Source of the DNA: a virus
DNA: 64,000 bases
Direction: 5' to 3' (one strand)
Virus record (IMG/VR): IMGVR_UViG_3300044838_000071
Location: 1-64,000 of that record
Positions 1-64,000 of the stretch are shown piece by piece; position 1 is the stretch's first letter, and every line of letters starts with the position of its first letter. A program made the position numbers and the translations under genes. Below the pieces are notes generated by a model, which was given only the letters and a program-made list of their open reading frames with translations, was not told the DNA's origin and did not search any database.

Positions 1-11
1 AACCTGTTCCC

Positions 12-386
12 ATGGCCTATGCCGACTCCAACGAACAGCGCGAGTATCAGCGACGCTGGATAGCGGGCCGTCGGGCCGAGTACCTCAGCGACAAGCGATG
101 CGTTGACTGCGGCGCGACTGAGGATCTAGAGCTGGACCACCGCGACCCGGCGGAGAAGATCAGCCACAAGATCTGGTCGTGGGCATGGCCGCGGCTCCTC
201 GCAGAGGCCGCCAAGTGTGAGGTTCGATGCAGAACCTGCCACGAAGAACGTCACGACAAATTCAGCGTGCCCAAGTGCGGCACGCGACGCGCATATGCGG
301 CGGGGTGCCGCTGCCCCGCCTGCAAACTGGCTGAACGTGACAAGAGGCGTCGGCAACGCGCCAATCGCGCGCTCTCGGCGGCTTGA
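12..386 (+). CDS. HNH endonuclease beside the terminase
   Basis: This 124-residue protein has a zinc-bound HNH core: CVDCG near residue 31, LDHRD near residue 42 and CRTCHEERH near residue 76. A second CxxC pair follows in a basic C-terminal tail. HNH proteins next to terminase genes are common in tailed phages and some take part in DNA packaging cleavage; others are homing enzymes. It runs opposite to the terminase and ends 30 bases from the terminase stop. A tRNA-like 5' fragment lies in that gap. Only 11 bases precede the ATG, so the ribosome binding site cannot be judged. Confidence 0.85.
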   Translation: MAYADSNEQREYQRRWIAGRRAEYLSDKRCVDCGATEDLELDHRDPAEKISHKIWSWAWPRLLAEAAKCEVRCRTCHEERHDKFSVPKCGTRRAYAAGCRCPACKLAERDKRRRQRANRALSAA

Positions 387-395
387 AACCGTTGA

Positions 396-413
396 CCACT
401 GAGCTACAGGAGC
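396..413 (-). other. tRNA 5'-end-like fragment
   Basis: Read on the minus strand this 18-base stretch is GCTCCTGTAGCTCAGTGG, a textbook first strand of the acceptor stem, positions 8-9 and start of the D arm of a tRNA. No matching acceptor 3' strand or anticodon arm follows before the HNH gene. It could be half of a tRNA broken by the HNH gene, with the rest outside the window, or chance similarity. Confidence 0.3.
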
Positions 414-416
414 GTG

Positions 417-1925
417 TTATGAGCGCGCATACCGCGCCTCACGTTTCTTGAAGATCGGTGCGCGCGGTGGGGCCTTGACGTTCGTCCAGAACGCCTGGAT
501 CACCGGGTCGGCGTTGTCGGTCGAACGGCCGAGGCGCTTACGCAGATCGTCCTTGGACTCCACCAGCACGCGGCCCTGGCTGTTCGGCGCCCAGCGCGGC
601 GCCGTGAGCTCGCCGATCAGCTTGTCGTCGTCGGGCAGCGCGACCTCCGAGCTGTTGGCGGGGTCGAGCAGTTCGCGCATCATCCACCACGCCGCCGCAC
701 GGCAGTTCGCCATCTCAAGCTCGCCCGAGCGGTCGCGGTAGCTGCTCTTCTCCGACGCCTTGAACGCGACCGCGCGGTAGCCCTGCTCGCGCAGCCGTGC
801 GACGACGCCCGCGCCGAGGCCGATCGCGTCGACGATCGCCGGCGGCGTGAATTCAAACGGCCGCAGCACCCCGACGACATGGCCGGTGGTGACCATCACG
901 TCGCCGCGCGGCAGCCGCCGCAGATCGTGGATCACCGAGCCGAAGCGCCGCGCGATGACGGTGCGGTCGCCACCTTCTTCGGCGACGTCGACGCCGGCGC
1001 TCGTCATCTCGCCGAGGTCGGGGAAGTCCTGGTCGCGCAGCGCCTTCCAGCGCTCCACGGCCGCCTCAACCCACGCCAACGGGATCACACCGTCCTTCTC
1101 CGAGGACGCGAACTCGCCCTCGACACGGTTCAGGTAGACGGCGCTGTCAGAGCCCCACTGGCGGGCGCGCTGTTCCGCCCATTTGGTGCCCATGCGGCCG
1201 GCCTTGACGACCTGTTCTTTGGTGATGTGCACCGGGCACCAGTCCTCGAGGCCGGGCAGGTGAGCTTGGATCTCGTAGAAGCGCCCCACCGGTTCGCCGG
1301 GCGTTGAGGAGGACACCGCGAGCGCTTCCTGGCCGGTCTCCTCGCCGGCGCCTGAGAACGCGCCCTCAGACGCGTCGAAGGTCTCGGGCGGGATCGTCTT
1401 CGCCTCGTCGTAGATGTAGAGCAGCGAGTCGGCGTGCGCACCCTCGATCGTCGCCGGGTCCTCGCACGCGACCGCGACCGCCTCGCCGTGCGTCAGCCGC
1501 AGGCCCAGGCGCATCAGCTCGAGCTGCGTGAACGGCGGCCGCCCGACGCGACCCCAGCGGATCCGCATCGACCACTTGCGCACCTCGGGCCACAGGTACT
1601 TCTCGAGCTGGCGCCACGCGGAAGCCGTCGTGATGATCTTCCAGTCGACGCCGCGCGCGTCACGCGTCAGCGCGAACCACAGCACCAGCCACGCGTTTTT
1701 GGAGGTCTTGCCGAGCCCGTGCGGCCCCCGCTCCGAGAGGCGCCCGTGCTCGACCAGTTTGCGCATGCTCTCTTCCTGATAGTCCGTCGGGCCCTCGCCC
1801 TCAGACCAGCGGATGCACTCGCGCACGAAGCCCGCGGGGTCGTCGTAGAACCCCTCGACGCCGCCGCCGGGCGGGTCCAGCAGGTCCGCGGCGAGCAGGA
1901 AGGGGTCGGCAGCGTCGACGGTCAC
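417..1925 (-). CDS. terL: terminase large subunit
   Basis: This is the packaging motor ATPase and nuclease that pumps DNA into the prohead and cuts it. Numbered from the upstream GTG at 1931, the Walker A-like GPHGLGKT is at residues 69-76 and the Walker B LLYIYDE at 170-176. The RNase H-like nuclease acidic residues are in GVDVAEEGGD (D315), PAIVDAIG (D369) and the C-terminal DNADPVIQ. About 500 residues is the usual length. I chose GTG at 1925 because AGGAGG (1936-1931) overlaps the GTG at 1931 itself and is five bases from 1925. Confidence 0.93.
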   Translation of the reverse strand: MTVDAADPFLLAADLLDPPGGGVEGFYDDPAGFVRECIRWSEGEGPTDYQEESMRKLVEHGRLSERGPHGLGKTSKNAWLVLWFALTRDARGVDWKIITTASAWRQLEKYLWPEVRKWSMRIRWGRVGRPPFTQLELMRLGLRLTHGEAVAVACEDPATIEGAHADSLLYIYDEAKTIPPETFDASEGAFSGAGEETGQEALAVSSSTPGEPVGRFYEIQAHLPGLEDWCPVHITKEQVVKAGRMGTKWAEQRARQWGSDSAVYLNRVEGEFASSEKDGVIPLAWVEAAVERWKALRDQDFPDLGEMTSAGVDVAEEGGDRTVIARRFGSVIHDLRRLPRGDVMVTTGHVVGVLRPFEFTPPAIVDAIGLGAGVVARLREQGYRAVAFKASEKSSYRDRSGELEMANCRAAAWWMMRELLDPANSSEVALPDDDKLIGELTAPRWAPNSQGRVLVESKDDLRKRLGRSTDNADPVIQAFWTNVKAPPRAPIFKKREARYARS

Positions 1926-2014
1926 CGGCACCTCCTAAGTCTGCCCTCCGGCGTTCCAAACCCCGGACTAGTGGGGGTCTCGGGGCCGGAGGGCGGGACG
2001 CTATCCCGAGACCT

Positions 2015-2332
2015 TCACGTCCACCACCTCGCCGCTCGAGCGATCGACCGAGCGCGACCTTCTTCAAGGGCCGGCGAAGACCTAGCTATGCACGACCGGC
2101 AGGCCCATGAAGCGGTCGATGCGCCCGGCATCAGCACGATGCGATCCGCGAACTTGAGGGCCACCTGCCTGCGCTGCTCCCGCTGACGATTCCGCGCGTA
2201 GCGATCCCGCGTCGCCCCCTTCGCCGCCTCGCGATACGCCGCATCAGTCCGATAGCGCTCCCGCAAAGCCGCCGCCTGCGGAGTGTCGTCAGAACGCCTG
2301 CGATAGGCGCGAACGGGAGAGGCAGTAGCCAT
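2015..2332 (-). CDS. small basic protein between terminase subunits
   Basis: A 105-residue Arg-rich protein of unknown function lies between the small and large terminase genes. The central part (residues 20-65) is helical and charged, rich in RERYR and RDRYAR pairs. The ATG at 2332 is only about seven bases below a TATACT -10 element, so the message may be leaderless; no Shine-Dalgarno sequence is present. A GTG at 2356 is an alternative start. Direct repeats overlap its promoter, which suggests it is regulated and could itself bind DNA. No family is recognised. Confidence 0.55.
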   Translation of the reverse strand: MATASPVRAYRRRSDDTPQAAALRERYRTDAAYREAAKGATRDRYARNRQREQRRQVALKFADRIVLMPGASTASWACRSCIARSSPALEEGRARSIARAARWWT

Positions 2333-2370
2333 ACACGGCAGTATAACGCGATACACGGCGGTACAACACG
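2331..2370 (-). promoter_or_regulatory. promoter with tandem 20-bp operator-like repeat
   Basis: Two head-to-tail 20-bp units (2331-2350 and 2351-2370) match at 17 of 20 positions and both begin ATACACGGC. They overlap a leftward TATACT (2345-2340) with a poor -35 (TTGTAC or TGTTGT, 2368-2361). The arrangement suggests a repressor or activator binding site controlling the gene that starts at 2332. Confidence 0.5.
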
Positions 2371-2474
2371 CGCCTTATGGGAGAGGAATCGCACATCGCA
2401 CGAAATCTGGAAGTCCGGCGCGTATTCCCAAACCGGATCGCCGGTAATTCCTCGGGCGCCGTGGCGTATAAACG

Positions 2475-3191
2475 CTAAGCGCCGGCGCCAGCGACGAGCT
2501 GCAGGCTCGCACGCATCGCTGTACGTACTTGAGGATCCGCCGGCGAGTGCCCGAGTGCGAGTGCTAGGGCGCGCATTGCGTCGGCGAAGGTCTCGGCCCG
2601 CTGTTGCGCCACCTTGACGCGCTCCTCCTCTACTTTGGCTTTCAAGCAGCTCGAGGCGATGTCTGCACAGCGCTTCTGTGCATCCTCGTACAGCTGAACG
2701 AGCACATGGCGCTTGGCTTCGCCTGTCGCCTCGCCTGTGAGGTGGAAGGTGGGCCCGTATATACCGGCGGCGCTGTCGCTGGCACTGTGTATACCGGCCG
2801 CCGGCACGTCGAGCTCGTTCACAAGCGCCCTGTACAGGCTCAAGTCTTCGTGCGCGCACCATAGGGCCGTAAGCAGCGCCTCAGCGGGTCCTACAGGCGC
2901 CGGCGTCGCCAGCCCTAGCGCCTGTATCTCACGCCGTGCCAGCTCCACACTCGCAGCGCGCCTATGCGTGCGCGTGCTGCCGCCGTGGTACTTGCAGCGC
3001 CCCACGCCCACATGGTCGGTTCCCTTCCCCGCCTGGAGCCTGCACACGCCGCCGTCACGCTTCAGCGCACCGCATGATCCGTGGCCTATAGCGCGCTCGC
3101 CAGGATCAACGGCCAGAGCGGTCGAATCGGCGGCCCCGTCCACCGTTGTCCCTATGCGCTTGCGTGTGCGCGTCTCTGTGGCTGCCGCCAT
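2475..3191 (-). CDS. terS: terminase small subunit
   Basis: This is the 238-residue DNA-recognition subunit of the packaging machine. It carries a CGALKR...CRLQAG...CKYHGGST segment at about residues 40-72, the zinc-binding CG-x-C-HGG signature of an actinophage small terminase family, followed by helical regions. The start ATG at 3191 has a strong AGGAGGGAG site. It is separated from terL by one gene and by a regulatory segment, which is less usual than direct adjacency. Confidence 0.75.
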   Translation of the reverse strand: MAAATETRTRKRIGTTVDGAADSTALAVDPGERAIGHGSCGALKRDGGVCRLQAGKGTDHVGVGRCKYHGGSTRTHRRAASVELARREIQALGLATPAPVGPAEALLTALWCAHEDLSLYRALVNELDVPAAGIHSASDSAAGIYGPTFHLTGEATGEAKRHVLVQLYEDAQKRCADIASSCLKAKVEEERVKVAQQRAETFADAMRALALALGHSPADPQVRTAMRASLQLVAGAGA

Positions 3192-3270
3192 ATAGCTCCC
3201 TCCTCTACTGCCTTGCTAGATGGGGGATTGGGTCTAGCTGGGCGCGCTCGAAAGATTCTGCCCTAGACCC

Positions 3271-3308
3271 TTGACAAGTGATATCGCGGGTAGTACTGTG
3301 GCGATATC
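3271..3308 (+). promoter_or_regulatory. rightward early promoter with inverted-repeat operator
   Basis: TTGACA at 3271-3276 is followed after 17 bases by TACTGT at 3294-3299, a good sigma-70-type promoter. A perfect inverted repeat GATATCGC (3280-3287) and GCGATATC (3301-3308), with 13 bases between arms, spans the -10 region. A dimeric repressor bound here would block the promoter. It sits in the divergent gap between terS (leftward) and the early operon (rightward). Confidence 0.7.
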
Positions 3309-3316
3309 AACTAAAC

Positions 3317-3346
3317 GGGCCGGCAGTGCTATCAACACTCCGGCCC
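3317..3346 (+). other. 5' leader stem-loop
   Basis: GGGCCGG-C-AGTG pairs with CACTCCGGCCC (11 bp with one bulged C, seven-base loop) in the transcribed leader about 20 bases downstream of the early promoter. No T-run follows, so it is more likely an mRNA-stabilising or regulatory hairpin than a terminator. Confidence 0.5.
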
Positions 3347-3368
3347 CGGACACAAGGGGATTGACCTT

Positions 3369-3515
3369 ATGTCGGCTAGGACCATAACACTGCAGGACCG
3401 GCGGAACGCGCGCAAGATGCGCCGGCAGGAGCGGGACGAGCTGCGGCGCATAGCATCGCGGGCCCGTGTCTACATCGTCACGGATGGACGCGGCCGGATC
3501 GTAGGTGCGCGATGA
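3369..3515 (+). CDS. small basic protein, first gene of early operon
   Basis: A 48-residue protein begins MSARTITLQDRR and ends in a hydrophobic-then-basic stretch VYIVTDGRGR. It is highly Arg-rich, with a predicted N-terminal helix. The ATG follows an AAGGGGA site and the operon hairpin. It overlaps the next frame by ATGA. Function unknown. Confidence 0.55.
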   Translation: MSARTITLQDRRNARKMRRQERDELRRIASRARVYIVTDGRGRIVGAR

Positions 3516-3595
3516 CCCGCGCGCGCCGGTTCGCTACCCGCTGGTTGGAGATCATCGGCCGTGCGCACGCCGGGCAGATCGGTGGCCAGTCGTGA
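3512..3595 (+). CDS. possible 27-residue peptide
   Basis: This tiny frame (MTRARRFATRW...) is linked by an ATGA overlap to the gene before and a GTGA overlap to the gene after, the coupling style used throughout this genome. No separate ribosome binding site is seen. It may only serve translational coupling. Confidence 0.35.
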   Translation: MTRARRFATRWLEIIGRAHAGQIGGQS

Positions 3596-4431
3596 GCAAG
3601 CGCACCTACACAGACACTGAGCGCAAGCAGTACCGGGAAGACAAGCGGGCAGACGCACGCGCGCAAGTCGAGCGTTCCGTGCGCGAGCTCCTGACATCCG
3701 ACGGATGGCGCCGCTGGGCAGAGACGCGCGCCACGTTCCACGACTACTCGATGGGCAATTGCATGCTCATCGCGATGCAGCGCCCTGACGCTACCCGCGT
3801 CGCAGGGTTCCGGAAGTGGCAGGAGCTCGGCCGCCAAGTCCGCAAGGGTGAGCGGTCGATCAAGATCATGGCGCCGATGTCGGTCAAGCGTGAGAACGCC
3901 GAGACCGGCGAGGAGGAGCGCGCCACGTTCTTCCGTTCCGTGCCGGTCTTCGATATCGGCCAGACCGATGGCGAGCCGCTACCCGAGCCGCCATGCGAGC
4001 CGGTGACCGGAGACTCGCACGAGCGCTACCTAGCGCCACTGAAGGATCTCGCGGCATCGATGGGAATCGCCGTTTACGAGTACGCGCCGACGAGCGCCGC
4101 GCAAGGGTTCTATGACGAGGCAGGCAAGCGGATCGTGATCTCTACCGAGCTCGCGCCGAATGCCAAGGTCCGGACGCTAGTGCACGAGCTCGCGCACGCG
4201 CACGGAGTGACCTACAAGGACTACAGCCGCGGCGAAGCTGAGTGCATCGTCGAGACGGCCGGCACGATCGTCTGCGGCGCCCTTGGCCTGGACACCTCCG
4301 GCGAGGCTATCCCGTACATCGCGGGATGGGGCGAGTCGGGAGACCTAGACGCAATCCGCAAGCACGCCGAGACCGTAGACACCATCGCGCGCTCGATCGA
4401 GAACGCGTGCGGGATCGGCAGCCAGCGATGA
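3592..4431 (+). CDS. ArdC-like antirestriction protein with metallopeptidase domain
   Basis: The 279-residue protein has an ArdC-type N-terminal single-stranded DNA-binding domain (residues about 15-120, with SMGNCMLIAMQ and FRKWQELGRQVRKGE) and a zincin-like C-terminal domain with HELAH at residues 198-202. ArdC-family proteins protect incoming DNA from restriction, and the HExxH is the zinc site. Early expression right behind the operator-controlled promoter fits a role on entry. The GTG at 3592 is chosen for its GTGA overlap; longer in-frame starts upstream conflict with the small frames there. Confidence 0.8.
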   Translation: MSKRTYTDTERKQYREDKRADARAQVERSVRELLTSDGWRRWAETRATFHDYSMGNCMLIAMQRPDATRVAGFRKWQELGRQVRKGERSIKIMAPMSVKRENAETGEEERATFFRSVPVFDIGQTDGEPLPEPPCEPVTGDSHERYLAPLKDLAASMGIAVYEYAPTSAAQGFYDEAGKRIVISTELAPNAKVRTLVHELAHAHGVTYKDYSRGEAECIVETAGTIVCGALGLDTSGEAIPYIAGWGESGDLDAIRKHAETVDTIARSIENACGIGSQR

Positions 4432-4913
4432 GCGCCGCCGCCATCGATCCTTGGCTCGGCGAGTTCGCGCCGGCGGCACGCATCGGCCGCCCGCCGATCA
4501 ACGAGCGCGAGCGCCGCGGCCGGTCTCGGAAGACGCTATGCCCGGAATGCGGGTTTATCGCCTACGTGACCGCCGGCGGTGTCGAGCGCGCCGGCGGACT
4601 CCCGTCGTGCGCGTGCGGCGCCCGAATGACCGTGCCGAACCTCCGCGACCGTGCGGCGATCGAATGGGACACGCTCGAAACCGAGTTGTTGGCGATGGGT
4701 CGCCACGCCTACATAGAGGCGATGGGCGAGCTCGGGTTCGAGTCTGCGGACGTGGTCGGGCCCGCGACCGTCAAGCGGAAAGGTGGCGGCCTAGCGCGGA
4801 TCCGCTGCCAATGGCCGAGTTGCGGGAAGTTCACGAACGGGCGCCGGTACTGCCCGGAGCATGATCCGTTCGCGCAGCGCGACGGCCACTATGCGGACCG
4901 GAGAGGCGTCTAA
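4428..4913 (+). CDS. zinc-ribbon protein downstream of ardC-like gene
   Basis: This 161-residue protein has two zinc-binding knots: CPEC...CACG (about residues 37-64) and CQWPSCG...CPEH (about 127-145). It starts by ATGA overlap with the ArdC-like gene. Its position suggests a partner of that protein, but this is inference; the family is not recognised. Confidence 0.65.
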   Translation: MSAAAIDPWLGEFAPAARIGRPPINERERRGRSRKTLCPECGFIAYVTAGGVERAGGLPSCACGARMTVPNLRDRAAIEWDTLETELLAMGRHAYIEAMGELGFESADVVGPATVKRKGGGLARIRCQWPSCGKFTNGRRYCPEHDPFAQRDGHYADRRGV

Positions 4914-5137
4914 TGCTCACGACATTGACGCTCGCCGGCTGGATCGTGGCCACCTTCTACATGCTCCGCTCTGGCGGGCCCGTGGCGATTCTGCGCGCGC
5001 TGCGCTCGCCGCACGTTCCGCGCCGGTACAAGTTCGCGCTAGCGCTCTGCGCGCTCCCGGTTCCGGACCCGTTCGATGAGCTGGTCGCCGCTGCGCTGCT
5101 AGCGAAGCTCGCGCAGCGCGGGAGGATCGAGCGATGA
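4913..5137 (+). CDS. small protein with N-terminal membrane segment
   Basis: A 74-residue protein starts with a hydrophobic stretch (residues 3-20, LTTLTLAGWIVATFYMLR) that would form one membrane helix, followed by a basic middle part. Its start overlaps the previous TAA by one base. Function unknown. Confidence 0.6.
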   Translation: MLTTLTLAGWIVATFYMLRSGGPVAILRALRSPHVPRRYKFALALCALPVPDPFDELVAAALLAKLAQRGRIER

Positions 5138-5421
5138 CGCTCATTCACTGCCAGCGCTGCGAGGTGCACTGCGGCGACGCGCGCTGCAGGCTCTATACAG
5201 CGCCGCTGACCGGGCTACGCCGGACTACAGCGCCGCTGCCCGCCCAGCTTGACCTAGACGGCGGCCTACATGAGATCGGACCGCAGACGCGCCAAGAGCG
5301 GCTGTTCACTCCGGCACCGACCCAGCTTGCAGGACAGACGCATCTAGACACCGACAGCGAACGAGAGGAGACCTCAGAATGTACGAGCGAAGCTATGGGT
5401 ACAGAGGAGCAAGCACGATGA
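5134..5421 (+). CDS. small Cys-containing hypothetical protein
   Basis: A 95-residue protein with three or four Cys near its N-terminus (CQRCEVHC...C), possibly a zinc site, then a low-complexity Thr/Pro/Gln-rich tail. Copy 1 of the dispersed CCGGGCT repeat (5207-5230) lies inside it, and a 13-base sequence is directly repeated on both sides of that copy. This suggests that the middle of the gene contains inserted or duplicated DNA. Confidence 0.5.
   Translation: MTLIHCQRCEVHCGDARCRLYTAPLTGLRRTTAPLPAQLDLDGGLHEIGPQTRQERLFTPAPTQLAGQTHLDTDSEREETSECTSEAMGTEEQAR
5207..5230 (+). repeat. dispersed CCGGGCT repeat, copy 1
   Basis: This copy follows the consensus TGACCGGGCT-NYG-CCGGGCT with one change (CCGGACT in the second half). 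It lies in coding sequence and is flanked by a 13-base direct duplication at 5195-5207 and 5225-5237. Confidence 0.6.
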
Positions 5422-6128
5422 CGGCCACCTACAAGCTCGTTCCGCTCGACGGCGGGACAGGAACGCAGCTAGTCGACGGATACGACGCAGCGCGGAAGAT
5501 CGCGCAGGACATCGCCAACCGGGAGCGCGCCGAGGTGATCGTCACGAACGAGCGCACGGGCGAGCAGAAGCCGAGCGCCAAGCCGGAGCCGTGGACGTTC
5601 AACGGCGACTATGCCGACCTCGCGCAAGTGCTCCCGTACATCGACCGCTATTGGGAGCTGTGCGCGGAGTTCACGGCGGCCGGCCATCGCACGCTGTATC
5701 ACTCGCTGTTCTACGGGCGCATTCCCGGTCTCGAGGGCGCGCTCAAGATGTCGGGCGCTAGGAGCGGCCCCGAGGCGGGGCAGCTGATCGAGTCGCCGGA
5801 AACGCCGATCTATCTCCTCGCGCAGCTGCGGCACCTTGTAGAAGGTCACGACCTCATGGCGGACACGCTCGCGGCCGGCTACGAGCGCATTACGGAGCTA
5901 CCCGGAGAGGAGCCCGTGAAGTTCGCCAGCGTGGCCGTCTTCGACTGTCACCTACACCGCACGATCTACGCCGGCGCGCGGCTGGTGCCGCTCACGGACG
6001 AGGCCGCGCGCCGAGTGCCAGGAGTAACGGGACGGATCGCAGGTGTGCTGCCGAAGGGGAAGCAGACGCGCGGGCGCACGTTCTACACCGGCGAGACCGT
6101 CTATGTGCTCGGAGGGCCGGAGCGATGA
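5418..6128 (+). CDS. hypothetical early protein
   Basis: A 236-residue soluble protein. The N-terminal 50 residues (TYKLVPLDGGTGTQLVDGYDAARKIA...) look like a small alpha/beta segment. The C-terminal 50 residues hold a YxGxTVYVLGG-type beta region. ATG at 5418 overlaps the previous stop (ATGA) and has an AGGAG site; an ATG at 5379 with its own GAGGAG site is an alternative, giving 249 residues. No family recognised. Confidence 0.65.
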   Translation: MTATYKLVPLDGGTGTQLVDGYDAARKIAQDIANRERAEVIVTNERTGEQKPSAKPEPWTFNGDYADLAQVLPYIDRYWELCAEFTAAGHRTLYHSLFYGRIPGLEGALKMSGARSGPEAGQLIESPETPIYLLAQLRHLVEGHDLMADTLAAGYERITELPGEEPVKFASVAVFDCHLHRTIYAGARLVPLTDEAARRVPGVTGRIAGVLPKGKQTRGRTFYTGETVYVLGGPER

Positions 6129-6547
6129 GCGCCGAGAGCCTTGCCGACCGCTACACGGCGCGAGAGTTAGCCGAGAAGTTGACGGCCGCGGTGGCGCGCG
6201 CCGAGGAAACGCAGCGCCAGCTCATCACCGCGGAGGGCGCACTGCGCGAGATCGCACGCGAAGGGCGCGGACGGTGGAACGAGGCAGGCTGTCGGCGTAT
6301 TGCCCGCGACGCGATAACGGCGATCAACGAGGAGGTCCGATCCGCATTGAGCGCCGGCACCCCAGCGCCGTTCGGCTACGTCGAGCAGACGCGCGAGCAG
6401 CGCAACACCCTGGAGCGGCTATCGCTGAAGCACGGCGACGCCGAATGCAGCATGTACCGATCACGTGGCGTCCGAGGCGAGCTCTTGCTAGCGCGCTTCG
6501 CAGACGGTCACACGGTCACGATCAACGAGGACGGGAGGACGCCATGA
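6125..6547 (+). CDS. hypothetical early protein
   Basis: A 140-residue protein whose first 60 residues are a predicted long amphipathic helix (ARELAEKLTAAVARAEETQ), probably coiled coil, followed by a small beta-rich domain. Both its start and its stop are ATGA overlaps. Function unknown. Confidence 0.65.
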   Translation: MSAESLADRYTARELAEKLTAAVARAEETQRQLITAEGALREIAREGRGRWNEAGCRRIARDAITAINEEVRSALSAGTPAPFGYVEQTREQRNTLERLSLKHGDAECSMYRSRGVRGELLLARFADGHTVTINEDGRTP

Positions 6548-6645
6548 ACGCCACCGAGAAGATAATCCGACGCTGGGTGCAGGAGCAGGAGCGCCAGGTG
6601 CGCCGCAAGCGAGACAAGGCGAAGGGAGCAAAGCGATGCCCGTAG
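6544..6645 (+). CDS. 33-residue basic peptide
   Basis: A single charged helix (MNATEKIIRRWVQEQERQ... then a Lys/Arg run) reads from an ATGA overlap. A further 15-codon frame (6636-6683) links it to the next gene by an overlapping ATG. It could be a small nucleic-acid-binding peptide or only a coupling frame. Confidence 0.4.
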   Translation: MNATEKIIRRWVQEQERQVRRKRDKAKGAKRCP

Positions 6646-6682
6646 ACGCGATCGACATCATGCCCGAGGCGTGGTGCGAGTG

Positions 6683-7096
6683 ATGGCTGCCACCCTGATC
6701 GGACAAGGCTGGCTGTCGTGGCCACGACTAGAGCGAGTCAGCGACCGCTACGGCAGCGTGCTGCTGACAGAGGAGGACGGCGTCGGCACATTTGAGTTGA
6801 CGCCGGGGCTAGATGGTCGCCGTGGCCAGCTCGTCGCCAAGGTGACCGCGCGGGGTCTCTCCGAGCACATCGGTGATCTGTTCCGAGGGCTGTCGCCGCC
6901 GCGCAGCGTTGACGAGTTGCCGGCGCTCGGCTCCGAGCATGTACTCGGCGAGGGTGCCGTCTTCTACCACGAGATGGAAGGTGCGCAGTGCATCGGCGTG
7001 GCGCCCGATGATGAACGCGACGCAGACTGGCTCGACCCGCACGCGCTCTACCGGCTACACGAACAGGAAGTGGAGCTCAGGCTGGTGGAGGCATGA
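6683..7096 (+). CDS. hypothetical early protein
   Basis: A 137-residue acidic protein beginning MAATLIGQGWLSW. Several in-frame GTG codons lie just upstream (6671-6680), so the exact start is uncertain. The C-terminal part (HALYRLHEQEVELRLVEA) is helical. No family recognised. Confidence 0.6.
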   Translation: MAATLIGQGWLSWPRLERVSDRYGSVLLTEEDGVGTFELTPGLDGRRGQLVAKVTARGLSEHIGDLFRGLSPPRSVDELPALGSEHVLGEGAVFYHEMEGAQCIGVAPDDERDADWLDPHALYRLHEQEVELRLVEA

Positions 7097-7254
7097 GCGC
7101 CGAGACCCGCAAGAACCTCGTCCTACGGCTCCCCGTGGATCTCCACGCCGAGCTCGTCCGTCGAGCAGAAGAGCAGGGCGTCTCGCTCAATCAGCTCTTG
7201 GTCGCGCTGCTCGCCGGTGCTGTGGGGTTCTCGCTGCAGAAGAAGAAGCGATAG
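7093..7254 (+). CDS. ribbon-helix-helix DNA-binding protein
   Basis: This 53-residue protein has the Arc/CopG pattern: a beta strand (KNLVLRLPVDLH) then two helices (ELVRRAEEQGVSLNQLLVALLAGAV). Such proteins bind operators as dimers or act as antitoxins. No toxin partner is adjacent. As the last gene of the early operon it is a candidate regulator, perhaps of the inverted repeat at 3280-3308, which is inference. Confidence 0.65.
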   Translation: MSAETRKNLVLRLPVDLHAELVRRAEEQGVSLNQLLVALLAGAVGFSLQKKKR

Positions 7255-7259
7255 CCGGA

Positions 7260-7529
7260 TCACCGGGCGGTCGCTGACTCGTTGGCGGCCGCCCTCAGCA
7301 CTTCCTCGATCTCCGGCTGCGGCAGCGAGCGACCGCAGCGCACACACGATCCTTCGCCATCGCTCCAAGCCGAGTCGCACTTGCAGACGACGGGCGTCGT
7401 GTCGTATGTCTTGCCCGCCTGCACATAGCCAACCGGCACGCGACGATGCGGCTTGCCGCTGACGGCTCGCGCCGCCCGCGCACGCGCCGCATCAGCCACG
7501 TCACGCTGAAGGGGCCGGACGTCACCCAC
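7260..7529 (-). CDS. small zinc-ribbon protein
   Basis: An 89-residue protein with a C-terminal zinc knot CKCDSAWSDGEGSCVRCG at about residues 49-66. The chosen start is GTG at 7529 with a GGAG site, overlapping the end of the upstream ASCH gene. It is the last gene of the leftward accessory operon, converging on the early operon with only five bases between stops. Confidence 0.6.
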   Translation of the reverse strand: MGDVRPLQRDVADAARARAARAVSGKPHRRVPVGYVQAGKTYDTTPVVCKCDSAWSDGEGSCVRCGRSLPQPEIEEVLRAAANESATAR

Positions 7530-8262
7530 GAGCTCGCTCCAGAGGCACGACGAGAGGGGAGCCGCAAGTGCCGGGATCACGCTCAGACTGCGCATCATTG
7601 GCGGGCAGCTCGACCGACGACGCAGAATCTACCACCTCCGCGACCGGAAGTTCCGCCTGCAGCTTCGCAAGCTCCCTAGCGATCAGCTTCGCACGGTTGC
7701 GGGCCTTCATCGTCAGCATCACGTATTGCACCGTCTCGATGTCCTCCGCCATGCGCCGGATCGCGGCCCGCTGCGGAGCCTGACGCCGCGCCATCGCCAC
7801 CACCCGTGCGTGCTCGCCGGCACCGGGCACCGCGATCACCTCGCCGGCGCTCAGCTGGTCGCTCGTCGTCGTGTAGCCGCTCGTGCGCCGCAGGAAGACA
7901 GCATCGGTCTGCGTGACGAACTCCGACTCGTCGCCCGCCACGAACGGCACGACCCACACCAGCTGCCCCGGTCTCGGCTGGCCGTGCGCGCGCGTCCACG
8001 CTTCCAGCGCACCCTGCACGCCGCCGTGGCCTTCCCGGCGCGCGTCCGACAGCGTCAGCTCGTCCAGCGGCTCGCGGCGGACCGGCGGCACGACCGTGAT
8101 CTCGGCCTGGCTCGGCGCGAACAGCCGCGGCTGCAGGTGGTAGACGCCGCCGACCTCGAGCGGGCACTTCGCGCGCGGCGAGCTCGACGCCGGCAGGCGC
8201 ATCATGCGGCGCCGCAGCCGTGCGTTGTTGACAAGGTCGATCTCTGCCTGCGGGACGATCAC
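7522..8262 (-). CDS. ASCH-domain protein with C-terminal helical extension
   Basis: This 246-residue protein carries an ASCH-type beta-barrel (PUA-like fold) in residues about 25-105. The family pattern is seen in GGVYHLQPR, then REPLDELTLSDARREGHGG, then GQLVWVVPFV. ASCH proteins bind RNA or modified nucleotides and some cleave RNA. The C-terminal half is largely helical. GTG at 8262 is set by the GTGA overlap. A second ASCH gene lies 1.8 kb away in the same operon. Confidence 0.65.
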   Translation of the reverse strand: MIVPQAEIDLVNNARLRRRMMRLPASSSPRAKCPLEVGGVYHLQPRLFAPSQAEITVVPPVRREPLDELTLSDARREGHGGVQGALEAWTRAHGQPRPGQLVWVVPFVAGDESEFVTQTDAVFLRRTSGYTTTSDQLSAGEVIAVPGAGEHARVVAMARRQAPQRAAIRRMAEDIETVQYVMLTMKARNRAKLIARELAKLQAELPVAEVVDSASSVELPANDAQSERDPGTCGSPLVVPLERARG

Positions 8263-9182
8263 GCGACGGTCTCCGTGAGGGTGCGGCCCCACAGCGCGCG
8301 CTCGACGCGGTCAAGACGTGCGTCCGTCGGCTTCTGCTCGGCCAACTTCATCAACAGCTCGACGTAGGCCATCCGCATGTCGAACAGCCCATCGTCCAGC
8401 CGCATCATCAGCGCCGGGTCGACCGCGTCGGGCAGCACCATCGTGCCGCGATCGGTGGCGCCGGCAGGACTCGTCTCCGGTAGCGCCGGCTCGACGCGCT
8501 CTAGCTCAGCGCCGCCAGCGAACGGCGCCGGGGGCTTCGCAGGCTCAGCTCCTCGGAGGCACCACGTCGACGCCCACGCCGCACGGTGCTCGCCGTCACT
8601 GTCAACGTAGCGGTTGCCGGTGTTTACGCACACGCGGCGCACAAGCTGGCCGGCCGTTTTCCTGTCGCCGATCCCGAGCGCGATCGCAACCTCGCGGAAC
8701 GTCACCTCCCTACCGTCAGCCAGCAACTCGCGCAGCTTCTCCTCCCGCTCACGGGCAATCTGGACGTTTGACGGGCGCATCACAGAGGCAGGAGAATGGA
8801 CGATGGCGGGCAACCTCTCAGGTGAAGGGACCACGGGCTGGCGCTGCGCCACGGGAGGAGCCGCTGCTCGCGGCGCCGACGCAGCGCCAGCGCCGTTCAG
8901 GCTCCCACGCGGAGCGGACCTGACCGGGACGCCACCATTGTCGTCCTCGCCGACGACGTCAGCGATAGAGCTCGCCAGCGGCCGCTCCCCCGAGCCCATC
9001 GCGCTCTCGATCTTCTCGCGGATTCGCGCCAGCGCCTCCTCGACGCCGTTCTCGCCCTCGTAGACGCCGCGGTAGAGCTGCGCGAGCGCCTGCGGCGACT
9101 TGCCCTGCGCGGAGCGGCGCAGAAGCGTCTGCTCATGCTCGGAGAGGACTTCTCGGATGACGCGCGCCTCGGCTGCTCCCAT
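8259..9182 (-). CDS. probable DNA-binding protein with winged-helix-like segment
   Basis: A 307-residue protein with three parts: an acidic helical N-terminus (1-75), a Pro/Ala-rich linker (80-135), and a central segment LRELLADGREVTFREVAIALGIG followed by RKTAGQLVRRV, which resembles a helix-turn-helix. A coiled C-terminus follows. It may regulate or take part in replication, but the family is not identified. Confidence 0.55.
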   Translation of the reverse strand: MGAAEARVIREVLSEHEQTLLRRSAQGKSPQALAQLYRGVYEGENGVEEALARIREKIESAMGSGERPLASSIADVVGEDDNGGVPVRSAPRGSLNGAGAASAPRAAAPPVAQRQPVVPSPERLPAIVHSPASVMRPSNVQIAREREEKLRELLADGREVTFREVAIALGIGDRKTAGQLVRRVCVNTGNRYVDSDGEHRAAWASTWCLRGAEPAKPPAPFAGGAELERVEPALPETSPAGATDRGTMVLPDAVDPALMMRLDDGLFDMRMAYVELLMKLAEQKPTDARLDRVERALWGRTLTETVA

Positions 9183-9214
9183 GCGCGCTACTTTCTAACG
9201 CACAGTGCGGACGC

Positions 9215-9412
9215 CTACGCCGCTCGGCCCTCCTCGAGCGCGATCCGGTAGACCCACGCCCGCGTCACACCGTAGGCGTCGGCGATCTCCTGGGCGCTGC
9301 CGAGTTTCTGCTTCAGCGCCTTGGCGATGTCCCGGTTGCGCTGCTCAACGGCCGCGTCGTAGGCGTGCTGCGCGCGGTGCCAGCGGCGCGGACCTGGCCC
9401 GAGGTCAGCCAT
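9215..9412 (-). CDS. small helix-turn-helix protein
   Basis: This 65-residue protein ends in a clear HTH: SAQEIADAYGVTRAWVYRIALEEG (residues about 39-62), the pattern of resolvase- or excisionase-type DNA readers. It has a GAAGGA site before the ATG at 9412. It could be a Cro-like regulator of the operon. Confidence 0.6.
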   Translation of the reverse strand: MADLGPGPRRWHRAQHAYDAAVEQRNRDIAKALKQKLGSAQEIADAYGVTRAWVYRIALEEGRAA

Positions 9413-9671
9413 CGTCCTTCACCAAAAGCCCAGCGAGCAGCGGCTCAATCAGCCCACCGAGCAGCGCGCGATGGCGAGGCAGCCCCGCATCGAGCGCACG
9501 CTCTATCTGCTCAGCAAGAACGAAGACGTATGCCTGCGCCGAGATGGGATCCACGTCGGTGCCGGTGAATAGCGAGCGGAACGCCACCTCGCCGTCTTCG
9601 GGCACCGTGAGGAATCCCGCCTCGACTCGCTTGCGGGCGCTCGCTGCCGCCACGAGAAGCGGATCAGCCAT
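9405..9671 (-). CDS. hypothetical protein
   Basis: An 88-residue, mostly helical acidic protein overlapping its neighbours by eight bases at each end. No motif recognised. Confidence 0.55.
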   Translation of the reverse strand: MADPLLVAAASARKRVEAGFLTVPEDGEVAFRSLFTGTDVDPISAQAYVFVLAEQIERALDAGLPRHRALLGGLIEPLLAGLLVKDDG

Positions 9672-9873
9672 CGACCGCTCCCAGCTCGCCGGGCAGCCGC
9701 GCGCCCGGCGTGTTGTAGCGCATGTCGAGCTCCTGGTAGGTCTCGGGGAAGATGCTCCGCAGCGCGACGATGTTGTCGCCGTCGGCGCGCAGCATCGCCG
9801 CCATGATGAGCCCGTAGAAGGGGGCGTCGGCCTTGTCCAACTCGATCGCGTACTGGTACTCGTGCAGGCTCAT
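9664..9873 (-). CDS. hypothetical protein
   Basis: A 69-residue acidic protein (MSLHEYQYAIELDKAD...) with no recognised motif. It is coupled to the genes on either side by short overlaps. Confidence 0.55.
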   Translation of the reverse strand: MSLHEYQYAIELDKADAPFYGLIMAAMLRADGDNIVALRSIFPETYQELDMRYNTPGARLPGELGAVDG

Positions 9874-10106
9874 CCGCGGTCCTCCATCTCGAAGAAATCG
9901 ACCATGTTCTCAGCCACGCCCTCCCACAGCACCTCGTTGGCGAGCTGCACGTAGTAGACGGTCTCGCCGCCGGCGAACTTGACGCCCTCAACTTTGCCCG
10001 GTGCCCACTCCTCGAGCGGGATGTTAGTGCCGAGCAGACAGCACTCGCCGAACGTCTGCCGTCTGACGTACACGCGCTGCTCGATCTCGAACGCCATCGC
10101 AGTCAC
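9870..10106 (-). CDS. hypothetical beta-rich protein
   Basis: A 78-residue protein with several short beta strands (EQRVYVRRQTFGECC, GETVYYVQLANEV), suggesting a small barrel. GTG at 10106 is chosen for the GTGA overlap; ATG at 10097 is possible. Confidence 0.55.
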   Translation of the reverse strand: MTAMAFEIEQRVYVRRQTFGECCLLGTNIPLEEWAPGKVEGVKFAGGETVYYVQLANEVLWEGVAENMVDFFEMEDRG

Positions 10107-10447
10107 GGTCGCAGCACCTCGAACTCGATGTGCCAGACCCAGAGCGCGCTGTCGTAGACGCCGTTGATCTCAGCGAACGCCGCCTCAAACTCAGCGGCGT
10201 CAGCGAAGCCCTCGAGCCGCGCTTCGGCGTCGCTTAACTGGCCGAGCAGTTGCCGCCAGCACGCCACCACGCGCGCTTCGCCGATGCGCCGCTCGCCCCG
10301 GCCAGGGTTGATCGTGAAGACCTTGCCGGGCACGTACCGGCACCGCTCGCGCCACCACGGCGAGCGCGGGTTGTCCGAGCACAGGCGGCGCGTGACTGTC
10401 TTCTCGCCGGCGAGCGCCGCCTCCGCAAGGTCGCGCTGAAAGATCAT
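10103..10447 (-). CDS. ASCH-domain protein
   Basis: This 114-residue protein is close to a minimal ASCH domain. MIFQRDLAEAALAGEKTVTRR is the typical opening strand and TxTRR turn, GKVFTINPGRGERRIGEARV is the central barrel, and LEGFADAAEFEAAFAEI is the conserved helix. The ATG at 10447 is fixed by the ATGA overlap with a 42-residue frame upstream. Predicted to bind RNA or modified nucleotides; the target is unknown. Confidence 0.8.
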   Translation of the reverse strand: MIFQRDLAEAALAGEKTVTRRLCSDNPRSPWWRERCRYVPGKVFTINPGRGERRIGEARVVACWRQLLGQLSDAEARLEGFADAAEFEAAFAEINGVYDSALWVWHIEFEVLRP

Positions 10448-10572
10448 CGACGCCACATCCGATCAACCCAGACATGCCACCGTTTGCCACGCCAGCGCCG
10501 GTAGAAGCGCTGGATCACGATGGGGCCGATCTGCACCTCGTGGGCGCTGTGGCCGCGCACTAGGAGCGTCAT
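10444..10572 (-). CDS. 42-residue basic peptide
   Basis: An Arg/Trp-rich frame (QRFYRRWRGKRWHVWVDRMWRR at its end) with ATGA overlaps on both sides. Probably a real small gene; function unknown. Confidence 0.5.
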   Translation of the reverse strand: MTLLVRGHSAHEVQIGPIVIQRFYRRWRGKRWHVWVDRMWRR

Positions 10573-10754
10573 CGCTCGTCCTTGTGGCGCTTGATCGTGA
10601 TGACCTTCGTGCCGTTCGCGAATAGGGTCACGTTGGCGATGTAGAGCTCGGGGCCCGTCACGACCACGTAGTCGTCAGCCGCGCAGTACTCGGTCTCCTG
10701 CTCGCCGGTCGCGCGCACCGTCGTTGTCACGTCGGCTCCGTCGTCGGGCACCAT
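10569..10754 (-). CDS. hypothetical protein
   Basis: A 61-residue beta-rich protein (DYVVVTGPELYIANVTLFANGTKVITI). Its ATG abuts the stop of the gene upstream. No family recognised. Confidence 0.55.
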   Translation of the reverse strand: MVPDDGADVTTTVRATGEQETEYCAADDYVVVTGPELYIANVTLFANGTKVITIKRHKDER

Positions 10755-11531
10755 TCAGACATCCTCGCCGAGGAGCAGCCGCACGGCGTAATACCAAGCG
10801 GCGCCGAACGTGTTGCCGCTGTGACCATCGTCCATGCCCGGCATCAACTCTCGCTGACGCTCATACGGGAGATTCGACCACCACAGCAGCCATCGCACTG
10901 CGGGAGTCAACTCAGACGCCGGCCGCTCGGCCTGGCGGGGGTGCTCGCGCTCGAAGCTGCCGTCGCCGAACCACGCGTCTACCTCATGCGTGCCTTCCTG
11001 GGCGTCGGCTGCCACGCGCGCTCGAGCGGCAAAGACATCGGCCTGGGAGCAAGCGAAGATCTCGTAGCCTTCGCTCTCAATCCTGAAGTCGGCACGCTCG
11101 CCACGGAAGCGGTCGATGCGACCTTTCATCGGCTCCGACAGCGCCGCGTAGGTTGCATCCAGCTTCTCGCGCTCCCGCACGAAGCGCTCCCGCTTTTCGC
11201 GGTCGTAGGCAGCGAGCCAGCGGACGCGCTCGGCGAAGCGCTCCCACGGCGTGCGCCAGAACATCTCCACGCCGTTGATGTCGATCCCGTGGAAGGTGCT
11301 CATGCCGTCGACGTAGATCCGAATGGTGTCGCCGACCTTCACCTCGACGCCGTCCTTCGCCGGGCACCCGCAGCCCCGGCTATCCCAGCCCAGTGACCAC
11401 GTCTTGCCATCCTCGCTGAGCGTTGCCTCGGTCAGGACGCCCTCGTCGTAGCGATCCTCGGTCTTCATCTCCGCGATCGTGCGTGGGTCATCGACCTCGC
11501 GCAGCCTTGTCAGTTCGTCGATGTCAGTCAC
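10755..11531 (-). CDS. hypothetical protein, 258 residues
   Basis: The N-terminal 100 residues are beta-rich and hold GCGCPAKDGVEVKVGDTIRIYVDG, suggesting a small barrel; the middle is charged and helical (YDREKRERFVREREKLDATYA). GTG at 11531 is set by a GTGA overlap. No family recognised. Confidence 0.6.
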   Translation of the reverse strand: MTDIDELTRLREVDDPRTIAEMKTEDRYDEGVLTEATLSEDGKTWSLGWDSRGCGCPAKDGVEVKVGDTIRIYVDGMSTFHGIDINGVEMFWRTPWERFAERVRWLAAYDREKRERFVREREKLDATYAALSEPMKGRIDRFRGERADFRIESEGYEIFACSQADVFAARARVAADAQEGTHEVDAWFGDGSFEREHPRQAERPASELTPAVRWLLWWSNLPYERQRELMPGMDDGHSGNTFGAAWYYAVRLLLGEDV

Positions 11532-11857
11532 CACCCGTCCCTCCCCTCGAGGAAGTCCGCGCGTGCTTCCGCGCGCCGCTCAGCCATGTCGTCGTAGTCC
11601 GGCTCCGGGCAGTAGTCCGGGCACACCTCGCCGTCGTAGGAGCGCACCGACTCGACCAGCGCCTCCGGGTTCTCGCGCAGATGCCTCTCGCGCGCCTCGT
11701 CGCCATCGGACGCCTCGAGCGTGTGCTCGCCGTCGTCATCGACCACGATCCACCAGCCGTCCTCGGGTAGCAACGCGCCGCAGTCCGCGCACTTCCATTC
11801 GCCCGTGATCTGAGGCTCGTTCCCAGACACGCCCGGTGGTAGGTTCGATCCGCTCAT
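11528..11857 (-). CDS. zinc-ribbon hypothetical protein
   Basis: A 109-residue acidic protein with CADCG near residue 23 and CPDYC near residue 78, possibly one zinc site split by a helical insert. ATG at 11857 overlaps the next gene's stop. Confidence 0.6.
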   Translation of the reverse strand: MSGSNLPPGVSGNEPQITGEWKCADCGALLPEDGWWIVVDDDGEHTLEASDGDEARERHLRENPEALVESVRSYDGEVCPDYCPEPDYDDMAERRAEARADFLEGRDGW

Positions 11858-12045
11858 CAGATCGCCTCGAGAGGTGCGTCGAGTGTCGAGATGGCCTCCC
11901 AGAGGTCACGCGGGACTTTCCCACGACGCCGCGACTGGCGGTTGTTGTGCGCCATGAACAGCTGGACGATCGCGCTCATCGTCCGCGCCGTGTCTTCGAC
12001 GGCCTCCTGGTCGTTGTCGCCGACCGGGTCGTAGCGTTGCGCCAT
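11857..12045 (-). CDS. hypothetical protein
   Basis: A 62-residue helical protein (MAQRYDPVGDNDQEAVEDTAR...). The basic NNRQSRRRGKVP segment near residue 40 could bind nucleic acid. One-base overlaps join it to both neighbours. Confidence 0.55.
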   Translation of the reverse strand: MAQRYDPVGDNDQEAVEDTARTMSAIVQLFMAHNNRQSRRRGKVPRDLWEAISTLDAPLEAI

Positions 12046-12206
12046 CAGTCGATCAGCCCCACGCGAATCGCCGCGCCGATGACCGTGTGCACGACCGGCG
12101 CCAGCGCCCGCCGCAGCCGCCGACGGCGCGGGCTCGAGGCCCACAGCCCGCCGGCGAGCAGCAGCAGCCAACCCGCCCCGATGTAGAAGCCAGCGGTGAA
12201 GGTCAT
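12045..12206 (-). CDS. small single-pass membrane protein
   Basis: A 53-residue protein with one hydrophobic helix (FYIGAGWLLLLAGGLW) followed at once by an Arg-rich segment (SPRRRRLRRAL), predicting an N-out or anchored membrane protein. ATG at 12206 overlaps the upstream stop by ATGA. Confidence 0.55.
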   Translation of the reverse strand: MTFTAGFYIGAGWLLLLAGGLWASSPRRRRLRRALAPVVHTVIGAAIRVGLID

Positions 12207-12424
12207 CGCCGTGCGTCCTCCTGAGCGCGCGCCAGCATGAAGCCCGCGCGCTGCTTACGATCGCGCCCCGGCTCGACGTGCTCGGGGCAGCGCACCTGCT
12301 CCCCATCGACGTAGAAGCGCGTCGCAGCCCGGATCTCGAGCACGCCGTAGGGCGCCCAGCGGCAGAACATCTTCGGCGTCTCCGTCGCCCCGCACTCGTC
12401 GCAGCGCAGTGTCAGCGTCATCAT
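12203..12424 (-). CDS. zinc-ribbon protein
   Basis: A 73-residue protein with CDECGATETPKMFC near residue 9 and CPEH near residue 50, a typical zinc ribbon. ATG at 12424 is set by the ATGA overlap. Confidence 0.6.
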   Translation of the reverse strand: MMTLTLRCDECGATETPKMFCRWAPYGVLEIRAATRFYVDGEQVRCPEHVEPGRDRKQRAGFMLARAQEDARR

Positions 12425-12813
12425 CGGCTGACCCTGTCGCGGAGCCATGCGAGCGCCTGCGAGTGCTCGGCCCGCTCCTTCGGCGAAGCGTGCTCGACGT
12501 GGTACTCGCCGCGCCGCGCGCACGCCTCGCAGTCCTCGAACCAGGCGCGGATCACGCGCAGGAACGGGTCCGCATGCTCGTCCCATTCAGCGCGCAGCTC
12601 GTCGTGACGCGCTTTCAACTCGGGCGTCGCGGTCTCAGCTCGCGGCGACAGGAAGCCGAAGTGACCGCCGCACTCCAAGCAGTAGAACTCCGCCCTGGGG
12701 AACGCCATCGTCGAGATCAGCGGCGTCGGCTCGGTGCATCTTGGGCAGCACGCCATCGGCTTCTGCTTGCGGCCGATCAGGTCGAGGCCCTTCGCTACAT
12801 CCAGCGCGCTCAT
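12421..12813 (-). CDS. zinc-ribbon protein
   Basis: A 130-residue protein with CCPRC near residue 22 and CLECGG near residue 45, the two halves of a zinc ribbon, then a long helical segment and CEACARRGEYH near residue 94. Probably nucleic-acid binding; no family recognised. Confidence 0.65.
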   Translation of the reverse strand: MSALDVAKGLDLIGRKQKPMACCPRCTEPTPLISTMAFPRAEFYCLECGGHFGFLSPRAETATPELKARHDELRAEWDEHADPFLRVIRAWFEDCEACARRGEYHVEHASPKERAEHSQALAWLRDRVSR

Positions 12814-13061
12814 CGCGGCGTCCTGCCCTTCTCCGTCCCGAAGCGCGCGCCGTCGAAGATCCCCGCGAGCGAGCCCGAGACCGCGACCGGCGCATCGCCC
12901 ATGTGGATCTCGTGGTCGCCGAAGCGATCCAGGAACGCGTGCGCCTCGTCGGTGCGCAGCGTCAGCGCGCCGCAGAACGCCCGAGGCCCCTCGTCTTCGC
13001 CCGCGAACACCCTGACCCGCGTGTGGCCGTTGCCCGGCCTGACGTACAGCTTGAGGCTCAC
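12810..13061 (-). CDS. hypothetical beta-rich protein
   Basis: An 83-residue protein starting VSLKLYVRPGNGHTRVRVF and rich in beta strands. GTG at 13061 is set by GTGA overlap; longer frames upstream run through the HNH gene on the other strand and are rejected. Confidence 0.55.
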   Translation of the reverse strand: MSLKLYVRPGNGHTRVRVFAGEDEGPRAFCGALTLRTDEAHAFLDRFGDHEIHMGDAPVAVSGSLAGIFDGARFGTEKGRTPR

Positions 13062-13132
13062 CACGCGAGCGCGCCCATGATCGTTGCCACCAGCTGCTCG
13101 ACCAGACGCAGCGCTTCCAGTGCCGTGTTCAT
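13058..13132 (-). CDS. 24-residue leader peptide of the leftward operon
   Basis: MNTALEALRLVEQLVATIMG... starts behind an AAGGATC site, 25 bases below the predicted transcription start, and ends in a GTGA overlap. It is the first frame of the leftward operon and may act mainly through translational coupling. Confidence 0.4.
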   Translation of the reverse strand: MNTALEALRLVEQLVATIMGALAW

Positions 13133-13164
13133 CCCATGATCCTTTCTCCAACTGTATTTCGGAT

Positions 13165-13192
13165 AGTATACACGACAGATGGCCGACTTCAA
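13165..13192 (-). promoter_or_regulatory. leftward promoter of the accessory operon
   Basis: On the minus strand TTGAAG (13192-13187) and TATACT (13170-13165) are 16 bases apart. The -35 lies inside the start of the HNH gene on the other strand. The word ATACACGAC (13168-13176) resembles the ATACACGGC units upstream of the gene at 2332, so the two promoters may share a regulator. Confidence 0.55.
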
Positions 13193-13670
13193 GCTGATTC
13201 CCCTGCACGGTCGAAAAGGCGTCGTGCGGGGGTACGCGAAGGTCGATCCCGAGGACTATGCCGAGCTGAGCCGTTGGCGATGGCACCTGCTCGGTGGCCG
13301 ACACCGCTACGCCGCTCGCACCGTTGCTCTGGGTGGCGGGAAGACGCGGCACGTCCTCATGCACCGGCAGATCCTAGGGACTCCGCCACAGCTACAGACC
13401 GACCACAAGAACGGCGACAAGCTGGACAATCGGCGCAGCAACCTACGCATCGTCAAGCAGGTGCAGAACGCGCAGAACCTTCGATCGCTCCGCAGCGACA
13501 ACACCTCGGGCTATCGAGGCGTCACGTGGCAGAAGGATGCCCAGAAATGGAAGGCGCAAGGCAAAATCGGTCGTCGCCTGCATCTCATCGGCTACTTCGA
13601 CGATGTCCATGAGGCAGGACGCGCCGCCGCCGCGTGGCGAGCCGAACACATGCCGTTCTCGACGAGCTAA
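13179..13670 (+). CDS. AP2-HNH homing endonuclease
   Basis: This 163-residue protein has the common phage layout: an N-terminal strand-rich region (FKLIPLHG), an HNH core with HRQILG...DHKNGDKLDNRRSNLR (residues about 65-90) and a C-terminal AP2 DNA-binding domain starting SGYRGVTWQKDAQKW. Such genes are usually free-standing homing endonucleases. It is transcribed against the leftward operon and covers that operon's -35 element. No good ribosome binding site is seen. Confidence 0.88.
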   Translation: MADFKLIPLHGRKGVVRGYAKVDPEDYAELSRWRWHLLGGRHRYAARTVALGGGKTRHVLMHRQILGTPPQLQTDHKNGDKLDNRRSNLRIVKQVQNAQNLRSLRSDNTSGYRGVTWQKDAQKWKAQGKIGRRLHLIGYFDDVHEAGRAAAAWRAEHMPFSTS

Positions 13671-14115
13671 CCCTCACCGCTCCATCCCTACAGCGGCAGT
13701 GAGAGGTCGTGTCGGCACCAGCGCCTCGTGTCTCCGAGAACGCCTGACTCACCGCCAGCGTCTACTACATGGCGACTTTGCGATCGATTTTCCGGCTGAT
13801 CTCCATCTCCCCGCCTGTACGGTCCTCTCGGCCGCCTCGGTGCGCGCTTGCCTAGGGCGCTACGGGATCGCGTGCTCGGTGGCATCACTTGGCAGCGACA
13901 GCGGTTGTCGCCGGGGTGCTCACGGGCCGCGTGCCGGGCTGTGCCGGACTCTGAGGCGCTTCGCGGCGCTCATCGAGCCCCACGGCCTAGCCGGGTCGAT
14001 CGTGAGCGTACGTCCGCCTGTGCTGTATCCTGACCCTTGCATCTCAACCTGTGAGAAGACTACCTCGTCTCTCTCCTCCCTCACTCGGCCCGCTCCCCCG
14101 CGGGTCGATTTCGTT
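13671..14115. other. gene-poor gap between two converging units
   Basis: No convincing gene is visible in these 445 bases. They hold copy 2 of the dispersed CCGGGCT repeat at 13932-13953. A short plus-strand stretch near 13875 translates as LGGITWQRQR, resembling the AP2 motif of the HNH genes, so the gap may be decayed endonuclease DNA. This is a weak reading. Confidence 0.35.
13932..13953 (+). repeat. dispersed CCGGGCT repeat, copy 2
   Basis: The core CCGGGCT-GTG-CCGGACT matches the family but the 5' flank TGA is replaced by GTG. It is the most diverged copy and is intergenic. Confidence 0.5.
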
Positions 14116-14463
14116 CTAGGTCTTCCTGCCGTTCTCGTCGAACAGCAGCCTGTAGACAGCGCGCTTGCGTTCCGCGCGCTCCTGGCCCGTCGGCTGTGTG
14201 ATCTCCAGCCAGCCTTCGCGCTCGAGCGCGTCGAACAACTGCGTGAACCTCGTCGCGATCTTGCGCGTCGGCGGATCCTGCCAGCCGAGGAACGCCAGCC
14301 GCGGTCCGAGCTGGCGCCAGCCGGGTGAGCACTCGCCGGCGTCCGCGTACGCCGCGATCAGGACGAGGAGCTTTCGCCGCTTCTGGCCCTCGATCGGGAG
14401 CTTGAACGCAGCACGCGCGCGAGGACCCATCAGCGGCTGGATCTCCTCGACGGTCACGCTCAC
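14116..14463 (-). CDS. winged-helix-like hypothetical protein
   Basis: A 115-residue protein with helices then TRKIATRFTQLFDALEREGWLEI followed by KRAVYRLLF, which fits a winged helix where the wing carries ERAERKRAVYRL. Probably DNA-binding. It is the last gene of the second leftward operon; GTG at 14463 is set by GTGA. Confidence 0.55.
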   Translation of the reverse strand: MSVTVEEIQPLMGPRARAAFKLPIEGQKRRKLLVLIAAYADAGECSPGWRQLGPRLAFLGWQDPPTRKIATRFTQLFDALEREGWLEITQPTGQERAERKRAVYRLLFDENGRKT

Positions 14464-14573
14464 CCGAAGAACCGCTCGGCGTCGACGTAGTTGACCTGCG
14501 CTGCGTCCGCCGCCTCGCGGTCGCTGTCCATGTCGCCGACGTAGACCATCGCCGCGTCGCGCGCGCAGGTCAC
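14460..14573 (-). CDS. HAD-phosphatase-like C-terminal fragment
   Basis: This 37-residue frame reads VTCARDAAMVYVGDMDSDREAADAA..., which matches the last strand-loop-helix of HAD hydrolases such as polynucleotide phosphatase (VGDxxxDxxAA). The nucleophile Asp and the rest of the fold are absent. It is joined to both neighbours by GTGA overlaps, so it is a translated remnant or a small protein that has kept this motif. Confidence 0.5.
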   Translation of the reverse strand: MTCARDAAMVYVGDMDSDREAADAAQVNYVDAERFFG

Positions 14574-15139
14574 GGCTGCGGCTCCGGATCGATAAGCGAA
14601 CGCTGGGCGCTGGCGCTCCCCTTCGGCTTCGGGGTCATTCCAGGCAAAAGTCCCTCCTCACGGAGCACCTGTAGCGTCTCGACATCGGCGGAGTTCACCG
14701 CCTCCTCGAACCGATCCGTGTCGCGGTAAAGGATGTGCCAGCCGTGGTGATGGCGCGTCGTGCCGTTCGAGCGCGTGCTCACGAAATGGTCGGCCTTCAG
14801 CCCCTCGATCGCCGCGTGATGCACCTCGATCGGGTACTTCTTCAGGAACGGCTCGCACAGCTCGAACACGTCGAGTTTCCACACGCTGCGACGGCCCATC
14901 ACGCGGTTGTAGTGCTGGTGCAGCTCGACCGCCTTCGGCCACAGCGGGTTCTCTTCCGCCTCCTTCTGCTTGTCGCGTTCGAGATCCCCGATGCGATGCG
15001 CCTGGCTGCGGATCGTGCGCTCCTTCTCGCGGAGCTCGTCCTGCAGCCGCACGACCATCCCTTCCAGGCCCTCTTGCGTGACCTCGACGAGCTCGCCGGT
15101 CTCGGGGTGCGGCAGGTTGACCTTGGGCGTGGCGCTCAT
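14570..15139 (-). CDS. hypothetical protein with coiled coil
   Basis: A 189-residue protein: residues about 25-65 form a charged coiled coil (MVVRLQDELREKERTIRSQ), followed by a Trp/His-rich region (WPKAVELHQHYNRVMGRRS...HHHGWHILYRDTDRF). It may be a DNA-binding or replication-associated factor, but no family is recognised. ATG at 15139 is fixed by the ATGA overlap with the methyltransferase gene. Confidence 0.6.
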   Translation of the reverse strand: MSATPKVNLPHPETGELVEVTQEGLEGMVVRLQDELREKERTIRSQAHRIGDLERDKQKEAEENPLWPKAVELHQHYNRVMGRRSVWKLDVFELCEPFLKKYPIEVHHAAIEGLKADHFVSTRSNGTTRHHHGWHILYRDTDRFEEAVNSADVETLQVLREEGLLPGMTPKPKGSASAQRSLIDPEPQP

Positions 15140-16515
15140 ACGGCGTCGAACATCGAAGGTGTCACGCCGGCCACGCGCTGCTTCACAAGCCGCGTGCTGT
15201 CGGGATTCAGGTCGATGCCGATCGCCGAGCGCCCGTTGCGCACGGCGACCTCGAGCGTAGTCCCCGAGCCGACGAACGGGTCGAGCACCACGCCCACCTC
15301 GGTACCGTCCTCGTGCTCGCACGTGCACCGCCAGCCAAGGTGCTTGCGCTCGGCTGAGCGCGGCCCGTTCGTCGTGCGGCCGCCGGGGTTCTCGTAGGTG
15401 ATCTCGACCATGCGCTCCCACGGTGCGCCGCACACGCCGCAGGCCTGGCGCGGAACCCCGGCGAGCACCATCGGCTCGATCAGCTGCGCCGGGTAGGTCG
15501 CGAAGTGCGCCTCCGGGTAGGGCCTCGTCGCGATCTCCCAGACGGACCGCTTGTTGCGCCCGAGCGCGGCCTGCTCGACCTTCGTCATCGCGTCCCAGCG
15601 CTCGTTGAAGCCAGCGTGGCGGCGGCTGTGGCCGCGCTGCTTGTCCTGGGGGGCCGTCTCCTGCTCGGGCGTGCGCGCGGCGAAGCCCTGCCCGTACGGG
15701 CTGCAGATGGTCCCGTTCGGTCCAGCGTAGGACGCGGGTTCGCGGATCGCCTCGGCGTCGTAGTAGTAGCGCGCCGACTTGCTCAGCAGGAAGACGTACT
15801 CGTGGGCAGAGGTCGGCCGGTCGATGACACTCTCGGGCATCGGATTCGGCTTGCTCCAGATGATGTCGCGGCGCAGATACCAGCCGTCGGCACGCAGCGC
15901 GAACGCGACCATCCAGGGGATGCCATAGAGGTCCTTGGGCTTGCACCCGGCTTCTCGGATGGTGCCGATGCGGCTCCCTTTCGGGGCGCTCATGATCTGG
16001 CGTCCACTAAGCGGGGAACCCGCTCGTTTCTCGGCACCGTCGATGGTGGAGGTCCCGTTGTCGGCTGCCCCTCGACTTTGCGCACCCCACGAGCCTGCGT
16101 AACTGTCGCCGAGATTCAGCCAGAGCGTCCCGTCATCCCGCAGCACTCGTTTGACCTCGCGGAACACCTCGACGAGCTTCGCCACATACCCGTCCGGTGT
16201 GGACTCAAGGCCGATCTGCTGGTCGATGCGGGTCGCCCCACACTTGCCGCAGAGGCGACCGTAGGCGACATTCTCCACCTCGGCCGCCTTCTTCGCCCCG
16301 CCGCGCGTCGAGTGAACAGACTGCGCGAGATTGACGCCGCGCCGCAGCTCGCCCTTGACGTGGTCGCACTCCGGGTCGCCGCCCTCCCACTCCCCCGTCC
16401 CGTAGTCGCGCAGTCCGTAGAACGGTGGCGAGGTGATGCAGCAGTGCACGGAACGATCCTCCATCTCGGCCAGCTGCTCGAGCGCGTCGCCGATGCGCAG
16501 ATCCCAAGCGCTCAC
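15136..16515 (-). CDS. DNA methyltransferase (beta-type N4-C/N6-A)
   Basis: This 459-residue enzyme methylates an exocyclic amino group of a DNA base with S-adenosylmethionine. The catalytic motif TSPPF is at residues 28-32 and the cofactor motif LDPFVGSGTTLEVA is near residue 415, an order typical of the beta class. Between them lies a long target-recognition region with several Cys pairs (CGKCG, CGVCG), suggesting zinc binding. No restriction enzyme gene is beside it, so it most likely protects phage DNA or marks it. Confidence 0.9.
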   Translation of the reverse strand: MSAWDLRIGDALEQLAEMEDRSVHCCITSPPFYGLRDYGTGEWEGGDPECDHVKGELRRGVNLAQSVHSTRGGAKKAAEVENVAYGRLCGKCGATRIDQQIGLESTPDGYVAKLVEVFREVKRVLRDDGTLWLNLGDSYAGSWGAQSRGAADNGTSTIDGAEKRAGSPLSGRQIMSAPKGSRIGTIREAGCKPKDLYGIPWMVAFALRADGWYLRRDIIWSKPNPMPESVIDRPTSAHEYVFLLSKSARYYYDAEAIREPASYAGPNGTICSPYGQGFAARTPEQETAPQDKQRGHSRRHAGFNERWDAMTKVEQAALGRNKRSVWEIATRPYPEAHFATYPAQLIEPMVLAGVPRQACGVCGAPWERMVEITYENPGGRTTNGPRSAERKHLGWRCTCEHEDGTEVGVVLDPFVGSGTTLEVAVRNGRSAIGIDLNPDSTRLVKQRVAGVTPSMFDAV

Positions 16516-16643
16516 TCGTCCTCGCCACCCATCTCATCGACGCAGTCCTGGCAGCACCACTCGCCATCCACCTTGCCGATCGGGTCGCCTTCGTGGATCG
16601 CTTTGCCGCAGCTGCAGCGGCCCTCGTAGCCAGCGGAGATCAC
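16512..16643 (-). CDS. 43-residue zinc-knot protein
   Basis: The protein holds CSCGKAIHEGDPIGKVDGEWCCQDC, two Cys pairs arranged as a treble clef or zinc ribbon. GTG at 16643 is set by GTGA overlap. Function unknown. Confidence 0.55.
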   Translation of the reverse strand: MISAGYEGRCSCGKAIHEGDPIGKVDGEWCCQDCVDEMGGEDE

Positions 16644-16990
16644 GGGATGATCCTCTCTCGGATCGAGCGCGACGTGACGCCCGCTGGCAGCGGCAGCTCG
16701 AGCGCGTCGCTCACCTGGCGCAGCATCATGTTCGCCTGCTCGAGCGCGTCGCGGCGCCCGCACAGGTACGCCTCGCGCAGCCACACAAGGAGGAGGTCGC
16801 CGGTGCCCTGGCACCGATCGCAGTCGACCATCTCAGCCTCCGGGTCCGCCCAGTCGTTGTTGCTCGGGATGCGCCCGACAGCACAGTAGGGACAGACCGA
16901 GAGCAGCGCGACCAGTCGCCGCATGGTCTCGCTCGGCTGCGGAGGGACGGGTGGTGTCGGCTGAGGTGACGCATCGGGCTCCGAACTCAC
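16640..16990 (-). CDS. zinc-binding hypothetical protein
   Basis: A 116-residue protein with a Pro-rich N-terminus, then CPYCAVG near residue 33 and CDRCQGTG near residue 57, a DnaJ-like CxxCxGxG zinc pair, and a helical C-terminus. GTG at 16990 is set by GTGA overlap. Confidence 0.6.
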   Translation of the reverse strand: MSSEPDASPQPTPPVPPQPSETMRRLVALLSVCPYCAVGRIPSNNDWADPEAEMVDCDRCQGTGDLLLVWLREAYLCGRRDALEQANMMLRQVSDALELPLPAGVTSRSIRERIIP

Positions 16991-17205
16991 GCCCCTGCGT
17001 CCTCGTTGACCGGGCTCTGCCGGGCTGTGGGACGCGCCGACGGTCTGGTGCGCGTGATGTCCCTGAGTCGGCCCCAGAACGCCTTACGCGCGCGATCCTC
17101 ACCACCATGGCGGTATCGCGAGCGGCACGTCTCGCCATGGAAAACTGCGTCTGCCCTCATCCCGGTCAGCGGTTCGCCGCAGCCCTTGCAGAGATTGTCG
17201 TTCAC
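16987..17205 (-). CDS. treble-clef zinc-finger protein
   Basis: A 72-residue protein with CKGCGEPL...FHGETCRSRYRH (residues 6-31), the pattern of small zinc proteins that bind nucleic acid. Its Arg-rich tail (RPSARPTARQSPVNE) is encoded by copy 3 of the dispersed repeat. GTG at 17205 is set by overlap with the HNH gene's stop. Confidence 0.55.
   Translation of the reverse strand: MNDNLCKGCGEPLTGMRADAVFHGETCRSRYRHGGEDRARKAFWGRLRDITRTRPSARPTARQSPVNEDAGA
17006..17034 (+). repeat. dispersed CCGGGCT repeat, copy 3
   Basis: TTGACCGGGCT-CTG-CCGGGCT followed by GTGGGACG. It lies in the 3' coding end of the gene at 16987-17205, read on the opposite strand. Confidence 0.6.
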
Positions 17206-17729
17206 GCCGCGACCTCGTCGGCGTCGGCACTGGACGGCATGCTCTGCGCCCTGAACGCCGCCGCCACGCGCGCGGCCTCGTTGACGTCGTCGAACAGGCC
17301 GAGGTGGTGGTGGCGGTAGTTGACGACGGCCTGCGCCGCCCACTTCTGGCGCTGTCGATGCCAAGTGACGCCGCGGTGTCCCGACGTGTTGCGACCGTGT
17401 GGGACGGCGCGGTTCTGTACGTTCTGAATGCACGTGCCTGGCCGAAGATTCGCCCGTCGGTTGTCAAGTTTGTCGCCGTTCCGATGGTCAACGTGGATGT
17501 CGGGATCGGACACCCCGAGCAGGTCGCGCGATAGATAGGCTCCATCGCCGCGAGCAACGCGGCCTCGGCCGGTGAGATGCCATCTGTGGGCGATGACCGC
17601 GATGTAGTCGGCGGCGTCGATGATCGCGTAGGCCCGCACCGATCCGTCGCGGCGCCGGAGGGGAATCAGCGCTACTTGTCCCACGCCTGCGGTAGCCTCT
17701 CCCTTGGATCCTCCCATGATCCTCAGCAT
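17202..17729 (-). CDS. AP2-HNH homing endonuclease
   Basis: A 175-residue paralogue of the protein at 13179-13670. It has VALIPLRRRDGS at the start, the HNH core HVDHRNGDKLDNRRANLR near residue 85 and the AP2 domain SGHRGVTWHRQRQKW near residue 115. The start is uncertain: ATG at 17729, ATG at 17717 and a GTG further in are all possible. A strong hairpin (17731-17766) covers the GGGGGCG that would serve as binding site for ATG 17729, so translation may be held down. Confidence 0.85.
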   Translation of the reverse strand: MLRIMGGSKGEATAGVGQVALIPLRRRDGSVRAYAIIDAADYIAVIAHRWHLTGRGRVARGDGAYLSRDLLGVSDPDIHVDHRNGDKLDNRRANLRPGTCIQNVQNRAVPHGRNTSGHRGVTWHRQRQKWAAQAVVNYRHHHLGLFDDVNEAARVAAAFRAQSMPSSADADEVAA

Positions 17730-17730
17730 T

Positions 17731-17769
17731 ACGCCCCCGTCGGACCGATTCCTACCGCGGGGGCGTTTT
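17731..17769. terminator. strong GC hairpin upstream of an HNH gene
   Basis: ACGCCCCCG (17731-17739) pairs perfectly with CGGGGGCGT (17758-17766); TTTT follows on the plus strand, so it would terminate plus-strand transcripts. There is no plus-strand gene to terminate. On the minus strand it sits directly before the HNH start and would hide its ribosome binding site. Confidence 0.6.
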
Positions 17770-17785
17770 GCATGAAGAGGTGCGA

Positions 17786-18160
17786 CTACTCCGCGTCGGG
17801 GATCACGTGCACGTCGCCGACAATCCGGCAGACCTGCTTACGCGTACATCCCGTCACGGTTTCCGTGGTGCTGTCGATCTTGTCGTCAAAGTGCACGCCG
17901 CTCACGCGGACGCGGCACTGGATCGTCACCTCGGAGCCCTTCTTGAGCTGACCCTTGGGAAGCTCGATGCTGCGGCCGGCGAGTTTCACCTTCGAGGTGT
18001 CGGGCTTCTTGCCGCCGACGTCGAATGACAGCTGGCCGAGCTCCGCCAGCCCGATCACCTGCGCCGCGCGTGCCTGCGCCTCGTCCTCGCCGACGCCCTC
18101 GGGGTGCGTGCCGTTGGTGCTTGCGCCGGTGTCGGGCGGGGCCTGTGTGCCTGCCTCCAT
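17786..18160 (-). CDS. hypothetical protein, 124 residues
   Basis: The N-terminal third is acidic and low-complexity (PPDTGASTNGTHPEGVGEDE). The rest is beta-rich (SEVTIQCRVRVSGVHFDDK...KQVCRIVGDVHVIP), like small phage barrel proteins. ATG at 18160 has an AAGGAAGG site. It is divergent from the recombination operon and could be co-regulated with it. Confidence 0.6.
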   Translation of the reverse strand: MEAGTQAPPDTGASTNGTHPEGVGEDEAQARAAQVIGLAELGQLSFDVGGKKPDTSKVKLAGRSIELPKGQLKKGSEVTIQCRVRVSGVHFDDKIDSTTETVTGCTRKQVCRIVGDVHVIPDAE

Positions 18161-18299
18161 GGTGAACCTTCCTTTGCTCGCTGTTTGCGAAGTGCGTGAT
18201 CGTCGCAGCAGCAAAGGACATACTTTCTGTCCGCCGAAACATGTAGCTTCCGCGCACCAACTGACCGCTGCGTTAAGTCGCGGCGAGCGAAAGGAGATC
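18161..18299. promoter_or_regulatory. divergent intergenic region
   Basis: These 139 bases separate divergent genes and must hold both promoters. CATACT at 18219-18224 is a possible plus-strand -10, but no good -35 is found at the right distance. The plus-strand gene has a strong AAAGGAG site. Confidence 0.4.
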
Positions 18300-19217
18300 A
18301 TGGGAACCTCAGCCAAACCGAAGCCCGCCGAGCAGGCCGACGCGCCGACGCCTGAGCCAGAGGCGGCGCCAGTAGAGGAGCCCTCCGGCAGCGAGCTCGT
18401 CGTCCGCGACATCGGCGACCGCCAGGAGTTCGTCACCGTCGTCGACCGCCACGACGAGGCGATGATCGTCCAGGAGCTGCAGCGCCGCACGCTGAAAGTG
18501 ATGCTCTACAGCTTCCGGCAGGACGGTCACACGATCGTCGACCTGTCCTACCTCGGCGTCAACGAGGCGGTGCGCGTGATGAACGACTCGCGCAAGTGGG
18601 AGGTCACGATCGACCCCGGCTCGCTCGTCGTCGAGTCCGTGATGGAGGACCTTGGCGACGGCGAGGAGCCCTGCTGGACGGCGACCGTCTACGCCGTGAA
18701 CCGCATCACCAGCTACGGCCAGTACGGCACGTTCACGCAGCCCAAGCGGATCCACCTCAGCGACGCGCGGAAGATCGCCAAGCGCCGCGAGAAAAAGGAA
18801 GAGCCGCACGACTCGGTCGCCGACAAGTTCGCCCGCCAGAAGGCGATCAACAAGGCGCAGCGCAACGCGCTCCGCGTCCACATCCCCGAGACGATGCGCC
18901 AGACGATCATCGCGCAGTACCAAGGCGACCCCGAGCGCATCAAGCGGATCGAGGTGGGCGCTGGCGCCGAGGCGATGGCTGACCTTCCGCCGCCGCTGGT
19001 CGACGAGAAGGCCGAAGCGCAGAAGGCGCAGGCGCGCGAGCTGTTCGACAGCATCCGAGAGATCGGCCCGCTGATCCTGCTACCGGCGGTGTTCCACAAG
19101 TATCTGCGTGACGCGGAGCACAGCCATGAGCGGCTGGAGGACTTCCTCGGGTATCTGCGGGACGTGCTCGAGCGGGCGCAGAAGGAGCAGGCCAAGACGA
19201 CAGAGGAGGCCAAATGA
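18300..19217 (+). CDS. possible phage recombination / ssDNA-annealing protein
   Basis: This 305-residue protein has an acidic N-terminal tail (1-35), a conserved-looking core and a helical C-terminus. The segment DKFARQKAINKAQRNALRVHIPE near residue 185 resembles the KAxRNAxxxxIP motif of phage single-strand annealing and related recombination proteins. A RecB/Cas4-like nuclease and a RusA-like resolvase in the same operon support a role in recombination. The exact family is not established. Confidence 0.5.
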   Translation: MGTSAKPKPAEQADAPTPEPEAAPVEEPSGSELVVRDIGDRQEFVTVVDRHDEAMIVQELQRRTLKVMLYSFRQDGHTIVDLSYLGVNEAVRVMNDSRKWEVTIDPGSLVVESVMEDLGDGEEPCWTATVYAVNRITSYGQYGTFTQPKRIHLSDARKIAKRREKKEEPHDSVADKFARQKAINKAQRNALRVHIPETMRQTIIAQYQGDPERIKRIEVGAGAEAMADLPPPLVDEKAEAQKAQARELFDSIREIGPLILLPAVFHKYLRDAEHSHERLEDFLGYLRDVLERAQKEQAKTTEEAK

Positions 19218-19483
19218 CAATCGACCTCGCGCGCGAGCTGAGCGTTCGCGCCATCGCCCACAACCTCGCGCTGAAGTTCCCAGCACCACCGACTGACGCC
19301 GGCGAGGGAACCAACGTCGCTGTCATGGAGTACGCGCTGCGTGTCGCCGCGTTGTACGAGATGCAGGATCGCGGCACGCTCGCTGCGGCTGGCGTCGCAC
19401 TGTGGCGGGCGACCGCCCACGAGGACACAACACACACGACGCTGCAGGGTTTGCAGCCAGAGGAGCATCCGGCGTGCGACTAG
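19214..19483 (+). CDS. hypothetical protein
   Basis: An 89-residue helical protein (ELSVRAIAHNLALKFPAPP...VAVMEYALRVAALYEM) joined to the gene before by ATGA. Its last codons overlap the start of an HNH gene. No family recognised. Confidence 0.6.
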   Translation: MTIDLARELSVRAIAHNLALKFPAPPTDAGEGTNVAVMEYALRVAALYEMQDRGTLAAAGVALWRATAHEDTTHTTLQGLQPEEHPACD

Positions 19484-19917
19484 CGATGCCCCTCCGGTTC
19501 TGGGTCAAGGTCGATTTTCATGGTCCGATGCTCTCGCCCTACCTCGGACCGTGTTGGGATTGGACGCTGAGAACGAGCGATGCTGGGTACGGCAACATAA
19601 AACTGGACGGCTATCCGGTGAGCACACATCGCCTTGCCTACGAACTCGTGCGTGGCCCCATCCCAGAGGGGCTGCACGTCAACCATCTCTGCCGGAGGCC
19701 CAGATGCGTCAATCCAGCCCACCTAGAGGCGGTGACAAGCGTCGAGAACTGGCGCCGCGGCAGTAGCCCGAGCGCGATTGCCGCTCGCCGAGGGTGTTGC
19801 GCTAGGGGCCATCCCTACACGAAGGCCAACACCTACATCACGCCGAGGGGCTACCGCCAATGTCGCATCTGCCAGCGCTCGACCGTGTACTCCTACCGAG
19901 AAAGGCAAGCCGCATGA
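19474..19917 (+). CDS. HNH endonuclease
   Basis: This protein of 147 residues has the small phage HNH layout: CWDWTLRTSDAGYGNIKLDG, HRLAYELVRGPIPEGLHVNHLCRRPRCVNPAHLE (the HNH core), then a zinc ribbon CCARGHPY...CRICQR. GTG at 19474 is chosen because GAGGAG lies eight bases upstream; ATG at 19486 is possible. Unlike most of its relatives here it lies in the same direction as its operon. Confidence 0.85.
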   Translation: MRLAMPLRFWVKVDFHGPMLSPYLGPCWDWTLRTSDAGYGNIKLDGYPVSTHRLAYELVRGPIPEGLHVNHLCRRPRCVNPAHLEAVTSVENWRRGSSPSAIAARRGCCARGHPYTKANTYITPRGYRQCRICQRSTVYSYRERQAA

Positions 19918-20246
19918 CTGACGAGAAGACACCGCGCCCGAAGAACCCCGCCTACCACGTGTTCGAGCATGGTCCGGGCAGCAAACTATGGAAGCACCTC
20001 ACGAGCGAGCCGGTGAACGCCGGGAGCCGCGAGGCGGCGATCAAGGCCGTCGCACCCGGCCGTCCCGCCGACGACGACACGGAGAGGAGCTACCTCGTCA
20101 TCGCGGCGAAGGAGTTCCAGACCTTCGTGCACCGCACCAAGACGACGAAGGAGGACGTGATCGAGCGCGGCAATGTGCCAGCGCCGGTGCCCTCGACGCC
20201 GATCGACGGTGGCGCAAGCGGAGGTGCGGCCGATGCGACTGACTAA
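19914..20246 (+). CDS. hypothetical protein, 110 residues
   Basis: The core pattern YHVFEHGPGSKLWKHLTSEPVNAGSREAAIKAV...SYLVIAAKEF resembles small actinophage proteins of unknown function that may bind nucleotides or DNA. ATG at 19914 overlaps the HNH stop. Confidence 0.6.
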   Translation: MTDEKTPRPKNPAYHVFEHGPGSKLWKHLTSEPVNAGSREAAIKAVAPGRPADDDTERSYLVIAAKEFQTFVHRTKTTKEDVIERGNVPAPVPSTPIDGGASGGAADATD

Positions 20247-20379
20247 CGACCGCGGCCGGCCCGTCTCGCTCTGGCGCTGGTTCATCGGCGAGCCCGGCTC
20301 CGGCAAGCTGATCCTGCACGGCGTCGTGCTGCTGATGGTCGTGCTGCTCGTCGTGTCGATCGTGAGGCTGGCGACATGA
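20233..20379 (+). CDS. small membrane protein
   Basis: A 48-residue protein with a single C-terminal membrane helix (LILHGVVLLMVVLLVVSIV). GGAGGTG precedes the ATG by six bases. Function unknown. Confidence 0.6.
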   Translation: MRLTNDRGRPVSLWRWFIGEPGSGKLILHGVVLLMVVLLVVSIVRLAT

Positions 20380-20618
20380 GCCTTGCGATCAACCCAGACG
20401 AGGTGACGCACGTCATCGTCAAGGGCGACCACGTCCACGGCGAGGTGTCGAGCTGGCGGGAGATCGACGCGGCGAGCCTTGAGATCGACACGTACGAATT
20501 CATCGACGGCGACGGCCAGATCCTGGCGAGCTGCGGGCCTGGCTTTCGCTGCCGCAGCGGCACCGTTGAGATAGCAGGCCACCTGACATCGCTGCTGGCG
20601 GTGAGATTCGATGGCTGA
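20376..20618 (+). CDS. hypothetical protein
   Basis: An 80-residue beta-rich protein (VTHVIVKGDHVHGEVSSWREI...). ATGA overlap at the start, eight-base overlap with the nuclease gene at the end. No family recognised. Confidence 0.6.
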   Translation: MSLAINPDEVTHVIVKGDHVHGEVSSWREIDAASLEIDTYEFIDGDGQILASCGPGFRCRSGTVEIAGHLTSLLAVRFDG

Positions 20619-22014
20619 GACAGAGGTCGAGGTGGTCGACGGCGTTGTCGTTGACGAGCACCTGAACCTCCGCCGACTCCCGCCGGTGGACCCGGTCGAG
20701 CCGCCCTCGCGGTGGTCGCAGACGATCCTCCGGCACGGCAACACCTGCCAGCGAGCCGCCTACCTCTACCAGCGCCACCACGGCGGTCTTCCCGGCCACC
20801 AGCTCGACCGCGGCACCGCGTTTCACCTCGCGTGGGCGAAGACGACGAACCTCATCCTCGAGCGCTACGCGATCGACGCCGGCGAGGACGGCGACGTGGA
20901 CTACAGCGTCGATGAACACACCGCCAAGCTGATGCTCGAGGAGGTCTTCGACGAGCACCCCGAGCTGACCGTGCCGCTGCATGAACGCGACGAACTGCGG
21001 GTGATGATGAGCCACATGGCGAACGGCTTCTCGGTCAACCCGGCGCAGGTCGTGGCGGTCGAGCGCAAGTTCGTGCTGACGCTCGGCGAGTACAAGGTGA
21101 GCGCGATCCTCGACCTGGCGTTGATCAGCGGCACCGCGGCGATCATCCGTGACGCCAAGACGCAGTGGGATGCGCCATCGCAGGCGGAGTACGCGGCGTC
21201 GTTCCAGGGGCGTTTATACGCGGTGGTGCTCGTGTACGGCCAGCCGGTGACGGAGATCCCGTGCGAGGCTGGCTGCGGCACCCGCTGCCCGCTCATCAGC
21301 GACTGCGAGATCTGCGAAGGCCGTGGCTACACCGAGCGCCTAGAAGCGCCCCTCGGCGAGCACCTGCAGGCGATCGACGTCGGCGAGATCTTCCCGCGCT
21401 ACATGTCCTGCGGCTCGTGCGGCGCGAAGGCCCACACGGGCGGGCGCTGCGACGAGTGCGGCGGCACGATGGAAGTCGCCGTGCGCAACATGCCGCTCGC
21501 CCGCATCGAAATCGACGCGCTGCGCCGCGACATCGAAGACCAGTGCGCGCAGCTCGCGAAGGCGTTCGAGACCAACCAGTTCCCCGCCGTCACAGGTAGT
21601 CATTGCGCTCGCTGTCCATGCGAGCCGGAGTGTCCATTGCCGCGCAACCTCCGCAACTACGCCGGCGCGATCCAGACCGAGGCCGAGGCCGCCGAGGCGA
21701 TGGAGTGGTATCAGCGCAACAACGGCCGGATCAAGGCCACCAAAGCGGAGGTCAAGAACTTCTGCAAGATCCACGGGCCGCTGCGCTTCGGCGTCGATCT
21801 GATCGCCGAATTCGCGGAGGTCAAACGGTGGGAGACCAACTGGACCGCGATCGAGCAGGGCGCGGCGCGCGCGGCGCAGTACGGTGAGCCGTTCGACATG
21901 GGCGAGCACCGGCGGCAGAAGGCAGGGACGGACTTCGTCGTGCGCAAACTGACGGAGATCGAGCTCGCCGCAGAGCGCGATGCCAAGCAACAACAGGACG
22001 AGGAGGCAGCATGA
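20611..22014 (+). CDS. RecB/Cas4-like PD-(D/E)XK nuclease with Fe-S and zinc-ribbon elements
   Basis: This 467-residue enzyme carries C46 and RGTAFH (68-72) at the N-terminus, then E151, D168 (AILDLALIS) and D181-A-K183, the nuclease active site. A C-terminal cysteine cluster HCARCPCEPECPLP completes the Fe-S site with C46 as in Cas4 and AddB. An inserted zinc-ribbon segment (CEAGCGTRC...CEICEGRGY...CGSCG...CDECGG, about 211-265) is unusual. It probably resects DNA ends for recombination with the annealing-type protein at 18300. Confidence 0.82.
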   Translation: MAETEVEVVDGVVVDEHLNLRRLPPVDPVEPPSRWSQTILRHGNTCQRAAYLYQRHHGGLPGHQLDRGTAFHLAWAKTTNLILERYAIDAGEDGDVDYSVDEHTAKLMLEEVFDEHPELTVPLHERDELRVMMSHMANGFSVNPAQVVAVERKFVLTLGEYKVSAILDLALISGTAAIIRDAKTQWDAPSQAEYAASFQGRLYAVVLVYGQPVTEIPCEAGCGTRCPLISDCEICEGRGYTERLEAPLGEHLQAIDVGEIFPRYMSCGSCGAKAHTGGRCDECGGTMEVAVRNMPLARIEIDALRRDIEDQCAQLAKAFETNQFPAVTGSHCARCPCEPECPLPRNLRNYAGAIQTEAEAAEAMEWYQRNNGRIKATKAEVKNFCKIHGPLRFGVDLIAEFAEVKRWETNWTAIEQGAARAAQYGEPFDMGEHRRQKAGTDFVVRKLTEIELAAERDAKQQQDEEAA

Positions 22015-22208
22015 AAGCGGCAGCAGTCACCCTGCGGGGCGAGGTAGACGAGCGCGCGGTCGCGCAGCTGATGCGCTGCGTCACGTCCGGCGATGCGCTC
22101 GCGGGCGCGATCTGCGCGGACGGCCATGCGGAGCAGCTGATGCCGATGCTCGACGTGATCGAGCTCGAGAACGCCGTGTCGCGGCCGGCGCTGGGGCCGG
22201 GCCTGTGA
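22011..22208 (+). CDS. hypothetical protein
   Basis: A 65-residue protein (MKAAAVTLRGEVDERAVAQLM...) with ATGA and GTGA overlaps at its ends. No motif recognised. Confidence 0.6.
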   Translation: MKAAAVTLRGEVDERAVAQLMRCVTSGDALAGAICADGHAEQLMPMLDVIELENAVSRPALGPGL

Positions 22209-22777
22209 GCTACGTCGACCTCGCCGACCTCGTCACGTTCCGGCCACTGTCGCGCCCTGTCGGCTCGGGCCCCACGCGCTACTCGCAGTTCAAGGCGCCG
22301 TGGCGCACGACGGTGAGCCTGCTCGCCAAAGAGTTGCGCGCGCACGGCGCCAGCCGGACGGTGCTCGAGGTCGACCTCCGCGAGGGCGACATCCGCCAAG
22401 ACGGCCTACCGCGCGCCGACCGCAACGCGCGCACGCCTGGGATCGTGCTCAGCTTCCGCGCGCTCAACGTGCCGGGCGAGCCGAACCTCCGGTATGAAGT
22501 CTGCGAGTTCACCGACTGGAAGGACAACGTGCGCGCGGTCGCCCTCGGCCTCCAAGCGCTGCGCGCCGTCGACCGCTACGGCGTCACCAAACGCGGCGAG
22601 CAATATGCTGGCTGGAAGCAGATCGAGGCTGGCGTCGGTGACGGGAACGCTTCGCGTGGCCGCCAGCTGATCGCCGCGGCCGGGAGCGTGCAGGAGGCCC
22701 TGAAGCGCGCGCACCCCGACCATGGTGGCCAGGAGGCTGACTTCCGTGACGTGATGGCTGCGAGGGCGGCGGCGTGA
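22205..22777 (+). CDS. J-domain-ended protein
   Basis: A 190-residue protein whose first 130 residues form a beta-rich domain (WRTTVSLLAKELRAHGASRTVLEVDL...). The end is a J-domain fragment (ALKRAHPDHGGQEADFRDVMAA) with the HPD tripeptide that stimulates Hsp70 ATPases. Phages often attach such a J segment to replication-zone proteins, perhaps to recruit host DnaK. GTG at 22205 is set by GTGA. Confidence 0.7.
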   Translation: MSYVDLADLVTFRPLSRPVGSGPTRYSQFKAPWRTTVSLLAKELRAHGASRTVLEVDLREGDIRQDGLPRADRNARTPGIVLSFRALNVPGEPNLRYEVCEFTDWKDNVRAVALGLQALRAVDRYGVTKRGEQYAGWKQIEAGVGDGNASRGRQLIAAAGSVQEALKRAHPDHGGQEADFRDVMAARAAA

Positions 22778-22962
22778 TCGTGCGCATGGCGGTCCGCCGA
22801 GCCGGCAACGAGCACCCGCCGCGAGGCACGAGGGTCGTGGTGGGGCAGAACCTCGCTGGGGTGGTGATCTGCGCCCAGGACCGCAACGGCTGGGTCTACG
22901 CCGACATCCAGTGCACTGAACGCTTCGGGGAACTGCTCTACCTCGCGAGGCTGATCCCGTGA
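22774..22962 (+). CDS. hypothetical protein
   Basis: A 62-residue beta-rich protein (GTRVVVGQNLAGVVICAQDRNGWVYADIQ), probably a small barrel. GTG start by overlap. Confidence 0.58.
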   Translation: MIVRMAVRRAGNEHPPRGTRVVVGQNLAGVVICAQDRNGWVYADIQCTERFGELLYLARLIP

Positions 22963-23201
22963 TCGTTGACTCGGTCGCCGCCGAGTTCGCCGCTCGCCGC
23001 CTACTCCACGCGCAGGGCAGCATCGGCGAGGCGTTCGAGAGCCTAGACCTCGGCTGGACGCTGGAGGACGTGCACGAGTACATGAAGGGCAGCCCGACGT
23101 TCCTCGCGATCCCCGAGGACCTGCAGGCCCAGGTCGTCGGGATGACGATGGCGTTCGGGATCGTCGTCGCCGAGCGCAGCCGGGAAGGCGTGCGACGATG
23201 A
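22959..23201 (+). CDS. hypothetical protein
   Basis: An 80-residue helical protein (SVAAEFAARRLLHAQGSIGEAFESLDLGWTLEDV...). GTGA at the start and ATGA at the end. No family recognised. Confidence 0.6.
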   Translation: MIVDSVAAEFAARRLLHAQGSIGEAFESLDLGWTLEDVHEYMKGSPTFLAIPEDLQAQVVGMTMAFGIVVAERSREGVRR

Positions 23202-23377
23202 GCGCCAAGGCGATCGACCACCTGCCGATCGAAGTCACCGTCGAACCGCGCTTCCAAGCCGAGGGCTGGGAATGGTGGGTGCGGGTGCCGGGCGAGCGCA
23301 ACTGGGAGGGCGTCAGCAAGACACGCGACGGTGCGATCACGGCCGTGCACCGCGCGCTCGAGGAGGCGATCAAGTGA
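23198..23377 (+). CDS. hypothetical protein, 59 residues
   Basis: The sequence LPIEVTVEPRFQAEGWEWWVRVPG...TRDGAITAVHRALEEAIK fits a small HicB-like beta-beta-alpha fold, but without a DNA-binding extension. ATGA and GTGA overlaps set both ends. Confidence 0.6.
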   Translation: MSAKAIDHLPIEVTVEPRFQAEGWEWWVRVPGERNWEGVSKTRDGAITAVHRALEEAIK

Positions 23378-24051
23378 CTCAATCCGAGATACCGATACCA
23401 GCAGAGACGATTAGGAGGGCGGCGCAGGCTCACTATGAACGGGCTGAGTCGGAGGCGTGGCGCGCGGATTTCCCGTGGGCGAGCCTCGGCGACAAGCAGG
23501 GCTGGATCGACGGCACAGAGGCCGCCATTCGGGCCTTCCTCTTAGAGATGCAGTTCGAGATTGAGCGGCTTCCCTTGCGATATGGAGCGACAACGGCTAG
23601 CTATCGCCTCGTCTCAGCCTGGCATCCCGACCAGTCCTCCCCCTCCCCCCCCGTCCCGGCAGAGGACACACGCGAGGCTCAGCCACAGGTAGACGAGCGG
23701 GAGTGGACGCTAGAGATATCACGCGGCGGTAGCGCCGGGATCGCACCGACCCATACCGCTCGTTCCCAGGCCTACACCTATGTGCCGGTCGTCCCGAAGT
23801 CCTCCCTCGATGCTGCCCATGTCGAGATAGACCGGGAGCGGGGGCTTCGTGAAGAGGCGCAGCGTGAAGCGATCCGGCACAAGGAGCGGGCGGGCGACTG
23901 TGAGGAGGCGCTAGCCGAGGCGGAGGAGGCGCTGAGGGAGATCAAGGCGGCCATCGAGCGACCGGACACCCTTGCCGTCGAAGATGCAGAGATCGTCCGC
24001 GACATTCTTCGTGCCGCTCTCTCCCCGAGGGAGGACAGCGATGGACAGTGA
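23374..24051 (+). CDS. modular hypothetical protein with Ea22-like C-terminus
   Basis: A 225-residue protein. The N-terminal half has AHYERAESEAWRADFPWASLGDKQGW. The C-terminal half is a coiled coil (ERGLREEAQREAIRHKERAGDCEEALAEAEEALREIK) ending IVRDILRAALSP. A Pro-rich linker is encoded by a 26-bp sequence (23644-23669) found again at 24608-24633. This mosaic build is typical of Ead/Ea22-type phage accessory proteins. Confidence 0.6.
   Translation: MTQSEIPIPAETIRRAAQAHYERAESEAWRADFPWASLGDKQGWIDGTEAAIRAFLLEMQFEIERLPLRYGATTASYRLVSAWHPDQSSPSPPVPAEDTREAQPQVDEREWTLEISRGGSAGIAPTHTARSQAYTYVPVVPKSSLDAAHVEIDRERGLREEAQREAIRHKERAGDCEEALAEAEEALREIKAAIERPDTLAVEDAEIVRDILRAALSPREDSDGQ
23644..23669 (+). 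repeat. 26-bp exact direct repeat, copy A
   Basis: A run of eight C followed by GTCCCGGCAGAGGACAC is identical to 24608-24633. It encodes different peptides in the two genes, because the frames differ. Confidence 0.75.
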
Positions 24052-24193
24052 GGGCAAGCGAGCCGTTGTGCTGAGCGAGCAGGACTGGAGCAGGCTACTG
24101 GAGGTCGCACGGCTGACTTACACGGCACAGGATGTGCGGATTCTGAATGCGATCAAAGGAGATGACGATGCTGTCGATAGTCGTGGAGACTGA
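24041..24193 (+). CDS. hypothetical protein, 50 residues
   Basis: MDSEGKRAVVLSEQDWSRLLEVARL... starts behind GGAGG and overlaps the genes on both sides. Mostly helical; function unknown. Confidence 0.55.
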   Translation: MDSEGKRAVVLSEQDWSRLLEVARLTYTAQDVRILNAIKGDDDAVDSRGD

Positions 24194-24338
24194 GAGGTTC
24201 GCCGCTACGCTGCCGCGTTTTGTGGGGCCGTTCGAGAACACAGCCGAGGTATGGGCCTATGTGTATGAGCGGATGCGAGGTGCGGGCTACCCGCGCTTCC
24301 GCATCGAGCGGCTGGAGCGTGACAGCGATGGCCGGTAG
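24168..24338 (+). CDS. hypothetical protein, 56 residues
   Basis: MLSIVVETERFAATLPRFVG... begins behind a strong AAAGGAGATGACG site; ATG at 24162 is also possible. Aromatic-rich small protein of unknown function. Confidence 0.55.
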   Translation: MLSIVVETERFAATLPRFVGPFENTAEVWAYVYERMRGAGYPRFRIERLERDSDGR

Positions 24339-25353
24339 CGCCCGTGACTCCTCTTCCCCCGAGCCGACGCAAGCCGGTGGAAGCGACGTTGAGGCGCCGA
24401 TCGTCGGCGTCGAGGTGACGGAGATCCTGTGCGCCCGCTGCGCGAGCTGCCGCTCGCCGCTCTCGATGGGCGACGTCGAGCACCTCACGGCGGAGCGGAG
24501 CGTGCCGCTGATGCCGAGTGCGACATATGCGGCCATCCGCTCGCCGAGCCCGATCTGCGACCCGAAGAAAGGGCGCCGTTCCCATGTCGCTAAGGGACCT
24601 CGCCTCCTCCCCCCCCGTCCCGGCAGAGGACACTACGTGATCGACCGCGAGTCGTTTCTCGAAGGATGGGGCTGCGCGAGAGAGGGCGTGGCGAGCGACT
24701 CCCGAGCAGAGGCAGAGGAGGCGTGGCGCCTCGCGTGGGGCGATGCTCCCGGCGACCTTCGCGGTGCGTACCGGCTCGCGCAGAAGGCACACATGGAGGC
24801 TGTGGGCGAACTCGCAAACGCCGTGTCGCGGGCCGAGGCTGCCGAGGCGGAGGTAGAGAGCTGGCGGAGAACGGCGCGGGATGCGTGGGACGGTGCCGAG
24901 CGACTAGCCCAGGAGCTAGAAGTCGAGATTGAAAGGCGCGAAATCGCGGAGCGGGTCCAAACAGGGGCCGAGTCGGCCGTCGATGAGTTTTGCTCGGCAT
25001 GTGGCGCGGATCGTGGCGAAGAGTGCCATTCGGCGTGTCCCGCCCGTGCTCTTGTGGCTGAGCGCACCCGCTCGGAAACGCTTGAGAGGGAACGGGACGA
25101 GGCGAACGCTTGGGCCGCGAGTTCCGAGAATCCTGCCTTCGATGCTGGTTGGGCGGCCGGGCAGAAGCGAGCCAATATCGACCTTCAGGCCCGCTCTAGA
25201 GAACTGGAGGACGCGCTGAGGGTGATCGCGCAACCGGGAGGCGCGTGTGCGAAAGGTCGCGGTGCCTGTCGGGGTGGAGCGAAGGCCAGCGAGATCGCCC
25301 GTGCCGCTCTCTCTGAGACACGACCCGAGGAGGACCCGGATGGCAAAGCTTGA
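24328..25353 (+). CDS. modular hypothetical protein, 341 residues
   Basis: The parts are: a zinc-like pair CARCASC near residue 36, a segment encoded by the 26-bp repeat, a coiled coil (about 155-225), CSACGADRGEECHSACPA near residue 240, and an end module SRELEDALRVIAQPGG...IARAALS that recurs in the gene at 25726. It looks like a mosaic accessory protein assembled by recombination between repeats. Confidence 0.6.
   Translation: MAGSARDSSSPEPTQAGGSDVEAPIVGVEVTEILCARCASCRSPLSMGDVEHLTAERSVPLMPSATYAAIRSPSPICDPKKGRRSHVAKGPRLLPPRPGRGHYVIDRESFLEGWGCAREGVASDSRAEAEEAWRLAWGDAPGDLRGAYRLAQKAHMEAVGELANAVSRAEAAEAEVESWRRTARDAWDGAERLAQELEVEIERREIAERVQTGAESAVDEFCSACGADRGEECHSACPARALVAERTRSETLERERDEANAWAASSENPAFDAGWAAGQKRANIDLQARSRELEDALRVIAQPGGACAKGRGACRGGAKASEIARAALSETRPEEDPDGKA
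24608..24633 (+). repeat. 26-bp exact direct repeat, copy B
   Basis: Identical to 23644-23669, including a run of eight C. It lies 964 bases away in a neighbouring mosaic gene. Confidence 0.75.
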
Positions 25354-25444
25354 CCCACCACGTCTTACGCGAGGCCCGTTGAGTGGCGCGGTCTTCGTGG
25401 TCACGCACGGCAAGGTGTACGGACGCTCGGGCCGATGGCCATGA
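25340..25444 (+). CDS. 34-residue peptide
   Basis: MAKLDPPRLTRGPLSGAVFVV... starts behind GAGGAGG and overlaps the end of the gene before. It resembles short phage beta-barrel peptides (KVYGRSGRWP end). Function unknown. Confidence 0.5.
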   Translation: MAKLDPPRLTRGPLSGAVFVVTHGKVYGRSGRWP

Positions 25445-25538
25445 GCTAATCGAGTCGTCCGTGAAGTACGACGTGACCGACCAGTTCATGGCGCTGATGC
25501 ACGAAGACGCCGAGTCCCGACCTGTAGAGGAGACGGAG

Positions 25539-25736
25539 ATGCCTGAGATCAAGGTGTCCCTCACGTTGGCCGACGCGGACCATCTCCTCGCGGCCTGCGA
25601 GTGCGTGCTGAATCAAGATGACAGCGGCAAGGCCGCGCTCGGCGTCGGGTTACAGCCCTACGCGCTAGAGGAAGCGGCACGAAAGATCGAGGCTGTTGCT
25701 GACCTTGCACGTCAAGGGATCGTCGATGACCGTTGA
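25539..25736 (+). CDS. hypothetical protein, 65 residues
   Basis: MPEIKVSLTLADADHLLAACECVL... starts behind GAGGAG at good spacing. The frame is open upstream to GTG 25460, which would add 26 residues that also look coding, so the start is uncertain. Confidence 0.52.
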   Translation: MPEIKVSLTLADADHLLAACECVLNQDDSGKAALGVGLQPYALEEAARKIEAVADLARQGIVDDR

Positions 25737-26034
25737 CCTAACCGCAGAGGAGCGGACGGCGCTTGAGAACGCGCAACTGCTCGTCGTCTCGGACACGTCG
25801 AAGCGGGGCGTAGGAATCGGGTTCCTCGCTCACCGCGCTCTCGCCGCCTCCCGTGAGCCTGTAGAGGCAGGAGAGCCGAGCGAGGCCCGCTCTAGAGAAC
25901 TGGAAGACGCGTTGAGGAAGATCGCACTCGCGGCGGAAGAGATGACAACGAACTGGCCTGGCCCGGAGGGTCAGATTTTCGAGTTGATTGCACGCAACGC
26001 CCGTGCCGCTCTATGTGGGGGAGACAGCGAATGA
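25726..26034 (+). CDS. hypothetical protein with shared C-terminal module
   Basis: A 102-residue protein. Its C-terminal SRELEDALRKIALAAEE...ELIARNARAAL repeats the end module of the gene at 24328 at protein and DNA level. An AAGGGA site precedes ATG 25726. Confidence 0.6.
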   Translation: MTVDLTAEERTALENAQLLVVSDTSKRGVGIGFLAHRALAASREPVEAGEPSEARSRELEDALRKIALAAEEMTTNWPGPEGQIFELIARNARAALCGGDSE

Positions 26035-26480
26035 GCGTCGAGCAGCCCATCGTCAAGATCGAGCCCCGTCGCGTGCTGTGCCCGGCGCACGGCGAGCACC
26101 TGCGCGCCAACTGGCCGAAGGGCTGGGCGATGACCGGCCTCACGCTGTTTCGGAAGGCGGTCGCCAGCCCCGAGCTGCTGCAGGCGTGCGGCTGGCGCGA
26201 GGGTGGCGCGTCGGTGCCGGTTGAGCGGATCAACGATCTCACGGACACCAAGCCGCTCTGCTACTTCGTGGATGAGGACGAGATCCGCAAAGTCCTGGCC
26301 ACGCACGTCGTCGACCGCGTGATGCGCTGCGACGTGTGCGGGATCCCCGGCCACGCCGGGCCCTACACGGTCCGCGACGAGGACGGCAGCGTGAACACGC
26401 TCGACGTGTGTGTCGAGTGCGCGCTGCTGGCTGGCCGCAAGCTGCACAAGTCCCAACCCGAGGGAGGGCCGTTCGAGTGA
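26031..26480 (+). CDS. zinc-binding hypothetical protein
   Basis: A 149-residue protein with CPAHGEH near residue 17 and CDVCG...CVEC (about residues 100-128), which would form a zinc ribbon. ATG at 26031 is followed by GTGA to the next gene. Function unknown. Confidence 0.6.
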   Translation: MSVEQPIVKIEPRRVLCPAHGEHLRANWPKGWAMTGLTLFRKAVASPELLQACGWREGGASVPVERINDLTDTKPLCYFVDEDEIRKVLATHVVDRVMRCDVCGIPGHAGPYTVRDEDGSVNTLDVCVECALLAGRKLHKSQPEGGPFE

Positions 26481-26662
26481 CCGAGCCACCGCAGCAGATC
26501 ATCCCGCGGCGCAAGCCGATGACGCGCGAGCAGGAACGCCGGCGTGCGGAAGTCGATCGCCGCAACAAGGCGATCCAGCAGGTGAAGCTGCCTGAGCCGA
26601 GTGGTGGCGGGTTCGGTGCGCCACCGAACGAGGAGAAGAAGAAGAAGGCGAAGAAGAAGTGA
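26477..26662 (+). CDS. small basic protein with Lys-rich tail
   Basis: A 61-residue protein with a charged helix (TREQERRRAEVDRRNKAIQQ) and an EEKKKKAKKK tail, likely to bind nucleic acid. GTG start by overlap. Confidence 0.5.
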   Translation: MTEPPQQIIPRRKPMTREQERRRAEVDRRNKAIQQVKLPEPSGGGFGAPPNEEKKKKAKKK

Positions 26663-26910
26663 CCGCGCTGGGCTCTACGAGCCAGCACTCGACGTCCTAC
26701 GTCAGCGCGAAAGAGGAGCGGATCGTTGTCATGCGCCTCGCGTGCTGGGGGCATCATCCGATCGTCAACGAGACGCACGAGCGCTGCGGCCGTGAGCTCA
26801 ACCAGCGAGAGCTTGCCGTCGCCTACAGGGCGGCGAAGTTCGACCAGCCGTCGCTCCGCGACAACTCGTGGCTGTGGCGTGATCCGACGCGCCAGCGGGA
26901 GGCTGCGTGA
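26659..26910 (+). CDS. hypothetical protein
   Basis: An 83-residue protein with WGHHPIVNETHERCGRELNQREL in the middle; His and Cys spacing could bind a metal. GTG start by overlap. Confidence 0.52.
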   Translation: MTALGSTSQHSTSYVSAKEERIVVMRLACWGHHPIVNETHERCGRELNQRELAVAYRAAKFDQPSLRDNSWLWRDPTRQREAA

Positions 26911-26975
26911 ATCAGCTGACGATCGCGGAGGCGAACGACGGGCGCTGCTGCATTGAGCTGAAGGCGACGGCGTGA
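26907..26975 (+). CDS. 22-residue peptide frame
   Basis: Linked to the frames before and after by GTGA overlaps. Probably translated, perhaps only to couple its neighbours. Confidence 0.35.
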   Translation: MNQLTIAEANDGRCCIELKATA

Positions 26976-27139
26976 AGCGCGTGGCGGGGATCTGGCTCGT
27001 CGGTGTCGCCTACGGCGTCATCGTCTATCTGCTCGCGCGCTACGCAGTCGTTGAAGGCCCTCACCCTGACGTGCCGATGCACGTAGGCATCGCCGGGGCC
27101 GTGGCGTACATCGTCGGCGCTCTCTCGTGGCGGGACTGA
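26972..27139 (+). CDS. small two-helix membrane protein
   Basis: A 55-residue protein with two hydrophobic helices (GIWLVGVAYGVIVYLLARYAV and IAGAVAYIVGALSW) joined by a short loop. Function unknown. Confidence 0.55.
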   Translation: MKRVAGIWLVGVAYGVIVYLLARYAVVEGPHPDVPMHVGIAGAVAYIVGALSWRD

Positions 27140-27141
27140 CA

Positions 27142-27540
27142 GTGCCCGCCTGCTGGCTAGCGAAACTGCCCAACGCAGGTCCCTGCGAAGGCGCGCTCGT
27201 GCGCGTGCACCTGATCACGAAAGCCGAGATCAAGCGCACGTTCCCGAAGGGCGCGGTCCGCATCGACGGCGTCTGGCAGCGCCCGATCGAGGCGCAGTTC
27301 CTGCCCGAGGACTTCGAGCCAGTGTTCCGCACGCTTGAGCAGCTGCAGGACGACGAGCGGGCGTGGGTGCCTGGCTGCGGCGGGCTCGTCGGGCTGAGCG
27401 GACACCACGGCCAGCTCGACAGTTCGGCGCACGACCGCACACGCCTGCGGATCCCACGCGTCCTGCTTCCGCCGGCGGTCGAGGAGTACGCCGAGGAACT
27501 GGGCCTCGTCTACTGGCTGACGAAGACGTACGGGCCGTGA
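27142..27540 (+). CDS. HNH-like nuclease-type protein
   Basis: A 132-residue protein with PACWLAKLPNAGPCEGALVRVHLI at the N-terminus and CGGLVGLSGHHGQLD in the middle. The C-x-C, H and HH pattern resembles an HNH/ββα-metal nuclease family found near resolvases in actinophages. A start at GTG 27127 is also possible. Together with RusA downstream it may process branched DNA. Confidence 0.5.
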   Translation: MPACWLAKLPNAGPCEGALVRVHLITKAEIKRTFPKGAVRIDGVWQRPIEAQFLPEDFEPVFRTLEQLQDDERAWVPGCGGLVGLSGHHGQLDSSAHDRTRLRIPRVLLPPAVEEYAEELGLVYWLTKTYGP

Positions 27541-27800
27541 AGGCCGTCACCTTCGTGATCCCCGACGGCGCGCATTACGTCGCCAACGCGATGGCGCGAT
27601 GCCCCGACGAGATCGAGCGATGGGGCGTGTGCTCCTTCTCCTGGACGCTGCCGGACGACCCGTTCCCGGTCGAAGGCACGTGCATCGAGTGGGAGGTGGA
27701 CGAGGACGGCGACGCCGAGCTGACGGTGCTGATGTCCGACGACCACGCGGCCCGCTTCGCTGTGAGCCCGATCACCAGCGGCGCGGAGTGGGAGCCATGA
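27537..27800 (+). CDS. hypothetical protein
   Basis: An 87-residue acidic beta-rich protein (VKAVTFVIPDGAHYVANAMARC...). GTG start by GTGA overlap. No family recognised. Confidence 0.55.
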   Translation: MKAVTFVIPDGAHYVANAMARCPDEIERWGVCSFSWTLPDDPFPVEGTCIEWEVDEDGDAELTVLMSDDHAARFAVSPITSGAEWEP

Positions 27801-28045
27801 GCGGCACCTGTATCTGGGAGACGGTCCTCGAGGACGTGCACTGGCTGGACGACCAGCCGCTCGGCTCGATGGTCACCGTCGAGCTCGACATCTTCCCCAC
27901 GCCGATCACCGGGCGCTTGCTCAGCTACCGCATGCTCGAGGACAGCCACGTGCAGTTCAAGCTCGAGATCCTGATCGCCATCAAGGAGATGCTTCTCGCG
28001 CTTCTCCCCGACGTTGTGGATCAAAGGGACTTCTCCGCCGTCTAG
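27797..28045 (+). CDS. hypothetical protein
   Basis: An 82-residue protein (CIWETVLEDVHWLDDQPLGSMVTVELDIFP...), probably a small beta fold. It ends seven bases before copy 4 of the dispersed repeat. Confidence 0.55.
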   Translation: MSGTCIWETVLEDVHWLDDQPLGSMVTVELDIFPTPITGRLLSYRMLEDSHVQFKLEILIAIKEMLLALLPDVVDQRDFSAV

Positions 28046-28051
28046 GCGGCT

Positions 28052-28076
28052 CACAGCCCGGCGTAGCCCGGTCAGC
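28052..28076 (-). repeat. dispersed CCGGGCT repeat, copy 4
   Basis: On the minus strand: CTGACCGGGCT-ACG-CCGGGCT-GTG. It lies in the gap between the gene ending at 28045 and the rusA-like gene, in reverse orientation to the operon. Confidence 0.6.
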
Positions 28077-28134
28077 GGGCCAGATTCCCGCACGTTGCAC
28101 CTTTCCCGTCCGACCGGCCCCGAACAATGTGCAT

Positions 28135-28674
28135 ATGACCACGATCACCTTCACACACATCGGCAAGCCGCAGAGCAAGGGCGCGCACACCTCGTTCATC
28201 CCGCGGAGGCGCGACGGCAGCATGGTCACGCGCCGCGACGGTGCCCCCATGGTGGTGACCAAGGACACCAACCCGAAGCAGGAGCAGGCGCAGCGCGATC
28301 TCGCCACCACGGCGCTCGTCGCGCGCTCCGAGGCCGGCGAGGGCGTGTGGCTCAGCCCGGTCGTTGTCACGATGCGCTTCTACTTCGACCGCAACAAGGG
28401 CCACTACGGCACCGGCCGCAACGCCGGCGTGATCAAGGAGTCCGCACCCGCGCACCCGGTCACCGCGCCCGACCTCGACAAACTCGAGCGGCAGGTCCTC
28501 GACGCGCTCACCGGCGTGATCGTCCGAGACGACCAGCAGGTCGTGCAGGCGCTCTCCTCGAAGCACTACGTCGAGGGTGACCAGCCCGCGCGCACCGAGG
28601 TCGAAGTCTCCGCCATCGAGCAGCAGACGGTCGGCATGGTCGTGGCCGACGAGCAGATGGCACTCGCCGCCTAG
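28135..28674 (+). CDS. rusA: RusA-like Holliday junction resolvase
   Basis: This 179-residue protein matches RusA: TRRDGAPMVV near residue 36, RFYFDRNKGHYGTG near residue 83, and the hallmark APDLDKLERQVLDALTG...VRDDQQVV near residue 108, whose Asp residues bind the catalytic metal. It would resolve branched DNA before packaging. ATG at 28135 (inside CATATG) has no Shine-Dalgarno sequence, so the gene may have a leaderless message from its own promoter. Confidence 0.85.
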   Translation: MTTITFTHIGKPQSKGAHTSFIPRRRDGSMVTRRDGAPMVVTKDTNPKQEQAQRDLATTALVARSEAGEGVWLSPVVVTMRFYFDRNKGHYGTGRNAGVIKESAPAHPVTAPDLDKLERQVLDALTGVIVRDDQQVVQALSSKHYVEGDQPARTEVEVSAIEQQTVGMVVADEQMALAA

Positions 28675-28779
28675 TAGTCTTCTCGCCGCGCGCTCGACGC
28701 TGGACGGGCTGGCCGATGCCGGGTCGGGTCGTGGGGTGGCATCCCCGCGGGCGCGCACCCCTTCACGCCCCGAGCAAAC

Positions 28780-28812
28780 GCGGGCCCCCTAGTAGATGGC
28801 CAGGGGGCCCGC
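28780..28812. terminator. bidirectional terminator-like hairpin
   Basis: GCGGGCCCCCT (28780-28790) and AGGGGGCCCGC (28802-28812) form a perfect 11-bp stem with an 11-base loop between the convergent rusA-like and RlpA-like genes. No clear T-run follows on either strand, but the position fits termination. Confidence 0.65.
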
Positions 28813-28843
28813 AGCCGGATGGGGACACCGGCGCCTCCGAACG

Positions 28844-29107
28844 CTACCGGACGGTCACCCTCACCGTGCCCTGGCCGGCGCTCACGGAGAAGCCTCCTTC
28901 CCACGGCGCGGCGCCGACGGCGTTCGCGACGTCCGTCGTGAGGTCGAACTCGCGCCCCGCGATGTAGGGCCCACGGTCCGTGACGGATACCTGCACGCAG
29001 TGCGCGGCGCAGATCGTCAGCCGAGTGTGGCACGGCAGCGTCTTGTTGGCGACGCCCCACGAGCCGCCGCCGCACGCACCGGAGCCACCACCGAAGTAGC
29101 TCGCCAT
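28844..29107 (-). CDS. RlpA-like double-psi beta-barrel protein
   Basis: The sequence ASYFGGGSGACGGG...ANKTLPCHTRLTI...VSVTDRGPYIAGREFDL is the RlpA/DPBB pattern, with DRGPY as hallmark; such domains bind or cleave peptidoglycan. It probably belongs to the lysis module. The frame continues upstream of ATG 29107 to an ATT at 29281, adding a good signal peptide (RPLLAVSPLFAALAVAVPS) behind AAGGAGG. A 145-residue secreted protein starting at ATT is therefore likely. Confidence 0.75.
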   Translation of the reverse strand: MASYFGGGSGACGGGSWGVANKTLPCHTRLTICAAHCVQVSVTDRGPYIAGREFDLTTDVANAVGAAPWEGGFSVSAGQGTVRVTVR

Positions 29108-29281
29108 GGCCAGGCGGCCGGTCGGCTTCGGCGGTGGGTGCAGGTGGTTCCAGAGGCGATCGACCCTGCGATCACAGCTCGTGCTGTTACAGCCGCGGCG
29201 GTGATGCGTTCGATGGTGATGGCTGGGTACGGCGACTGCGAGTGCGGCGAACAGCGGTGAGACAGCGAGTAGCGGGCGAAT

Positions 29282-29586
29282 CGGGGATCAACCCTCCTTC
29301 GTCGTTTCGCCAGAGCACAACCTCTGGCCGTTCAGGCGGGCGTCAGGCCAGCCTGCTTCGCTCGTTAGGTGGAGCGGTTACGCGGCGGGCAGCCTACCGG
29401 ACGCGTCACGCGGAGGCTCCGGGGGCCGCGGATCAGCTTCCCGACGAGCACCCCCAGGCCGACATCTCCGACGCATGCCACAGCGATCCAGCCAGCTACT
29501 CCCATGGCGCGCGACGCTAACCGACACGGCGGAGGGAAGTCCAGCCCGATCTCGCAAACAGCGGACGAATCCGAGCCAGAACGCAA
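29282..29586. other. gap without a convincing gene
   Basis: Only weak frames are seen. One minus-strand frame (29365-29505) encodes a 46-residue peptide with a hydrophobic helix (MGVAGWIAVACVGDVGLGVLVG) but no ribosome binding site. Confidence 0.3.
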
Positions 29587-29619
29587 GAACGCCCCGCGCT
29601 CGAAAGCAGCGGGGCGTTC
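29587..29619. terminator. strong bidirectional hairpin
   Basis: GAACGCCCCGC (29587-29597) and GCGGGGCGTTC (29609-29619) form a perfect 11-bp stem with an 11-base loop, 37 bases beyond the stop of the HNH gene. It fits a terminator for leftward transcription, with TTGCG following on that strand. Confidence 0.65.
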
Positions 29620-29655
29620 AGGCCAGCCCTGTGAGGGATGGAGACGGCTCTGATG

Positions 29656-30255
29656 CTACCTCACGCGAGGGCTGCCGCGTGGTCGGCGCCGCCGATCAGC
29701 CGCGCGACGACATTCGCGACATTGGCGGAATCCCCTAGGGTCGACGTATGTGTTCTCCGGCGTATAGGCGTGGCCCGCGCTACAGGTGCTCATGCGGTGC
29801 TGCCCCATGTGGCTGCGCTTGGAGTCGTGAGGTTCTAGATGATCGGGGTTCACGCAGGGGCGCTGGTGACAGCGATGATGGAGCTGATGACCTTCGGGGA
29901 TCGGCCCGTTGGCACGCTCGTAGAGGACGCGATGTGCTAGTCGCCGTACGCCATCGGTCACGAGGACGCCATAGCCACCGACAGTCGTGGCGCGCAGCCA
30001 GATCCAGCAGGGTGTCTCATAGCCGCAGTCTCGGACTTCGTACTGCTCGGCTGACCGCGGGGGCCGACCGGCACCCTTAAAGTGCCCAGCGACGAACCGG
30101 CGCGGCTTTCCCTTCACCGCGCCGGTTCGGTGATCCGTTTTAGGTGCGACGGTCGTAATGCCGCCGCACCCGCATTGGCAGTAGCCGTCAGGGATCTTCG
30201 ATCTTGATGACCGGGTGAAGCTCGACTCCCGTTGGTGCGACGCCACGTTGACCAT
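29656..30255 (-). CDS. HNH endonuclease
   Basis: A 199-residue protein with an N-terminal zinc-like CQCGCGG and GHFKGAGR segment, then the HNH core CWIWLRATTVGGYG...HRVLYERANGPIPEGHQLHHRCHQRPCVNPDHLE, then the ribbon CSAGHAY...CRECRR. Its start overlaps the lipoprotein gene by 68 bases; ATG at 30255 is the best canonical start. A perfect 13-bp inverted repeat (30093-30129) lies in its coding sequence. Confidence 0.85.
   Translation of the reverse strand: MVNVASHQRESSFTRSSRSKIPDGYCQCGCGGITTVAPKTDHRTGAVKGKPRRFVAGHFKGAGRPPRSAEQYEVRDCGYETPCWIWLRATTVGGYGVLVTDGVRRLAHRVLYERANGPIPEGHQLHHRCHQRPCVNPDHLEPHDSKRSHMGQHRMSTCSAGHAYTPENTYVDPRGFRQCRECRRAADRRRRPRGSPRVR
30093..30129. repeat. 13-bp perfect inverted repeat inside HNH gene
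   Basis: CGAACCGGCGCGG (30093-30105) and CCGCGCCGGTTCG (30117-30129) form a perfect stem with an 11-base loop. On the coding strand it covers the codons for TGAVKGKPRRF. Confidence 0.7.
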
Positions 30256-30898
30256 GAATAATATCGTCAAACAGCACGCCCGTCACCGTCACCTTGTGGT
30301 TGATCGGCGTGAAGTGTGACGACGACGGCAGCCCGAACTCGCGTATGAACGCGTTCCGGGCGGCCTCGATCTGGGCCTCAAGCACGCTGACCCCTGCCGT
30401 CACGGGTGGCTCGGTGCAAGCTGGCGCGAACGGGATCTCGGCGATCATCGTCTTGCCAGCATCCACCAGTACTAGGTGGATGTCACTATCGGCCTCGACC
30501 TTTGCCGCTTCGAGCGTTGCAGTGACCGTGTAGGTCTGTTGCTCAGCTTCGGTGCGAGCCTCGTCGGGGTTGCCGTTGTTCGAGGAGGGCAGTGCGTCTA
30601 GCGCTTCGATCGTCGTGACCTTCGGCGCTAGGACGATGTTCGTCGCCGCAGCATCGGTTGCGGTCTTCACGCTCCACCGCTCACGGCCGCAGGTGGCGCC
30701 GCCGGCGACCACACGGCCATCGTCGCGGCCCTCCGACCCGGCACCAGCCGGGACCGGTGCTGGGTGAGCCTTCGACGTCACGACCGGTGGGCCGGGCTGA
30801 TGCAGTTCCCCGGCCTTCGTCGGCGTCGTCGGGGAGCTGCTGCCACACCCCCCGAGCGCGGCGGCCAAGACGACCGCCGCGAACGTCGCGCGCTTCAT
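30188..30898 (-). CDS. secreted lipoprotein
   Basis: The 236-residue protein starts MKRATFAAVVLAAALGGCGSSS, a lipoprotein signal peptide with lipobox LGGC. A Thr/Pro-rich linker and a globular domain follow. The ending KVTVTGVLFDD..HGQRGVAPTGVELHPV is a pattern shared with secreted actinobacterial proteins of unknown function. It may act at the cell surface during lysis or exclude other phages. Confidence 0.7.
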   Translation of the reverse strand: MKRATFAAVVLAAALGGCGSSSPTTPTKAGELHQPGPPVVTSKAHPAPVPAGAGSEGRDDGRVVAGGATCGRERWSVKTATDAAATNIVLAPKVTTIEALDALPSSNNGNPDEARTEAEQQTYTVTATLEAAKVEADSDIHLVLVDAGKTMIAEIPFAPACTEPPVTAGVSVLEAQIEAARNAFIREFGLPSSSHFTPINHKVTVTGVLFDDIIHGQRGVAPTGVELHPVIKIEDP

Positions 30899-31119
30899 CG
30901 GTGCGGCGCGCTTGCTTTGATCAGGTGCACCGACTGCAGGTAGCGCCCGATGTTCGTGACGGCGAGCGAGACCAGCCCGATGATCGCCGCCCATTTTTCA
31001 GGGCCACCGATCGTGAGCGCTGAGGCACCTTCTTCGAGCAGTTTGACGACGATGGGCAGCACGCCGCCGAGGGCGGTGAGCCAGCCGATGACCGTGGTGA
31101 TTCCAACTGAGACCTTCAT
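30895..31119 (-). CDS. small membrane protein, holin candidate
   Basis: A 74-residue protein with two hydrophobic segments (ITTVIGWLTALGGVLPIVVKLL and WAAIIGLVSLAVTNIG). Its ATG follows a strong AAGGAGG. Size, topology and closeness to lysin genes fit a holin, but several candidates exist in this cluster. Confidence 0.55.
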   Translation of the reverse strand: MKVSVGITTVIGWLTALGGVLPIVVKLLEEGASALTIGGPEKWAAIIGLVSLAVTNIGRYLQSVHLIKASAPHR

Positions 31120-31146
31120 GTGTTGCCTCCTTCTAGTGGACGTTGA

Positions 31147-32028
31147 TTAGCCGATCTCGCCGGGACGCTCGAAAGCCTTGGCCCGCGCTTCGGCCTTGGG
31201 ACGATCGCTCCCATATATCTGCCCCCATTCTTCGGGGTTCGCTTCCGGCGCCCTGCTCATATATCCGCCCGGTGCCAGCTCGAACGGCTGCAGGTGCGGC
31301 ACCGCCGGCAGCGTCTTCCACGCCTCGCCGTCGTCGCAGAAGCAGACCGCCGTGCGACGCTGCGCCTGCCCCCACCAGTAGGGATAGGCGAAGTCCGCCA
31401 CGATCGCCTCCGGCACGCCGCACGGACGGCCCTCGGGCGCTCCCACGTCGTAGCCGCGGTCCTGCACCGGGTCGCCGACCTCGCCGATGTACCAGAAGTG
31501 ATCGGCGGGGTTGAGGTACTTGCGGATGTCCGCTTCGTTCGTCACCCACGGGTCGACGATCATCTCCAGGATCTCGTGCGAGACGACTTCGGTCGGCTCG
31601 ATGCCGTCTTCCTTGCTGGTCTTGCAGAACACCTTGGCGAGCGGCTGTTCGGTGCCCGCCGCCTTGCCACGCGCCGAGTGCGCGCTGGACGCGTGCGCTT
31701 CGTCTTCGTGCCAGCCGAGCGCGCCCGGCTCGGTGCTCGTGTCGAGCAGTTCGACGTGGTAGCTGTCCGCCGGCGGCTGCTCGTCCGGGCCGATCAGAAC
31801 GACGTCGGCGATCGGCGCCGAGAGATCACGCTCGACCCACGGGCTGCGGTTGTAGTGGAACAGGTCCTGGTAGCGCTGCGCCCAGACGAGGTTCCTCAGC
31901 CGGTCGGCGTCGAACGTGCCCGGCGACGTGCGGTCCACGATCGTGATGACGACCGCGGGGTGCGAGTTTTCGGGCACGTGCACGTCGAAGTGCTCGCCGA
32001 GGACCGGCGCGGGGATGCTGGCTTGCAT
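31147..32028 (-). CDS. putative zincin-like protein
   Basis: A 293-residue protein without a signal peptide. The segment VVSHEILEMIVDPW near residue 150 resembles an extended zinc-metalloprotease motif (HExxE...D), and the C-terminal half is rich in aromatic residues. Its place between tail/lysis genes suggests a virion or lysis-related enzyme; proteolysis is not proven. The gene has its own AAGGAGATTGCC-type site. Confidence 0.5.
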   Translation of the reverse strand: MQASIPAPVLGEHFDVHVPENSHPAVVITIVDRTSPGTFDADRLRNLVWAQRYQDLFHYNRSPWVERDLSAPIADVVLIGPDEQPPADSYHVELLDTSTEPGALGWHEDEAHASSAHSARGKAAGTEQPLAKVFCKTSKEDGIEPTEVVSHEILEMIVDPWVTNEADIRKYLNPADHFWYIGEVGDPVQDRGYDVGAPEGRPCGVPEAIVADFAYPYWWGQAQRRTAVCFCDDGEAWKTLPAVPHLQPFELAPGGYMSRAPEANPEEWGQIYGSDRPKAEARAKAFERPGEIG

Positions 32029-32088
32029 GGCAATCTCCTTATGTGACGCGGTTTCGTGGGAGAGGGTTGTGGCAGGTGCGTCGGACGC

Positions 32089-32595
32089 CTATGCGCCGTG
32101 GAGCGCCGCGTACCTCACTGAGCCAGCGAAGTCGTTGATCGCCGATTCGCCGGTCCAGCCACCGGTGTCCAGGCCGACCGCCATTTCGCTCGGCGGAGGC
32201 GGCGGCGGTTCTTTGGGGGGTTCTTCTTCTTTCGGCGGCGGTTCTTTTTCGACGGGCGGTTCTTCTTTCACGCCGCCGGGGATCGTCTGCAGGCGGCAGT
32301 TGCACGGCGGTTCGTCCGAGGCCCAGCTGCCCACGTAGGACGTGCCGACCTTCGCCAGGACATCGACCCACGGCAGCGTCACCGGCGGCGTGATCGGCAG
32401 TTCGGAGAGCTTGACGTCGAAGTAGCGGATCCCGGTGCGGTTGTTGTCGGCCATCACCGCGACGTGGATCCCGGTCGTACCGGCGGGCAAGCTCGAGGAG
32501 TCGACTTCGACGCTCCGCTTGTCGGGCGTCAGATGGTCAGTGATCGCCTGCGCTGAGACAGGCGCTGCGAGGGCTAGGGCAGCAAGAGCTGCCAA
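32089..32595 (-). pseudogene. secreted protein with frameshifted signal peptide and truncated glycosidase-like end
   Basis: The frame starts only at a TTG (32595), while a perfect AAGGAGG site precedes an ATG at 32612 in another frame. Joining the two (about 32597) would give a clean signal peptide MRPFV-LAALAALALAAPVSAQA, so one base has been gained or mis-sequenced. A Pro/Glu-rich linker follows, and the protein ends with GLDTGGWTGESAINDF..., which looks like the first strand of a glycoside-hydrolase barrel cut short. Confidence 0.5.
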
Positions 32596-32634
32596 CAGAC
32601 GAAAGGGCGCATCGGGTCCTCCTTGGTCGGGGAG

Positions 32635-33126
32635 TTAGCGTGCCTTGGTGAGGGTCTTCAACTGCGCGCAGTTGACGGTGCCGGCCGATGAAGCGTGGAA
32701 GTCACGTTTGTGGCTCACCTCCACGATCAAGCCCTTGGCCTTGCTACCGACCGCCTCTACTACGGCGTCGCCGATCGCCTTGGTGTAGGCGTCCGCCTGC
32801 ACCACGGCGGCCTTTTCACGCGCCTCTTTAGGCGGGAAACCTTCTTTTAGTAGCCGCGCTTCGAGCTTCGCCGGGAGAGCCTGCGCGCTCGACGCGACGA
32901 TGAAAGCATGGCTGCCGCGAAGGATGCTCGAGGTGATCACGCAGGTGATCGTGGTCCCGGTCTTGCGCCCGTTGCGCTGTTCGTTGACCTCGTCCGCAAG
33001 GGCTTTCACCGTGAACAGCAGCACCACGCTGATCAGCACGAGCCACAGGTCGCGATACCAGCGGGTCGGAAGTCGCCTGGCGAGCTCGACCACCTTATGC
33101 GGGCAGTCACGAATCCAGCGGATCAT
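32635..33126 (-). CDS. membrane-anchored protein of the lysis region
   Basis: A 163-residue protein with an N-terminal membrane helix (RDLWLVLISVVLLFTVKALA, residues about 25-45) and a soluble domain with VNCAQLK at the end. N-in topology with an external domain is expected. It may be an accessory lysis protein; family not recognised. Confidence 0.55.
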   Translation of the reverse strand: MIRWIRDCPHKVVELARRLPTRWYRDLWLVLISVVLLFTVKALADEVNEQRNGRKTGTTITCVITSSILRGSHAFIVASSAQALPAKLEARLLKEGFPPKEAREKAAVVQADAYTKAIGDAVVEAVGSKAKGLIVEVSHKRDFHASSAGTVNCAQLKTLTKAR

Positions 33127-33299
33127 GGATGTTTCCTCTCGTAGATGCTGCCCTCAGCGTGGACGTGTAGCCCGACAGAGATCGCGACAGCGATCAATGC
33201 GACAACGGCGAACGAGACCGACCAGGCAGCTCCCAGCGCCGTCAGCAGCGCCAGCGCCAAGAGCACCAGCATCGGCGAGTATTGGCGGAGCGTGATCAC
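33123..33299 (-). CDS. small two-helix membrane protein
   Basis: A 58-residue protein (VITLRQYSPMLVLLALALL...) with two hydrophobic helices and a charged C-terminus (SIYERKHP). GTGA and ATGA overlaps set both ends. Holin or spanin-like role is possible. Confidence 0.55.
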   Translation of the reverse strand: MITLRQYSPMLVLLALALLTALGAAWSVSFAVVALIAVAISVGLHVHAEGSIYERKHP

Positions 33300-33517
33300 T
33301 TGTCACCTCCCTTCATGCCGAAGAACTTCTCGATCAGCGCGAGGATGGTGGTCTCGGATAGCTGCGCGCCGGCCATCATGAACGCGCTGTAGGCGAGCAC
33401 GACTGCGTTGGGCGATCCGCTGTGCGTGCCGATCTCGTGAACGCCGACGTAGAGCCCGGCGAGCTTGGTTACGTTCGTCACGACGAGCGTCACGACGCGG
33501 GAAATCGTCTCTAGCAT
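33296..33517 (-). CDS. holin-like protein
   Basis: A 73-residue protein (MLETISRVVTLVVTNVTKLAGLYVGVH...) with two membrane segments and a charged end (EKFFGMKGGDK), the usual holin layout. It is next to the NlpC/P60-type lysin. Other starts further upstream are non-ATG. Confidence 0.55.
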   Translation of the reverse strand: MLETISRVVTLVVTNVTKLAGLYVGVHEIGTHSGSPNAVVLAYSAFMMAGAQLSETTILALIEKFFGMKGGDK

Positions 33518-33690
33518 CCATGAGCCGCCGGGGTCCACTGGCAATCCTCACGGCGCTCAAACAGCACCGGCCACGGCTCGACCTCGACGTAGGGCTTGTG
33601 CTTGCGCCAGACACGGCGCCACGCGAGGTGCGTGAGCAGGTTGATCGCCGCGAGCAGCAGCATCCCTGCCAGACGGACGCGCGGGCTCAC
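33511..33690 (-). CDS. small membrane protein
   Basis: A 59-residue protein with one N-terminal membrane helix (LAGMLLLAAINLLTHLAW) followed by a basic then acidic soluble tail. GTG at 33690 is set by overlap with the lysin stop. Possible spanin or holin partner. Confidence 0.55.
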   Translation of the reverse strand: MSPRVRLAGMLLLAAINLLTHLAWRRVWRKHKPYVEVEPWPVLFERREDCQWTPAAHGC

Positions 33691-34145
33691 TTCGGGCTCC
33701 TGGCCGTGTAGCCCTGCGCGACCGAGCGGTCCCACTTGTCCTGCCAGCCGCAGATCGTGCCCGTGTGACGCGCTGCCGACCAGTGATGCGGACGGCCCGG
33801 CACCCTCAGCTCGAGGAAGCAGTGGTGCAGCCCGCTCGGTGCCGCGTCGTCGTGGACCCACACGGTGACGTAGCGGCCCTCGCCGGGGCGCCCCCAGTGC
33901 TCGAAGGCGTGCGTGTCGAGCGCGATCTCGCTTTCGAGCATGCCACCGTGCCACAGGATCGAGGAGACCCACGCGGAGCAGTCATAGCCCCGCGGGCCAT
34001 GCGGGTCATCGCCGCTCGTGGGCGGCAGCACCCCGCCGATCTGCTTCACGCCGTGGCCACCGCCGAGAACGTATGGGTAGTGCGCCAGCGCCAGCTTGTC
34101 GGCGGCGTTGTAGGCCCACTGAGCGCGCTCGAGCACGGTCGCCAT
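33687..34145 (-). CDS. NlpC/P60-type peptidoglycan hydrolase (lysin)
   Basis: A 152-residue protein with the papain-like pattern: YPYVLGGGHG near residue 22, the catalytic Cys in GYDCSAW near residue 55, and the His in LHHCFLEL near residue 110. These enzymes cut peptide cross-links of the cell wall. The same YPYVxGGGHG motif occurs in the tape measure, so the two domains are related. It follows the lysozyme with a one-base overlap. Confidence 0.75.
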   Translation of the reverse strand: MATVLERAQWAYNAADKLALAHYPYVLGGGHGVKQIGGVLPPTSGDDPHGPRGYDCSAWVSSILWHGGMLESEIALDTHAFEHWGRPGEGRYVTVWVHDDAAPSGLHHCFLELRVPGRPHHWSAARHTGTICGWQDKWDRSVAQGYTARSPK

Positions 34146-35071
34146 CAGCTGATCCGTTCCCTGCGCAGCCGCTTGATTTCGGCGTTGTGGCGCTGGCCCT
34201 TGCGCAGCGTCGCGTTGCATTCCCTGCGCCAGTAGCGGCGCTCGCGCGCGGTCCGTCGCGGCCGTGCGTGGTGGCCGCGGCCGACGCGGCAGTCGTGACG
34301 GGTGATGAACGCCCGGTCCCGGTCGCGGGCCCGTTGCAGCGCGTGCAGGCGCTTCACCTTTTCGGCGTGCGTGACGTGGTGCGCCGGCGGCGGCTGGTGG
34401 CCGGAGTAGAACAGCGCGCACTCGGCGCGGCGCCGGCGCGTCAACCCGTACAGGCGCACCCCGCCGGCATGGTCGTAGCCGAGCAGCGGACCGCAGTTGT
34501 GCGCGCGGAACGACCCGGCGAGACGGTAGATGATGCCCGGCCCGAGGTTGTAGCTCGCGCTGCACATCGCGTCGAACTGGTTCTGCGTGTAGCCGCCGCC
34601 AATCCGCCTCACGGCCGAGCAGTAGTTCTGGTCGAGCAGGCGGCGCAGGTTGCCGATCGCGAAGCTGCGGCTGATGCAGCGGTGCCCGAACGTGTCGCCG
34701 AAGTCCGTTTCGCCGTAGCCGCGCGTCGCCACCGAGCCGTAGGCGTCCCAGTAGGGGCAGCTCGAGAAGCCCTCGAAGTCGGCGACGAACCTGACGCCGT
34801 GGTCGCTGATGTGCTGGACGCCGAAGGCCGTGCTCGGCGCTGAGCTCGGGACGCTCCGCAGATGCAGCGCTTCGGAGTCGGCGACCGCCGTTTCCGGCGT
34901 CGGCTTCACCGGCAAGCAGCTGCCGTCCGGGGTGCGCACTTCGCCGGCGTGGCAGGCTGGCGTGGCGTGCTGCACGGTCACGGTGCGTGTCACCGTCGCG
35001 CCGCAGCCGGTGAGTGAAACAGCGACCGCGAGCACTGTCAGATGTCGCGGCTTGACCATGCGTCGGAGCAT
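34145..35071 (-). CDS. GH24-type lysozyme lipoprotein-like lysin
   Basis: The 308-residue protein starts with a signal sequence ending SLTGC (lipobox Cys23), so it may be exported or anchored. The catalytic domain follows: ADFEGF (Glu100), PYWDAYG (Asp109) and ATRGYGETD match the Glu-Asp-Thr centre of T4-type lysozymes, and YTQNQFDAMCSASYNLG is the conserved helix. A very basic tail (from about 240) resembles a wall-binding segment. ATG at 35071 has AGGAGGT. Confidence 0.82.
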   Translation of the reverse strand: MLRRMVKPRHLTVLAVAVSLTGCGATVTRTVTVQHATPACHAGEVRTPDGSCLPVKPTPETAVADSEALHLRSVPSSAPSTAFGVQHISDHGVRFVADFEGFSSCPYWDAYGSVATRGYGETDFGDTFGHRCISRSFAIGNLRRLLDQNYCSAVRRIGGGYTQNQFDAMCSASYNLGPGIIYRLAGSFRAHNCGPLLGYDHAGGVRLYGLTRRRRAECALFYSGHQPPPAHHVTHAEKVKRLHALQRARDRDRAFITRHDCRVGRGHHARPRRTARERRYWRRECNATLRKGQRHNAEIKRLRRERIS

Positions 35072-35088
35072 AGGGTGACCTCCTGTCG

Positions 35089-36753
35089 TCACGAGAGACC
35101 GAGTCCAACGAGGCTGACGCTGAGTCGTTCCAGCAGCGCCTGCATCGATTCCGGTGGCTGGTCGAGCTGAAGCGAGTTGGTCTTGCTGTTGTCGTCGTAG
35201 TGGGCACTGACGACCCGGCGCGGCGAGGGGTCGGCGGCGTCGACGAAGGACACGGAGTCGCCGCCCTTCACCATCCACGCCGGCCACAGCGTGCCGCCCT
35301 CGTCTTCGACATGGCCGACGAGGGACGCCTGGCCGGACGAGTCGAGTCCGCGCGATTCTTCGAGGAACTTGCGCCCTACCGTTTTCGCGCCTTCGAGGGT
35401 GCTCGTGCCCATCTTCAGCAGCGCCCACTTGCGGTCGCCGATCTTATTCAGCGGGTTTTCGGGGTCGCTGTCGAGCAGGTTCGGGTCTTCGGTTTCGGCG
35501 TTGCCGCCGGCGAAACCCGGGGGTCCGACCATCATCGACGCACCGGTGACATCCTGGTAGGCGACGGCCACGCCGTTCCATAGCCGGCTGACCTGTTTGC
35601 CCGTCTGCTGCAGCTGCGCCGGCCCGACCCGCGCGCGCCATTTGCGCCCGCGCGTGCCGCGTTCGTTCATGTAGAAGGTCCGCTCGTCCCACACCGCCCA
35701 GTCCTGCAGCTCGAAGCGCGCCGCCTGCCGCAGGATCTCGGCGACGTTCGTCGGGTCGGTGAACGCGAGCTGCGGGATGATGAAGGTCGACGGCTGGATC
35801 GTGCCTTCGGGCCCGGTGGTGAACGACAGCCCTGTCCAGCGCCTGACAGCGTTGGCGACGATGTCAGAGGCGAGGAGGCCACCCTCGGCACCGGCGCCGT
35901 AGATCGGCAGGCCGTGGCGCCCGTAGACGACTACGTGCTGCCACAGCACCGCGTACAGCTGGTCGGTGCCTTTTTCCCCTTCGGCGTAGAGCAGGCTCAG
36001 GATCGCGTGGTTCAAGCCAGGCCCAGGGGCGACGAGCGTGGTGGCGCCGGGAAACCCCGTGGTCCGCAGGTTGCCGCTGCGCGTCGTACCCGCGCCGTGA
36101 TCGTTCGGGGAGAGCGAGATCTCCCAGTCCCATTTCGTGTCTGCGGGGTTGACCGCGCTCCCGAAGGCTGCCCATTCCGCATAGACCTTGCCGATGTCGA
36201 TGCCGTGCGCGTCGTACCACGCCTCCGACAGCGGCGCCCCGATCCATGGGCCATTGAAGCCGGTCTGCACCGCGTTCGGCGAGCCACCGATGGTCGTCGG
36301 GGCGCTCATCGACAGCGCCGTGTTTTCCAGCTTGCGCGCGAGCGCCATGTCTTCCCACCGCGACTGGTCTTGGTCGATGTAGATCTCGCGCGCCGTCGCG
36401 TCGTCTTCGAGCTCCACCTGATAGCCGACAGCTTCCGGCGTCTTCTGCGACTGGAAGCCTGCGGTGTCCGGTGACTTCTCGAGCCGGCCCTGCCACGCGG
36501 TCGTGCCACCCGGCCCCATCGCCGTCAGTTTCGACAGCGGCTGCGTGTCGGGGTAGGTGAACCGGGGGTTGCGCTCGAGCGTGCAGTTGAAGCGGTCATA
36601 GCCGCCCGGCATCACGCTGCCGAAGTTCACGTCTTTCGGCGCGTTACGTGGGTCGGGGTCGTCGATCGCCCAGCGCACCCGCGCACCGTCGGGCGACTCG
36701 ATGAGATAGCTCAGGCGCAGCGGTGGCCGCTCCCTGACGCCGAGGGGTGACAC
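35089..36753 (-). CDS. minor tail protein
   Basis: A 554-residue protein directly after the distal tail protein in the tail operon, a position normally filled by the tail hub or Gp37-like protein. It is beta-rich, with LSYLIESPDGARVRWAIDD at the start and VAVAYQDVTG...VVSAHYDDNSKTNSLQLD near the end. No catalytic motif is seen. Confidence 0.65.
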   Translation of the reverse strand: MSPLGVRERPPLRLSYLIESPDGARVRWAIDDPDPRNAPKDVNFGSVMPGGYDRFNCTLERNPRFTYPDTQPLSKLTAMGPGGTTAWQGRLEKSPDTAGFQSQKTPEAVGYQVELEDDATAREIYIDQDQSRWEDMALARKLENTALSMSAPTTIGGSPNAVQTGFNGPWIGAPLSEAWYDAHGIDIGKVYAEWAAFGSAVNPADTKWDWEISLSPNDHGAGTTRSGNLRTTGFPGATTLVAPGPGLNHAILSLLYAEGEKGTDQLYAVLWQHVVVYGRHGLPIYGAGAEGGLLASDIVANAVRRWTGLSFTTGPEGTIQPSTFIIPQLAFTDPTNVAEILRQAARFELQDWAVWDERTFYMNERGTRGRKWRARVGPAQLQQTGKQVSRLWNGVAVAYQDVTGASMMVGPPGFAGGNAETEDPNLLDSDPENPLNKIGDRKWALLKMGTSTLEGAKTVGRKFLEESRGLDSSGQASLVGHVEDEGGTLWPAWMVKGGDSVSFVDAADPSPRRVVSAHYDDNSKTNSLQLDQPPESMQALLERLSVSLVGLGLS

Positions 36754-38829
36754 CTAGATCCTGCCGATGTAGCAGGGGCGATAGATGACCTGCGCCTGGA
36801 TTTTGTCCTGTGCTTCGTCTTCGGCGCCGGGTACCAGCAGGCCGCGGGAGTTCTTCACAAACAGCTCTGCGGGGCGCCCCTCGAGGCCGGAGGGCGGCAG
36901 TCGCGGCAGGTCGCCGGTAAGCTCGGACACTGGGATGTACGCGTTAGTGTTGACATCCTGGCGCAGGCCGCTGTCGAAGCGGATCTCACTTTTCCGGTTG
37001 GAGTAGAGCACGGCGTCTGCGGAGATCGCCCCGGCGCTGTAGGAGTAGTAGACGCGGATCGTGACCGTGTCAACGGTGAAAAAGCCAGACCCAGATGAGG
37101 TAAGCCATGTCGCGACCCCAAACGCGGCTTCGTTGATCTGCGCCGGAGTCCAGGTCGTGCCCCACAGGTCAGCAGGGCCACCAAGGGTGTTCGTCCCGCT
37201 AATCGCCGCGCCACTCCTTTCGGCGCCGACCAGTGCGCCCGCCTTCAACATGCGGGCCGAGAGGCTTAGCGGGCCGCTCTCGGTAGCACCGCCTAGCGTG
37301 ACGGCGATACCCTTGATCGTGACGCCAGTCGGCAGCGCGAAGCCCATCGCCTTTGCAACGAGTGCCTGACTCGTTTCGGCTGGTCCCGCGAAGGCGACCT
37401 GGGCCCAGCCACCCGACGGGTTGCCGGCCTGAATGTTTGTGGGCGTCGTCCACGCTTTTCCCGCGTGGAGCGTGTTGTTGCTTTCGCCCGTGGCCGGTTC
37501 CTTGCTCGGCCCGAGCAGCGTTGAAGTCGGGGCAGATGTCGCACGCAGCTTGCCCGCGCCATCGTCGATTGGCTGCAGCCAGATGCGGTCGACCGAGATG
37601 CCGCCGACACCAGGTAACGCCTTGACCTGCAGCACGCCCCGCCACCAAGGGTCGCCGACGGGTGGCTTGTCGATCCGGATCTCGCCGAGATCCACCATCG
37701 CCCCTTCGTCGATTGATGCGCCGAGGACGACGGCCGGATTGTAGGTCACTGCAGCGGCATCGTCGACCGACCACGCGAGGCGCAGTTCGCTCCCCTGCAC
37801 AGGTAGCACGCGCGCCCACATTCGGTAGCTGCCGAGATGGGAGAGCGGCACCGCACCCGATACCAAGTCGGTATGCAGGAACGGGTGCCAGATCCCCACC
37901 TGCGGTTCGTGGAGGTGGATCCAATTGCCGCTGAAGCCGCTGCCCGGTTCTTCAATTGTCGCCCCGTTGATCGGCGTCAGCAGATAGGCGTCGTAGAACA
38001 GCGCCGCGCTTGCTGCCGAGTCGTAGTGTGTGGAGCGCAATCCCCACAGCAGGCCCTTCTGGTTATGGTTACCGCCGCTACCCTTCTCGGTCAGCACGAT
38101 GCGGGTACGCGCCGGGTAATCGCCCTTGATGACAGCCGGCGCTTTGCCCTCTTCGAGTACCGCGACGATCTGACCGCGCTGTTCGACGGCGTCGAGTTCG
38201 ATCTCATCGCCGTAGAAGTCCGGCAGGCACTCGAGCTTCAGCACCACCCCCGGCTCGACGCTGCCCGTCTCGCCCCACACGTCGGGGAGCGTCAGCGACG
38301 CGTTCACGATGTCCGCATAGAGGGGCGACGTCCACGCCCAGGCTTCCCACCATTCCCCGAGCGATTCCGTTGGGAGGTGCGCTTTGTTGCCCGACGCCAA
38401 CGACCGGTATTCCTTGGTTTCGACCTGCACCACATCGTTCAGGCTGTAGGTGCTGCCCGGTTTGAATGAGCCCTTGAACACGGTGGGCACTGCGGCTGCC
38501 CTCTGGCGCAACAGCGCGCCACCCTGACGCTGCAACAGGCCCACCTTCTGTTGGAGCCTGCGCCGGGCGAGCTCCTCGAGGGCTTCGTCTTCCACCGGGC
38601 CGCCGGGGGCGATCTCCATGCCGATCCCCATCGGGATCGTGACTATCCGGTTCGGCACGCGGTAGTCCGACGGCGTTTCCCCGAAGCGCTGTTCAGCCAT
38701 AAACGCCTTGATCGCCGACTCGCCCCAGTCGATGCCGGCGTGGTCGACGCTCAGGGCACCGTCGTTCAGGTCGAGCGCGGTGCGCCCGTCGATCGCTGCT
38801 GCCGGGTCGAGTACGACGCTCCAACTCAT
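36754..38829 (-). CDS. distal tail / minor tail protein
   Basis: A 691-residue protein directly following the tape measure by ATGA (ATG 38829). The N-terminal part (to about 250) resembles a distal tail ring component; the rest is beta-rich with WIHLHEPQVGIWHPF and FTVDTVTIRVYYSYS, as in carbohydrate-binding modules. The frame continues upstream inside the tape measure and that part is not coding here. Confidence 0.65.
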   Translation of the reverse strand: MSWSVVLDPAAAIDGRTALDLNDGALSVDHAGIDWGESAIKAFMAEQRFGETPSDYRVPNRIVTIPMGIGMEIAPGGPVEDEALEELARRRLQQKVGLLQRQGGALLRQRAAAVPTVFKGSFKPGSTYSLNDVVQVETKEYRSLASGNKAHLPTESLGEWWEAWAWTSPLYADIVNASLTLPDVWGETGSVEPGVVLKLECLPDFYGDEIELDAVEQRGQIVAVLEEGKAPAVIKGDYPARTRIVLTEKGSGGNHNQKGLLWGLRSTHYDSAASAALFYDAYLLTPINGATIEEPGSGFSGNWIHLHEPQVGIWHPFLHTDLVSGAVPLSHLGSYRMWARVLPVQGSELRLAWSVDDAAAVTYNPAVVLGASIDEGAMVDLGEIRIDKPPVGDPWWRGVLQVKALPGVGGISVDRIWLQPIDDGAGKLRATSAPTSTLLGPSKEPATGESNNTLHAGKAWTTPTNIQAGNPSGGWAQVAFAGPAETSQALVAKAMGFALPTGVTIKGIAVTLGGATESGPLSLSARMLKAGALVGAERSGAAISGTNTLGGPADLWGTTWTPAQINEAAFGVATWLTSSGSGFFTVDTVTIRVYYSYSAGAISADAVLYSNRKSEIRFDSGLRQDVNTNAYIPVSELTGDLPRLPPSGLEGRPAELFVKNSRGLLVPGAEDEAQDKIQAQVIYRPCYIGRI

Positions 38830-41800
38830 GCGTGCAGTCCTCCTCCGCGGCTCGGGAGTGGTCGGGACGCGGCGACCGCCTGCCCGCGCTCGTGCCGTCT
38901 GACCTCGACGCTGATCAGATCCTTCAGCCAGCCCATGCCGTCGGCGACGTGCACGTGCGCCGAGTATCTGTTGCCGCCGGCCTTCAGGATCTCCTCGCCG
39001 CCGTGGGCGACGACCATGCGCGGCTCGCCGAGATAGCCCGGCACGATCCCACCCTCGGCGAAGTGGCCGCCGAAGCGCGGTAGCTGCCCGAGCACTTTGT
39101 ACTGCGCCTGGGAGACCGCGAGTTCGAGGCTGCGCTTTTCGAGCTGCTGTTTGGTCAGCGCGAGCAGTTCGGCGTCGCCGGGTTTTTCGGCGGCGGTGGC
39201 GGCTTCGGCTTCGGCCGGCTGCGCTACCGGGCGCACGGCTTCGGCGGAGTCCTGGAGCGCCTGCACGATCCCTTCGATGGACAGCGTCAGCTGCGGGATC
39301 GTCGAGCCGACGGCCTCCTTGATCTTGCCGTCGATCGTGGTGGCGCCCGACTGCAGGCCGGTGATCTGGCTGGTGAGCGCGCCGATCTGGCCGCCGGTGG
39401 CGACTTTCGTCGGGCTGCCGCCGAGGAAGCTCATTTCGTCTTCGATCGGGTGGAGCTCTTTTTTGAGGTCGTCGCGCATGAGTGCTTCCCGCGCGGCCGA
39501 GATCGCGTCGCTCGGGCCGTGCAGCCGGCTGAGGAAGCCCGAGATGCGCCCCTGCTCTGCTTTCCAGCTCTGGATCAGCGCTTCGTTGCGTTCCCACGGC
39601 GGGAGCTGTTTCTCGGCGCTGATCGCTTCCGAGAGCGCCTGGTGGTGCACCTGCGCGTCTTCGCGCTGCTCGCGTACGTGCTGCGCGGCGACCGCGCGGC
39701 CGAGTTTGCGCTGCAGCCCGTGACGGTGCACTTCTTCGAGCTGCTTCTTGATCCGTGCGTAGCGCTGGTGCGCCGCTCGCAGCAGACGCATCATCGCGGC
39801 GCGGCGCGCGATCCTGCGCTTGATGAATTCGACCGCCTTGTCTTTCTGTCGACGCAGCAGGCGCACAAGCACTTCCTGCCAGCGGCGCTCGGCTTCGAGG
39901 ACGGACTGCTGTGCTTTGAAGACGGGGTAGCCGACGGGGAACGGCATCTGCTGGCGGTTCGTCTTGAAGTCCTTGGCGAGCACGCCGATGTCGGGTGCGG
40001 ACAGCAGGCGGTGGTCGTCGAGGCCCGCGATCTGGCCGAGCAGAGAGCTCTGGAGTTGCAGTGCCTGGTTGTCGCCGCCGGCGCCGGCGCGCTGCATCTG
40101 ACGTTCAGCGTGTGTCACGAGTTCCCCGACGTTGAAGTGCTCGCCCGGCTGGAGCGTCGGCATCAGGTAGGGCATGTCAGCGGCGAGCAGCGATGCGGGG
40201 TTCGAGGCCATCTGGCCGAGCAGCCCGAACTCGTCGCCGAGGACGTTGATCGTGTCTTCGGCTGGGGCAAGTTCGTGGCTGATCTCGCCCATGCCGGGGA
40301 TCTTCGCGAGGTCGGTGATCAGCGGCTTGAGGCCTGGCTTGCGCGGCGTCCGCGTGTGCGGGACGTGGCGGGTGCCCTTCACGTGCGTGATCCGCTGCGG
40401 CGCGCCGTGCTCCTTGTGGGAGATCGGGCCGCCTGCCGCGAAGCCCGGCACGACGCCGCCGCGCTGGAAGCCGCGGATCGCGCCGCCGAGCCCCATGAAC
40501 CGACGATAGGAGCCGTTTGTGTACGCTTCCCACGCCCTGATCCCCTGTGCGTGGAAGATCGCGACAGCCGCTCGAGCGTTCGCCAGCGGATCCTCCGGCG
40601 AGCCGTGCATGTAGGCGTTGTTCGCCGGGAGCATGATCTGCCACAGCCCGCGCGCGCGACCGCCGCTTGTGGCCACGCCGACGCTCTGCGGGTTGCCGCC
40701 CGACTCGGCCATCGCGACCGCTGCCATCGTGTGCGCCATGTTGCGCGGGCCGCCGGCGGCGATCCAGAGAGCTTCGAGCTGCGGGCGCTTGACGGCGCCG
40801 TGCGCTTCGCTCGAGCCCGGCACGCCCGTCGGCAGACCGTGCTTTTCGACGTAGGCGTTGGCCGCGTGCGCCATTTTGATCATGCCGTGGCGCAGCGCGT
40901 CGGCCTGGGGACCGGTGCCCTTCACGCCCGGTGGTGAGATCTGCCCGAACGCCGCTTCGCCGGGCTTCAGCGGCGCGTGACGTACCGCGAAGCCCGGCCG
41001 TGCGCCGCCGGCGTACCACCCCGCGCCGCTCGAGCCGTGCGTGCCGAAGAAGCGCCCCATGATCGACATGAACGTGTGTTCTGGGTTCGCATAGACCGTG
41101 ACATCGCCGGGCCCCGGCTGGCCGAAGCTCATCAGCTCGCCGGAGGTCTCAGGGCGCCCGAGCAGGCCGGCGCTGTGCAGCACCGCGCTCACCGCGCCCG
41201 AGCAGTCGTACGGGCCGTTGAAGTTGCCGTGGCCACCGCCCCACACGTAGGGGTAGTGGTGACCGGTGATTTCGCTCGCCTTGCCGACCATCTTGCCGAC
41301 GAGGCCACCTTCGGCCATGAAGTGCGGCGTGTTGACGTGGTCGAAGAAGCCGTGCAGGCCACCCTCCGGCGCCAGGCGCTCGTTGAGATACGCCTGCTGG
41401 TGGCGCGTCAGGACAGCGCCGACCTCGCCGGGGCCAACGGCGATGTCCGTGCCCCCCATGTTGAGGTAGATCGAGTCGTGGCCACGGTCTCCGGGCTGAC
41501 CGAACTGCACCATGCCACCGCCGTAGCGCGCCACTCCCGGCCCAAAGGAGCGGTTCTGGGAGGACGCGCCGACGGAGCCGTGCGGGGCGTGGCCGCTCTG
41601 GGCGAGGTGCGCCTGGATCTTGGGCTGCGCGATTTTCGCTCCGCCGAGGGCCTTGAGCTCGGCGTTGGTCGCGGTGGTGATCAGTTCCGCGCCTTCGGCC
41701 ATGGTGAGCGCGCCGGCTTCGACGGCGTCGTGCACGGCGGCGGTGAACTTCGCGAGTTCCTGTTCGGCGGCGGGCCCGGCGATCGAGAGGCCGCCGCGGA

Positions 41801-44800
41801 GCAATTCGCCCCATTTCTTCATGTTCGTGTCGGTGCTGTGCAGCATGTTTTTGAACACGCTGTCGGAGTGGTGCTCGAGCTCGCTGAGCTTGTGCTGGAG
41901 CTCTTTGTTGCCGGGGTCCTGTTTGAGTAGCGCTTTCAGATCGCGCATCGCCAGGCCGAGGTTGTGCACCATGTTCTTGCCGTTGACGTTGCGGTCGAGA
42001 TTGAACAGGCCCCATTCGGCGCGCAGGTTGTTCAGCGATTCGGTCAGATTGCGTTCGGCGCCCTGCAGCCTCATCGCTGCGGCGACCTGGCGGGAGGTGC
42101 CGAGCGCGTGTTCGCGCATGTAGTCGGCGAAGCCTGGGAACTGGCTCTGCAGCGACGTGAGCACCTTGTGCACGGCGCCCTTCGGTAGCTGGCCCTTCTG
42201 TTCGAGTTCTGCGGCGTAGGCGACCATCGCTCGCCCTGCCGACAGGCGCGCCTCGCCCGACAGTCTGCGCAGCCCGAGCGCGGTGTCCATCGTGAAGGCG
42301 CCGACCGTCTTGTGCGAGATCGTCTCGAGCCCAGCCTTCATCTGTTCGGCGGCAGCCAGGCCCTCGCGGAGTTCCAGCTTGAAGCGGTTCTGGAAGGCAC
42401 GGTTGAACTCGCTCGCCTGCTGGGTCGGGCTCTGCGGATTCAGGAAGCCGGGTTCGCGTTCCTGCGCCTGGCGGCGCTGCACCTCGTCGAACTGCTGGCG
42501 GGCGCGGGTGACGCCACCGCCGATCTTGTGCAGTTCCGCTTCGAGATGCTTGTCGACGTAGGGCGTCAGCCCCGCCCCGAATTGCGAGGTGAAGCCTTTG
42601 GCGAAGTTCTTGCCGTAGTCGGGCGCCTTCTTGGCGAACAGCCCCATCGCTGCCTCGAGCCCCACGCCGACGGCCGCGCCCGCCGCGGCGCCCCACGGCC
42701 CGAACGCAGCGCCGGTGGCGGCGCCGGTGATCGCGCCCTGCAGCACGCCCTTCACTTCGTGGCCGACGGGTAGCGCGCTCGTCAGCACTTCCGCGCCGAG
42801 CGCACCGGCGATGCCGTACGCACCGCCCTTCAGCAGCTTCGGGCCGAGACCCTTCGCCGCAGCACTGACCCCGCCGAACAGACCGCCACCGGCCCCAGCC
42901 GCGGCACGCTCGGCGTTAGTGGTGGCGTTCGCGCGCTCCGCCGCCGAGAGATTCGTCCCGCCAGGAAGCATCATGCCGCCGCCACCCGCTAGCTCCACAG
43001 CGCCGAGGCGACCCACGGCCGGTGCCGCTACGTCTGCGGTCGCGGCGACGCGCGCCTGTGCAGCGGCCAGCTCGTTCTGGGCGGCGGCATCCGCTGTGGC
43101 CAGCCCGGACGCCTCGCCGAGCGAGCGCGCCACACCACGGATCCCGCCCCACACAGCCTGCGCGCCGAACGCCCGCAGCGAGATCAGGATGCCACCCAGC
43201 ATCAGCGCGAACACCTGCGAGTGGGCGGCCATCGAGGAGATCGCGTCGACGATCGGCGTGAACGCTTGCAGCGCCAGGATCGTCAGTTTCGTCAGCCCCG
43301 GTGCCACGGCCAGGTAGACGTGGCCGAACGCGGTGATCATCGGCAGTAGGGCGTGGCCAAGCGCCTCGAGCTGTTCCTTGTGGACCTCGAAGATGGTCCT
43401 GAGCTGGGCGGAGCCGCGCGTCGACTTCTCCCATTCGCGGAGCTTTTCGAGGGCGTGCGTGAGACCTTCGACGATCGAGGAGGCGGTGCCCGAGGACTGC
43501 TTGAAGAGGTAGTAGACGTCCTGGCCGAGCACCTTCACGAGCGCCGACCACATCTGGAACATCCCGATCATTTTCCCGATGAAGGCGCCGATCTGGGCGT
43601 CTTCCAGCCCGTTCAGCCGCGTGAAGAAATGGTCGAGCGTTTTGACGAAGCCACCGGTGAAGTGCGAAGCCTGGTCGATCACGCGCAGGAACAGCTCGAA
43701 GCCCTGCGTGCCGGCGTGGATCGCGGTCGGCAGCTGCTCGCGGAAGCGTTTCTCGAGGTCGTTGAAGATGCCGACGCCCTTCGGCCCCTCGAGCCACGAG
43801 AACATCGGCCGGATGTCGCGGTTTATGATCGCGAGGTTCATCTGCGCTGCCGCAGCGACACGCGGGACGTAGTCGTGGCCGAGCCGCAGCACCTGGCTCA
43901 GGATCTCGGTCGCGTTGACACGCGCCTGGCTGGTCTGCGTGTTCCAGAACTCGTGCAGCGCGTGCTCCTGCTTGGCTAGCCCGAGCTCCGCTTTCACGCC
44001 GGCGGTGTTGCCGAGTTCGGCCATCAGCATGTTCAATTCGTGCTGCGCCATCACGGCCTGTTTGCTGCCGGCGCCGTACTTCGCGACCGCCTGCGCGACT
44101 TTCTCGTAGGCGGTGTCGAGTTCCTTGGTCTGCGCGATCGTCGAGTGCATCACCGCCGCGTCCGCGCCACCGCCGACGGCCTGCTGGCCCGCCATGCCCA
44201 GCCCGAGGAAGCCCGCACCGATACCGGCGCCCGCGGCCGACCCGCCGAGGCCGAGCAGCGTCGTCAGGATGTGCTCGTTGCCGAGCCCCGCGAAGCCCGC
44301 GAGGCTCCCCACGGCCGCGCCGGCGCCGATCGCCGGGCCCAGCAGATAGCCGGCCCAGCCAGGCGGGCGCCCGTGGCCACCGCCGCGGTGTCCGACGAGC
44401 ATTCGGCCAAGCGCCACGTCCGCGAACAGATTGCTGTCTTCCCCGCCACCACCGCCGGCAGGCGCGACCGCCGTGGGAGGTAGACCTCCGCCCCCCCTGC
44501 CTCCCATGCCGCTGAGGGCACCTGCGTCGAGCGCCCTCGCCTCGGCAGCATGCCGCTCCAGGCTGCGTATATACGCCGCGTCGGCCCGTGACTTCTCGGC
44601 GTCGGAGAGAACGACCGCGTCCTTGGCCGCTTTCGCTGCGGCAGCCTCCTCGCCGTAGGCGCGGGCCACCTCGCGCACAGCGCCGGTCTGTGTGCGCCCA
44701 GCGGCCTGCGAGACAGCCGCGCTGTGCTCCATGTCACGCGACAGCGCCGCCTGCTCGATCCGCATCTGCGCGACCGAGCCATCGACCTCTTTCGCCATGC

Positions 44801-45029
44801 GCGCCGTCGCCGTCCCGAAGCGCGCGATCGGCTCGCTCAGGCTGCGGTCGTAGTCCTGGCCGATGCGACCGAAGCTCGTGCCCATCCGGGCGGTATCCCG
44901 GTCGAGCATCTGCTGCATCGTGGCCGTCGCAAGCGCGACCCGTCGCTCGGCCGTCAGCAGCCCGCGATCGAGCGGGCCGAGATCGACGTCGAGCTCGAGG
45001 ATCGCCTCGCCCAGCAGCTCAGGACTCAC
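38826..45029 (-). CDS. tail tape measure protein with NlpC/P60 and lytic transglycosylase domains
   Basis: At 2067 residues this sets a tail of several hundred nanometres by family rule of about 1.5 angstrom per residue. Helical coiled coils open the protein; two hydrophobic glycine-rich stretches lie near residues 215-290 and 735-800. An NlpC/P60 domain (HHYPYVWGGGHG...PYDCSGA, about 1250-1345) and a goose-type/SLT transglycosylase domain (MAAVAMAESGGNPQSVG...GLWQIM, about 1420-1500) lie in the last third. They would open the cell wall for DNA entry. GTG at 45029 has GGGAGGTGAT. Confidence 0.92.
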   Translation of the reverse strand: MSPELLGEAILELDVDLGPLDRGLLTAERRVALATATMQQMLDRDTARMGTSFGRIGQDYDRSLSEPIARFGTATARMAKEVDGSVAQMRIEQAALSRDMEHSAAVSQAAGRTQTGAVREVARAYGEEAAAAKAAKDAVVLSDAEKSRADAAYIRSLERHAAEARALDAGALSGMGGRGGGGLPPTAVAPAGGGGGEDSNLFADVALGRMLVGHRGGGHGRPPGWAGYLLGPAIGAGAAVGSLAGFAGLGNEHILTTLLGLGGSAAGAGIGAGFLGLGMAGQQAVGGGADAAVMHSTIAQTKELDTAYEKVAQAVAKYGAGSKQAVMAQHELNMLMAELGNTAGVKAELGLAKQEHALHEFWNTQTSQARVNATEILSQVLRLGHDYVPRVAAAAQMNLAIINRDIRPMFSWLEGPKGVGIFNDLEKRFREQLPTAIHAGTQGFELFLRVIDQASHFTGGFVKTLDHFFTRLNGLEDAQIGAFIGKMIGMFQMWSALVKVLGQDVYYLFKQSSGTASSIVEGLTHALEKLREWEKSTRGSAQLRTIFEVHKEQLEALGHALLPMITAFGHVYLAVAPGLTKLTILALQAFTPIVDAISSMAAHSQVFALMLGGILISLRAFGAQAVWGGIRGVARSLGEASGLATADAAAQNELAAAQARVAATADVAAPAVGRLGAVELAGGGGMMLPGGTNLSAAERANATTNAERAAAGAGGGLFGGVSAAAKGLGPKLLKGGAYGIAGALGAEVLTSALPVGHEVKGVLQGAITGAATGAAFGPWGAAAGAAVGVGLEAAMGLFAKKAPDYGKNFAKGFTSQFGAGLTPYVDKHLEAELHKIGGGVTRARQQFDEVQRRQAQEREPGFLNPQSPTQQASEFNRAFQNRFKLELREGLAAAEQMKAGLETISHKTVGAFTMDTALGLRRLSGEARLSAGRAMVAYAAELEQKGQLPKGAVHKVLTSLQSQFPGFADYMREHALGTSRQVAAAMRLQGAERNLTESLNNLRAEWGLFNLDRNVNGKNMVHNLGLAMRDLKALLKQDPGNKELQHKLSELEHHSDSVFKNMLHSTDTNMKKWGELLRGGLSIAGPAAEQELAKFTAAVHDAVEAGALTMAEGAELITTATNAELKALGGAKIAQPKIQAHLAQSGHAPHGSVGASSQNRSFGPGVARYGGGMVQFGQPGDRGHDSIYLNMGGTDIAVGPGEVGAVLTRHQQAYLNERLAPEGGLHGFFDHVNTPHFMAEGGLVGKMVGKASEITGHHYPYVWGGGHGNFNGPYDCSGAVSAVLHSAGLLGRPETSGELMSFGQPGPGDVTVYANPEHTFMSIMGRFFGTHGSSGAGWYAGGARPGFAVRHAPLKPGEAAFGQISPPGVKGTGPQADALRHGMIKMAHAANAYVEKHGLPTGVPGSSEAHGAVKRPQLEALWIAAGGPRNMAHTMAAVAMAESGGNPQSVGVATSGGRARGLWQIMLPANNAYMHGSPEDPLANARAAVAIFHAQGIRAWEAYTNGSYRRFMGLGGAIRGFQRGGVVPGFAAGGPISHKEHGAPQRITHVKGTRHVPHTRTPRKPGLKPLITDLAKIPGMGEISHELAPAEDTINVLGDEFGLLGQMASNPASLLAADMPYLMPTLQPGEHFNVGELVTHAERQMQRAGAGGDNQALQLQSSLLGQIAGLDDHRLLSAPDIGVLAKDFKTNRQQMPFPVGYPVFKAQQSVLEAERRWQEVLVRLLRRQKDKAVEFIKRRIARRAAMMRLLRAAHQRYARIKKQLEEVHRHGLQRKLGRAVAAQHVREQREDAQVHHQALSEAISAEKQLPPWERNEALIQSWKAEQGRISGFLSRLHGPSDAISAAREALMRDDLKKELHPIEDEMSFLGGSPTKVATGGQIGALTSQITGLQSGATTIDGKIKEAVGSTIPQLTLSIEGIVQALQDSAEAVRPVAQPAEAEAATAAEKPGDAELLALTKQQLEKRSLELAVSQAQYKVLGQLPRFGGHFAEGGIVPGYLGEPRMVVAHGGEEILKAGGNRYSAHVHVADGMGWLKDLISVEVRRHERGQAVAASRPLPSRGGGLHA

Positions 45030-45105
45030 CTATCACCTCCCTTCTGTACGCTCGGGGCGTGCGATCACCGCGCCAGCACCGAAGTCCCTCGCGCTAACCC
45101 AACTG

Positions 45106-45192
45106 GGAGGGCGCTGCCGGGCTGGCTGGCAACCGGACTCGAAATCCGGGGCACGACACTCGCGCGTGGGGGTTCGACTCCTCCGCCCTCCG
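45106..45192 (+). tRNA. tRNA-Ser (CGA)
   Basis: The 87-base gene folds with GGAGGGC/GCCCTCC acceptor, D arm TGCC/GGCA, anticodon stem CCGGA/TCCGG around loop CTCGAAA (anticodon CGA), long variable arm and T arm GGGGG-TTCGACT-CCTCC. Discriminator G fits serine. The 3' CCA is not encoded. It reads UCG codons. Confidence 0.9.
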
Positions 45193-45195
45193 CTT

Positions 45196-45281
45196 GGAAG
45201 GCGTCCGGCTGGACGAGGAGCACGGCCGCTACCCGTGTGGGCGCTCAAGGCGTCTTAGAGGTTCGAGTCCTCTGCCTTCCG
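45196..45281 (+). tRNA. tRNA-Ser (GCT)
   Basis: The 86-base gene has GGAAGGC/GCCTTCC acceptor, anticodon stem CACGG/CCGTG around loop CCGCTAC (anticodon GCT), a long variable arm and T arm AGAGG-TTCGAGT-CCTCT, discriminator G. It reads AGC/AGU codons. Its last 37 bases overlap the 3' end of the chaperone frame on the other strand. CCA is not encoded. Confidence 0.9.
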
Positions 45282-45580
45282 CCTCGTTTCACCGGGCTAC
45301 GCCGGGCTACAGGACGTTTCCGGGGCTTCGCCGGGGGTTTCTTCGCCTTCGGCTCCTCGGCGGGCTCTAGGACGACCTCGATGCCCGCACCCTGCAGCTT
45401 GGTCATGTCCGGCTTCTCACGACGGCGCCGGCGCTGCTGTCCCTCCGCCCGACGCTCGAGCTGAGCCAGCAACTCCGAACGCGCGCGGTCCTCGAGCATC
45501 TGGCCGCCCGCCGCGAGCGCAGCCTGGATCAGGTCGAGCTGCCGTTCGGCTTCGAGCCGCGGCAGCATCACCAGGTACAT
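45245..45580 (-). CDS. tail assembly chaperone, frameshift extension
   Basis: A 111-residue frame (MYLVMLPRLEAERQLDL... to a Lys/Pro-rich end KPPAKPRKRPVARRSP). The frame is open and reads like protein further upstream (LDYGELIPRLHAFYGPAPN..DWLTVRPPILR), which overlaps the previous chaperone frame at -1. In most siphoviruses this frame is only made as a frameshift fusion. The C-terminal basic end includes copy 5 of the dispersed repeat and overlaps a tRNA on the plus strand. Confidence 0.7.
   Translation of the reverse strand: MYLVMLPRLEAERQLDLIQAALAAGGQMLEDRARSELLAQLERRAEGQQRRRRREKPDMTKLQGAGIEVVLEPAEEPKAKKPPAKPRKRPVARRSPVKRGGRQRTRTSKTP
45287..45316 (+). repeat. dispersed CCGGGCT repeat, copy 5
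   Basis: TTTCACCGGGCT-ACG-CCGGGCT-ACAGGACG. It starts six bases after the second tRNA-Ser and lies in the coding end of the chaperone extension, read on the other strand. Confidence 0.6.
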
Positions 45581-45660
45581 CCGCAGGATCGGCGGGCGGA
45601 CCGTCAGCCAGTCGCCGTTGTCGTTCGGCGCAGGGCCGTAGAACGCATGAAGGCGCGGGA

Positions 45661-46101
45661 TCAGCTCGCCGTAGTCGAGCCGGTCTCCCGCGCCATCTCC
45701 TGACTCCGTTCCCGCGCCACCGTCTGAGACAGCGGCGCGAGCGTAAAAGCCAGCACGATCTGCGACCGCTGGCCGTCCTTCAGGTGTTTCTTGACCGGCG
45801 CCGGCGCGTCGAGCACCTTCTCGAGCATGTGGTCGAGCAGCGTCTTCAGCCGCTTGCGCTGGGCGCTGTTCAGGTCCTGCGTGTTCCAGAGAGCGTCGAA
45901 CTCCTTGCCTTCCATCGTCAGCTGCTGCTGTTCGGCGATCCCGAAGTCATCCATCGACCGGAGATCGAACAGCTCGCCCTCCTCGCTCTCGGGCGTGGGG
46001 AGACGGACTTTCGAGCGTTTCGGTGCGAGCGTGGTGAGGTCGAGGATCATGTCCTCGTCGACAGCCTCCACTGGTGGGGCTGGCGGGGTTTTAGTAGCCA
46101 C
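45661..46101 (-). CDS. tail assembly chaperone
   Basis: A 146-residue acidic helical protein (DEDMILDLTTLAPKR...). Its position between tail tube and tape measure is that of the G/gpG-T chaperone pair that escorts the tape measure. GTG at 46101 has AAGGAGG. A -1 slip at GGC-TTTT-AC (45749-45744 area, Phe codon re-pairs perfectly) would fuse it to the frame ending at 45245; no canonical X-XXY-YYZ heptamer was found. Confidence 0.7.
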   Translation of the reverse strand: MATKTPPAPPVEAVDEDMILDLTTLAPKRSKVRLPTPESEEGELFDLRSMDDFGIAEQQQLTMEGKEFDALWNTQDLNSAQRKRLKTLLDHMLEKVLDAPAPVKKHLKDGQRSQIVLAFTLAPLSQTVARERSQEMARETGSTTAS

Positions 46102-46138
46102 TTGGCCTCCTTGGGCTTGGTGGTTTGGTATGTGTGCT

Positions 46139-46369
46139 TCAGGCTTGGATGCGGAGCGTCGGCGCGCCGCCGGGAGGCGCAGCGTTCTCCCTTGGCGGCG
46201 TGCCGGGCTCCTCGAGGACGAAGCGAATGTCGTGCTCTTCGCAGAACTCCTGGAGCTCGCGCATCTTGGCTTTCGCCCGACGGCGATGGTGGTCTTGCTG
46301 GCGCTTGTGATCACGCGCCGAGTCGCGCATGGACCTGGCCTTGGCTATCGCTGTGGCACGGGCGTCCAT
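46139..46369 (-). CDS. small basic protein between tail tube and chaperone
   Basis: A 76-residue protein, strongly helical and charged (MDARATAIAKARSMRDSARDHK...KMRELQEFCEEHDIRFVLEEPG). An unusual extra gene at this position. The ribosome binding site is weak. Confidence 0.55.
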   Translation of the reverse strand: MDARATAIAKARSMRDSARDHKRQQDHHRRRAKAKMRELQEFCEEHDIRFVLEEPGTPPRENAAPPGGAPTLRIQA

Positions 46370-46372
46370 GAG

Positions 46373-46957
46373 CTAGGTCAGCTGGCGGAACGTCGCCCAC
46401 TTGCCAGCTTCAAATTCGAGCACGTCCCACTGCACAGCGAGCATCGCCGGCCCGGATTTGAGGCTGTATTTGATCTGCTGGGCGCCCGCCTGGCAGGCCG
46501 TCGGGATCTCGTACTGGCCTTCCTTTTCTTCGTTCTCCGTCGAGACGCCGCGCAGCAGCAGCGCGTAGAACGCGAGCCGGACGCCTCGTTTGAGGTCGAC
46601 CGACTTCTCGGCGTTGGCGCCGGTGACGGTCGTGACGGTCGCCTTGTCCATGATCAGCGCGTACTGGGCGACGGAGAGGTCGACCAGGTCGAACGCGACC
46701 GACATGGTTTCGTCCGTGCGCCATTTCTTTCGCGGCACGATGCCGCCGGCGGAGGTGAATCCCGCCTGCGTCTGGCCGTGCGAGACCGTCACGCCGGCGT
46801 CGGAGTAGTTCTTGTCGCCCGACGTGCCGACCTTCGTCCAGCTCGACGCGAACGCGCCTTCAGCGGTCGAGAGCGGCGGGAACGCCGTCCCGACCGGGGC
46901 CACCCACGCTGTATACGGGGCGGCGATTACCTCCGGTAGCTGTCCAACTACTGCCAT
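46373..46957 (-). CDS. major tail tube protein
   Basis: A 194-residue protein at the standard position before the chaperones and tape measure. It has beta-rich sequence with PYTAWVAPVGTAFPPLSTAE at the start and VSHGQTQAGFTSAGG...TDETMSVAFDLVDLSVAQYALIMD, typical of siphovirus tube subunits (N-terminal loop and central barrel). Starts behind GGGAGATG. Confidence 0.8.
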   Translation of the reverse strand: MAVVGQLPEVIAAPYTAWVAPVGTAFPPLSTAEGAFASSWTKVGTSGDKNYSDAGVTVSHGQTQAGFTSAGGIVPRKKWRTDETMSVAFDLVDLSVAQYALIMDKATVTTVTGANAEKSVDLKRGVRLAFYALLLRGVSTENEEKEGQYEIPTACQAGAQQIKYSLKSGPAMLAVQWDVLEFEAGKWATFRQLT

Positions 46958-46973
46958 TTCGCATCATCTCCCA

Positions 46974-47288
46974 TCAGGTCGATTTGTTGGCCGCTGTGCC
47001 GCCCGATGGGGGGCTTTGCGATGCGCTGTCTTCTGCGGCTGCCGCCTCAGCAATAGAGGCAGCGGCGGATGTCTCGTCCTCGTCCTGCTTGCGGCGCGGA
47101 TCGACGCTCGACCCACTCTTGCGGACCTGGTCTGCGGTTCCGGGGTTCGTCAGCATCTCTTCCGCGTCAGCCTCCGACACCTCGAACGTCTCGCCCGCCT
47201 TGATGGTCTCGCCATCCTCGCCGAGCTTCAGCAGATCGTTGGGCTGCGGCGGGATGAACTGCAGCCGTACCTTGTCCTCCTTGGTCAT
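46974..47288 (-). CDS. hypothetical virion-region protein
   Basis: A 104-residue protein starting MTKEDKVRLQFIPPQPNDLLKLGEDG with a barrel-like domain, followed by a low-complexity Ala/Ser-rich tail. AGGAGGTCAG precedes the ATG. It may be a small tail or head accessory protein, similar in design to the protein at 56167. Confidence 0.6.
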   Translation of the reverse strand: MTKEDKVRLQFIPPQPNDLLKLGEDGETIKAGETFEVSEADAEEMLTNPGTADQVRKSGSSVDPRRKQDEDETSAAASIAEAAAAEDSASQSPPSGGTAANKST

Positions 47289-47296
47289 CTGACCTC

Positions 47297-47734
47297 CTAG
47301 GGAATCGTGTGGATCGAGTGCATGACCTGCGTGGTGACGAGCGAGAAGTTCCAGTTGGTCTGCGGGTCGATCGCCGAGGCGACGCCACCGACGATGCGCG
47401 CCCAGTAGACCTTCACCTCTTCCCATTTGCCGACCCGCAGGTCCTTCAGGGCCAGCTGCACCTCGCGCCCGATGTTCTCCGCCTCCAGCCGCGTCGAGCC
47501 GTAGCAGACGACATCGAGGCGGCTGTCGATCACCGGCAGGTTGCTGCGCCCGAACATCTGGCCGCCGCCGGCGGGGCGCACGACGACCAGGCCCTCACCC
47601 ATCTTGGGCTCCTCGCCCTCGGGCAGTTCGGGTCGGAAGACGCGCCCCTCCGTCGCGTCGAACACCGGCGCCTGCGCCTTTAGGTACGCGGCGATCGCAA
47701 GCGTCGGGTCGGCGGCAGCCGTAGCGGGACTCAC
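47297..47734 (-). CDS. tail terminator-like protein
   Basis: A 145-residue protein in the slot of the tail terminator, just before the tail tube. It begins TLAIAAYLKAQAPVFDATEGRVFRPELPEG, typical of the alpha/beta terminators, and contains SRLDVVCYGSTRLEAENIGREVQLALKDL. GTG at 47734 is set by GTGA. Confidence 0.7.
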   Translation of the reverse strand: MSPATAAADPTLAIAAYLKAQAPVFDATEGRVFRPELPEGEEPKMGEGLVVVRPAGGGQMFGRSNLPVIDSRLDVVCYGSTRLEAENIGREVQLALKDLRVGKWEEVKVYWARIVGGVASAIDPQTNWNFSLVTTQVMHSIHTIP

Positions 47735-48192
47735 GGCAGTTGCTCCCCACGGAACGCCGCGCCGATGCGCGGCGCGAGCAGCGGATACTCGGCGTCGGTC
47801 GCAGGGCGCAAGTAGGGGCGCGGCGCCATCAGCGGGCCCACCGGTGGCGGGATCAGGTCCATGTCGCCCATCCCCTCGATCGCGCGCGCTTCGGCGGACG
47901 GGCCGGCGATGCTCGTGCCGATCTCGAGGTACAGCGAGTAGTTCGCGTCTGAGCCCCACTGCCCGCTGATGTGCTCGCCCTCCGACGACGCGCCGTCGAG
48001 GATCTGGATCGAGTTCACCAAGAACGCGGTGCGGTTGGCGAAGCGTGTGTCCGGCAGTGACGCCGGCGGGTAGGACGGGTGATTGTCCTTCGCGTGGCTC
48101 ACGCACTCCGCCATCGTCTTGTCGGTGCCGAGCTTCGCGGCCTCCGCGACCTTCGCCCGGACCGCCGCGCCGTGCCAGTGGAGCCTGGCCAT
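47731..48192 (-). CDS. HK97 gp10-like head-tail joining protein
   Basis: A 153-residue protein with MARLHWHGAAVRAKVAEAAKLG at the start, a basic helix then an APRPYLRPATDAEYPLLAPRI end. The RPxLRPA motif near the C-terminus is the signature of HK97 gp10 family neck proteins. Confidence 0.75.
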   Translation of the reverse strand: MARLHWHGAAVRAKVAEAAKLGTDKTMAECVSHAKDNHPSYPPASLPDTRFANRTAFLVNSIQILDGASSEGEHISGQWGSDANYSLYLEIGTSIAGPSAEARAIEGMGDMDLIPPPVGPLMAPRPYLRPATDAEYPLLAPRIGAAFRGEQLP

Positions 48193-48356
48193 CAGCTCAC
48201 CTCGCGCAGCAGATCGTCCCGGCACTCGTCGACCATCTCTTTGAGGGTCAGATCGACCTCGCTGTGCGCGTGGCTCTCGACCTCCTCAAGGAACTTGACG
48301 AGGCGCGCGAACAGCGGCAGGTCAACGACCGTCACCTCGATGGTGTGCTCGGGCAT
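48192..48356 (-). CDS. small hypothetical protein of the neck region
   Basis: A 54-residue protein (MPEHTIEVTVVDLPLFARLV...) behind a strong AAGGAGGTCAG site. No family recognised. Confidence 0.55.
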   Translation of the reverse strand: MPEHTIEVTVVDLPLFARLVKFLEEVESHAHSEVDLTLKEMVDECRDDLLREVS

Positions 48357-48367
48357 CGCTGACCTCC

Positions 48368-48742
48368 TTACGGGCGCATCAGCGCGCACTCGGTGTGGCT
48401 TCCCCACTGCTCGACTGCGACCACGCGGAACGGGCCCTCGACGACCACGTTGCCTTCGGTGTCCTGAATCGCCGTGACCCAGTCGCCGTCCCGCACGTCG
48501 ACGTCGGGCCGCACGATGATGCCGCCGCCGGTGAAGTTGATCGTGCGCGTCGGCGTCGCGTACTCCTTGGAGGCCGAGCGAGCTCCGCCCTCTTTCCACC
48601 ACCAGAAGCGGCACGGGATCGGCTTCTTGCCGACGACCACCCGTTTCGCTTTCGCGATGCCGCCGAACTCGTCGCGCGCGCCCTCTTCGCGCTCGAGCAC
48701 GGCGCGCTGCGTGAGCGAGCGGCTGAGGGTGTAGGCGAGCAT
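48368..48742 (-). CDS. head closure / head-tail connector protein
   Basis: A 124-residue beta-barrel-like protein at the head closure position before the gp10-like gene. It starts MLAYTLSRSLTQRAVLEREEGARDEFGGI and carries GDWVTAIQDTEGNVVVEGPFRVVAVEQW, as in SPP1 gp16-like stoppers. Weak ribosome binding site. Confidence 0.65.
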   Translation of the reverse strand: MLAYTLSRSLTQRAVLEREEGARDEFGGIAKAKRVVVGKKPIPCRFWWWKEGGARSASKEYATPTRTINFTGGGIIVRPDVDVRDGDWVTAIQDTEGNVVVEGPFRVVAVEQWGSHTECALMRP

Positions 48743-48745
48743 CCG

Positions 48746-49072
48746 TCAGAGCGAGCGCGTGATGATCAGGATTTCGTAGCTGTCGTTCGGCACCGACTCT
48801 TTGGTGCCGTCTTTCCAGTAGATCTTCGCTTCGGCCTGGTAGGTGCCGTCGGCGGCCGTGTTCATTTCGGCCCATTTGACGATGACTTCGCCTTTTTTGG
48901 CGTTGCCGATGTCCATTTTCAGCTGCAGCGCGGCGCCTTCGCTGCCTTCGATCCGCAGCCACAGTTCGAGTTTTTCGGCGTTGGTCAGGTCGATCGCGCC
49001 GTTGACGTCTTCGAGCGTCGCCGTGAACGGAGGGGCCGTATCTTTCGTCTTCAGCGTGTAGCGGCTAGCCAT
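48746..49072 (-). CDS. BppU-N-like immunoglobulin-fold virion protein
   Basis: A 108-residue protein with the pattern of the N-terminal domain of phage baseplate upper proteins: PPFTATLEDVNGAIDLTNAEKLELWLR, then VKWAEMNTAADGTYQAEAKIYWKDG. It likely forms an Ig-like decoration or fibre domain. Finding it free-standing among neck genes is unusual. Confidence 0.65.
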   Translation of the reverse strand: MASRYTLKTKDTAPPFTATLEDVNGAIDLTNAEKLELWLRIEGSEGAALQLKMDIGNAKKGEVIVKWAEMNTAADGTYQAEAKIYWKDGTKESVPNDSYEILIITRSL

Positions 49073-49445
49073 AGTTCGTCACCACCAGCCTTGTCGTGTT
49101 GGGCTTGACGGAGAGGCGCGTCTTCTTGGAGGCGACCGTCATCAGCGTGCGATCGGGCACCACGATGTTCATGTGCGTGTCTACGCGCTCGTCGACGTTG
49201 AGCTGCGTCGGCGGGTGCACTTTGCCGCTGCCGAAGCCGGGGATGAAGACCGACAGCGAGCCCGCGCTGGACGAGCTCGACGGCGCCAGCGGCAGCCGCG
49301 TCCTCGTGCGCAGCGTCAGCGTGGCTTTGCTCGAGCTGGACGCCGGCGCGAGTTCCAGCAGCGCGGGCCCCGGTTTCGCAGCTTCACCGACGCCGAACAG
49401 TTCGTCGCCCGGATAGAAGCTGCCCGGATAGCCCTCGCCCGGCAC
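49065..49445 (-). CDS. virion protein with 21-residue Ser/Ala repeats
   Basis: The middle of this 126-residue protein repeats a 21-residue unit (LLELAPASSSSKATLTLRT, then RTRLPLAPSSSSSAGSLSVFI) also found in the protein at 63278. The C-terminus is beta-rich and ends MTVASKKTRLSVKPNTTRLVVTNYG. It may be a small fibre or decoration protein. Confidence 0.6.
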   Translation of the reverse strand: MPGEGYPGSFYPGDELFGVGEAAKPGPALLELAPASSSSKATLTLRTRTRLPLAPSSSSSAGSLSVFIPGFGSGKVHPPTQLNVDERVDTHMNIVVPDRTLMTVASKKTRLSVKPNTTRLVVTNYG

Positions 49446-49850
49446 CTACTCGCCCTTCGGCCGGTGCACCATCACGATTCGCTCCTGCGGCATCGAGAAC
49501 AGCTCCTCGTCGCCGATCTTCAGCGTGGTGTAGCCGTATTTGGAGTGGTAGACCCGGTCGCCCTCCTTGACGTGCATCGGCATCGACACGGGGCCGCCGA
49601 CGGTCGCCACGTCGACGCCCTTGCCGACGCCGACGACGACGCCGGTGATCGCCTCCTCGATGCGGTCGTTGCCGGGCTCGTGGACGGTGAACAGCTCCTT
49701 GTCACCGGCCTGCCGGCGCACCATGCCGTCCGCTTCGCGCGCGAGCACGCCCTGCTCCTCGTCTGGGCGTACCACCACACGGTCGCCCAGCACCTCGTAG
49801 TCGAGCTCGCTCAGGTACTCCCAGCCCACGGTCTCGTCTACTGCGCTCAT
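49446..49850 (-). CDS. GroES-like co-chaperonin
   Basis: A 134-residue protein with the Cpn10 fold: LGDRVVVRPDEEQ (start strand), then VVVGVGKGVDVATVGG, then KEGDRVYHSKYGYTTLKIGDEELF and the end PQERIVMV. The region from about 40 to 60 (DGMVRRQAGDKELFTVHEP) lies where the mobile loop should be and is longer than in host GroES. Phage co-chaperonins such as T4 gp31 help host GroEL fold the capsid protein. ATG starts 3 bases inside the spike gene stop. Confidence 0.85.
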   Translation of the reverse strand: MSAVDETVGWEYLSELDYEVLGDRVVVRPDEEQGVLAREADGMVRRQAGDKELFTVHEPGNDRIEEAITGVVVGVGKGVDVATVGGPVSMPMHVKEGDRVYHSKYGYTTLKIGDEELFSMPQERIVMVHRPKGE

Positions 49851-52800
49851 ATCTCGATCACCACCACTCCTCCTTCGTCTGGGCCCGCGACGGACCCGAC
49901 CTTGTAGCCAGCAGTGTCGCCCGGCCCGCTGACGGGCTCGAGCACGCCCTTGTCGCCGTCGGAGTTGCGAGGCGACGCGCTGAAGCGCGCACGCACGACC
50001 TGGTCGGCCGTGACCGTGCGGGCCATCGCCGGCGTCACCGGCTGGCCGATGACGAAGCTCAAGTCGAGTGTCGCTTCGCTGAGTTCGAGGAATTCGGGGC
50101 GGATTTTGACCGTCGAGCCTTCGGCGATCGTGCCGCTGGCGCCGCCCGTTTCGACGCCTTCAAATTTACCGACGACCGTTTTCGCGTATTTGTAGATGGT
50201 CGTGCCGAGCTTGATGAAGCCGTTCGTCGCAGGGAAGCCTTCCGTGCTCTGCACGTTGATCGTGATCGTGCCGCCAAGCGTCACCGGTTTAGTCAGGCGC
50301 GTGTGCAGGTCGGCGACGTCGTTGTAGTGCACTTCGGCGGCGCCGATGCGCAGCCAGCCCGAGCTGCGGAAGCCGTCGATGCTCGAGACCTGCAGCGCCG
50401 TGACGCCGCCCGTCAGCAGTTTCGTCACGGCCGCGGTGAGGACCGTGCCGCCGATCGCCGCCTTGCCCTGCGGTGGGCCGCCTGTGATCAGGCTGTTGTT
50501 GTTGACGACGAGATAGGCGCGGATCAGGTTTTCAGCGAGCGCCGCCTGAGCTTCGGCGTTGAATTCGGGGTTGGGTTCTTCTTCGCCTTCGGGTTCTTCG
50601 GTCGTTTCTTCGGGCACCTCGCCGCCCGACTGCGACACGATCATTTCGTAGGGGATCTGCGCGCTGTTGCCGGAGATCACCGACGCCGGGCCAGCCGGGT
50701 AGCCGCTCGAGCCGGCGATCGGGAACACGCACAGGTCGGTCACGGTCTTACCCGAGGCGATCGCCACGGCGACACCTTCAGAGTTGGTGAAGCCCGTCGC
50801 GCAGCTGACGCCCACCAGGTAGTTGCGGGGCGTCGAGAGCGCCACGCCGATCGCCGCGCCCGGCTTGATCTTGTACGTCGACGCGGCGCCTTTCGTGAGC
50901 GTGCAGCCCGTCAGCGTCTCCATGCTCAGCACGGTGGCCGCGGCGAACGTGCCGTTGCCTTCGGTGACGCCCGTGAGGAAGAATTTGCCGCCGCTCGTTT
51001 CGGTGCCCGTGTACTGGATTTCGGTGTTGCCAAAGCGCAGCCAGCCGCGGGTCGGGAGGTTGGTCAGCGTCGTGACCTCGAGCTTGCCTTTCGCAGCTTC
51101 GGCGAGCGGGAACGCCACCTGCGCCACCAGCGCCGTCGTGACTTCGCTCTTGCCGGTGTAGTGCACTTCGATGTTGCTGGTGCCGGCTGGGCTCGCGCGC
51201 ACGACCGGGATCAGCGCCGTGCCTTCGCCGGGGAGCAGCGCATGGGAGCCGACGCCGACGATGGCGGGGATCACGTTGGCGGCCGCTTCCGGGCCGATGT
51301 AGCGCGTTTTCGCTTCCGGTTCGCTGTAGACGCCCTGGTAGTAGCAGGTGACCGTCTTGCCGGCTTCCGGTTCGATCCTGAACGCGCCGCCGTTCGCGGA
51401 GAAGCCCAGCAGCGAGTTGACCTGCGCCGCGCGGAGCAGTTTCGCCTTCGTCGCCACGCCACCTTTCGCGGTGCCGCCGGACAGCCCGCGCAGTTCGGCG
51501 GGGCTGCCTTCGAGCAGCACGACCGCGCCTTTCGGGACGTTCGGCACCGGCATGATCACGTCCGTCAGTTCGGGGAAGCCTTTCACCGTCGTGCCGATCG
51601 GGATGTTGTGCGTGACCGCCCCGACTTCGCCTTCTTTGGCGATGTTCTTGATCAGCGCGACCCCTTCGACGACTTCGGCGGAGGCGTACTGCAGATCCTG
51701 CGTGACGCCGCCGACGACGACGCGCACCGCGCCGAAACGAGCCGGCAGCCCGGCGATGCTCGCAACTTTCATCTGGCGGTCGCCGACTTTGACTTCTGCC
51801 CCCACGGTGGTCGTCGTGGGGATTTCGCTGTTCTTGACGCCGGCGTAGGTCGCCTGCGTGCCAGCGCCGAGGCGCACTAGCCCGAGCGGTTCCTTCAGCA
51901 CGCTCACGCCGTTGCCCTGCTGGAAGTTGGTCAGCGTCGCGGTGAGATCACGCACGAGCCCCGTGAGGCCGCCCTGGAAGCTCAGCGTGATCGTCTGCCC
52001 GAGGATCGACGTGGTGGCACCACCGCTCGCCGCGACGGAGGCGACGGGCAGTTCCTGGCCGGCGGGCCCTTCCGCCTGTTCGACGAACGCCGCGAGTTCT
52101 TCGGCGCTGGTCGTCGGGACGGTGATCGCCGAGCCCGCCGGGTAGGTGCCGGTCCCGCCCGTGACGCCTTCAAAGATGTTGCCGGAGATTTTGGTGTATT
52201 TGAGCGGTTCGCTGTTGCCGATCTGGATCCAGCCGTTTGTCGCCGGGAAGCCCGCGGTGCTGCTCGCTTCGACGATCCCGCCCGCCGCCGGCAGCGTGTA
52301 GGCACCGAGCGTCTGCGACGGCGGGGGTATGACGCTGACCTTCCTGAACACCTTGATCAGTTCAGTGGTGTAGACGACGCCTTTCCACGTAAACGAGATC
52401 GTGAATTCGCCTTCCGTCCATTTGCTCGCAGCCTGCCCCGTCAGCTGGAATTTCACCGCTTCGTAGGTCGCGCCGGCGGGGAAGTTCGCCGCGTCGAGGA
52501 TCTGCAGCCGATGGGCGTCCGCCCCGGTTTCGGACGCGAGCGCCGTCGTCGGGATCGGCACGCCCTTTTTGTAGTGGAACAGCGAGCCACCGGCGTAGGC
52601 GACGCCGCCCGTCAGCGGGAAGTCCGCCACGCTCGAGAGGTTCGCCGCTTTGATCTTCTCCGTGTTCATCTGCGCGATCCGCAGGAACAGCGGCGGCGTG
52701 GCACCGGTGCCGAGATCGAGCGGCGCGACGAGCGTCGTGGTCTGTCCGCGTGGGTTCAGCGGCCACTGCACGAGCAGCAGCGACGTGCTCGTTTTGACTT

Positions 52801-55198
52801 CGATGGCTTTCGATCCGGGGTTGGCGACGCCCGTGAATTCCGTCGGCGTGATCCCCGTGTACGTCAGGGTGCCGGCGCCGGTCGTGAATTCGCCCGTCGG
52901 CGGGAAGCCGTTGGTCAGAGCTTTCAGCGTGCCGCCCGAGCTGCCTATGGCGAAGTTCGCCGTCGCGGTCGGTTTCGTCGACACCGTCTGTTCGTCGGCG
53001 GTGCCCGTCCCGAGGTGCGCGAGGCGCGTCAGGATCGTGCTGCGGATCGGCTGCGGCACGACGGCGACGGGCATGTGGAATTCTTCGCCCGGTCCCACGG
53101 TCGCGGACTGCATCGCGAAGCCCTCCGGCAGCGCACCCGGCGAGTCGAAGATCGTCGCGTTGCCGAGCACCGGTCCGACGTTCGGTTCGACGCGAGTGAC
53201 CTTCCGCAGCAGGTCGTATTTCGCGATCGACGTCGGCAGCCCGGGGAGTTCGCCGGGCGCTGGCGCCGGTGGCCCCAGGACCGTGCGGAACGCGAGCTGT
53301 AGACGCGTGCCGCCAGCGTCGAACATGTTCGCCTTGTTGTCTTCCTGGCCGCCGGCGCGCATGAACGGCAGGCCCAGCGCGCGCGCCATCTTCAGCCCTT
53401 CGGTGATGTCTCCGAAGTCACAGTGGTTGACGGTGCCCGACGCGCGCACGCAGCAGCCGGTGCCCGGTTCAAAGCCCGAGTTGGTGAACAGGTGGCCGTC
53501 GACGGTGAGCTCGCTGATCCCGCCGCACTTCACGATCGCGTCCGACGGCTGCGTGACGTCGCCTCTGACGCGCCCTCCGAGTGGCCCCGTGCCACCGGAG
53601 GAGACCAGGGTGTCTTTGACCTTCACTTTCAGGATTTTGCTTTCCATCGAGTCGTCGACGAACACGCCGCGCGCCGGTTCCTCGATCGTGACGCGGTCGA
53701 GCTGCACGCCGGCCATGAACGTCTCGCCGTTCTGTTCGCACGCCGCCTTGTAGATGCACGGGCCGTTGCTGAAGCCCCAGTGGCCGAGGACGAACGACGT
53801 GCCACCGATCGCGGCACCCGGCTCGACGTATCCTGCGCAGAAGCCGGACACCATCGCGCAGTTGTAGACGAGGATGTTGCCGCCGCCTTTTTTGAACGTC
53901 GCCCAGCGGAGCTTCGCCCAGCCGCCGATGTCCGTTTCAAAGATCGTGAAGTGGTCGCAGTCGAGCAGGATGCCGCTCGCAACGGCGCCATAGACTTTCG
54001 ACTTCCAGATGCTCCCCGGCCCGGCCGCGAGCACCAGATCGATCAGGTTCGGTACCTGCTTGGTCGTCGTGCGAAGGTTCGGCGCCGCGTCCTGCGTCGT
54101 GACCTCGACCGAGTCGAGCACCTTGACCGCTTTCGAGGCGGCCGTGAACTTGTTGAGCGCGATCCCGTAGCCGCGGCTGTTGCTGTTCGCCTTTTCGAGC
54201 GGGCCGATCGCGTTGCAGCCTTTGGCGAGCAGGAACGTCAGCTCGTTGTGGCCGCGTCGCCCGTGCACGGAGGTGTTCTTCGGCAGGTGCAGGTGCGCGT
54301 AGACCTTGTTGTACGGCGACGCGAAGCCCGTGTATTCGCGCAACGTGCGCCCGAGTGATTCCAGCGCGACGTTGCCCAGCAGCACATCGCCTGGGTCACC
54401 CGAGATGCTGCTCGTCGCACCGTCGCGCGTTTCACCGGCGTGGTCAGCGGCGGCCTGGCACTTCGCGCTCTGGTCGCCGTTTTCGGTCCCGACCTGCACG
54501 CCGTGCTCCTGCAGCCAGACGCTCTCATGGCGCAGCGTGATCCCGAGATTCGTCCATTTCGCGGGATCCCACGCGGCTTTCGCGGCGATGTCTTCGTTCG
54601 CTTCCCAGATCAGACCTTCGCGTTCGACGATCGCTCTCTTGCGCCACGCGTGCGTGCTCGTCCACGTCGCCGGATGCTTGACCGCCGGCACGAGGCCCTG
54701 CAGCGACCAGCCCTCGTTGACGCCGGTGCCGAACGTCGCACCCGTCGTGAACGACGTGCCGGTCGTCGGGTTGGCCATCAGCGTTTCCCCGGCGTGGGTG
54801 CGCACTTCGCCGGCGTTGACGACTTCTTCCGGTTTCCATTCCGGCGGGATTGGTGCGGCGGCAGCGAGCTGAGAGGTCTTCCTGAAGCCGCGCAGCAGCC
54901 CCTCCGTCGTGCCACCGAAGATCGCGTCGCCGGCTTTGATGTTGCGGGCCGCGCTGTTCTCGGCCTGCCGTTCGACGGTCAGTTTGTCGCCGGCGACCGC
55001 GATCACCGTCACGACCTCAGCGTTGCCGGGCGTAGCCGGTTCGCCGGTCGGCCGCACCGTGGCCACGTACGGTGGCCCGCTCGCTGGCGGCGTGCCCGCG
55101 AAGCGAGCTCCCTGCCCGGCCTGCACTTCGATGATGAGGCCGGCGGCGCCGGGGTTGTTGGCGACGGCGCCGACCGAGAAGTTGGGAGCGCCAGGCAT
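49847..55198 (-). CDS. tail spike / receptor-binding protein with beta-helix
   Basis: A 1783-residue protein. Residues about 1-240 are an N-terminal attachment region (VGAVANNPGAAGLIIEVQ..., carbohydrate-binding-like WTNLGI/WDPAKWTNLG segments). Residues about 250-650 resemble a right-handed beta-helix (LLLDCDHFTIFETD, GGGNILVYNCAMVSGFCAG, GVFVDDSMESKILKV). The rest is a long chain of repeated beta domains (LRFGNTEIQYTGTE, LRIGAAEVHYN, IQIGNSEPLKYTK). It probably binds or degrades host surface polysaccharide. It sits between the capsid and neck genes, not after the tail genes. Confidence 0.8.
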   Translation of the reverse strand: MPGAPNFSVGAVANNPGAAGLIIEVQAGQGARFAGTPPASGPPYVATVRPTGEPATPGNAEVVTVIAVAGDKLTVERQAENSAARNIKAGDAIFGGTTEGLLRGFRKTSQLAAAAPIPPEWKPEEVVNAGEVRTHAGETLMANPTTGTSFTTGATFGTGVNEGWSLQGLVPAVKHPATWTSTHAWRKRAIVEREGLIWEANEDIAAKAAWDPAKWTNLGITLRHESVWLQEHGVQVGTENGDQSAKCQAAADHAGETRDGATSSISGDPGDVLLGNVALESLGRTLREYTGFASPYNKVYAHLHLPKNTSVHGRRGHNELTFLLAKGCNAIGPLEKANSNSRGYGIALNKFTAASKAVKVLDSVEVTTQDAAPNLRTTTKQVPNLIDLVLAAGPGSIWKSKVYGAVASGILLDCDHFTIFETDIGGWAKLRWATFKKGGGNILVYNCAMVSGFCAGYVEPGAAIGGTSFVLGHWGFSNGPCIYKAACEQNGETFMAGVQLDRVTIEEPARGVFVDDSMESKILKVKVKDTLVSSGGTGPLGGRVRGDVTQPSDAIVKCGGISELTVDGHLFTNSGFEPGTGCCVRASGTVNHCDFGDITEGLKMARALGLPFMRAGGQEDNKANMFDAGGTRLQLAFRTVLGPPAPAPGELPGLPTSIAKYDLLRKVTRVEPNVGPVLGNATIFDSPGALPEGFAMQSATVGPGEEFHMPVAVVPQPIRSTILTRLAHLGTGTADEQTVSTKPTATANFAIGSSGGTLKALTNGFPPTGEFTTGAGTLTYTGITPTEFTGVANPGSKAIEVKTSTSLLLVQWPLNPRGQTTTLVAPLDLGTGATPPLFLRIAQMNTEKIKAANLSSVADFPLTGGVAYAGGSLFHYKKGVPIPTTALASETGADAHRLQILDAANFPAGATYEAVKFQLTGQAASKWTEGEFTISFTWKGVVYTTELIKVFRKVSVIPPPSQTLGAYTLPAAGGIVEASSTAGFPATNGWIQIGNSEPLKYTKISGNIFEGVTGGTGTYPAGSAITVPTTSAEELAAFVEQAEGPAGQELPVASVAASGGATTSILGQTITLSFQGGLTGLVRDLTATLTNFQQGNGVSVLKEPLGLVRLGAGTQATYAGVKNSEIPTTTTVGAEVKVGDRQMKVASIAGLPARFGAVRVVVGGVTQDLQYASAEVVEGVALIKNIAKEGEVGAVTHNIPIGTTVKGFPELTDVIMPVPNVPKGAVVLLEGSPAELRGLSGGTAKGGVATKAKLLRAAQVNSLLGFSANGGAFRIEPEAGKTVTCYYQGVYSEPEAKTRYIGPEAAANVIPAIVGVGSHALLPGEGTALIPVVRASPAGTSNIEVHYTGKSEVTTALVAQVAFPLAEAAKGKLEVTTLTNLPTRGWLRFGNTEIQYTGTETSGGKFFLTGVTEGNGTFAAATVLSMETLTGCTLTKGAASTYKIKPGAAIGVALSTPRNYLVGVSCATGFTNSEGVAVAIASGKTVTDLCVFPIAGSSGYPAGPASVISGNSAQIPYEMIVSQSGGEVPEETTEEPEGEEEPNPEFNAEAQAALAENLIRAYLVVNNNSLITGGPPQGKAAIGGTVLTAAVTKLLTGGVTALQVSSIDGFRSSGWLRIGAAEVHYNDVADLHTRLTKPVTLGGTITINVQSTEGFPATNGFIKLGTTIYKYAKTVVGKFEGVETGGASGTIAEGSTVKIRPEFLELSEATLDLSFVIGQPVTPAMARTVTADQVVRARFSASPRNSDGDKGVLEPVSGPGDTAGYKVGSVAGPDEGGVVVIEI

Positions 55199-55617
55199 CA
55201 GCGTCCCCCTTCGCTCGAGCGGATGTCGCCGACACCGGCGTTCTGCGGCATCGTGAACTGGTCGCGCGTGAACGGCGACTGCACGCGGTCGGGGTCATCT
55301 CGCCGCGCCTGCTTCTCCGACAGGCTGAGGCCGCCGGCCCATGGCGCGTGCATGCTCGCCGCGCGACTGCGAGCTTCCTTGGCACGTTCCGCGTAGACCT
55401 TCGCCTGCTTGCTGTATGTCGTCTGCAGGACGCCGATCTGCTCGTCGGCCTGCATCGCGAACAGCCGCGCGAGCGATTCCATGCACCGCGCGACTGCCGA
55501 GAGCACTTCACCCTCGCTAGGCGGAGAACCCGGCGCCTCCCTCGAGATCGCGTACTCGACCTCTTCGTCCGTCAGGAGGGGCGCCGCCGAGTTCGTGTCC
55601 GAGATCTCGAAGCGCAC
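55198..55617 (-). CDS. head-tail connector (neck) protein
   Basis: The frame encodes VRFEISDTNSAAPLLTDEEVEYAI..., matching a widespread phage connector family that normally begins like FxYSGxPxSSxLDAVRFxIxDT. That missing part (IAFSYSGNPASSVLDA) is present in frame upstream of the first canonical start, GTG 55617, and GGGAGGTGA lies before an ATC at 55665. ATC 55665 therefore looks like the true start (155 residues). The C-terminus is helical and basic. Confidence 0.75.
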   Translation of the reverse strand: MRFEISDTNSAAPLLTDEEVEYAISREAPGSPPSEGEVLSAVARCMESLARLFAMQADEQIGVLQTTYSKQAKVYAERAKEARSRAASMHAPWAGGLSLSEKQARRDDPDRVQSPFTRDQFTMPQNAGVGDIRSSEGGR

Positions 55618-55671
55618 AGCGTCGAGGACGCTGCTCGCCGGGTTTCCGCTGTAGCTAAACGCGATGGCCGC

Positions 55672-56154
55672 TCACCTCCCCCGCTTTGTAAGGGTCCGCA
55701 TTGCCGCATAGATCCGCTGCCGCTCGGCTAGTACGGCATCACTGATGCGGTTATTGCCAAGCACGATCGTCGCTCGCATCTCAAGCGCGAGATCGGCCAC
55801 TTCACGCTTTATGACCAGGTAGGGCAGCGCGATTCGTAGAACGGCCTCTGCACGACGCGACTCAAGCTGCCAGTGGTGTAGCGGCTTGCACTTCTGATCG
55901 CGATAACGATGGCAGCCAGTATTGCCAGGCCACCGTGCCTGAAGCCACCCTATAAGCCGCTGGTCAGTATTAGCGACCCGCAGCACCAATGAGTAGTGTC
56001 GGGCGGACTTTGTGTCCGTCCGGTGGCGGAGCCCGATGTAGCCCTCGCCGTCGATGATCCCGGCGAGATATGCGAGCTCGACTCGTGCCGAGCCCTGGGA
56101 CGCCGGGGAAGGCGTCACCAGGGCGCAACTTGGCACGGGTTCTGGACAGGCCAT
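55672..56154 (-). CDS. LAGLIDADG homing endonuclease
   Basis: A 160-residue protein with the signature YLAGIIDGEGYIGLRH at about residues 29-44; the acidic residues bind the catalytic metal. One motif is seen, so it should act as a dimer. It is free-standing, not an intein or intron: it has its own ATG and stop, and it lies exactly between a head gene and the connector gene, with its stop inside that gene's ribosome binding site. Confidence 0.88.
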   Translation of the reverse strand: MACPEPVPSCALVTPSPASQGSARVELAYLAGIIDGEGYIGLRHRTDTKSARHYSLVLRVANTDQRLIGWLQARWPGNTGCHRYRDQKCKPLHHWQLESRRAEAVLRIALPYLVIKREVADLALEMRATIVLGNNRISDAVLAERQRIYAAMRTLTKRGR

Positions 56155-56166
56155 CTACCTATCCGA

Positions 56167-56490
56167 TCAGGACTCGTCCGACTCTGATTTGCCTGCCTCG
56201 GATTTGCCGGCACCGGTCACTGCGACGGTGCTGGGCGCCGACCGTTTGGCTTCGGCGCCTGCCGGCTTCGCCTTCGACCGGCGAGAACGCGAGCGTGACC
56301 GCGCTTTCGCCGGTTTGCTGGCTTTCGCTGCGGGCCTGCTGGCTTTCGCTGCCTTGGGCGCGCTCCCGACCTCGGCGACGTGACCGAGCCGCTGCATCAG
56401 CCCGTAGTCCCGGCCCTCTTCGACCGGGACCTCATCGCCGGGTTCGAGCCACGCATCCCCGACCTTGATCCGCTGCAGCGCAACGAACAT
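56167..56490 (-). CDS. small head-region protein with Ala/Lys-rich tail
   Basis: A 107-residue protein: a 40-residue domain (MFVALQRIKVGDAWLEPGDEVPVEEGRDYG) like small barrel proteins found next to capsid genes, then a basic Ala/Lys/Ser-rich low-complexity tail. It may bind DNA or the capsid. Confidence 0.6.
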   Translation of the reverse strand: MFVALQRIKVGDAWLEPGDEVPVEEGRDYGLMQRLGHVAEVGSAPKAAKASRPAAKASKPAKARSRSRSRRSKAKPAGAEAKRSAPSTVAVTGAGKSEAGKSESDES

Positions 56491-56492
56491 CG

Positions 56493-57476
56493 CTACGCCA
56501 CCGCTTTTTCAAAGAACTGCCCGAGGTCCGACGCGACGATCTGCACGTCGTAGGCAGCCCGGATCTGCAGGATGTCCGAGTGCGCCAGCTCTTCGCGGCC
56601 ACGCTCGATCACCCCACCGAACGCGTTTGTGAGGCCGGGAAGCAGCCCGGTCCACGCGAACGTGTAGCCCGCCGAGGGCTCTTCGAGGCTCGGCGCCGGT
56701 GCGGAGTAGACCATCAGCATGCTCTTGCTGCCGACGAGGAAGTCGATCGAGTCGGCTTCGCCCTCCGCAGCGCTGTTGATCACGCCATAGGGCACCAGGA
56801 CCCTGTCAAACCCGAACAGCTCGGCCAGGAGCTCGACCGTCAGCACACCGCGCTGCGTGTACTTGATCCGGTCGGTGATAGCCGAGTGGTTCTCCAGCAC
56901 GTCGACGACATCCGGGCCCAGCACGAGCGTGTTGGGCATGAAGCCCGTCGCGCGCGCCATTTCCGTACGCCGTTTTTTGAAGAACGAGATCGGTTCCGAG
57001 CCCGACTGGTCGAACTGCAGGAATTTTTTGGCAGTCGCGCCCGAGGACACGCCTTCCCAGTCGGCGCTCCACACGCCCGTTTTGTAGTACTTTTCCGCCC
57101 ACATCCGGTCACGGCGGATCAGCGCTTGGGTCGTGAGGAGGCGCATCCCTGCACGGTCCGGCTCGAACACCGAGTCAGCGTTCGCCCGCACACGGTCATC
57201 GATCGCGTGCTCAAGGCCCCACTCCTCAGCGTTGTACCGGCCCTTGTCGACTTCGTAGCCTGCCCGCGGCGGCCGTCCACCGAGCGGGCGCACTTTGAGC
57301 TCGTCCCTGAAGAACGCGCCTTTCTTGTAGATCGCGTAGAAGTTGGATTCCTTCAGCACCGGCACGGTCGGGAAGACCTTGTCGGCGATGAAGTTCGCCT
57401 GCTTCTGCGCGTACGCCACACTGATCTCCGTCAGATAGGTATCGATGTGTAGCGCTGGGGGTGTGACATCAGGCAT
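56493..57476 (-). CDS. major capsid protein
   Basis: A 327-residue protein in the classic slot after scaffold and decoration genes, of normal size for a HK97-fold capsid. It has LHIDTYLTEISVAYAQKQANFIADKVFPTVPV at the start and a charged central part; VIERGREELAHSDILQIRAAYDVQIV at the end is the typical P-domain. A strong AAAGGAG precedes ATG 57476. The GroES gene downstream may help fold it. Confidence 0.88.
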   Translation of the reverse strand: MPDVTPPALHIDTYLTEISVAYAQKQANFIADKVFPTVPVLKESNFYAIYKKGAFFRDELKVRPLGGRPPRAGYEVDKGRYNAEEWGLEHAIDDRVRANADSVFEPDRAGMRLLTTQALIRRDRMWAEKYYKTGVWSADWEGVSSGATAKKFLQFDQSGSEPISFFKKRRTEMARATGFMPNTLVLGPDVVDVLENHSAITDRIKYTQRGVLTVELLAELFGFDRVLVPYGVINSAAEGEADSIDFLVGSKSMLMVYSAPAPSLEEPSAGYTFAWTGLLPGLTNAFGGVIERGREELAHSDILQIRAAYDVQIVASDLGQFFEKAVA

Positions 57477-57510
57477 TGCAGTCTCCTTTCAGATCATCCT
57501 GAGCCTGCGC

Positions 57511-57876
57511 CTAAGCCTTGGCCCCAGTTCCAGCGTGGATAAGCACCGGCACGTACGACCCAGCTTTGCCCGTTTCGAGCGCCTGGCCGAGGATGAACTG
57601 CCCCGACGCAGCGGGCTGGATCGTGCCGTCGTTCTTCGGCGCCACGAATTCGCCCTCTTTCACTTCGGTGCCGACCTTCACCTTCGCGACACCGCCGAGA
57701 GCGACCGTGCCGTGGAGGTTTTCCTTCGGGTTGTCGATCAGGACCACGCCGACATCGCCCGACGCCGCAGCGACGATCGTGTCCGACGAGGTGATCTTGA
57801 CCACCGTGTACTGCTTTGCTGAGAGATCTGCGCCGGCCTTGAAGGTCCACCGCAGAGTCACCTTGTCAACTGCCAT
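57511..57876 (-). CDS. capsid decoration protein (DUF2190-like)
   Basis: A 121-residue protein with AGADLSAKQYTVVKITSSDTI, GVVLIDNP and GQFILGQALETGKAGSYVPVLI, the pattern of small beta-tulip capsid decoration proteins. Directly upstream of the capsid gene. Confidence 0.78.
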   Translation of the reverse strand: MAVDKVTLRWTFKAGADLSAKQYTVVKITSSDTIVAAASGDVGVVLIDNPKENLHGTVALGGVAKVKVGTEVKEGEFVAPKNDGTIQPAASGQFILGQALETGKAGSYVPVLIHAGTGAKA

Positions 57877-57911
57877 GTGCTCTCACGTCCTTTCTGCTGG
57901 TCGTTGTGGAC

Positions 57912-58778
57912 CTAGCGGCGAATCTCGCCCGCGTACTCGCGCTCGAGGTCGGGGTTGTCCTGCATGGCCTTGTCCAGCGCCTCGGCTGCGCTGAGGCTCG
58001 AGTCGCTCTTGCGCAGCTCCTCGGCCTTGCTCTGCAGCTTCGACAGCGCGTCCGTGCCGGAGCCCGGAGCGGTGCTCGCGCCGACCTCCTTGAACAGGTC
58101 GCTGCGGCGGATCTGCTCGTCGGCCGCCTTGAGGATCCTGTTCAGCTCCTCGTTCTGCTCCTTGGTCAGCGGCACGCCCTCGTCGGCGCTCTTGAGAATC
58201 GGGCCGAGCGTGACGGCCTGCGCCGGCAAGGCGCGCAGCTCCTCGGCCTTGCTGATGAACTCGCGGGTGACACGCTGGTTGCGCTCCGCCTTCGCGAGCT
58301 CGTCAGCGGCCTCCGCCTGCTTCTCTGCCTTCGTCAGACGCTCGGCCAGGGCCGCGTTGTCCGACTCCGCCTTCTCGAGCGCGGCACGAGCCTCGGGCGA
58401 GAGGTCCTCCTTTTTCACCGGGGGCTTCTTGGGGTCGGTGGTGTCGTCCTTGTCGCCACCTTCACCCGGCGATTTCGCTGCGGCCTTGGCCAGCGCCTCG
58501 TCGCGCTCCTTCTCGACCTTCTCGACGGCAGCTTTCGCTGCATCGCGGGCCTCTTCGGCCTCCTTCTTCTCGCGCTCGGACTTCTCGAGCTCCGCGCGCA
58601 GCTCCTCTGCACTCTTCTCCATGTGATCGCCTCCTTTGGCGGTCGTTGGTAGCTCGGCCCCCTCGCGCTTCCAGACCAGGAAGCGCCTCGGCTCCGACTT
58701 GTGTTGGGGATCGCGCACGGCGGCCCGATCAACGAGACTCACGTAATCGACCGTGAGGTCCTGCAAACGGTTTGGCAT
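57912..58778 (-). CDS. scaffold-like protein with XkdF C-terminal signature
   Basis: The 288-residue protein starts MPNRLQDLTVDYVSLVDRAAVRDPQHKSE, the segment that in XkdF-type proteins follows the protease domain, then forms a long acidic coiled coil (60-240), as in head scaffolds. It starts behind GAGGAGGAACGC. The protease half lies in a separate gene (62371-62934) with a glycosylation cassette and an HNH gene between them. Confidence 0.75.
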   Translation of the reverse strand: MPNRLQDLTVDYVSLVDRAAVRDPQHKSEPRRFLVWKREGAELPTTAKGGDHMEKSAEELRAELEKSEREKKEAEEARDAAKAAVEKVEKERDEALAKAAAKSPGEGGDKDDTTDPKKPPVKKEDLSPEARAALEKAESDNAALAERLTKAEKQAEAADELAKAERNQRVTREFISKAEELRALPAQAVTLGPILKSADEGVPLTKEQNEELNRILKAADEQIRRSDLFKEVGASTAPGSGTDALSKLQSKAEELRKSDSSLSAAEALDKAMQDNPDLEREYAGEIRR

Positions 58779-58839
58779 GCGTTCCTCCTCGCGGGCACCC
58801 ATCGCCCGTGGGTCGTTTAGACTCGGAGGCACGAAAAGG

Positions 58840-58872
58840 TGCCCCCGCGCGAGGTCAGAATCGCCGGGGGCA
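58840..58872. terminator. GC hairpin upstream of an HNH gene
   Basis: TGCCCCCG (58840-58847) and CGGGGGCA (58865-58872) form a perfect 8-bp stem with a 17-base loop, just upstream of the HNH gene start. A smaller hairpin GGCAC-GAAAAG-GTGCC overlaps its left side. It resembles the hairpin at 17731-17766. Confidence 0.55.
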
Positions 58873-58899
58873 GGCCACACCTAACTAGGAGGTGCGACG

Positions 58900-59379
58900 G
58901 TGCCGAAGGGTATCTATCCTCGTAAGCGTAAGTACGGCGATCCAGCCAAACGCTTCTGGCCGAAGGTCAATAGGGACGGTCCTATACCCGTCACGCGCCC
59001 GGACCTTGGTCGATGCTGGCTCTGGACCGGCTGTCTCTCCAAGGGCTATGGACAATTGAAGGTCAGTGGCCGTGCGATTCGGGCTTACCGCTTCGCCTAC
59101 GAGCTACTGATCGGGCCGATTCCAGATGGCCTAGAGCCCGATCATCTCTGCCGCAACATCGCCTGCGTGAATCCGCACCATCTGGAGCTGGTTACACACC
59201 GTGAGAACGTCCTGCGGGGCGACAGCCCATCCGCACACGCTGCCCGTAAGACACATTGCGCGCGGGGTCACGCGTTCGACATGAGCAACACCCTGATCCG
59301 ACCCGATGGCTCACGCCAATGTCGAACCTGTCGACGCGAGCGCAACCGACGGCCTACCCGGAGGGCGCTCCACCGTTGA
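58900..59379 (+). CDS. HNH endonuclease
   Basis: A 159-residue protein beginning [20 protein letters not shown], followed by [19 protein letters not shown], the HNH core [26 protein letters not shown] and the ribbon CARGHAF...CRTCRR. GTG at 58900 has AGGAGGTGCGACG. It lies against the head operon, between the scaffold and methyltransferase-like genes. Confidence 0.88.
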
Positions 59380-59620
59380 CTCGCGCTTGGCCGCCCGGCA
59401 CCACGATCCTTCGGCCGGCGGCTTGGCGTGCAGTTGCTACTCGAAGCTCCTCGTCGGAGACGGCGAGAGCCTTCGAGATTTCGTCGCATCCCTGTGTGGG
59501 GAGCGGGATGCGGAAGATGTTGTCGCCGACCGTGACGATGAGGTTGCGGTGGATGAACTCACCGTCGCCCTCCGCGAGGCTCACCGGCCCGCGCAGCACG
59601 TGTTCAATCTCGCCAAGCAT
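59354..59620 (-). CDS. hypothetical protein of the head region
   Basis: An 88-residue protein ([41 protein letters not shown]...) behind AGGGAGAACGCC. Its end overlaps the HNH gene on the other strand. No family recognised. Confidence 0.6.
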
Positions 59621-59637
59621 GGCGTTCTCCCTTCGTG

Positions 59638-59667
59638 TTTGACCGGGCTGTGCCGGGCTAGGACTGG
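59638..59667 (+). repeat. dispersed CCGGGCT repeat, copy 6
   Basis: TTTGACCGGGCT-GTG-CCGGGCT-AGGACTGG lies in the gap between the methyltransferase-like gene and the 88-residue gene, just upstream of the latter's ribosome binding site. Confidence 0.6.
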
Positions 59668-59676
59668 CTCTGCGAG

Positions 59677-60333
59677 CTACAGCGGCCGGTAGAGCGTCTG
59701 AGCCGGGGATCCCCGGTAGCCGTCGTTTCTGCGGTCGCCCGTGATGACGAGGCCGAGGCCGCCCCACCACTGGTTCGCGAACGGTCCCTCGGCGAACTCG
59801 CGGCCAGGGACGAAGTCGAGCTCGTGGTAGACGATCTTCGCGTGCGCGGCGATCGCCAGTTCCACGCCCAGCCGCACATCGAGGTTCGCGGTGTCGTGCA
59901 GCAGGATCACGGTGGAGGGCGTCGCCGAGGAGTCGAGCAGCGCGGAGAGATCTTCGCGCGCCCCCTCCGGCGTGTGGTCGCCATCGACGAAGGCGAACTC
60001 GACCATGCAGCCGCGGCCGGCGAGGGACGCCAGCGTGGCCGGCAGCAGCTTGTGGCTGTCGCCGGTGTGGCAGGTCACGTTCCCGAGCGCCGCGACCTCG
60101 TCCGCAGGCAGCACCAGGTCGAAGCTGTGAACGCTGTGGCTGTACGCGGCGATGCGCGCCAGGCTCCCGCCGGCGGCGCTCCCGACCTCGAGCGCGATCT
60201 TCGGTCTCAGCTGCAGCAGGACGCCCTCGAGCGCCGCGCGCTCGCCGAAGGACATCTGCGTGCGCTCGTCGGCGAGCAGGGGGATCGGCGCGTTGCCGAG
60301 CGGCTGCGGGAGATGTGTCGTCACGGTCGGCAC
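59677..60333 (-). CDS. class I SAM-dependent methyltransferase
   Basis: This 218-residue protein shows the cofactor motif ALEVGSAAGGSLARIA near residue 45 and the FAFVDGDHTPEGAREDL segment near residue 113, as in Methyltransf_24 sugar or small-molecule methyltransferases. GTG at 60333 has GAGGAGGTGA, excluding the much longer frame read upstream in another gene. With two glycosyltransferases beside it, it probably methylates a sugar on virion proteins. Confidence 0.75.
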   Translation of the reverse strand: MPTVTTHLPQPLGNAPIPLLADERTQMSFGERAALEGVLLQLRPKIALEVGSAAGGSLARIAAYSHSVHSFDLVLPADEVAALGNVTCHTGDSHKLLPATLASLAGRGCMVEFAFVDGDHTPEGAREDLSALLDSSATPSTVILLHDTANLDVRLGVELAIAAHAKIVYHELDFVPGREFAEGPFANQWWGGLGLVITGDRRNDGYRGSPAQTLYRPL

Positions 60334-60827
60334 AGCGCGATCACCTCCTCGTGCCACACGGGCTGACCGGCCAGACGGGCCGTGCTGGCGATGAAGTCGT
60401 AGTCGCCCTCGTAGCGGTCGCCCCACCAGCCGCGCCGCTCGGGCACGTTCGGCACCACGACCATCTGCGTCGAGACGTTGCCGCAGATCAGCGCCGGCGT
60501 GCGCCAGATCGTGTCGCCGTTCGGGTAGCGCATCCTGAAGACGTGCATCCGGCTCGGCTCGATGTCGAGTGCCGCGCGCACGGCCACCAGTGCGCCGTCG
60601 GCGTACTCGTCGTCGTCGTCCATGAACAGCAGCGAGTCGCCCCTGGCGCGGGTCATCAGCTCGTTGCGCGCCCTGTGGCCCCACGGCGCGTCGTCGTTGA
60701 CGCTCACCAGCAGCTCGTCGCCCGGCAGCATCTGCGTCGCGGCGCTGTCGAGCGTGCGCGCCAGCGTCGGACGCCCGCTCGAAGCGACGATGATCGACAG
60801 GCGGATGCGGTTCGCCTTGACGGTCAT
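60321..60827 (-). CDS. GT-A family glycosyltransferase
   Basis: A 168-residue glycosyltransferase with RLSIIVASSGRPTLARTLDSA (start of a GT2 domain) and FMDDDDEYADG near residue 70, the DxD-type metal site. It is short for the family, so it may be a minimal enzyme. Part of the inserted glycosylation cassette. Confidence 0.75.
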   Translation of the reverse strand: MTVKANRIRLSIIVASSGRPTLARTLDSAATQMLPGDELLVSVNDDAPWGHRARNELMTRARGDSLLFMDDDDEYADGALVAVRAALDIEPSRMHVFRMRYPNGDTIWRTPALICGNVSTQMVVVPNVPERRGWWGDRYEGDYDFIASTARLAGQPVWHEEVIALCRP

Positions 60828-61072
60828 CGCCCGCGGATAAGCCTCGCGTCCCTACGCGTCAAGATGCCCCTGAACGCGGTGCGTAGCGGGTACGCGGACT
60901 TCGGAGGTGTGGGCCGCGCCTTCCTCGGCCGTTTCGTCTGCACGCGCTCGACCACGCTCTGCATGTCGGTCTTGATCGCCACGCCCTCCGGCGCGCGGCT
61001 GACATCGTCGCGCTGACGGCGCTCGTGACGCCGACGCATCCGATCCAAGATGAACCTCTTGCGCAGTCCCAT
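60824..61072 (-). CDS. small basic hypothetical protein
   Basis: An 82-residue protein, very rich in Arg and Lys (MGLRKRFILDRMRRRHERRQ..). ATG at 61072 has GAGGGGGTAC. Function unknown. Confidence 0.55.
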   Translation of the reverse strand: MGLRKRFILDRMRRRHERRQRDDVSRAPEGVAIKTDMQSVVERVQTKRPRKARPTPPKSAYPLRTAFRGILTRRDARLIRGR

Positions 61073-61074
61073 CG

Positions 61075-61191
61075 CTAGTACCCCCTCTTGATTTGACGCC
61101 GCCACGACCACTCATCCCACGCGTAGACCACGATCAGCGCGACCGTCGAACCGGCGAACACGCCGACCGGGATCAGCAGCGCGAGCTTCAC
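61075..61191 (-). CDS. 38-residue membrane peptide
   Basis: VKLALLIPVGVFAGSTVALIVVYAWDEW... has one membrane helix and a basic end. GTG at 61191 overlaps the glycosyltransferase stop. Possibly an anchor for the glycosylation enzymes. Confidence 0.5.
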   Translation of the reverse strand: MKLALLIPVGVFAGSTVALIVVYAWDEWSWRRQIKRGY

Positions 61192-62267
61192 GCCGCCACC
61201 CGGTGCCGTGCTCGAGCGCCGTCCCACGCCTCCTGCCACTTCCAGCCCTGGCCCTCGTACGTGTGCCTCTCGGCGACGATCTCACGGCCACGCGCAGCCA
61301 TCTCCTTGCGCAGCGGCTCGTCCTCCATCAGCCGCACCAGCTGGGCGCGCCAGTTGCGTGACCGTGGAGGCGCCAGCAACCCGATGCCCTGCTCGGCCAG
61401 CCACTCGTACTCCGGCAGCGGAGAGGCGACGAACGGCACGCCGCGGGCGGCGAACTCAATCCCCTTCAGGTAGCTCTTCGCGGCGTTGAAGGCCGTGTCG
61501 CCGAGCGGCACGATCCCGACGTTGAGCACGCCGAGCGCGCTGTGCCACTCGTCGATCCCGAGGAAGCCCGTGCCCTCCACCTGGCCAATGCCCAGCTGCT
61601 CGCCGACATCGTCGGGCTTGCCCACCACGCGGAAGCGCCAGCCCGTCCGCTTCAGCGCCTCGGCGACGCCGCCATGCGTCACCGCGAGGTCGCCGGGGTG
61701 GATCTCCGCCACGCCGGTCCAGCCGAGCGTCAGCCGGCCCGCGTCCCAGCGGGGCTTCTCGAGCAGCGACTGCGGCACGCAGTTCGGCAGCACCGCCACA
61801 CGGCCATGCGCGCCGTAGCGGTCGGCGAGCGCTGGTGTCGTGACCGTCACGAGATCCGCCATCGCGCACGCCTTGTGCAGGTTCTGCCAGTTGACGCGCC
61901 CGTTCAGCGCGGGGTTGAAGTGGTCGTGGAACGGATGCTGCGCGTGCAGGCAGGAGAAGTCGTCGTCGACGTCCACGATCACCGTCTGGCCCTGCGCCTG
62001 GAAGAGCCGGATCAGCTCCTGCGTCTCCTTCTTCGCGGGACGCTGCATCACGATCACGTCCGCCTCGATCTTCGGGTGCATCTCCTGCCCATCGATGACG
62101 CGCGATTCCTGGTCCGCGGCGACAATCGAGCCGTCGTGATCCCGGCCGATCGTGTACGTGTTGTCCACCACCACCTCGTGGCCTTCGAGCTCGGCGATGC
62201 GCGCCGGCTCGGCCATGCGGTAGAAGCAGCAGCCCGCCTCGTCGGCCGGGAGGAAGCGGATCCTCAT
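61188..62267 (-). CDS. glycosyltransferase family 4-like
   Basis: A 359-residue enzyme with the GT-B layout: MRIRFLPADEAGCCFYRMAEPA at the start and AAKSYLKGIEFAARGVPFVASPLPEYEW in the C-terminal nucleotide-sugar binding half. It probably adds sugars to a virion or host surface protein. It is the largest gene of the cassette between the two XkdF-type halves. Confidence 0.82.
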   Translation of the reverse strand: MRIRFLPADEAGCCFYRMAEPARIAELEGHEVVVDNTYTIGRDHDGSIVAADQESRVIDGQEMHPKIEADVIVMQRPAKKETQELIRLFQAQGQTVIVDVDDDFSCLHAQHPFHDHFNPALNGRVNWQNLHKACAMADLVTVTTPALADRYGAHGRVAVLPNCVPQSLLEKPRWDAGRLTLGWTGVAEIHPGDLAVTHGGVAEALKRTGWRFRVVGKPDDVGEQLGIGQVEGTGFLGIDEWHSALGVLNVGIVPLGDTAFNAAKSYLKGIEFAARGVPFVASPLPEYEWLAEQGIGLLAPPRSRNWRAQLVRLMEDEPLRKEMAARGREIVAERHTYEGQGWKWQEAWDGARARHRVAA

Positions 62268-62371
62268 CGGCGGGTCTTGCGGTCGGGGATCTTCGCCTGC
62301 GCCGCTGCGAGGACCGCCTCCATGCGCCGCGCGTCGGCCTTGATCACGACGACCACCACCGCGCGCGCCAT
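62264..62371 (-). CDS. 35-residue peptide
   Basis: MARAVVVVVIKADARRMEAVLAAAQ... is linked to the genes on both sides by short overlaps. It may be a leftover or a coupling frame. Confidence 0.4.
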   Translation of the reverse strand: MARAVVVVVIKADARRMEAVLAAAQAKIPDRKTRR

Positions 62372-62934
62372 CACGCCTCCTCTGCGAGGCGGACGCCGCT
62401 GCCGCCGATCGAGTAGCCCGTCAGCTCGCCCTTGCAGATCCGGCCCCAGAGCTCGCTGTCGTGGATCTTGTGCGCGATGACCCACGCGCCCTTCTGCACG
62501 CGCTGGCCGGCGACTTCGAGATCGCACGGCGCCACGTAGCTCTCGACCACGTCGACGCCCGCAGCCATCTCGTTGTGCTGCACGTCCGAGCGGCGCGAGT
62601 CGGCGAGATACGTGTGCGCGGCCTTCTCGATTTCCTGCGGGCTGACGATGTCGCCCTGCGAGTCGACCTGGTCGGGCTCGAGCACGACGCCGTAGACGAT
62701 CTGCTTGCTCTCGTCCTTCCAGATCGGCACGACGATCTCGGCGTCGGACTTCTTGAGCGCCGGATACTTGCTGTGCACCGCCGCCTTGACCTTGCCCTCC
62801 TCGGGCTTGCCGGACGCGCGCGAGAGCGCGTTGGCGGCGTGCGATTGGTCGTGGATCGGGTATTCGCGCTTGTCGGGGATCGCGAACGCCGAGCTGGGAA
62901 GCTTCTCGCGCTCCTCGGTGGTGAGAGTGGCCAT
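62371..62934 (-). CDS. XkdF-like prohead protease domain protein
   Basis: A 187-residue protein with KQIVYGVVLEPDQVDSQGDIVSPQEIEKAAHTY, VQHNE, VESYVAP, KGAWVIAHKI and LWGRICKGELTGYSIGG, the conserved order of XkdF-type phage serine protease domains. The usual C-terminal scaffold part is in another gene (57912-58778). ATG at 62934 follows AAAGGAGCAGCC; ATG at 63000, coupled to the previous stop, is an alternative and would add MPDATPSDLHIDSY, similar to the capsid N-terminus. Confidence 0.75.
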   Translation of the reverse strand: MATLTTEEREKLPSSAFAIPDKREYPIHDQSHAANALSRASGKPEEGKVKAAVHSKYPALKKSDAEIVVPIWKDESKQIVYGVVLEPDQVDSQGDIVSPQEIEKAAHTYLADSRRSDVQHNEMAAGVDVVESYVAPCDLEVAGQRVQKGAWVIAHKIHDSELWGRICKGELTGYSIGGSGVRLAEEA

Positions 62935-62999
62935 GGCTGCTCCTTTCCGGCTCCCGCCGTAGCTGTCGATGTGCAGATCGCTGGGGGTCGCGTCGGGCA

Positions 63000-63281
63000 T
63001 CAGAAGTGGGAGGGTTCGACCTCGATCGGGAATTCGTCGAGCGCCACGATTTCGCCCGATTCGTCCTGGCCCTCCACGCGCCCCCACCATGTGCCCGCCG
63101 GCGAGAGCTTCACCTGCTCTTCCCAGACGCCCTGTGCGTTGCGGACCGCTACCGGCGTCGCGACCGCGCCGTGCGGATCCTTGAAGCGCGCGACGATCGT
63201 GCCGGGGTCGAACGGCAGCCCGGTGCGGTCGTCGGTGTACGTCGTCACTGCACGGATGCGCTGCCCCTCCTTGAACTTCAT
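63000..63281 (-). CDS. Ig-like small virion protein
   Basis: A 93-residue protein with an immunoglobulin-like strand pattern (RIRAVTTYTDDRTGLPFDPGTIVARFKDPHG, then GTWWGRVEGQDESGEIVA). It resembles small head decoration or fibre proteins. Joined by ATGA to the repeat protein upstream. Confidence 0.65.
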   Translation of the reverse strand: MKFKEGQRIRAVTTYTDDRTGLPFDPGTIVARFKDPHGAVATPVAVRNAQGVWEEQVKLSPAGTWWGRVEGQDESGEIVALDEFPIEVEPSHF

Positions 63282-64000
63282 TCGCCACCTCCGGCGGGTT
63301 CGAGGGCGGTTTCCGCGCGCACGACGGGGCTGAGCTTCGTCTTCGCGCGGCCGAACTTCTTGACGTACACGCGTGCCTGCGCGCTCGAGACGCTGGACGC
63401 CGGCGCGAGCTGGAGGCGCAGCCGCGTCACGAGCTGCATGCTGGCGGCTGAGCCCACGCTCGCCGGCGCGAGTGGCACCGGTTGACGGCCCACGAGCGCC
63501 AGACTCGCCGAGCTCGCGCTGGCCGCCGGACTCAGCACGACCTCCGAGCGCGTGCGCAGCGCCATCGACGCGCCGCTTTTCGAGCCCGCCGTGGACATGT
63601 CGATGAACTGCGGCGTGTAGAGCGTCAGCGAGGCCGAGGACTGGCTGGCTGCGGCGGCGAGCGCGACCGTGACCGGATGGCTCAGCGTGGCGCTCGCCGA
63701 GCTTGAGCTGGCCGCGGGCGCCAATGGCAGTTTCGTCGGGGCGTGGACGCTGACCGACGCCGAGCTCTGGCCGGTGGCCGTCAACGACAGCTTCGGCGTG
63801 CCTCTGACGCTCGCCTGCGCGGCGCTGCTCGCCTGCGCCGCTGCGAGCGGCAGTCGCGGCGTGGCCGTCGGCTGTGCGCTCGCCGCGCTCGAGGCTTTCG
63901 CCGCAGCCAGCACCGCGAGGGCCTTGGCTGTGAACACGGCAGACGCCCCGCTCGAGGAGCCCGCCGCAGCCAGCCCGAGCTTCGGCGTGGCCCTGACGCC
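63278..64000 (-). CDS. virion protein made of 21-residue Ser/Ala repeats (partial)
   Basis: The frame enters from the right edge and ends at 63278. It is a series of about ten 21-residue units of the form (T/R)P-x-L-x-L-A-x-A-x-x-SS-A-S-x-x-L-x-x, for example PTKLPLAPAASSSSASATLSH. The alternation of strand-like and Ser-rich turns suggests a beta-solenoid or elongated fibre. The same unit occurs twice in the protein at 49065. The N-terminus is outside the window. Confidence 0.7.
   Translation of the reverse strand, partial: GVRATPKLGLAAAGSSSGASAVFTAKALAVLAAAKASSAASAQPTATPRLPLAAAQASSAAQASVRGTPKLSLTATGQSSASVSVHAPTKLPLAPAASSSSASATLSHPVTVALAAAASQSSASLTLYTPQFIDMSTAGSKSGASMALRTRSEVVLSPAASASSASLALVGRQPVPLAPASVGSAASMQLVTRLRLQLAPASSVSSAQARVYVKKFGRAKTKLSPVVRAETALEPAGGGE

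Follow-up and report, generated by a model that had tools for sequence, protein, structure and literature searches.

A sugar-modification cassette between separate protease and scaffold-like genes in the head module of a phage

The head module and its cassette

The DNA studied here, which we refer to as the window, comprises the first 64,000 nucleotides of a 70.8-kb virus contig (IMG/VR record IMGVR_UViG_3300044838_000071). Its minus strand carries a run of genes that reads, in order, portal (with 2H and MuF domains, at record positions past the window end), a repetitive protein, small genes, a protease, the cassette that is the subject of this study, a scaffold-like gene, a decoration-like gene and the major capsid gene. 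Because the scaffold-like gene is followed by decoration-like and major capsid genes, the locus can be recognized as a head module. About 3.6 kb lies between the protease stop and the scaffold start, and the preliminary description of this interval is confirmed. It holds a pair of glycosyltransferase genes, a gene resembling sugar methyltransferases, several small ORFs and, on the opposite strand, an HNH gene. The features, in reading order of the module, are as follows.

62371..62934, minus: XkdF-type head maturation protease, 187 aa (PF14550, E 2.5e-34; phrog_3017, E 9.7e-43)
62264..62371, minus: ORF of 35 aa; its start codon overlaps the stop of the protease (TGATG) and its stop codon the start of GT1 (ATGA)
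61188..62267, minus: glycosyltransferase 1 (GT1), GT-B like (PF13524, E 3.9e-7; phrog_7162, E 1.4e-35)
61075..61191, minus: small hydrophobic protein, 38 aa; start overlaps the GT1 stop (GTGA)
60824..61072, minus: small ORF, ~82 aa, no family match
60321..60827, minus: glycosyltransferase family 2 (GT2), GT-A, DDD motif (PF00535, E 1.1e-7; homologue in L177)
59677..60333, minus: SAM methyltransferase, Methyltransf_24 type (PF13578, E 1.3e-8; homologue in L177)
59354..59620, minus: conserved small protein, 88 aa (..VLRGPV..FRIPLP..), with ORFs that look similar by eye in the corresponding position of L177 and L024
58900..59379, plus: HNH endonuclease, antisense (PF13392, E 2.2e-12)
57912..58778, minus: scaffold-like coiled-coil protein, 288 aa from its ATG (gene order as in phage ICP1; homologues 49-56% identical)
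58665..58772, minus: mobile VSLVDRAA...FLVWKR segment at the scaffold N-terminus (segment profile, E 3.6e-12; cross-detection; structural model)
57511..57876, minus: decoration-like protein (phrog_673, E 8.6e-13; synteny)
56493..57476, minus: major capsid protein (MCP; phrog_1005, E 1.2e-80)

The protease matches PF14550 ('Putative phage serine protease XkdF') with 118.4 bits against a curated cut-off of 24, and its candidate catalytic residues, His120 and Ser175, are invariant in alignments with relatives. The PF14550 and phrog_3017 (head maturation protease) matches, together with the retained His and Ser of the family, bear out its earlier identification as an XkdF-type protease, and proteolysis during capsid maturation is its predicted role. 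The N-terminal 56 residues form a separate small DUF6582-like domain. Matches in a BFVD fold search were limited to XkdF-like and prohead proteases; a fold search of the PDB gave no significant match and a sequence search of solved structures gave none.

The scaffold-like protein has a single family match, to phrog_17741 (function unknown, E 1.9e-11). It is rich in coiled coil and its gene lies between the protease and the decoration and capsid genes, the position expected of a capsid scaffold; VSLVDRAA occupies residues 13-20. Its N-terminus is not a broken end: the gene has a ribosome-binding-like GAGGAGG of its own, and its start is conserved, common to relatives. By likeness to gp124 of the Vibrio phage ICP1, which acts as scaffold (PMC10945586), the protein is predicted to function in procapsid assembly.

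In addition to the overlaps listed above, start and stop codons overlap between the 82-aa ORF and GT2 and between GT2 and the methyltransferase, and neighbouring genes overlap or are almost contiguous all the way from the protease, by GT1 and GT2, to the methyltransferase. Four small ORFs (35, 38, ~82 and 88 aa) lie within the cassette, the 88-aa one being its last gene before the scaffold. The methyltransferase is weakly similar to rhamnosyl O-methyltransferase/CmcI (PF04989, E 0.02), and GT1 shares 37% identity with an Arthrobacter phage Racecar gene. The HNH gene sits at the scaffold end of the cassette, and the window phage has several HNH-type genes.

Gene arrangements across related loci

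Single-protein searches returned few or no relatives. To survey this region more widely, we gathered about 250 loci with protease and scaffold alignments (four- and five-member alignments worked, and a nine-member one was too diverse), sorted them by a profile of the VSLVDRAA segment and removed near-duplicates; the profile replaced a strict regular expression that missed most copies. The 143 non-redundant loci that could be classified comprise 84 with separate protease and scaffold genes, 57 PBSX-like fusions in which the segment precedes the protease, and 2 fusions in which it follows. A further 25 non-redundant loci were left outside these three classes.

Where the genes are separate, the median gap between them is 18.5 bp. 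Six of these 84 loci have a gap of more than 2 kb (the window, L177, L024 and L244, plus L200 and L233, which are distant), and all six carry sugar-, sulfate- or methyl-type genes there. The modules of the distant phages L200 and L233 are unrelated to the window cassette; that of L233 consists of a Methyltransf_24 gene, a radical SAM gene and a sulfatase, with no glycosyltransferases. Because four of the six large-gap loci belong to one clade, the pattern corresponds to about three independent gains. No insert of more than 0.7 kb was found at the scaffold-decoration or decoration-MCP junction in any of 53 loci. The protease-scaffold junction is thus favoured for modification genes, as a tendency rather than a strong statistic. 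It stands out as a spot that has received sugar-modification genes on at least three occasions, and offers a way to find candidate glycosylated virions.

The closest relatives are all metagenomic contigs, two of which carry paired labels (L021/L175 and L022/L177). The closest one that lacks the cassette, L021/L175, has separate protease and scaffold genes 13 bp apart, 61% and 54% identical to those of the window. Cassettes in the same slot differ in content, those of L024 and L244 being the larger: L022/L177 has GT1, GT2 and the methyltransferase; L024 has GT1, an epimerase, an acyltransferase-like gene and GT2; and L244 has GT1, GT2, an epimerase, a C-methyltransferase, a cupin, a UDP-sugar dehydrogenase and an FkbM methyltransferase. 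In L178, GT1 begins seven bases past the protease. GT1 is the first cassette gene in every relative with a cassette, and homologues of it occur in L177, L178, L024, L244 and L023. The last of these is distinctive: it encodes one fused protein of 520 aa, in the order protease, VSLVDRAA, scaffold, with GT1 just upstream.

In a tree of concatenated protease, scaffold, decoration and MCP sequences, the five lineages with a cassette in the slot (window, L177, L024, L178 and L244) form one clade with the fused L023 (support 98/95), within which L023 is sister to the other five. L175, whose MCP is incomplete on its contig, is the next branch outside, with support (83/90) that is not strong. All outgroups have separate genes.

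History of the protease-scaffold junction

The preliminary description regarded the protease and the scaffold-like gene as the halves of one XkdF-family protein, split by the cassette. One part of that view stands. Both proteins cover parts of XkdF, and the segment and coiled tail are joined to the protease in PBSX-type prophages, in the Methanobacterium phage psiM2 and in L023; however, in PBSX the segment precedes the protease. The split itself is contradicted by the distribution of arrangements. An uninterrupted gene, expected in the nearest cassette-free relatives, is not what L021/L175 contains, and families whose supposed halves are separate genes, which the preliminary description itself named as grounds for rejecting a split, are largely what the survey shows, with 84 of the 143 classified loci. 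A full-length fused homologue in exactly the required order does exist, in L023, but it is nested among separate-gene lineages.

We therefore favour a different history. The protease and scaffold would be two ordinary adjoining head genes, already separate in the ancestor. The ancestor of a small clade would then have acquired the sugar-modification cassette, a single time, at their junction or beside it, and the cassette would have been remodelled since. To this explanation as a whole, including the late methyl-sugar module considered below, we assign a probability of about 75%. We infer that the cheapest course runs from separate genes through a single cassette gain to a fusion on the L023 branch. 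L023 looks like a later fusion because it is sister to the cassette group inside an otherwise separate-gene clade.

Insertion of the cassette inside a single XkdF-type gene, with both pieces surviving as genes, draws on the existence of fused homologues, above all L023 with its protease, VSLVDRAA and scaffold in that order. We consider it highly improbable, given that cassette-free L021, all tree outgroups and the separate-gene majority have two genes, and that in alignments the end of the window protease and the start of the window scaffold coincide exactly with those in relatives that have two genes. It is also conceivable, though unlikely, that the ancestor of the six-member clade was fused with GT1 upstream, as L023 is now, and that glycosyltransferase genes then entered the fusion and re-split it. 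The sister position of L023 and the GT1 immediately upstream of its fusion fit such a course, which nevertheless requires a fusion and then a break at the very boundary that existed ancestrally, so one change more. The cassette members also have scaffold N-termini that match those of relatives in which the genes were never fused. Homing by the antisense HNH gene as the driver of insertion seems very doubtful. The gene borders the scaffold side of the cassette in a phage with several of its type, but in L177 and L024 the slot holds the cassette without any HNH gene.

L023 also counts against the favoured history: it is a natural fusion in the very order that the preliminary description assumed, sister to all five cassette lineages, and a fused ancestor that was re-split costs only one extra step.

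More generally, these findings correct a tempting reading. When a family known best from its fused members turns up as two genes, a split need not have taken place.

The VSLVDRAA segment

The segment occurs once per locus, either on the protease or on the scaffold. In the separate class it was found within the protease ORF in none of 84 loci, and in the fused class each protein has one copy, with no second copy in the following gene. A profile built from the 84 scaffold ends alone finds the segment before the protease in 57 of 57 fused proteins (17 to 42 bits; the best of 1180 shuffled control sequences scored 4.4 bits) and in both fusions with the segment after the protease. Because of this cross-detection, we regard the segments as homologous. 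At its N-terminus the window scaffold carries a short stretch that is part of the protease in other phages.

In an AlphaFold model of the fused relative L049 (residues 1-169, 35 sequences, pTM 0.76), the segment forms a strand of 14 residues (pLDDT 81-91), and the 20-residue linker between it and the protease falls below pLDDT 50. A confidently modelled strand that is tethered so loosely would be able to shift to either end or to another chain. In the model of the L023 fusion the segment region is below pLDDT 50 and uninformative; this model used protease rows only, as the short scaffold ends were placed wrongly when fused and separate proteins were aligned together. The top residue couplings between segment and protease fall beside the catalytic His and Ser, a suggestive pattern only, at 71-98 effective sequences and with no control for shared ancestry.

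We tentatively propose, at somewhat less than even odds, that the segment is a detached strand of the protease fold, and that in separate-gene phages the scaffold completes the maturation protease in trans, tying its activity to procapsid assembly. If true, this would explain how the maturation protease is kept from acting before the scaffold has carried it into the procapsid.

Comparison with known systems

The window shares its protease family, a VSxVDxxAN..F..K segment and head-module position with XkdF of the PBSX prophage and with Bacillus phage PBP180, Enterococcus phage EG-TP1 and Lactococcus phage 28201. In the latter three, VSYVDKAAN..FF..K, protease and coiled tail or scaffold follow one another in one polypeptide; the window departs from this PBSX architecture in having two genes, with the segment on the second. 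The Methanobacterium phages psiM2 and PhiF3 place a VSIVDRP/ISLTDKP-like segment and a coiled tail after an XkdF-type protease, like the window, but fused in one protein. In many others, among them RcZahn, DLP5, MS03 and the L002 contig, the protease is encoded separately and the segment opens the gene that follows. ICP1 has separate genes in the same order as the window (gp125 protease, gp124 scaffold, gp123 decoration, gp122 coat), although its sequences are very distant and it has no cassette between protease and scaffold; the segment profile found no segment in gp124.

Among polyvalent proteins, an assemblin-like peptidase occurs at the C-terminus of multi-enzyme phage proteins, and 2H domains are fused to portal/MuF (Iyer et al. 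2017, PMC5512222). The likeness touches the relatives and the portal gene of the window phage, not the cassette.

Possible function of the cassette

Profile matches place genes of the cassette in glycosyltransferase and sugar-modifying enzyme families. The cassette would be read together with the head genes and so made late, along with the capsid, as the overlapping or nearly touching genes from the protease onward suggest. The combination of two glycosyltransferases with a methyltransferase of the kind that O-methylates sugars, all presumably translated with the protease, suggests a methyl-capped late glycan. The product that we consider most likely, at slightly better than even odds, is a short O-methyl-capped sugar on a virion protein, which would alter how the particle is seen or sticks. 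Virion glycosylation, as the preliminary description proposed, is plausible. In mycobacteriophages, phage-encoded glycosyltransferases put glycans on capsid and tail proteins, by experiment (Freeman et al. 2023, as cited in PMC12619734), whereas for the window the same activity is predicted from its genes.

Alternatively, instead of virion proteins the cassette could modify the DNA of the phage or the surface of its host, a reading with a substantial but lesser chance of being correct. Phage glycosyltransferases are known for both targets (reviewed in PMC12619734), and the cassette encodes a 38-aa hydrophobic protein. Counter to this, the cassette lies inside the head operon. No thymidylate-synthase-like base-modification gene for hydroxymethylated bases was found in the record, which argues weakly against DNA glycosylation, and no multi-span membrane flippase or GtrB-like gene was found among the ORFs scanned; these searches covered part of the genome.

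Relatives of GT1 adjoin head genes in other phages as well, at junctions other than that of the window. In Streptomyces phage Zuko a UDP-sugar gene and a glycosyltransferase precede TerL, and in the podovirus ctQWt234 a glycosyltransferase/methyltransferase block follows the MCP.

Protease as the tail of enzyme polyproteins

Many relatives encode, between the MuF and scaffold genes, a long enzyme polyprotein that has the XkdF-type protease as its C-terminal domain. Five of the surveyed loci serve as examples; further such loci exist, and the domain counts below come from 43 proteins.

Enzyme polyproteins ending in an XkdF-type protease
L181:5620-9339
L036:4351-9339
L034:5122-9339
L216:6226-9363
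L205:7054-9465

An ATP-dependent DNA ligase domain occurs in 10 of the 43 and a uracil-DNA glycosylase domain in 9; the other counts are Methyltransf_11 (7/43), 2H/LigT (5/43), D12 DNA methyltransferase (4/43) and NUDIX plus His-phosphatase (3/43). These enzymes may be packaged together with the protease and then released by cleavage inside the procapsid. The polyproteins are related to the 'polyvalent proteins', which carry an assemblin-like peptidase at the C-terminus (PMC5512222); however, the DNA ligase found here is not mentioned in that paper.

In a PHROG search, the window protease (62371-62934) matches phrog_1530 and phrog_14859, to which the names 'DNA methyltransferase' and 'RNA ligase' belong; the matches run through the protease's own domain. 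The names probably derive from protease–enzyme fusions, and many phage proteases would thus be mis-annotated as DNA methyltransferases; this naming was met in a second search too. At the N-terminus of the window protease, residues 1-56 make up a small domain of their own (phrog_16160, DUF6582-like); Klebsiella phage MY01 and Komagataeibacter phage phiKX2 have this domain by itself.

Other features of the record and a distant slot

The portal protein of the window's record combines 2'-5' RNA ligase/LigT and MuF domains within a single polypeptide.

L009:6741-9614 (record 67740-70613), minus strand, portal protein, 957 aa

In L233, a distant phage locus, the protease–scaffold slot holds genes for a methyltransferase and a B12-binding radical SAM enzyme, along with a sulfatase gene and two unknown paralogues.

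L233:9847-14675, slot insert

Besides the cassette HNH gene, the record carries three mobile-type nuclease genes.

13179-13670 (window), HNH_3+AP2
17202-17729 (window), HNH_3+AP2
L009:6056-6775 (the record's own locus), DUF559/REase_MTES_1575
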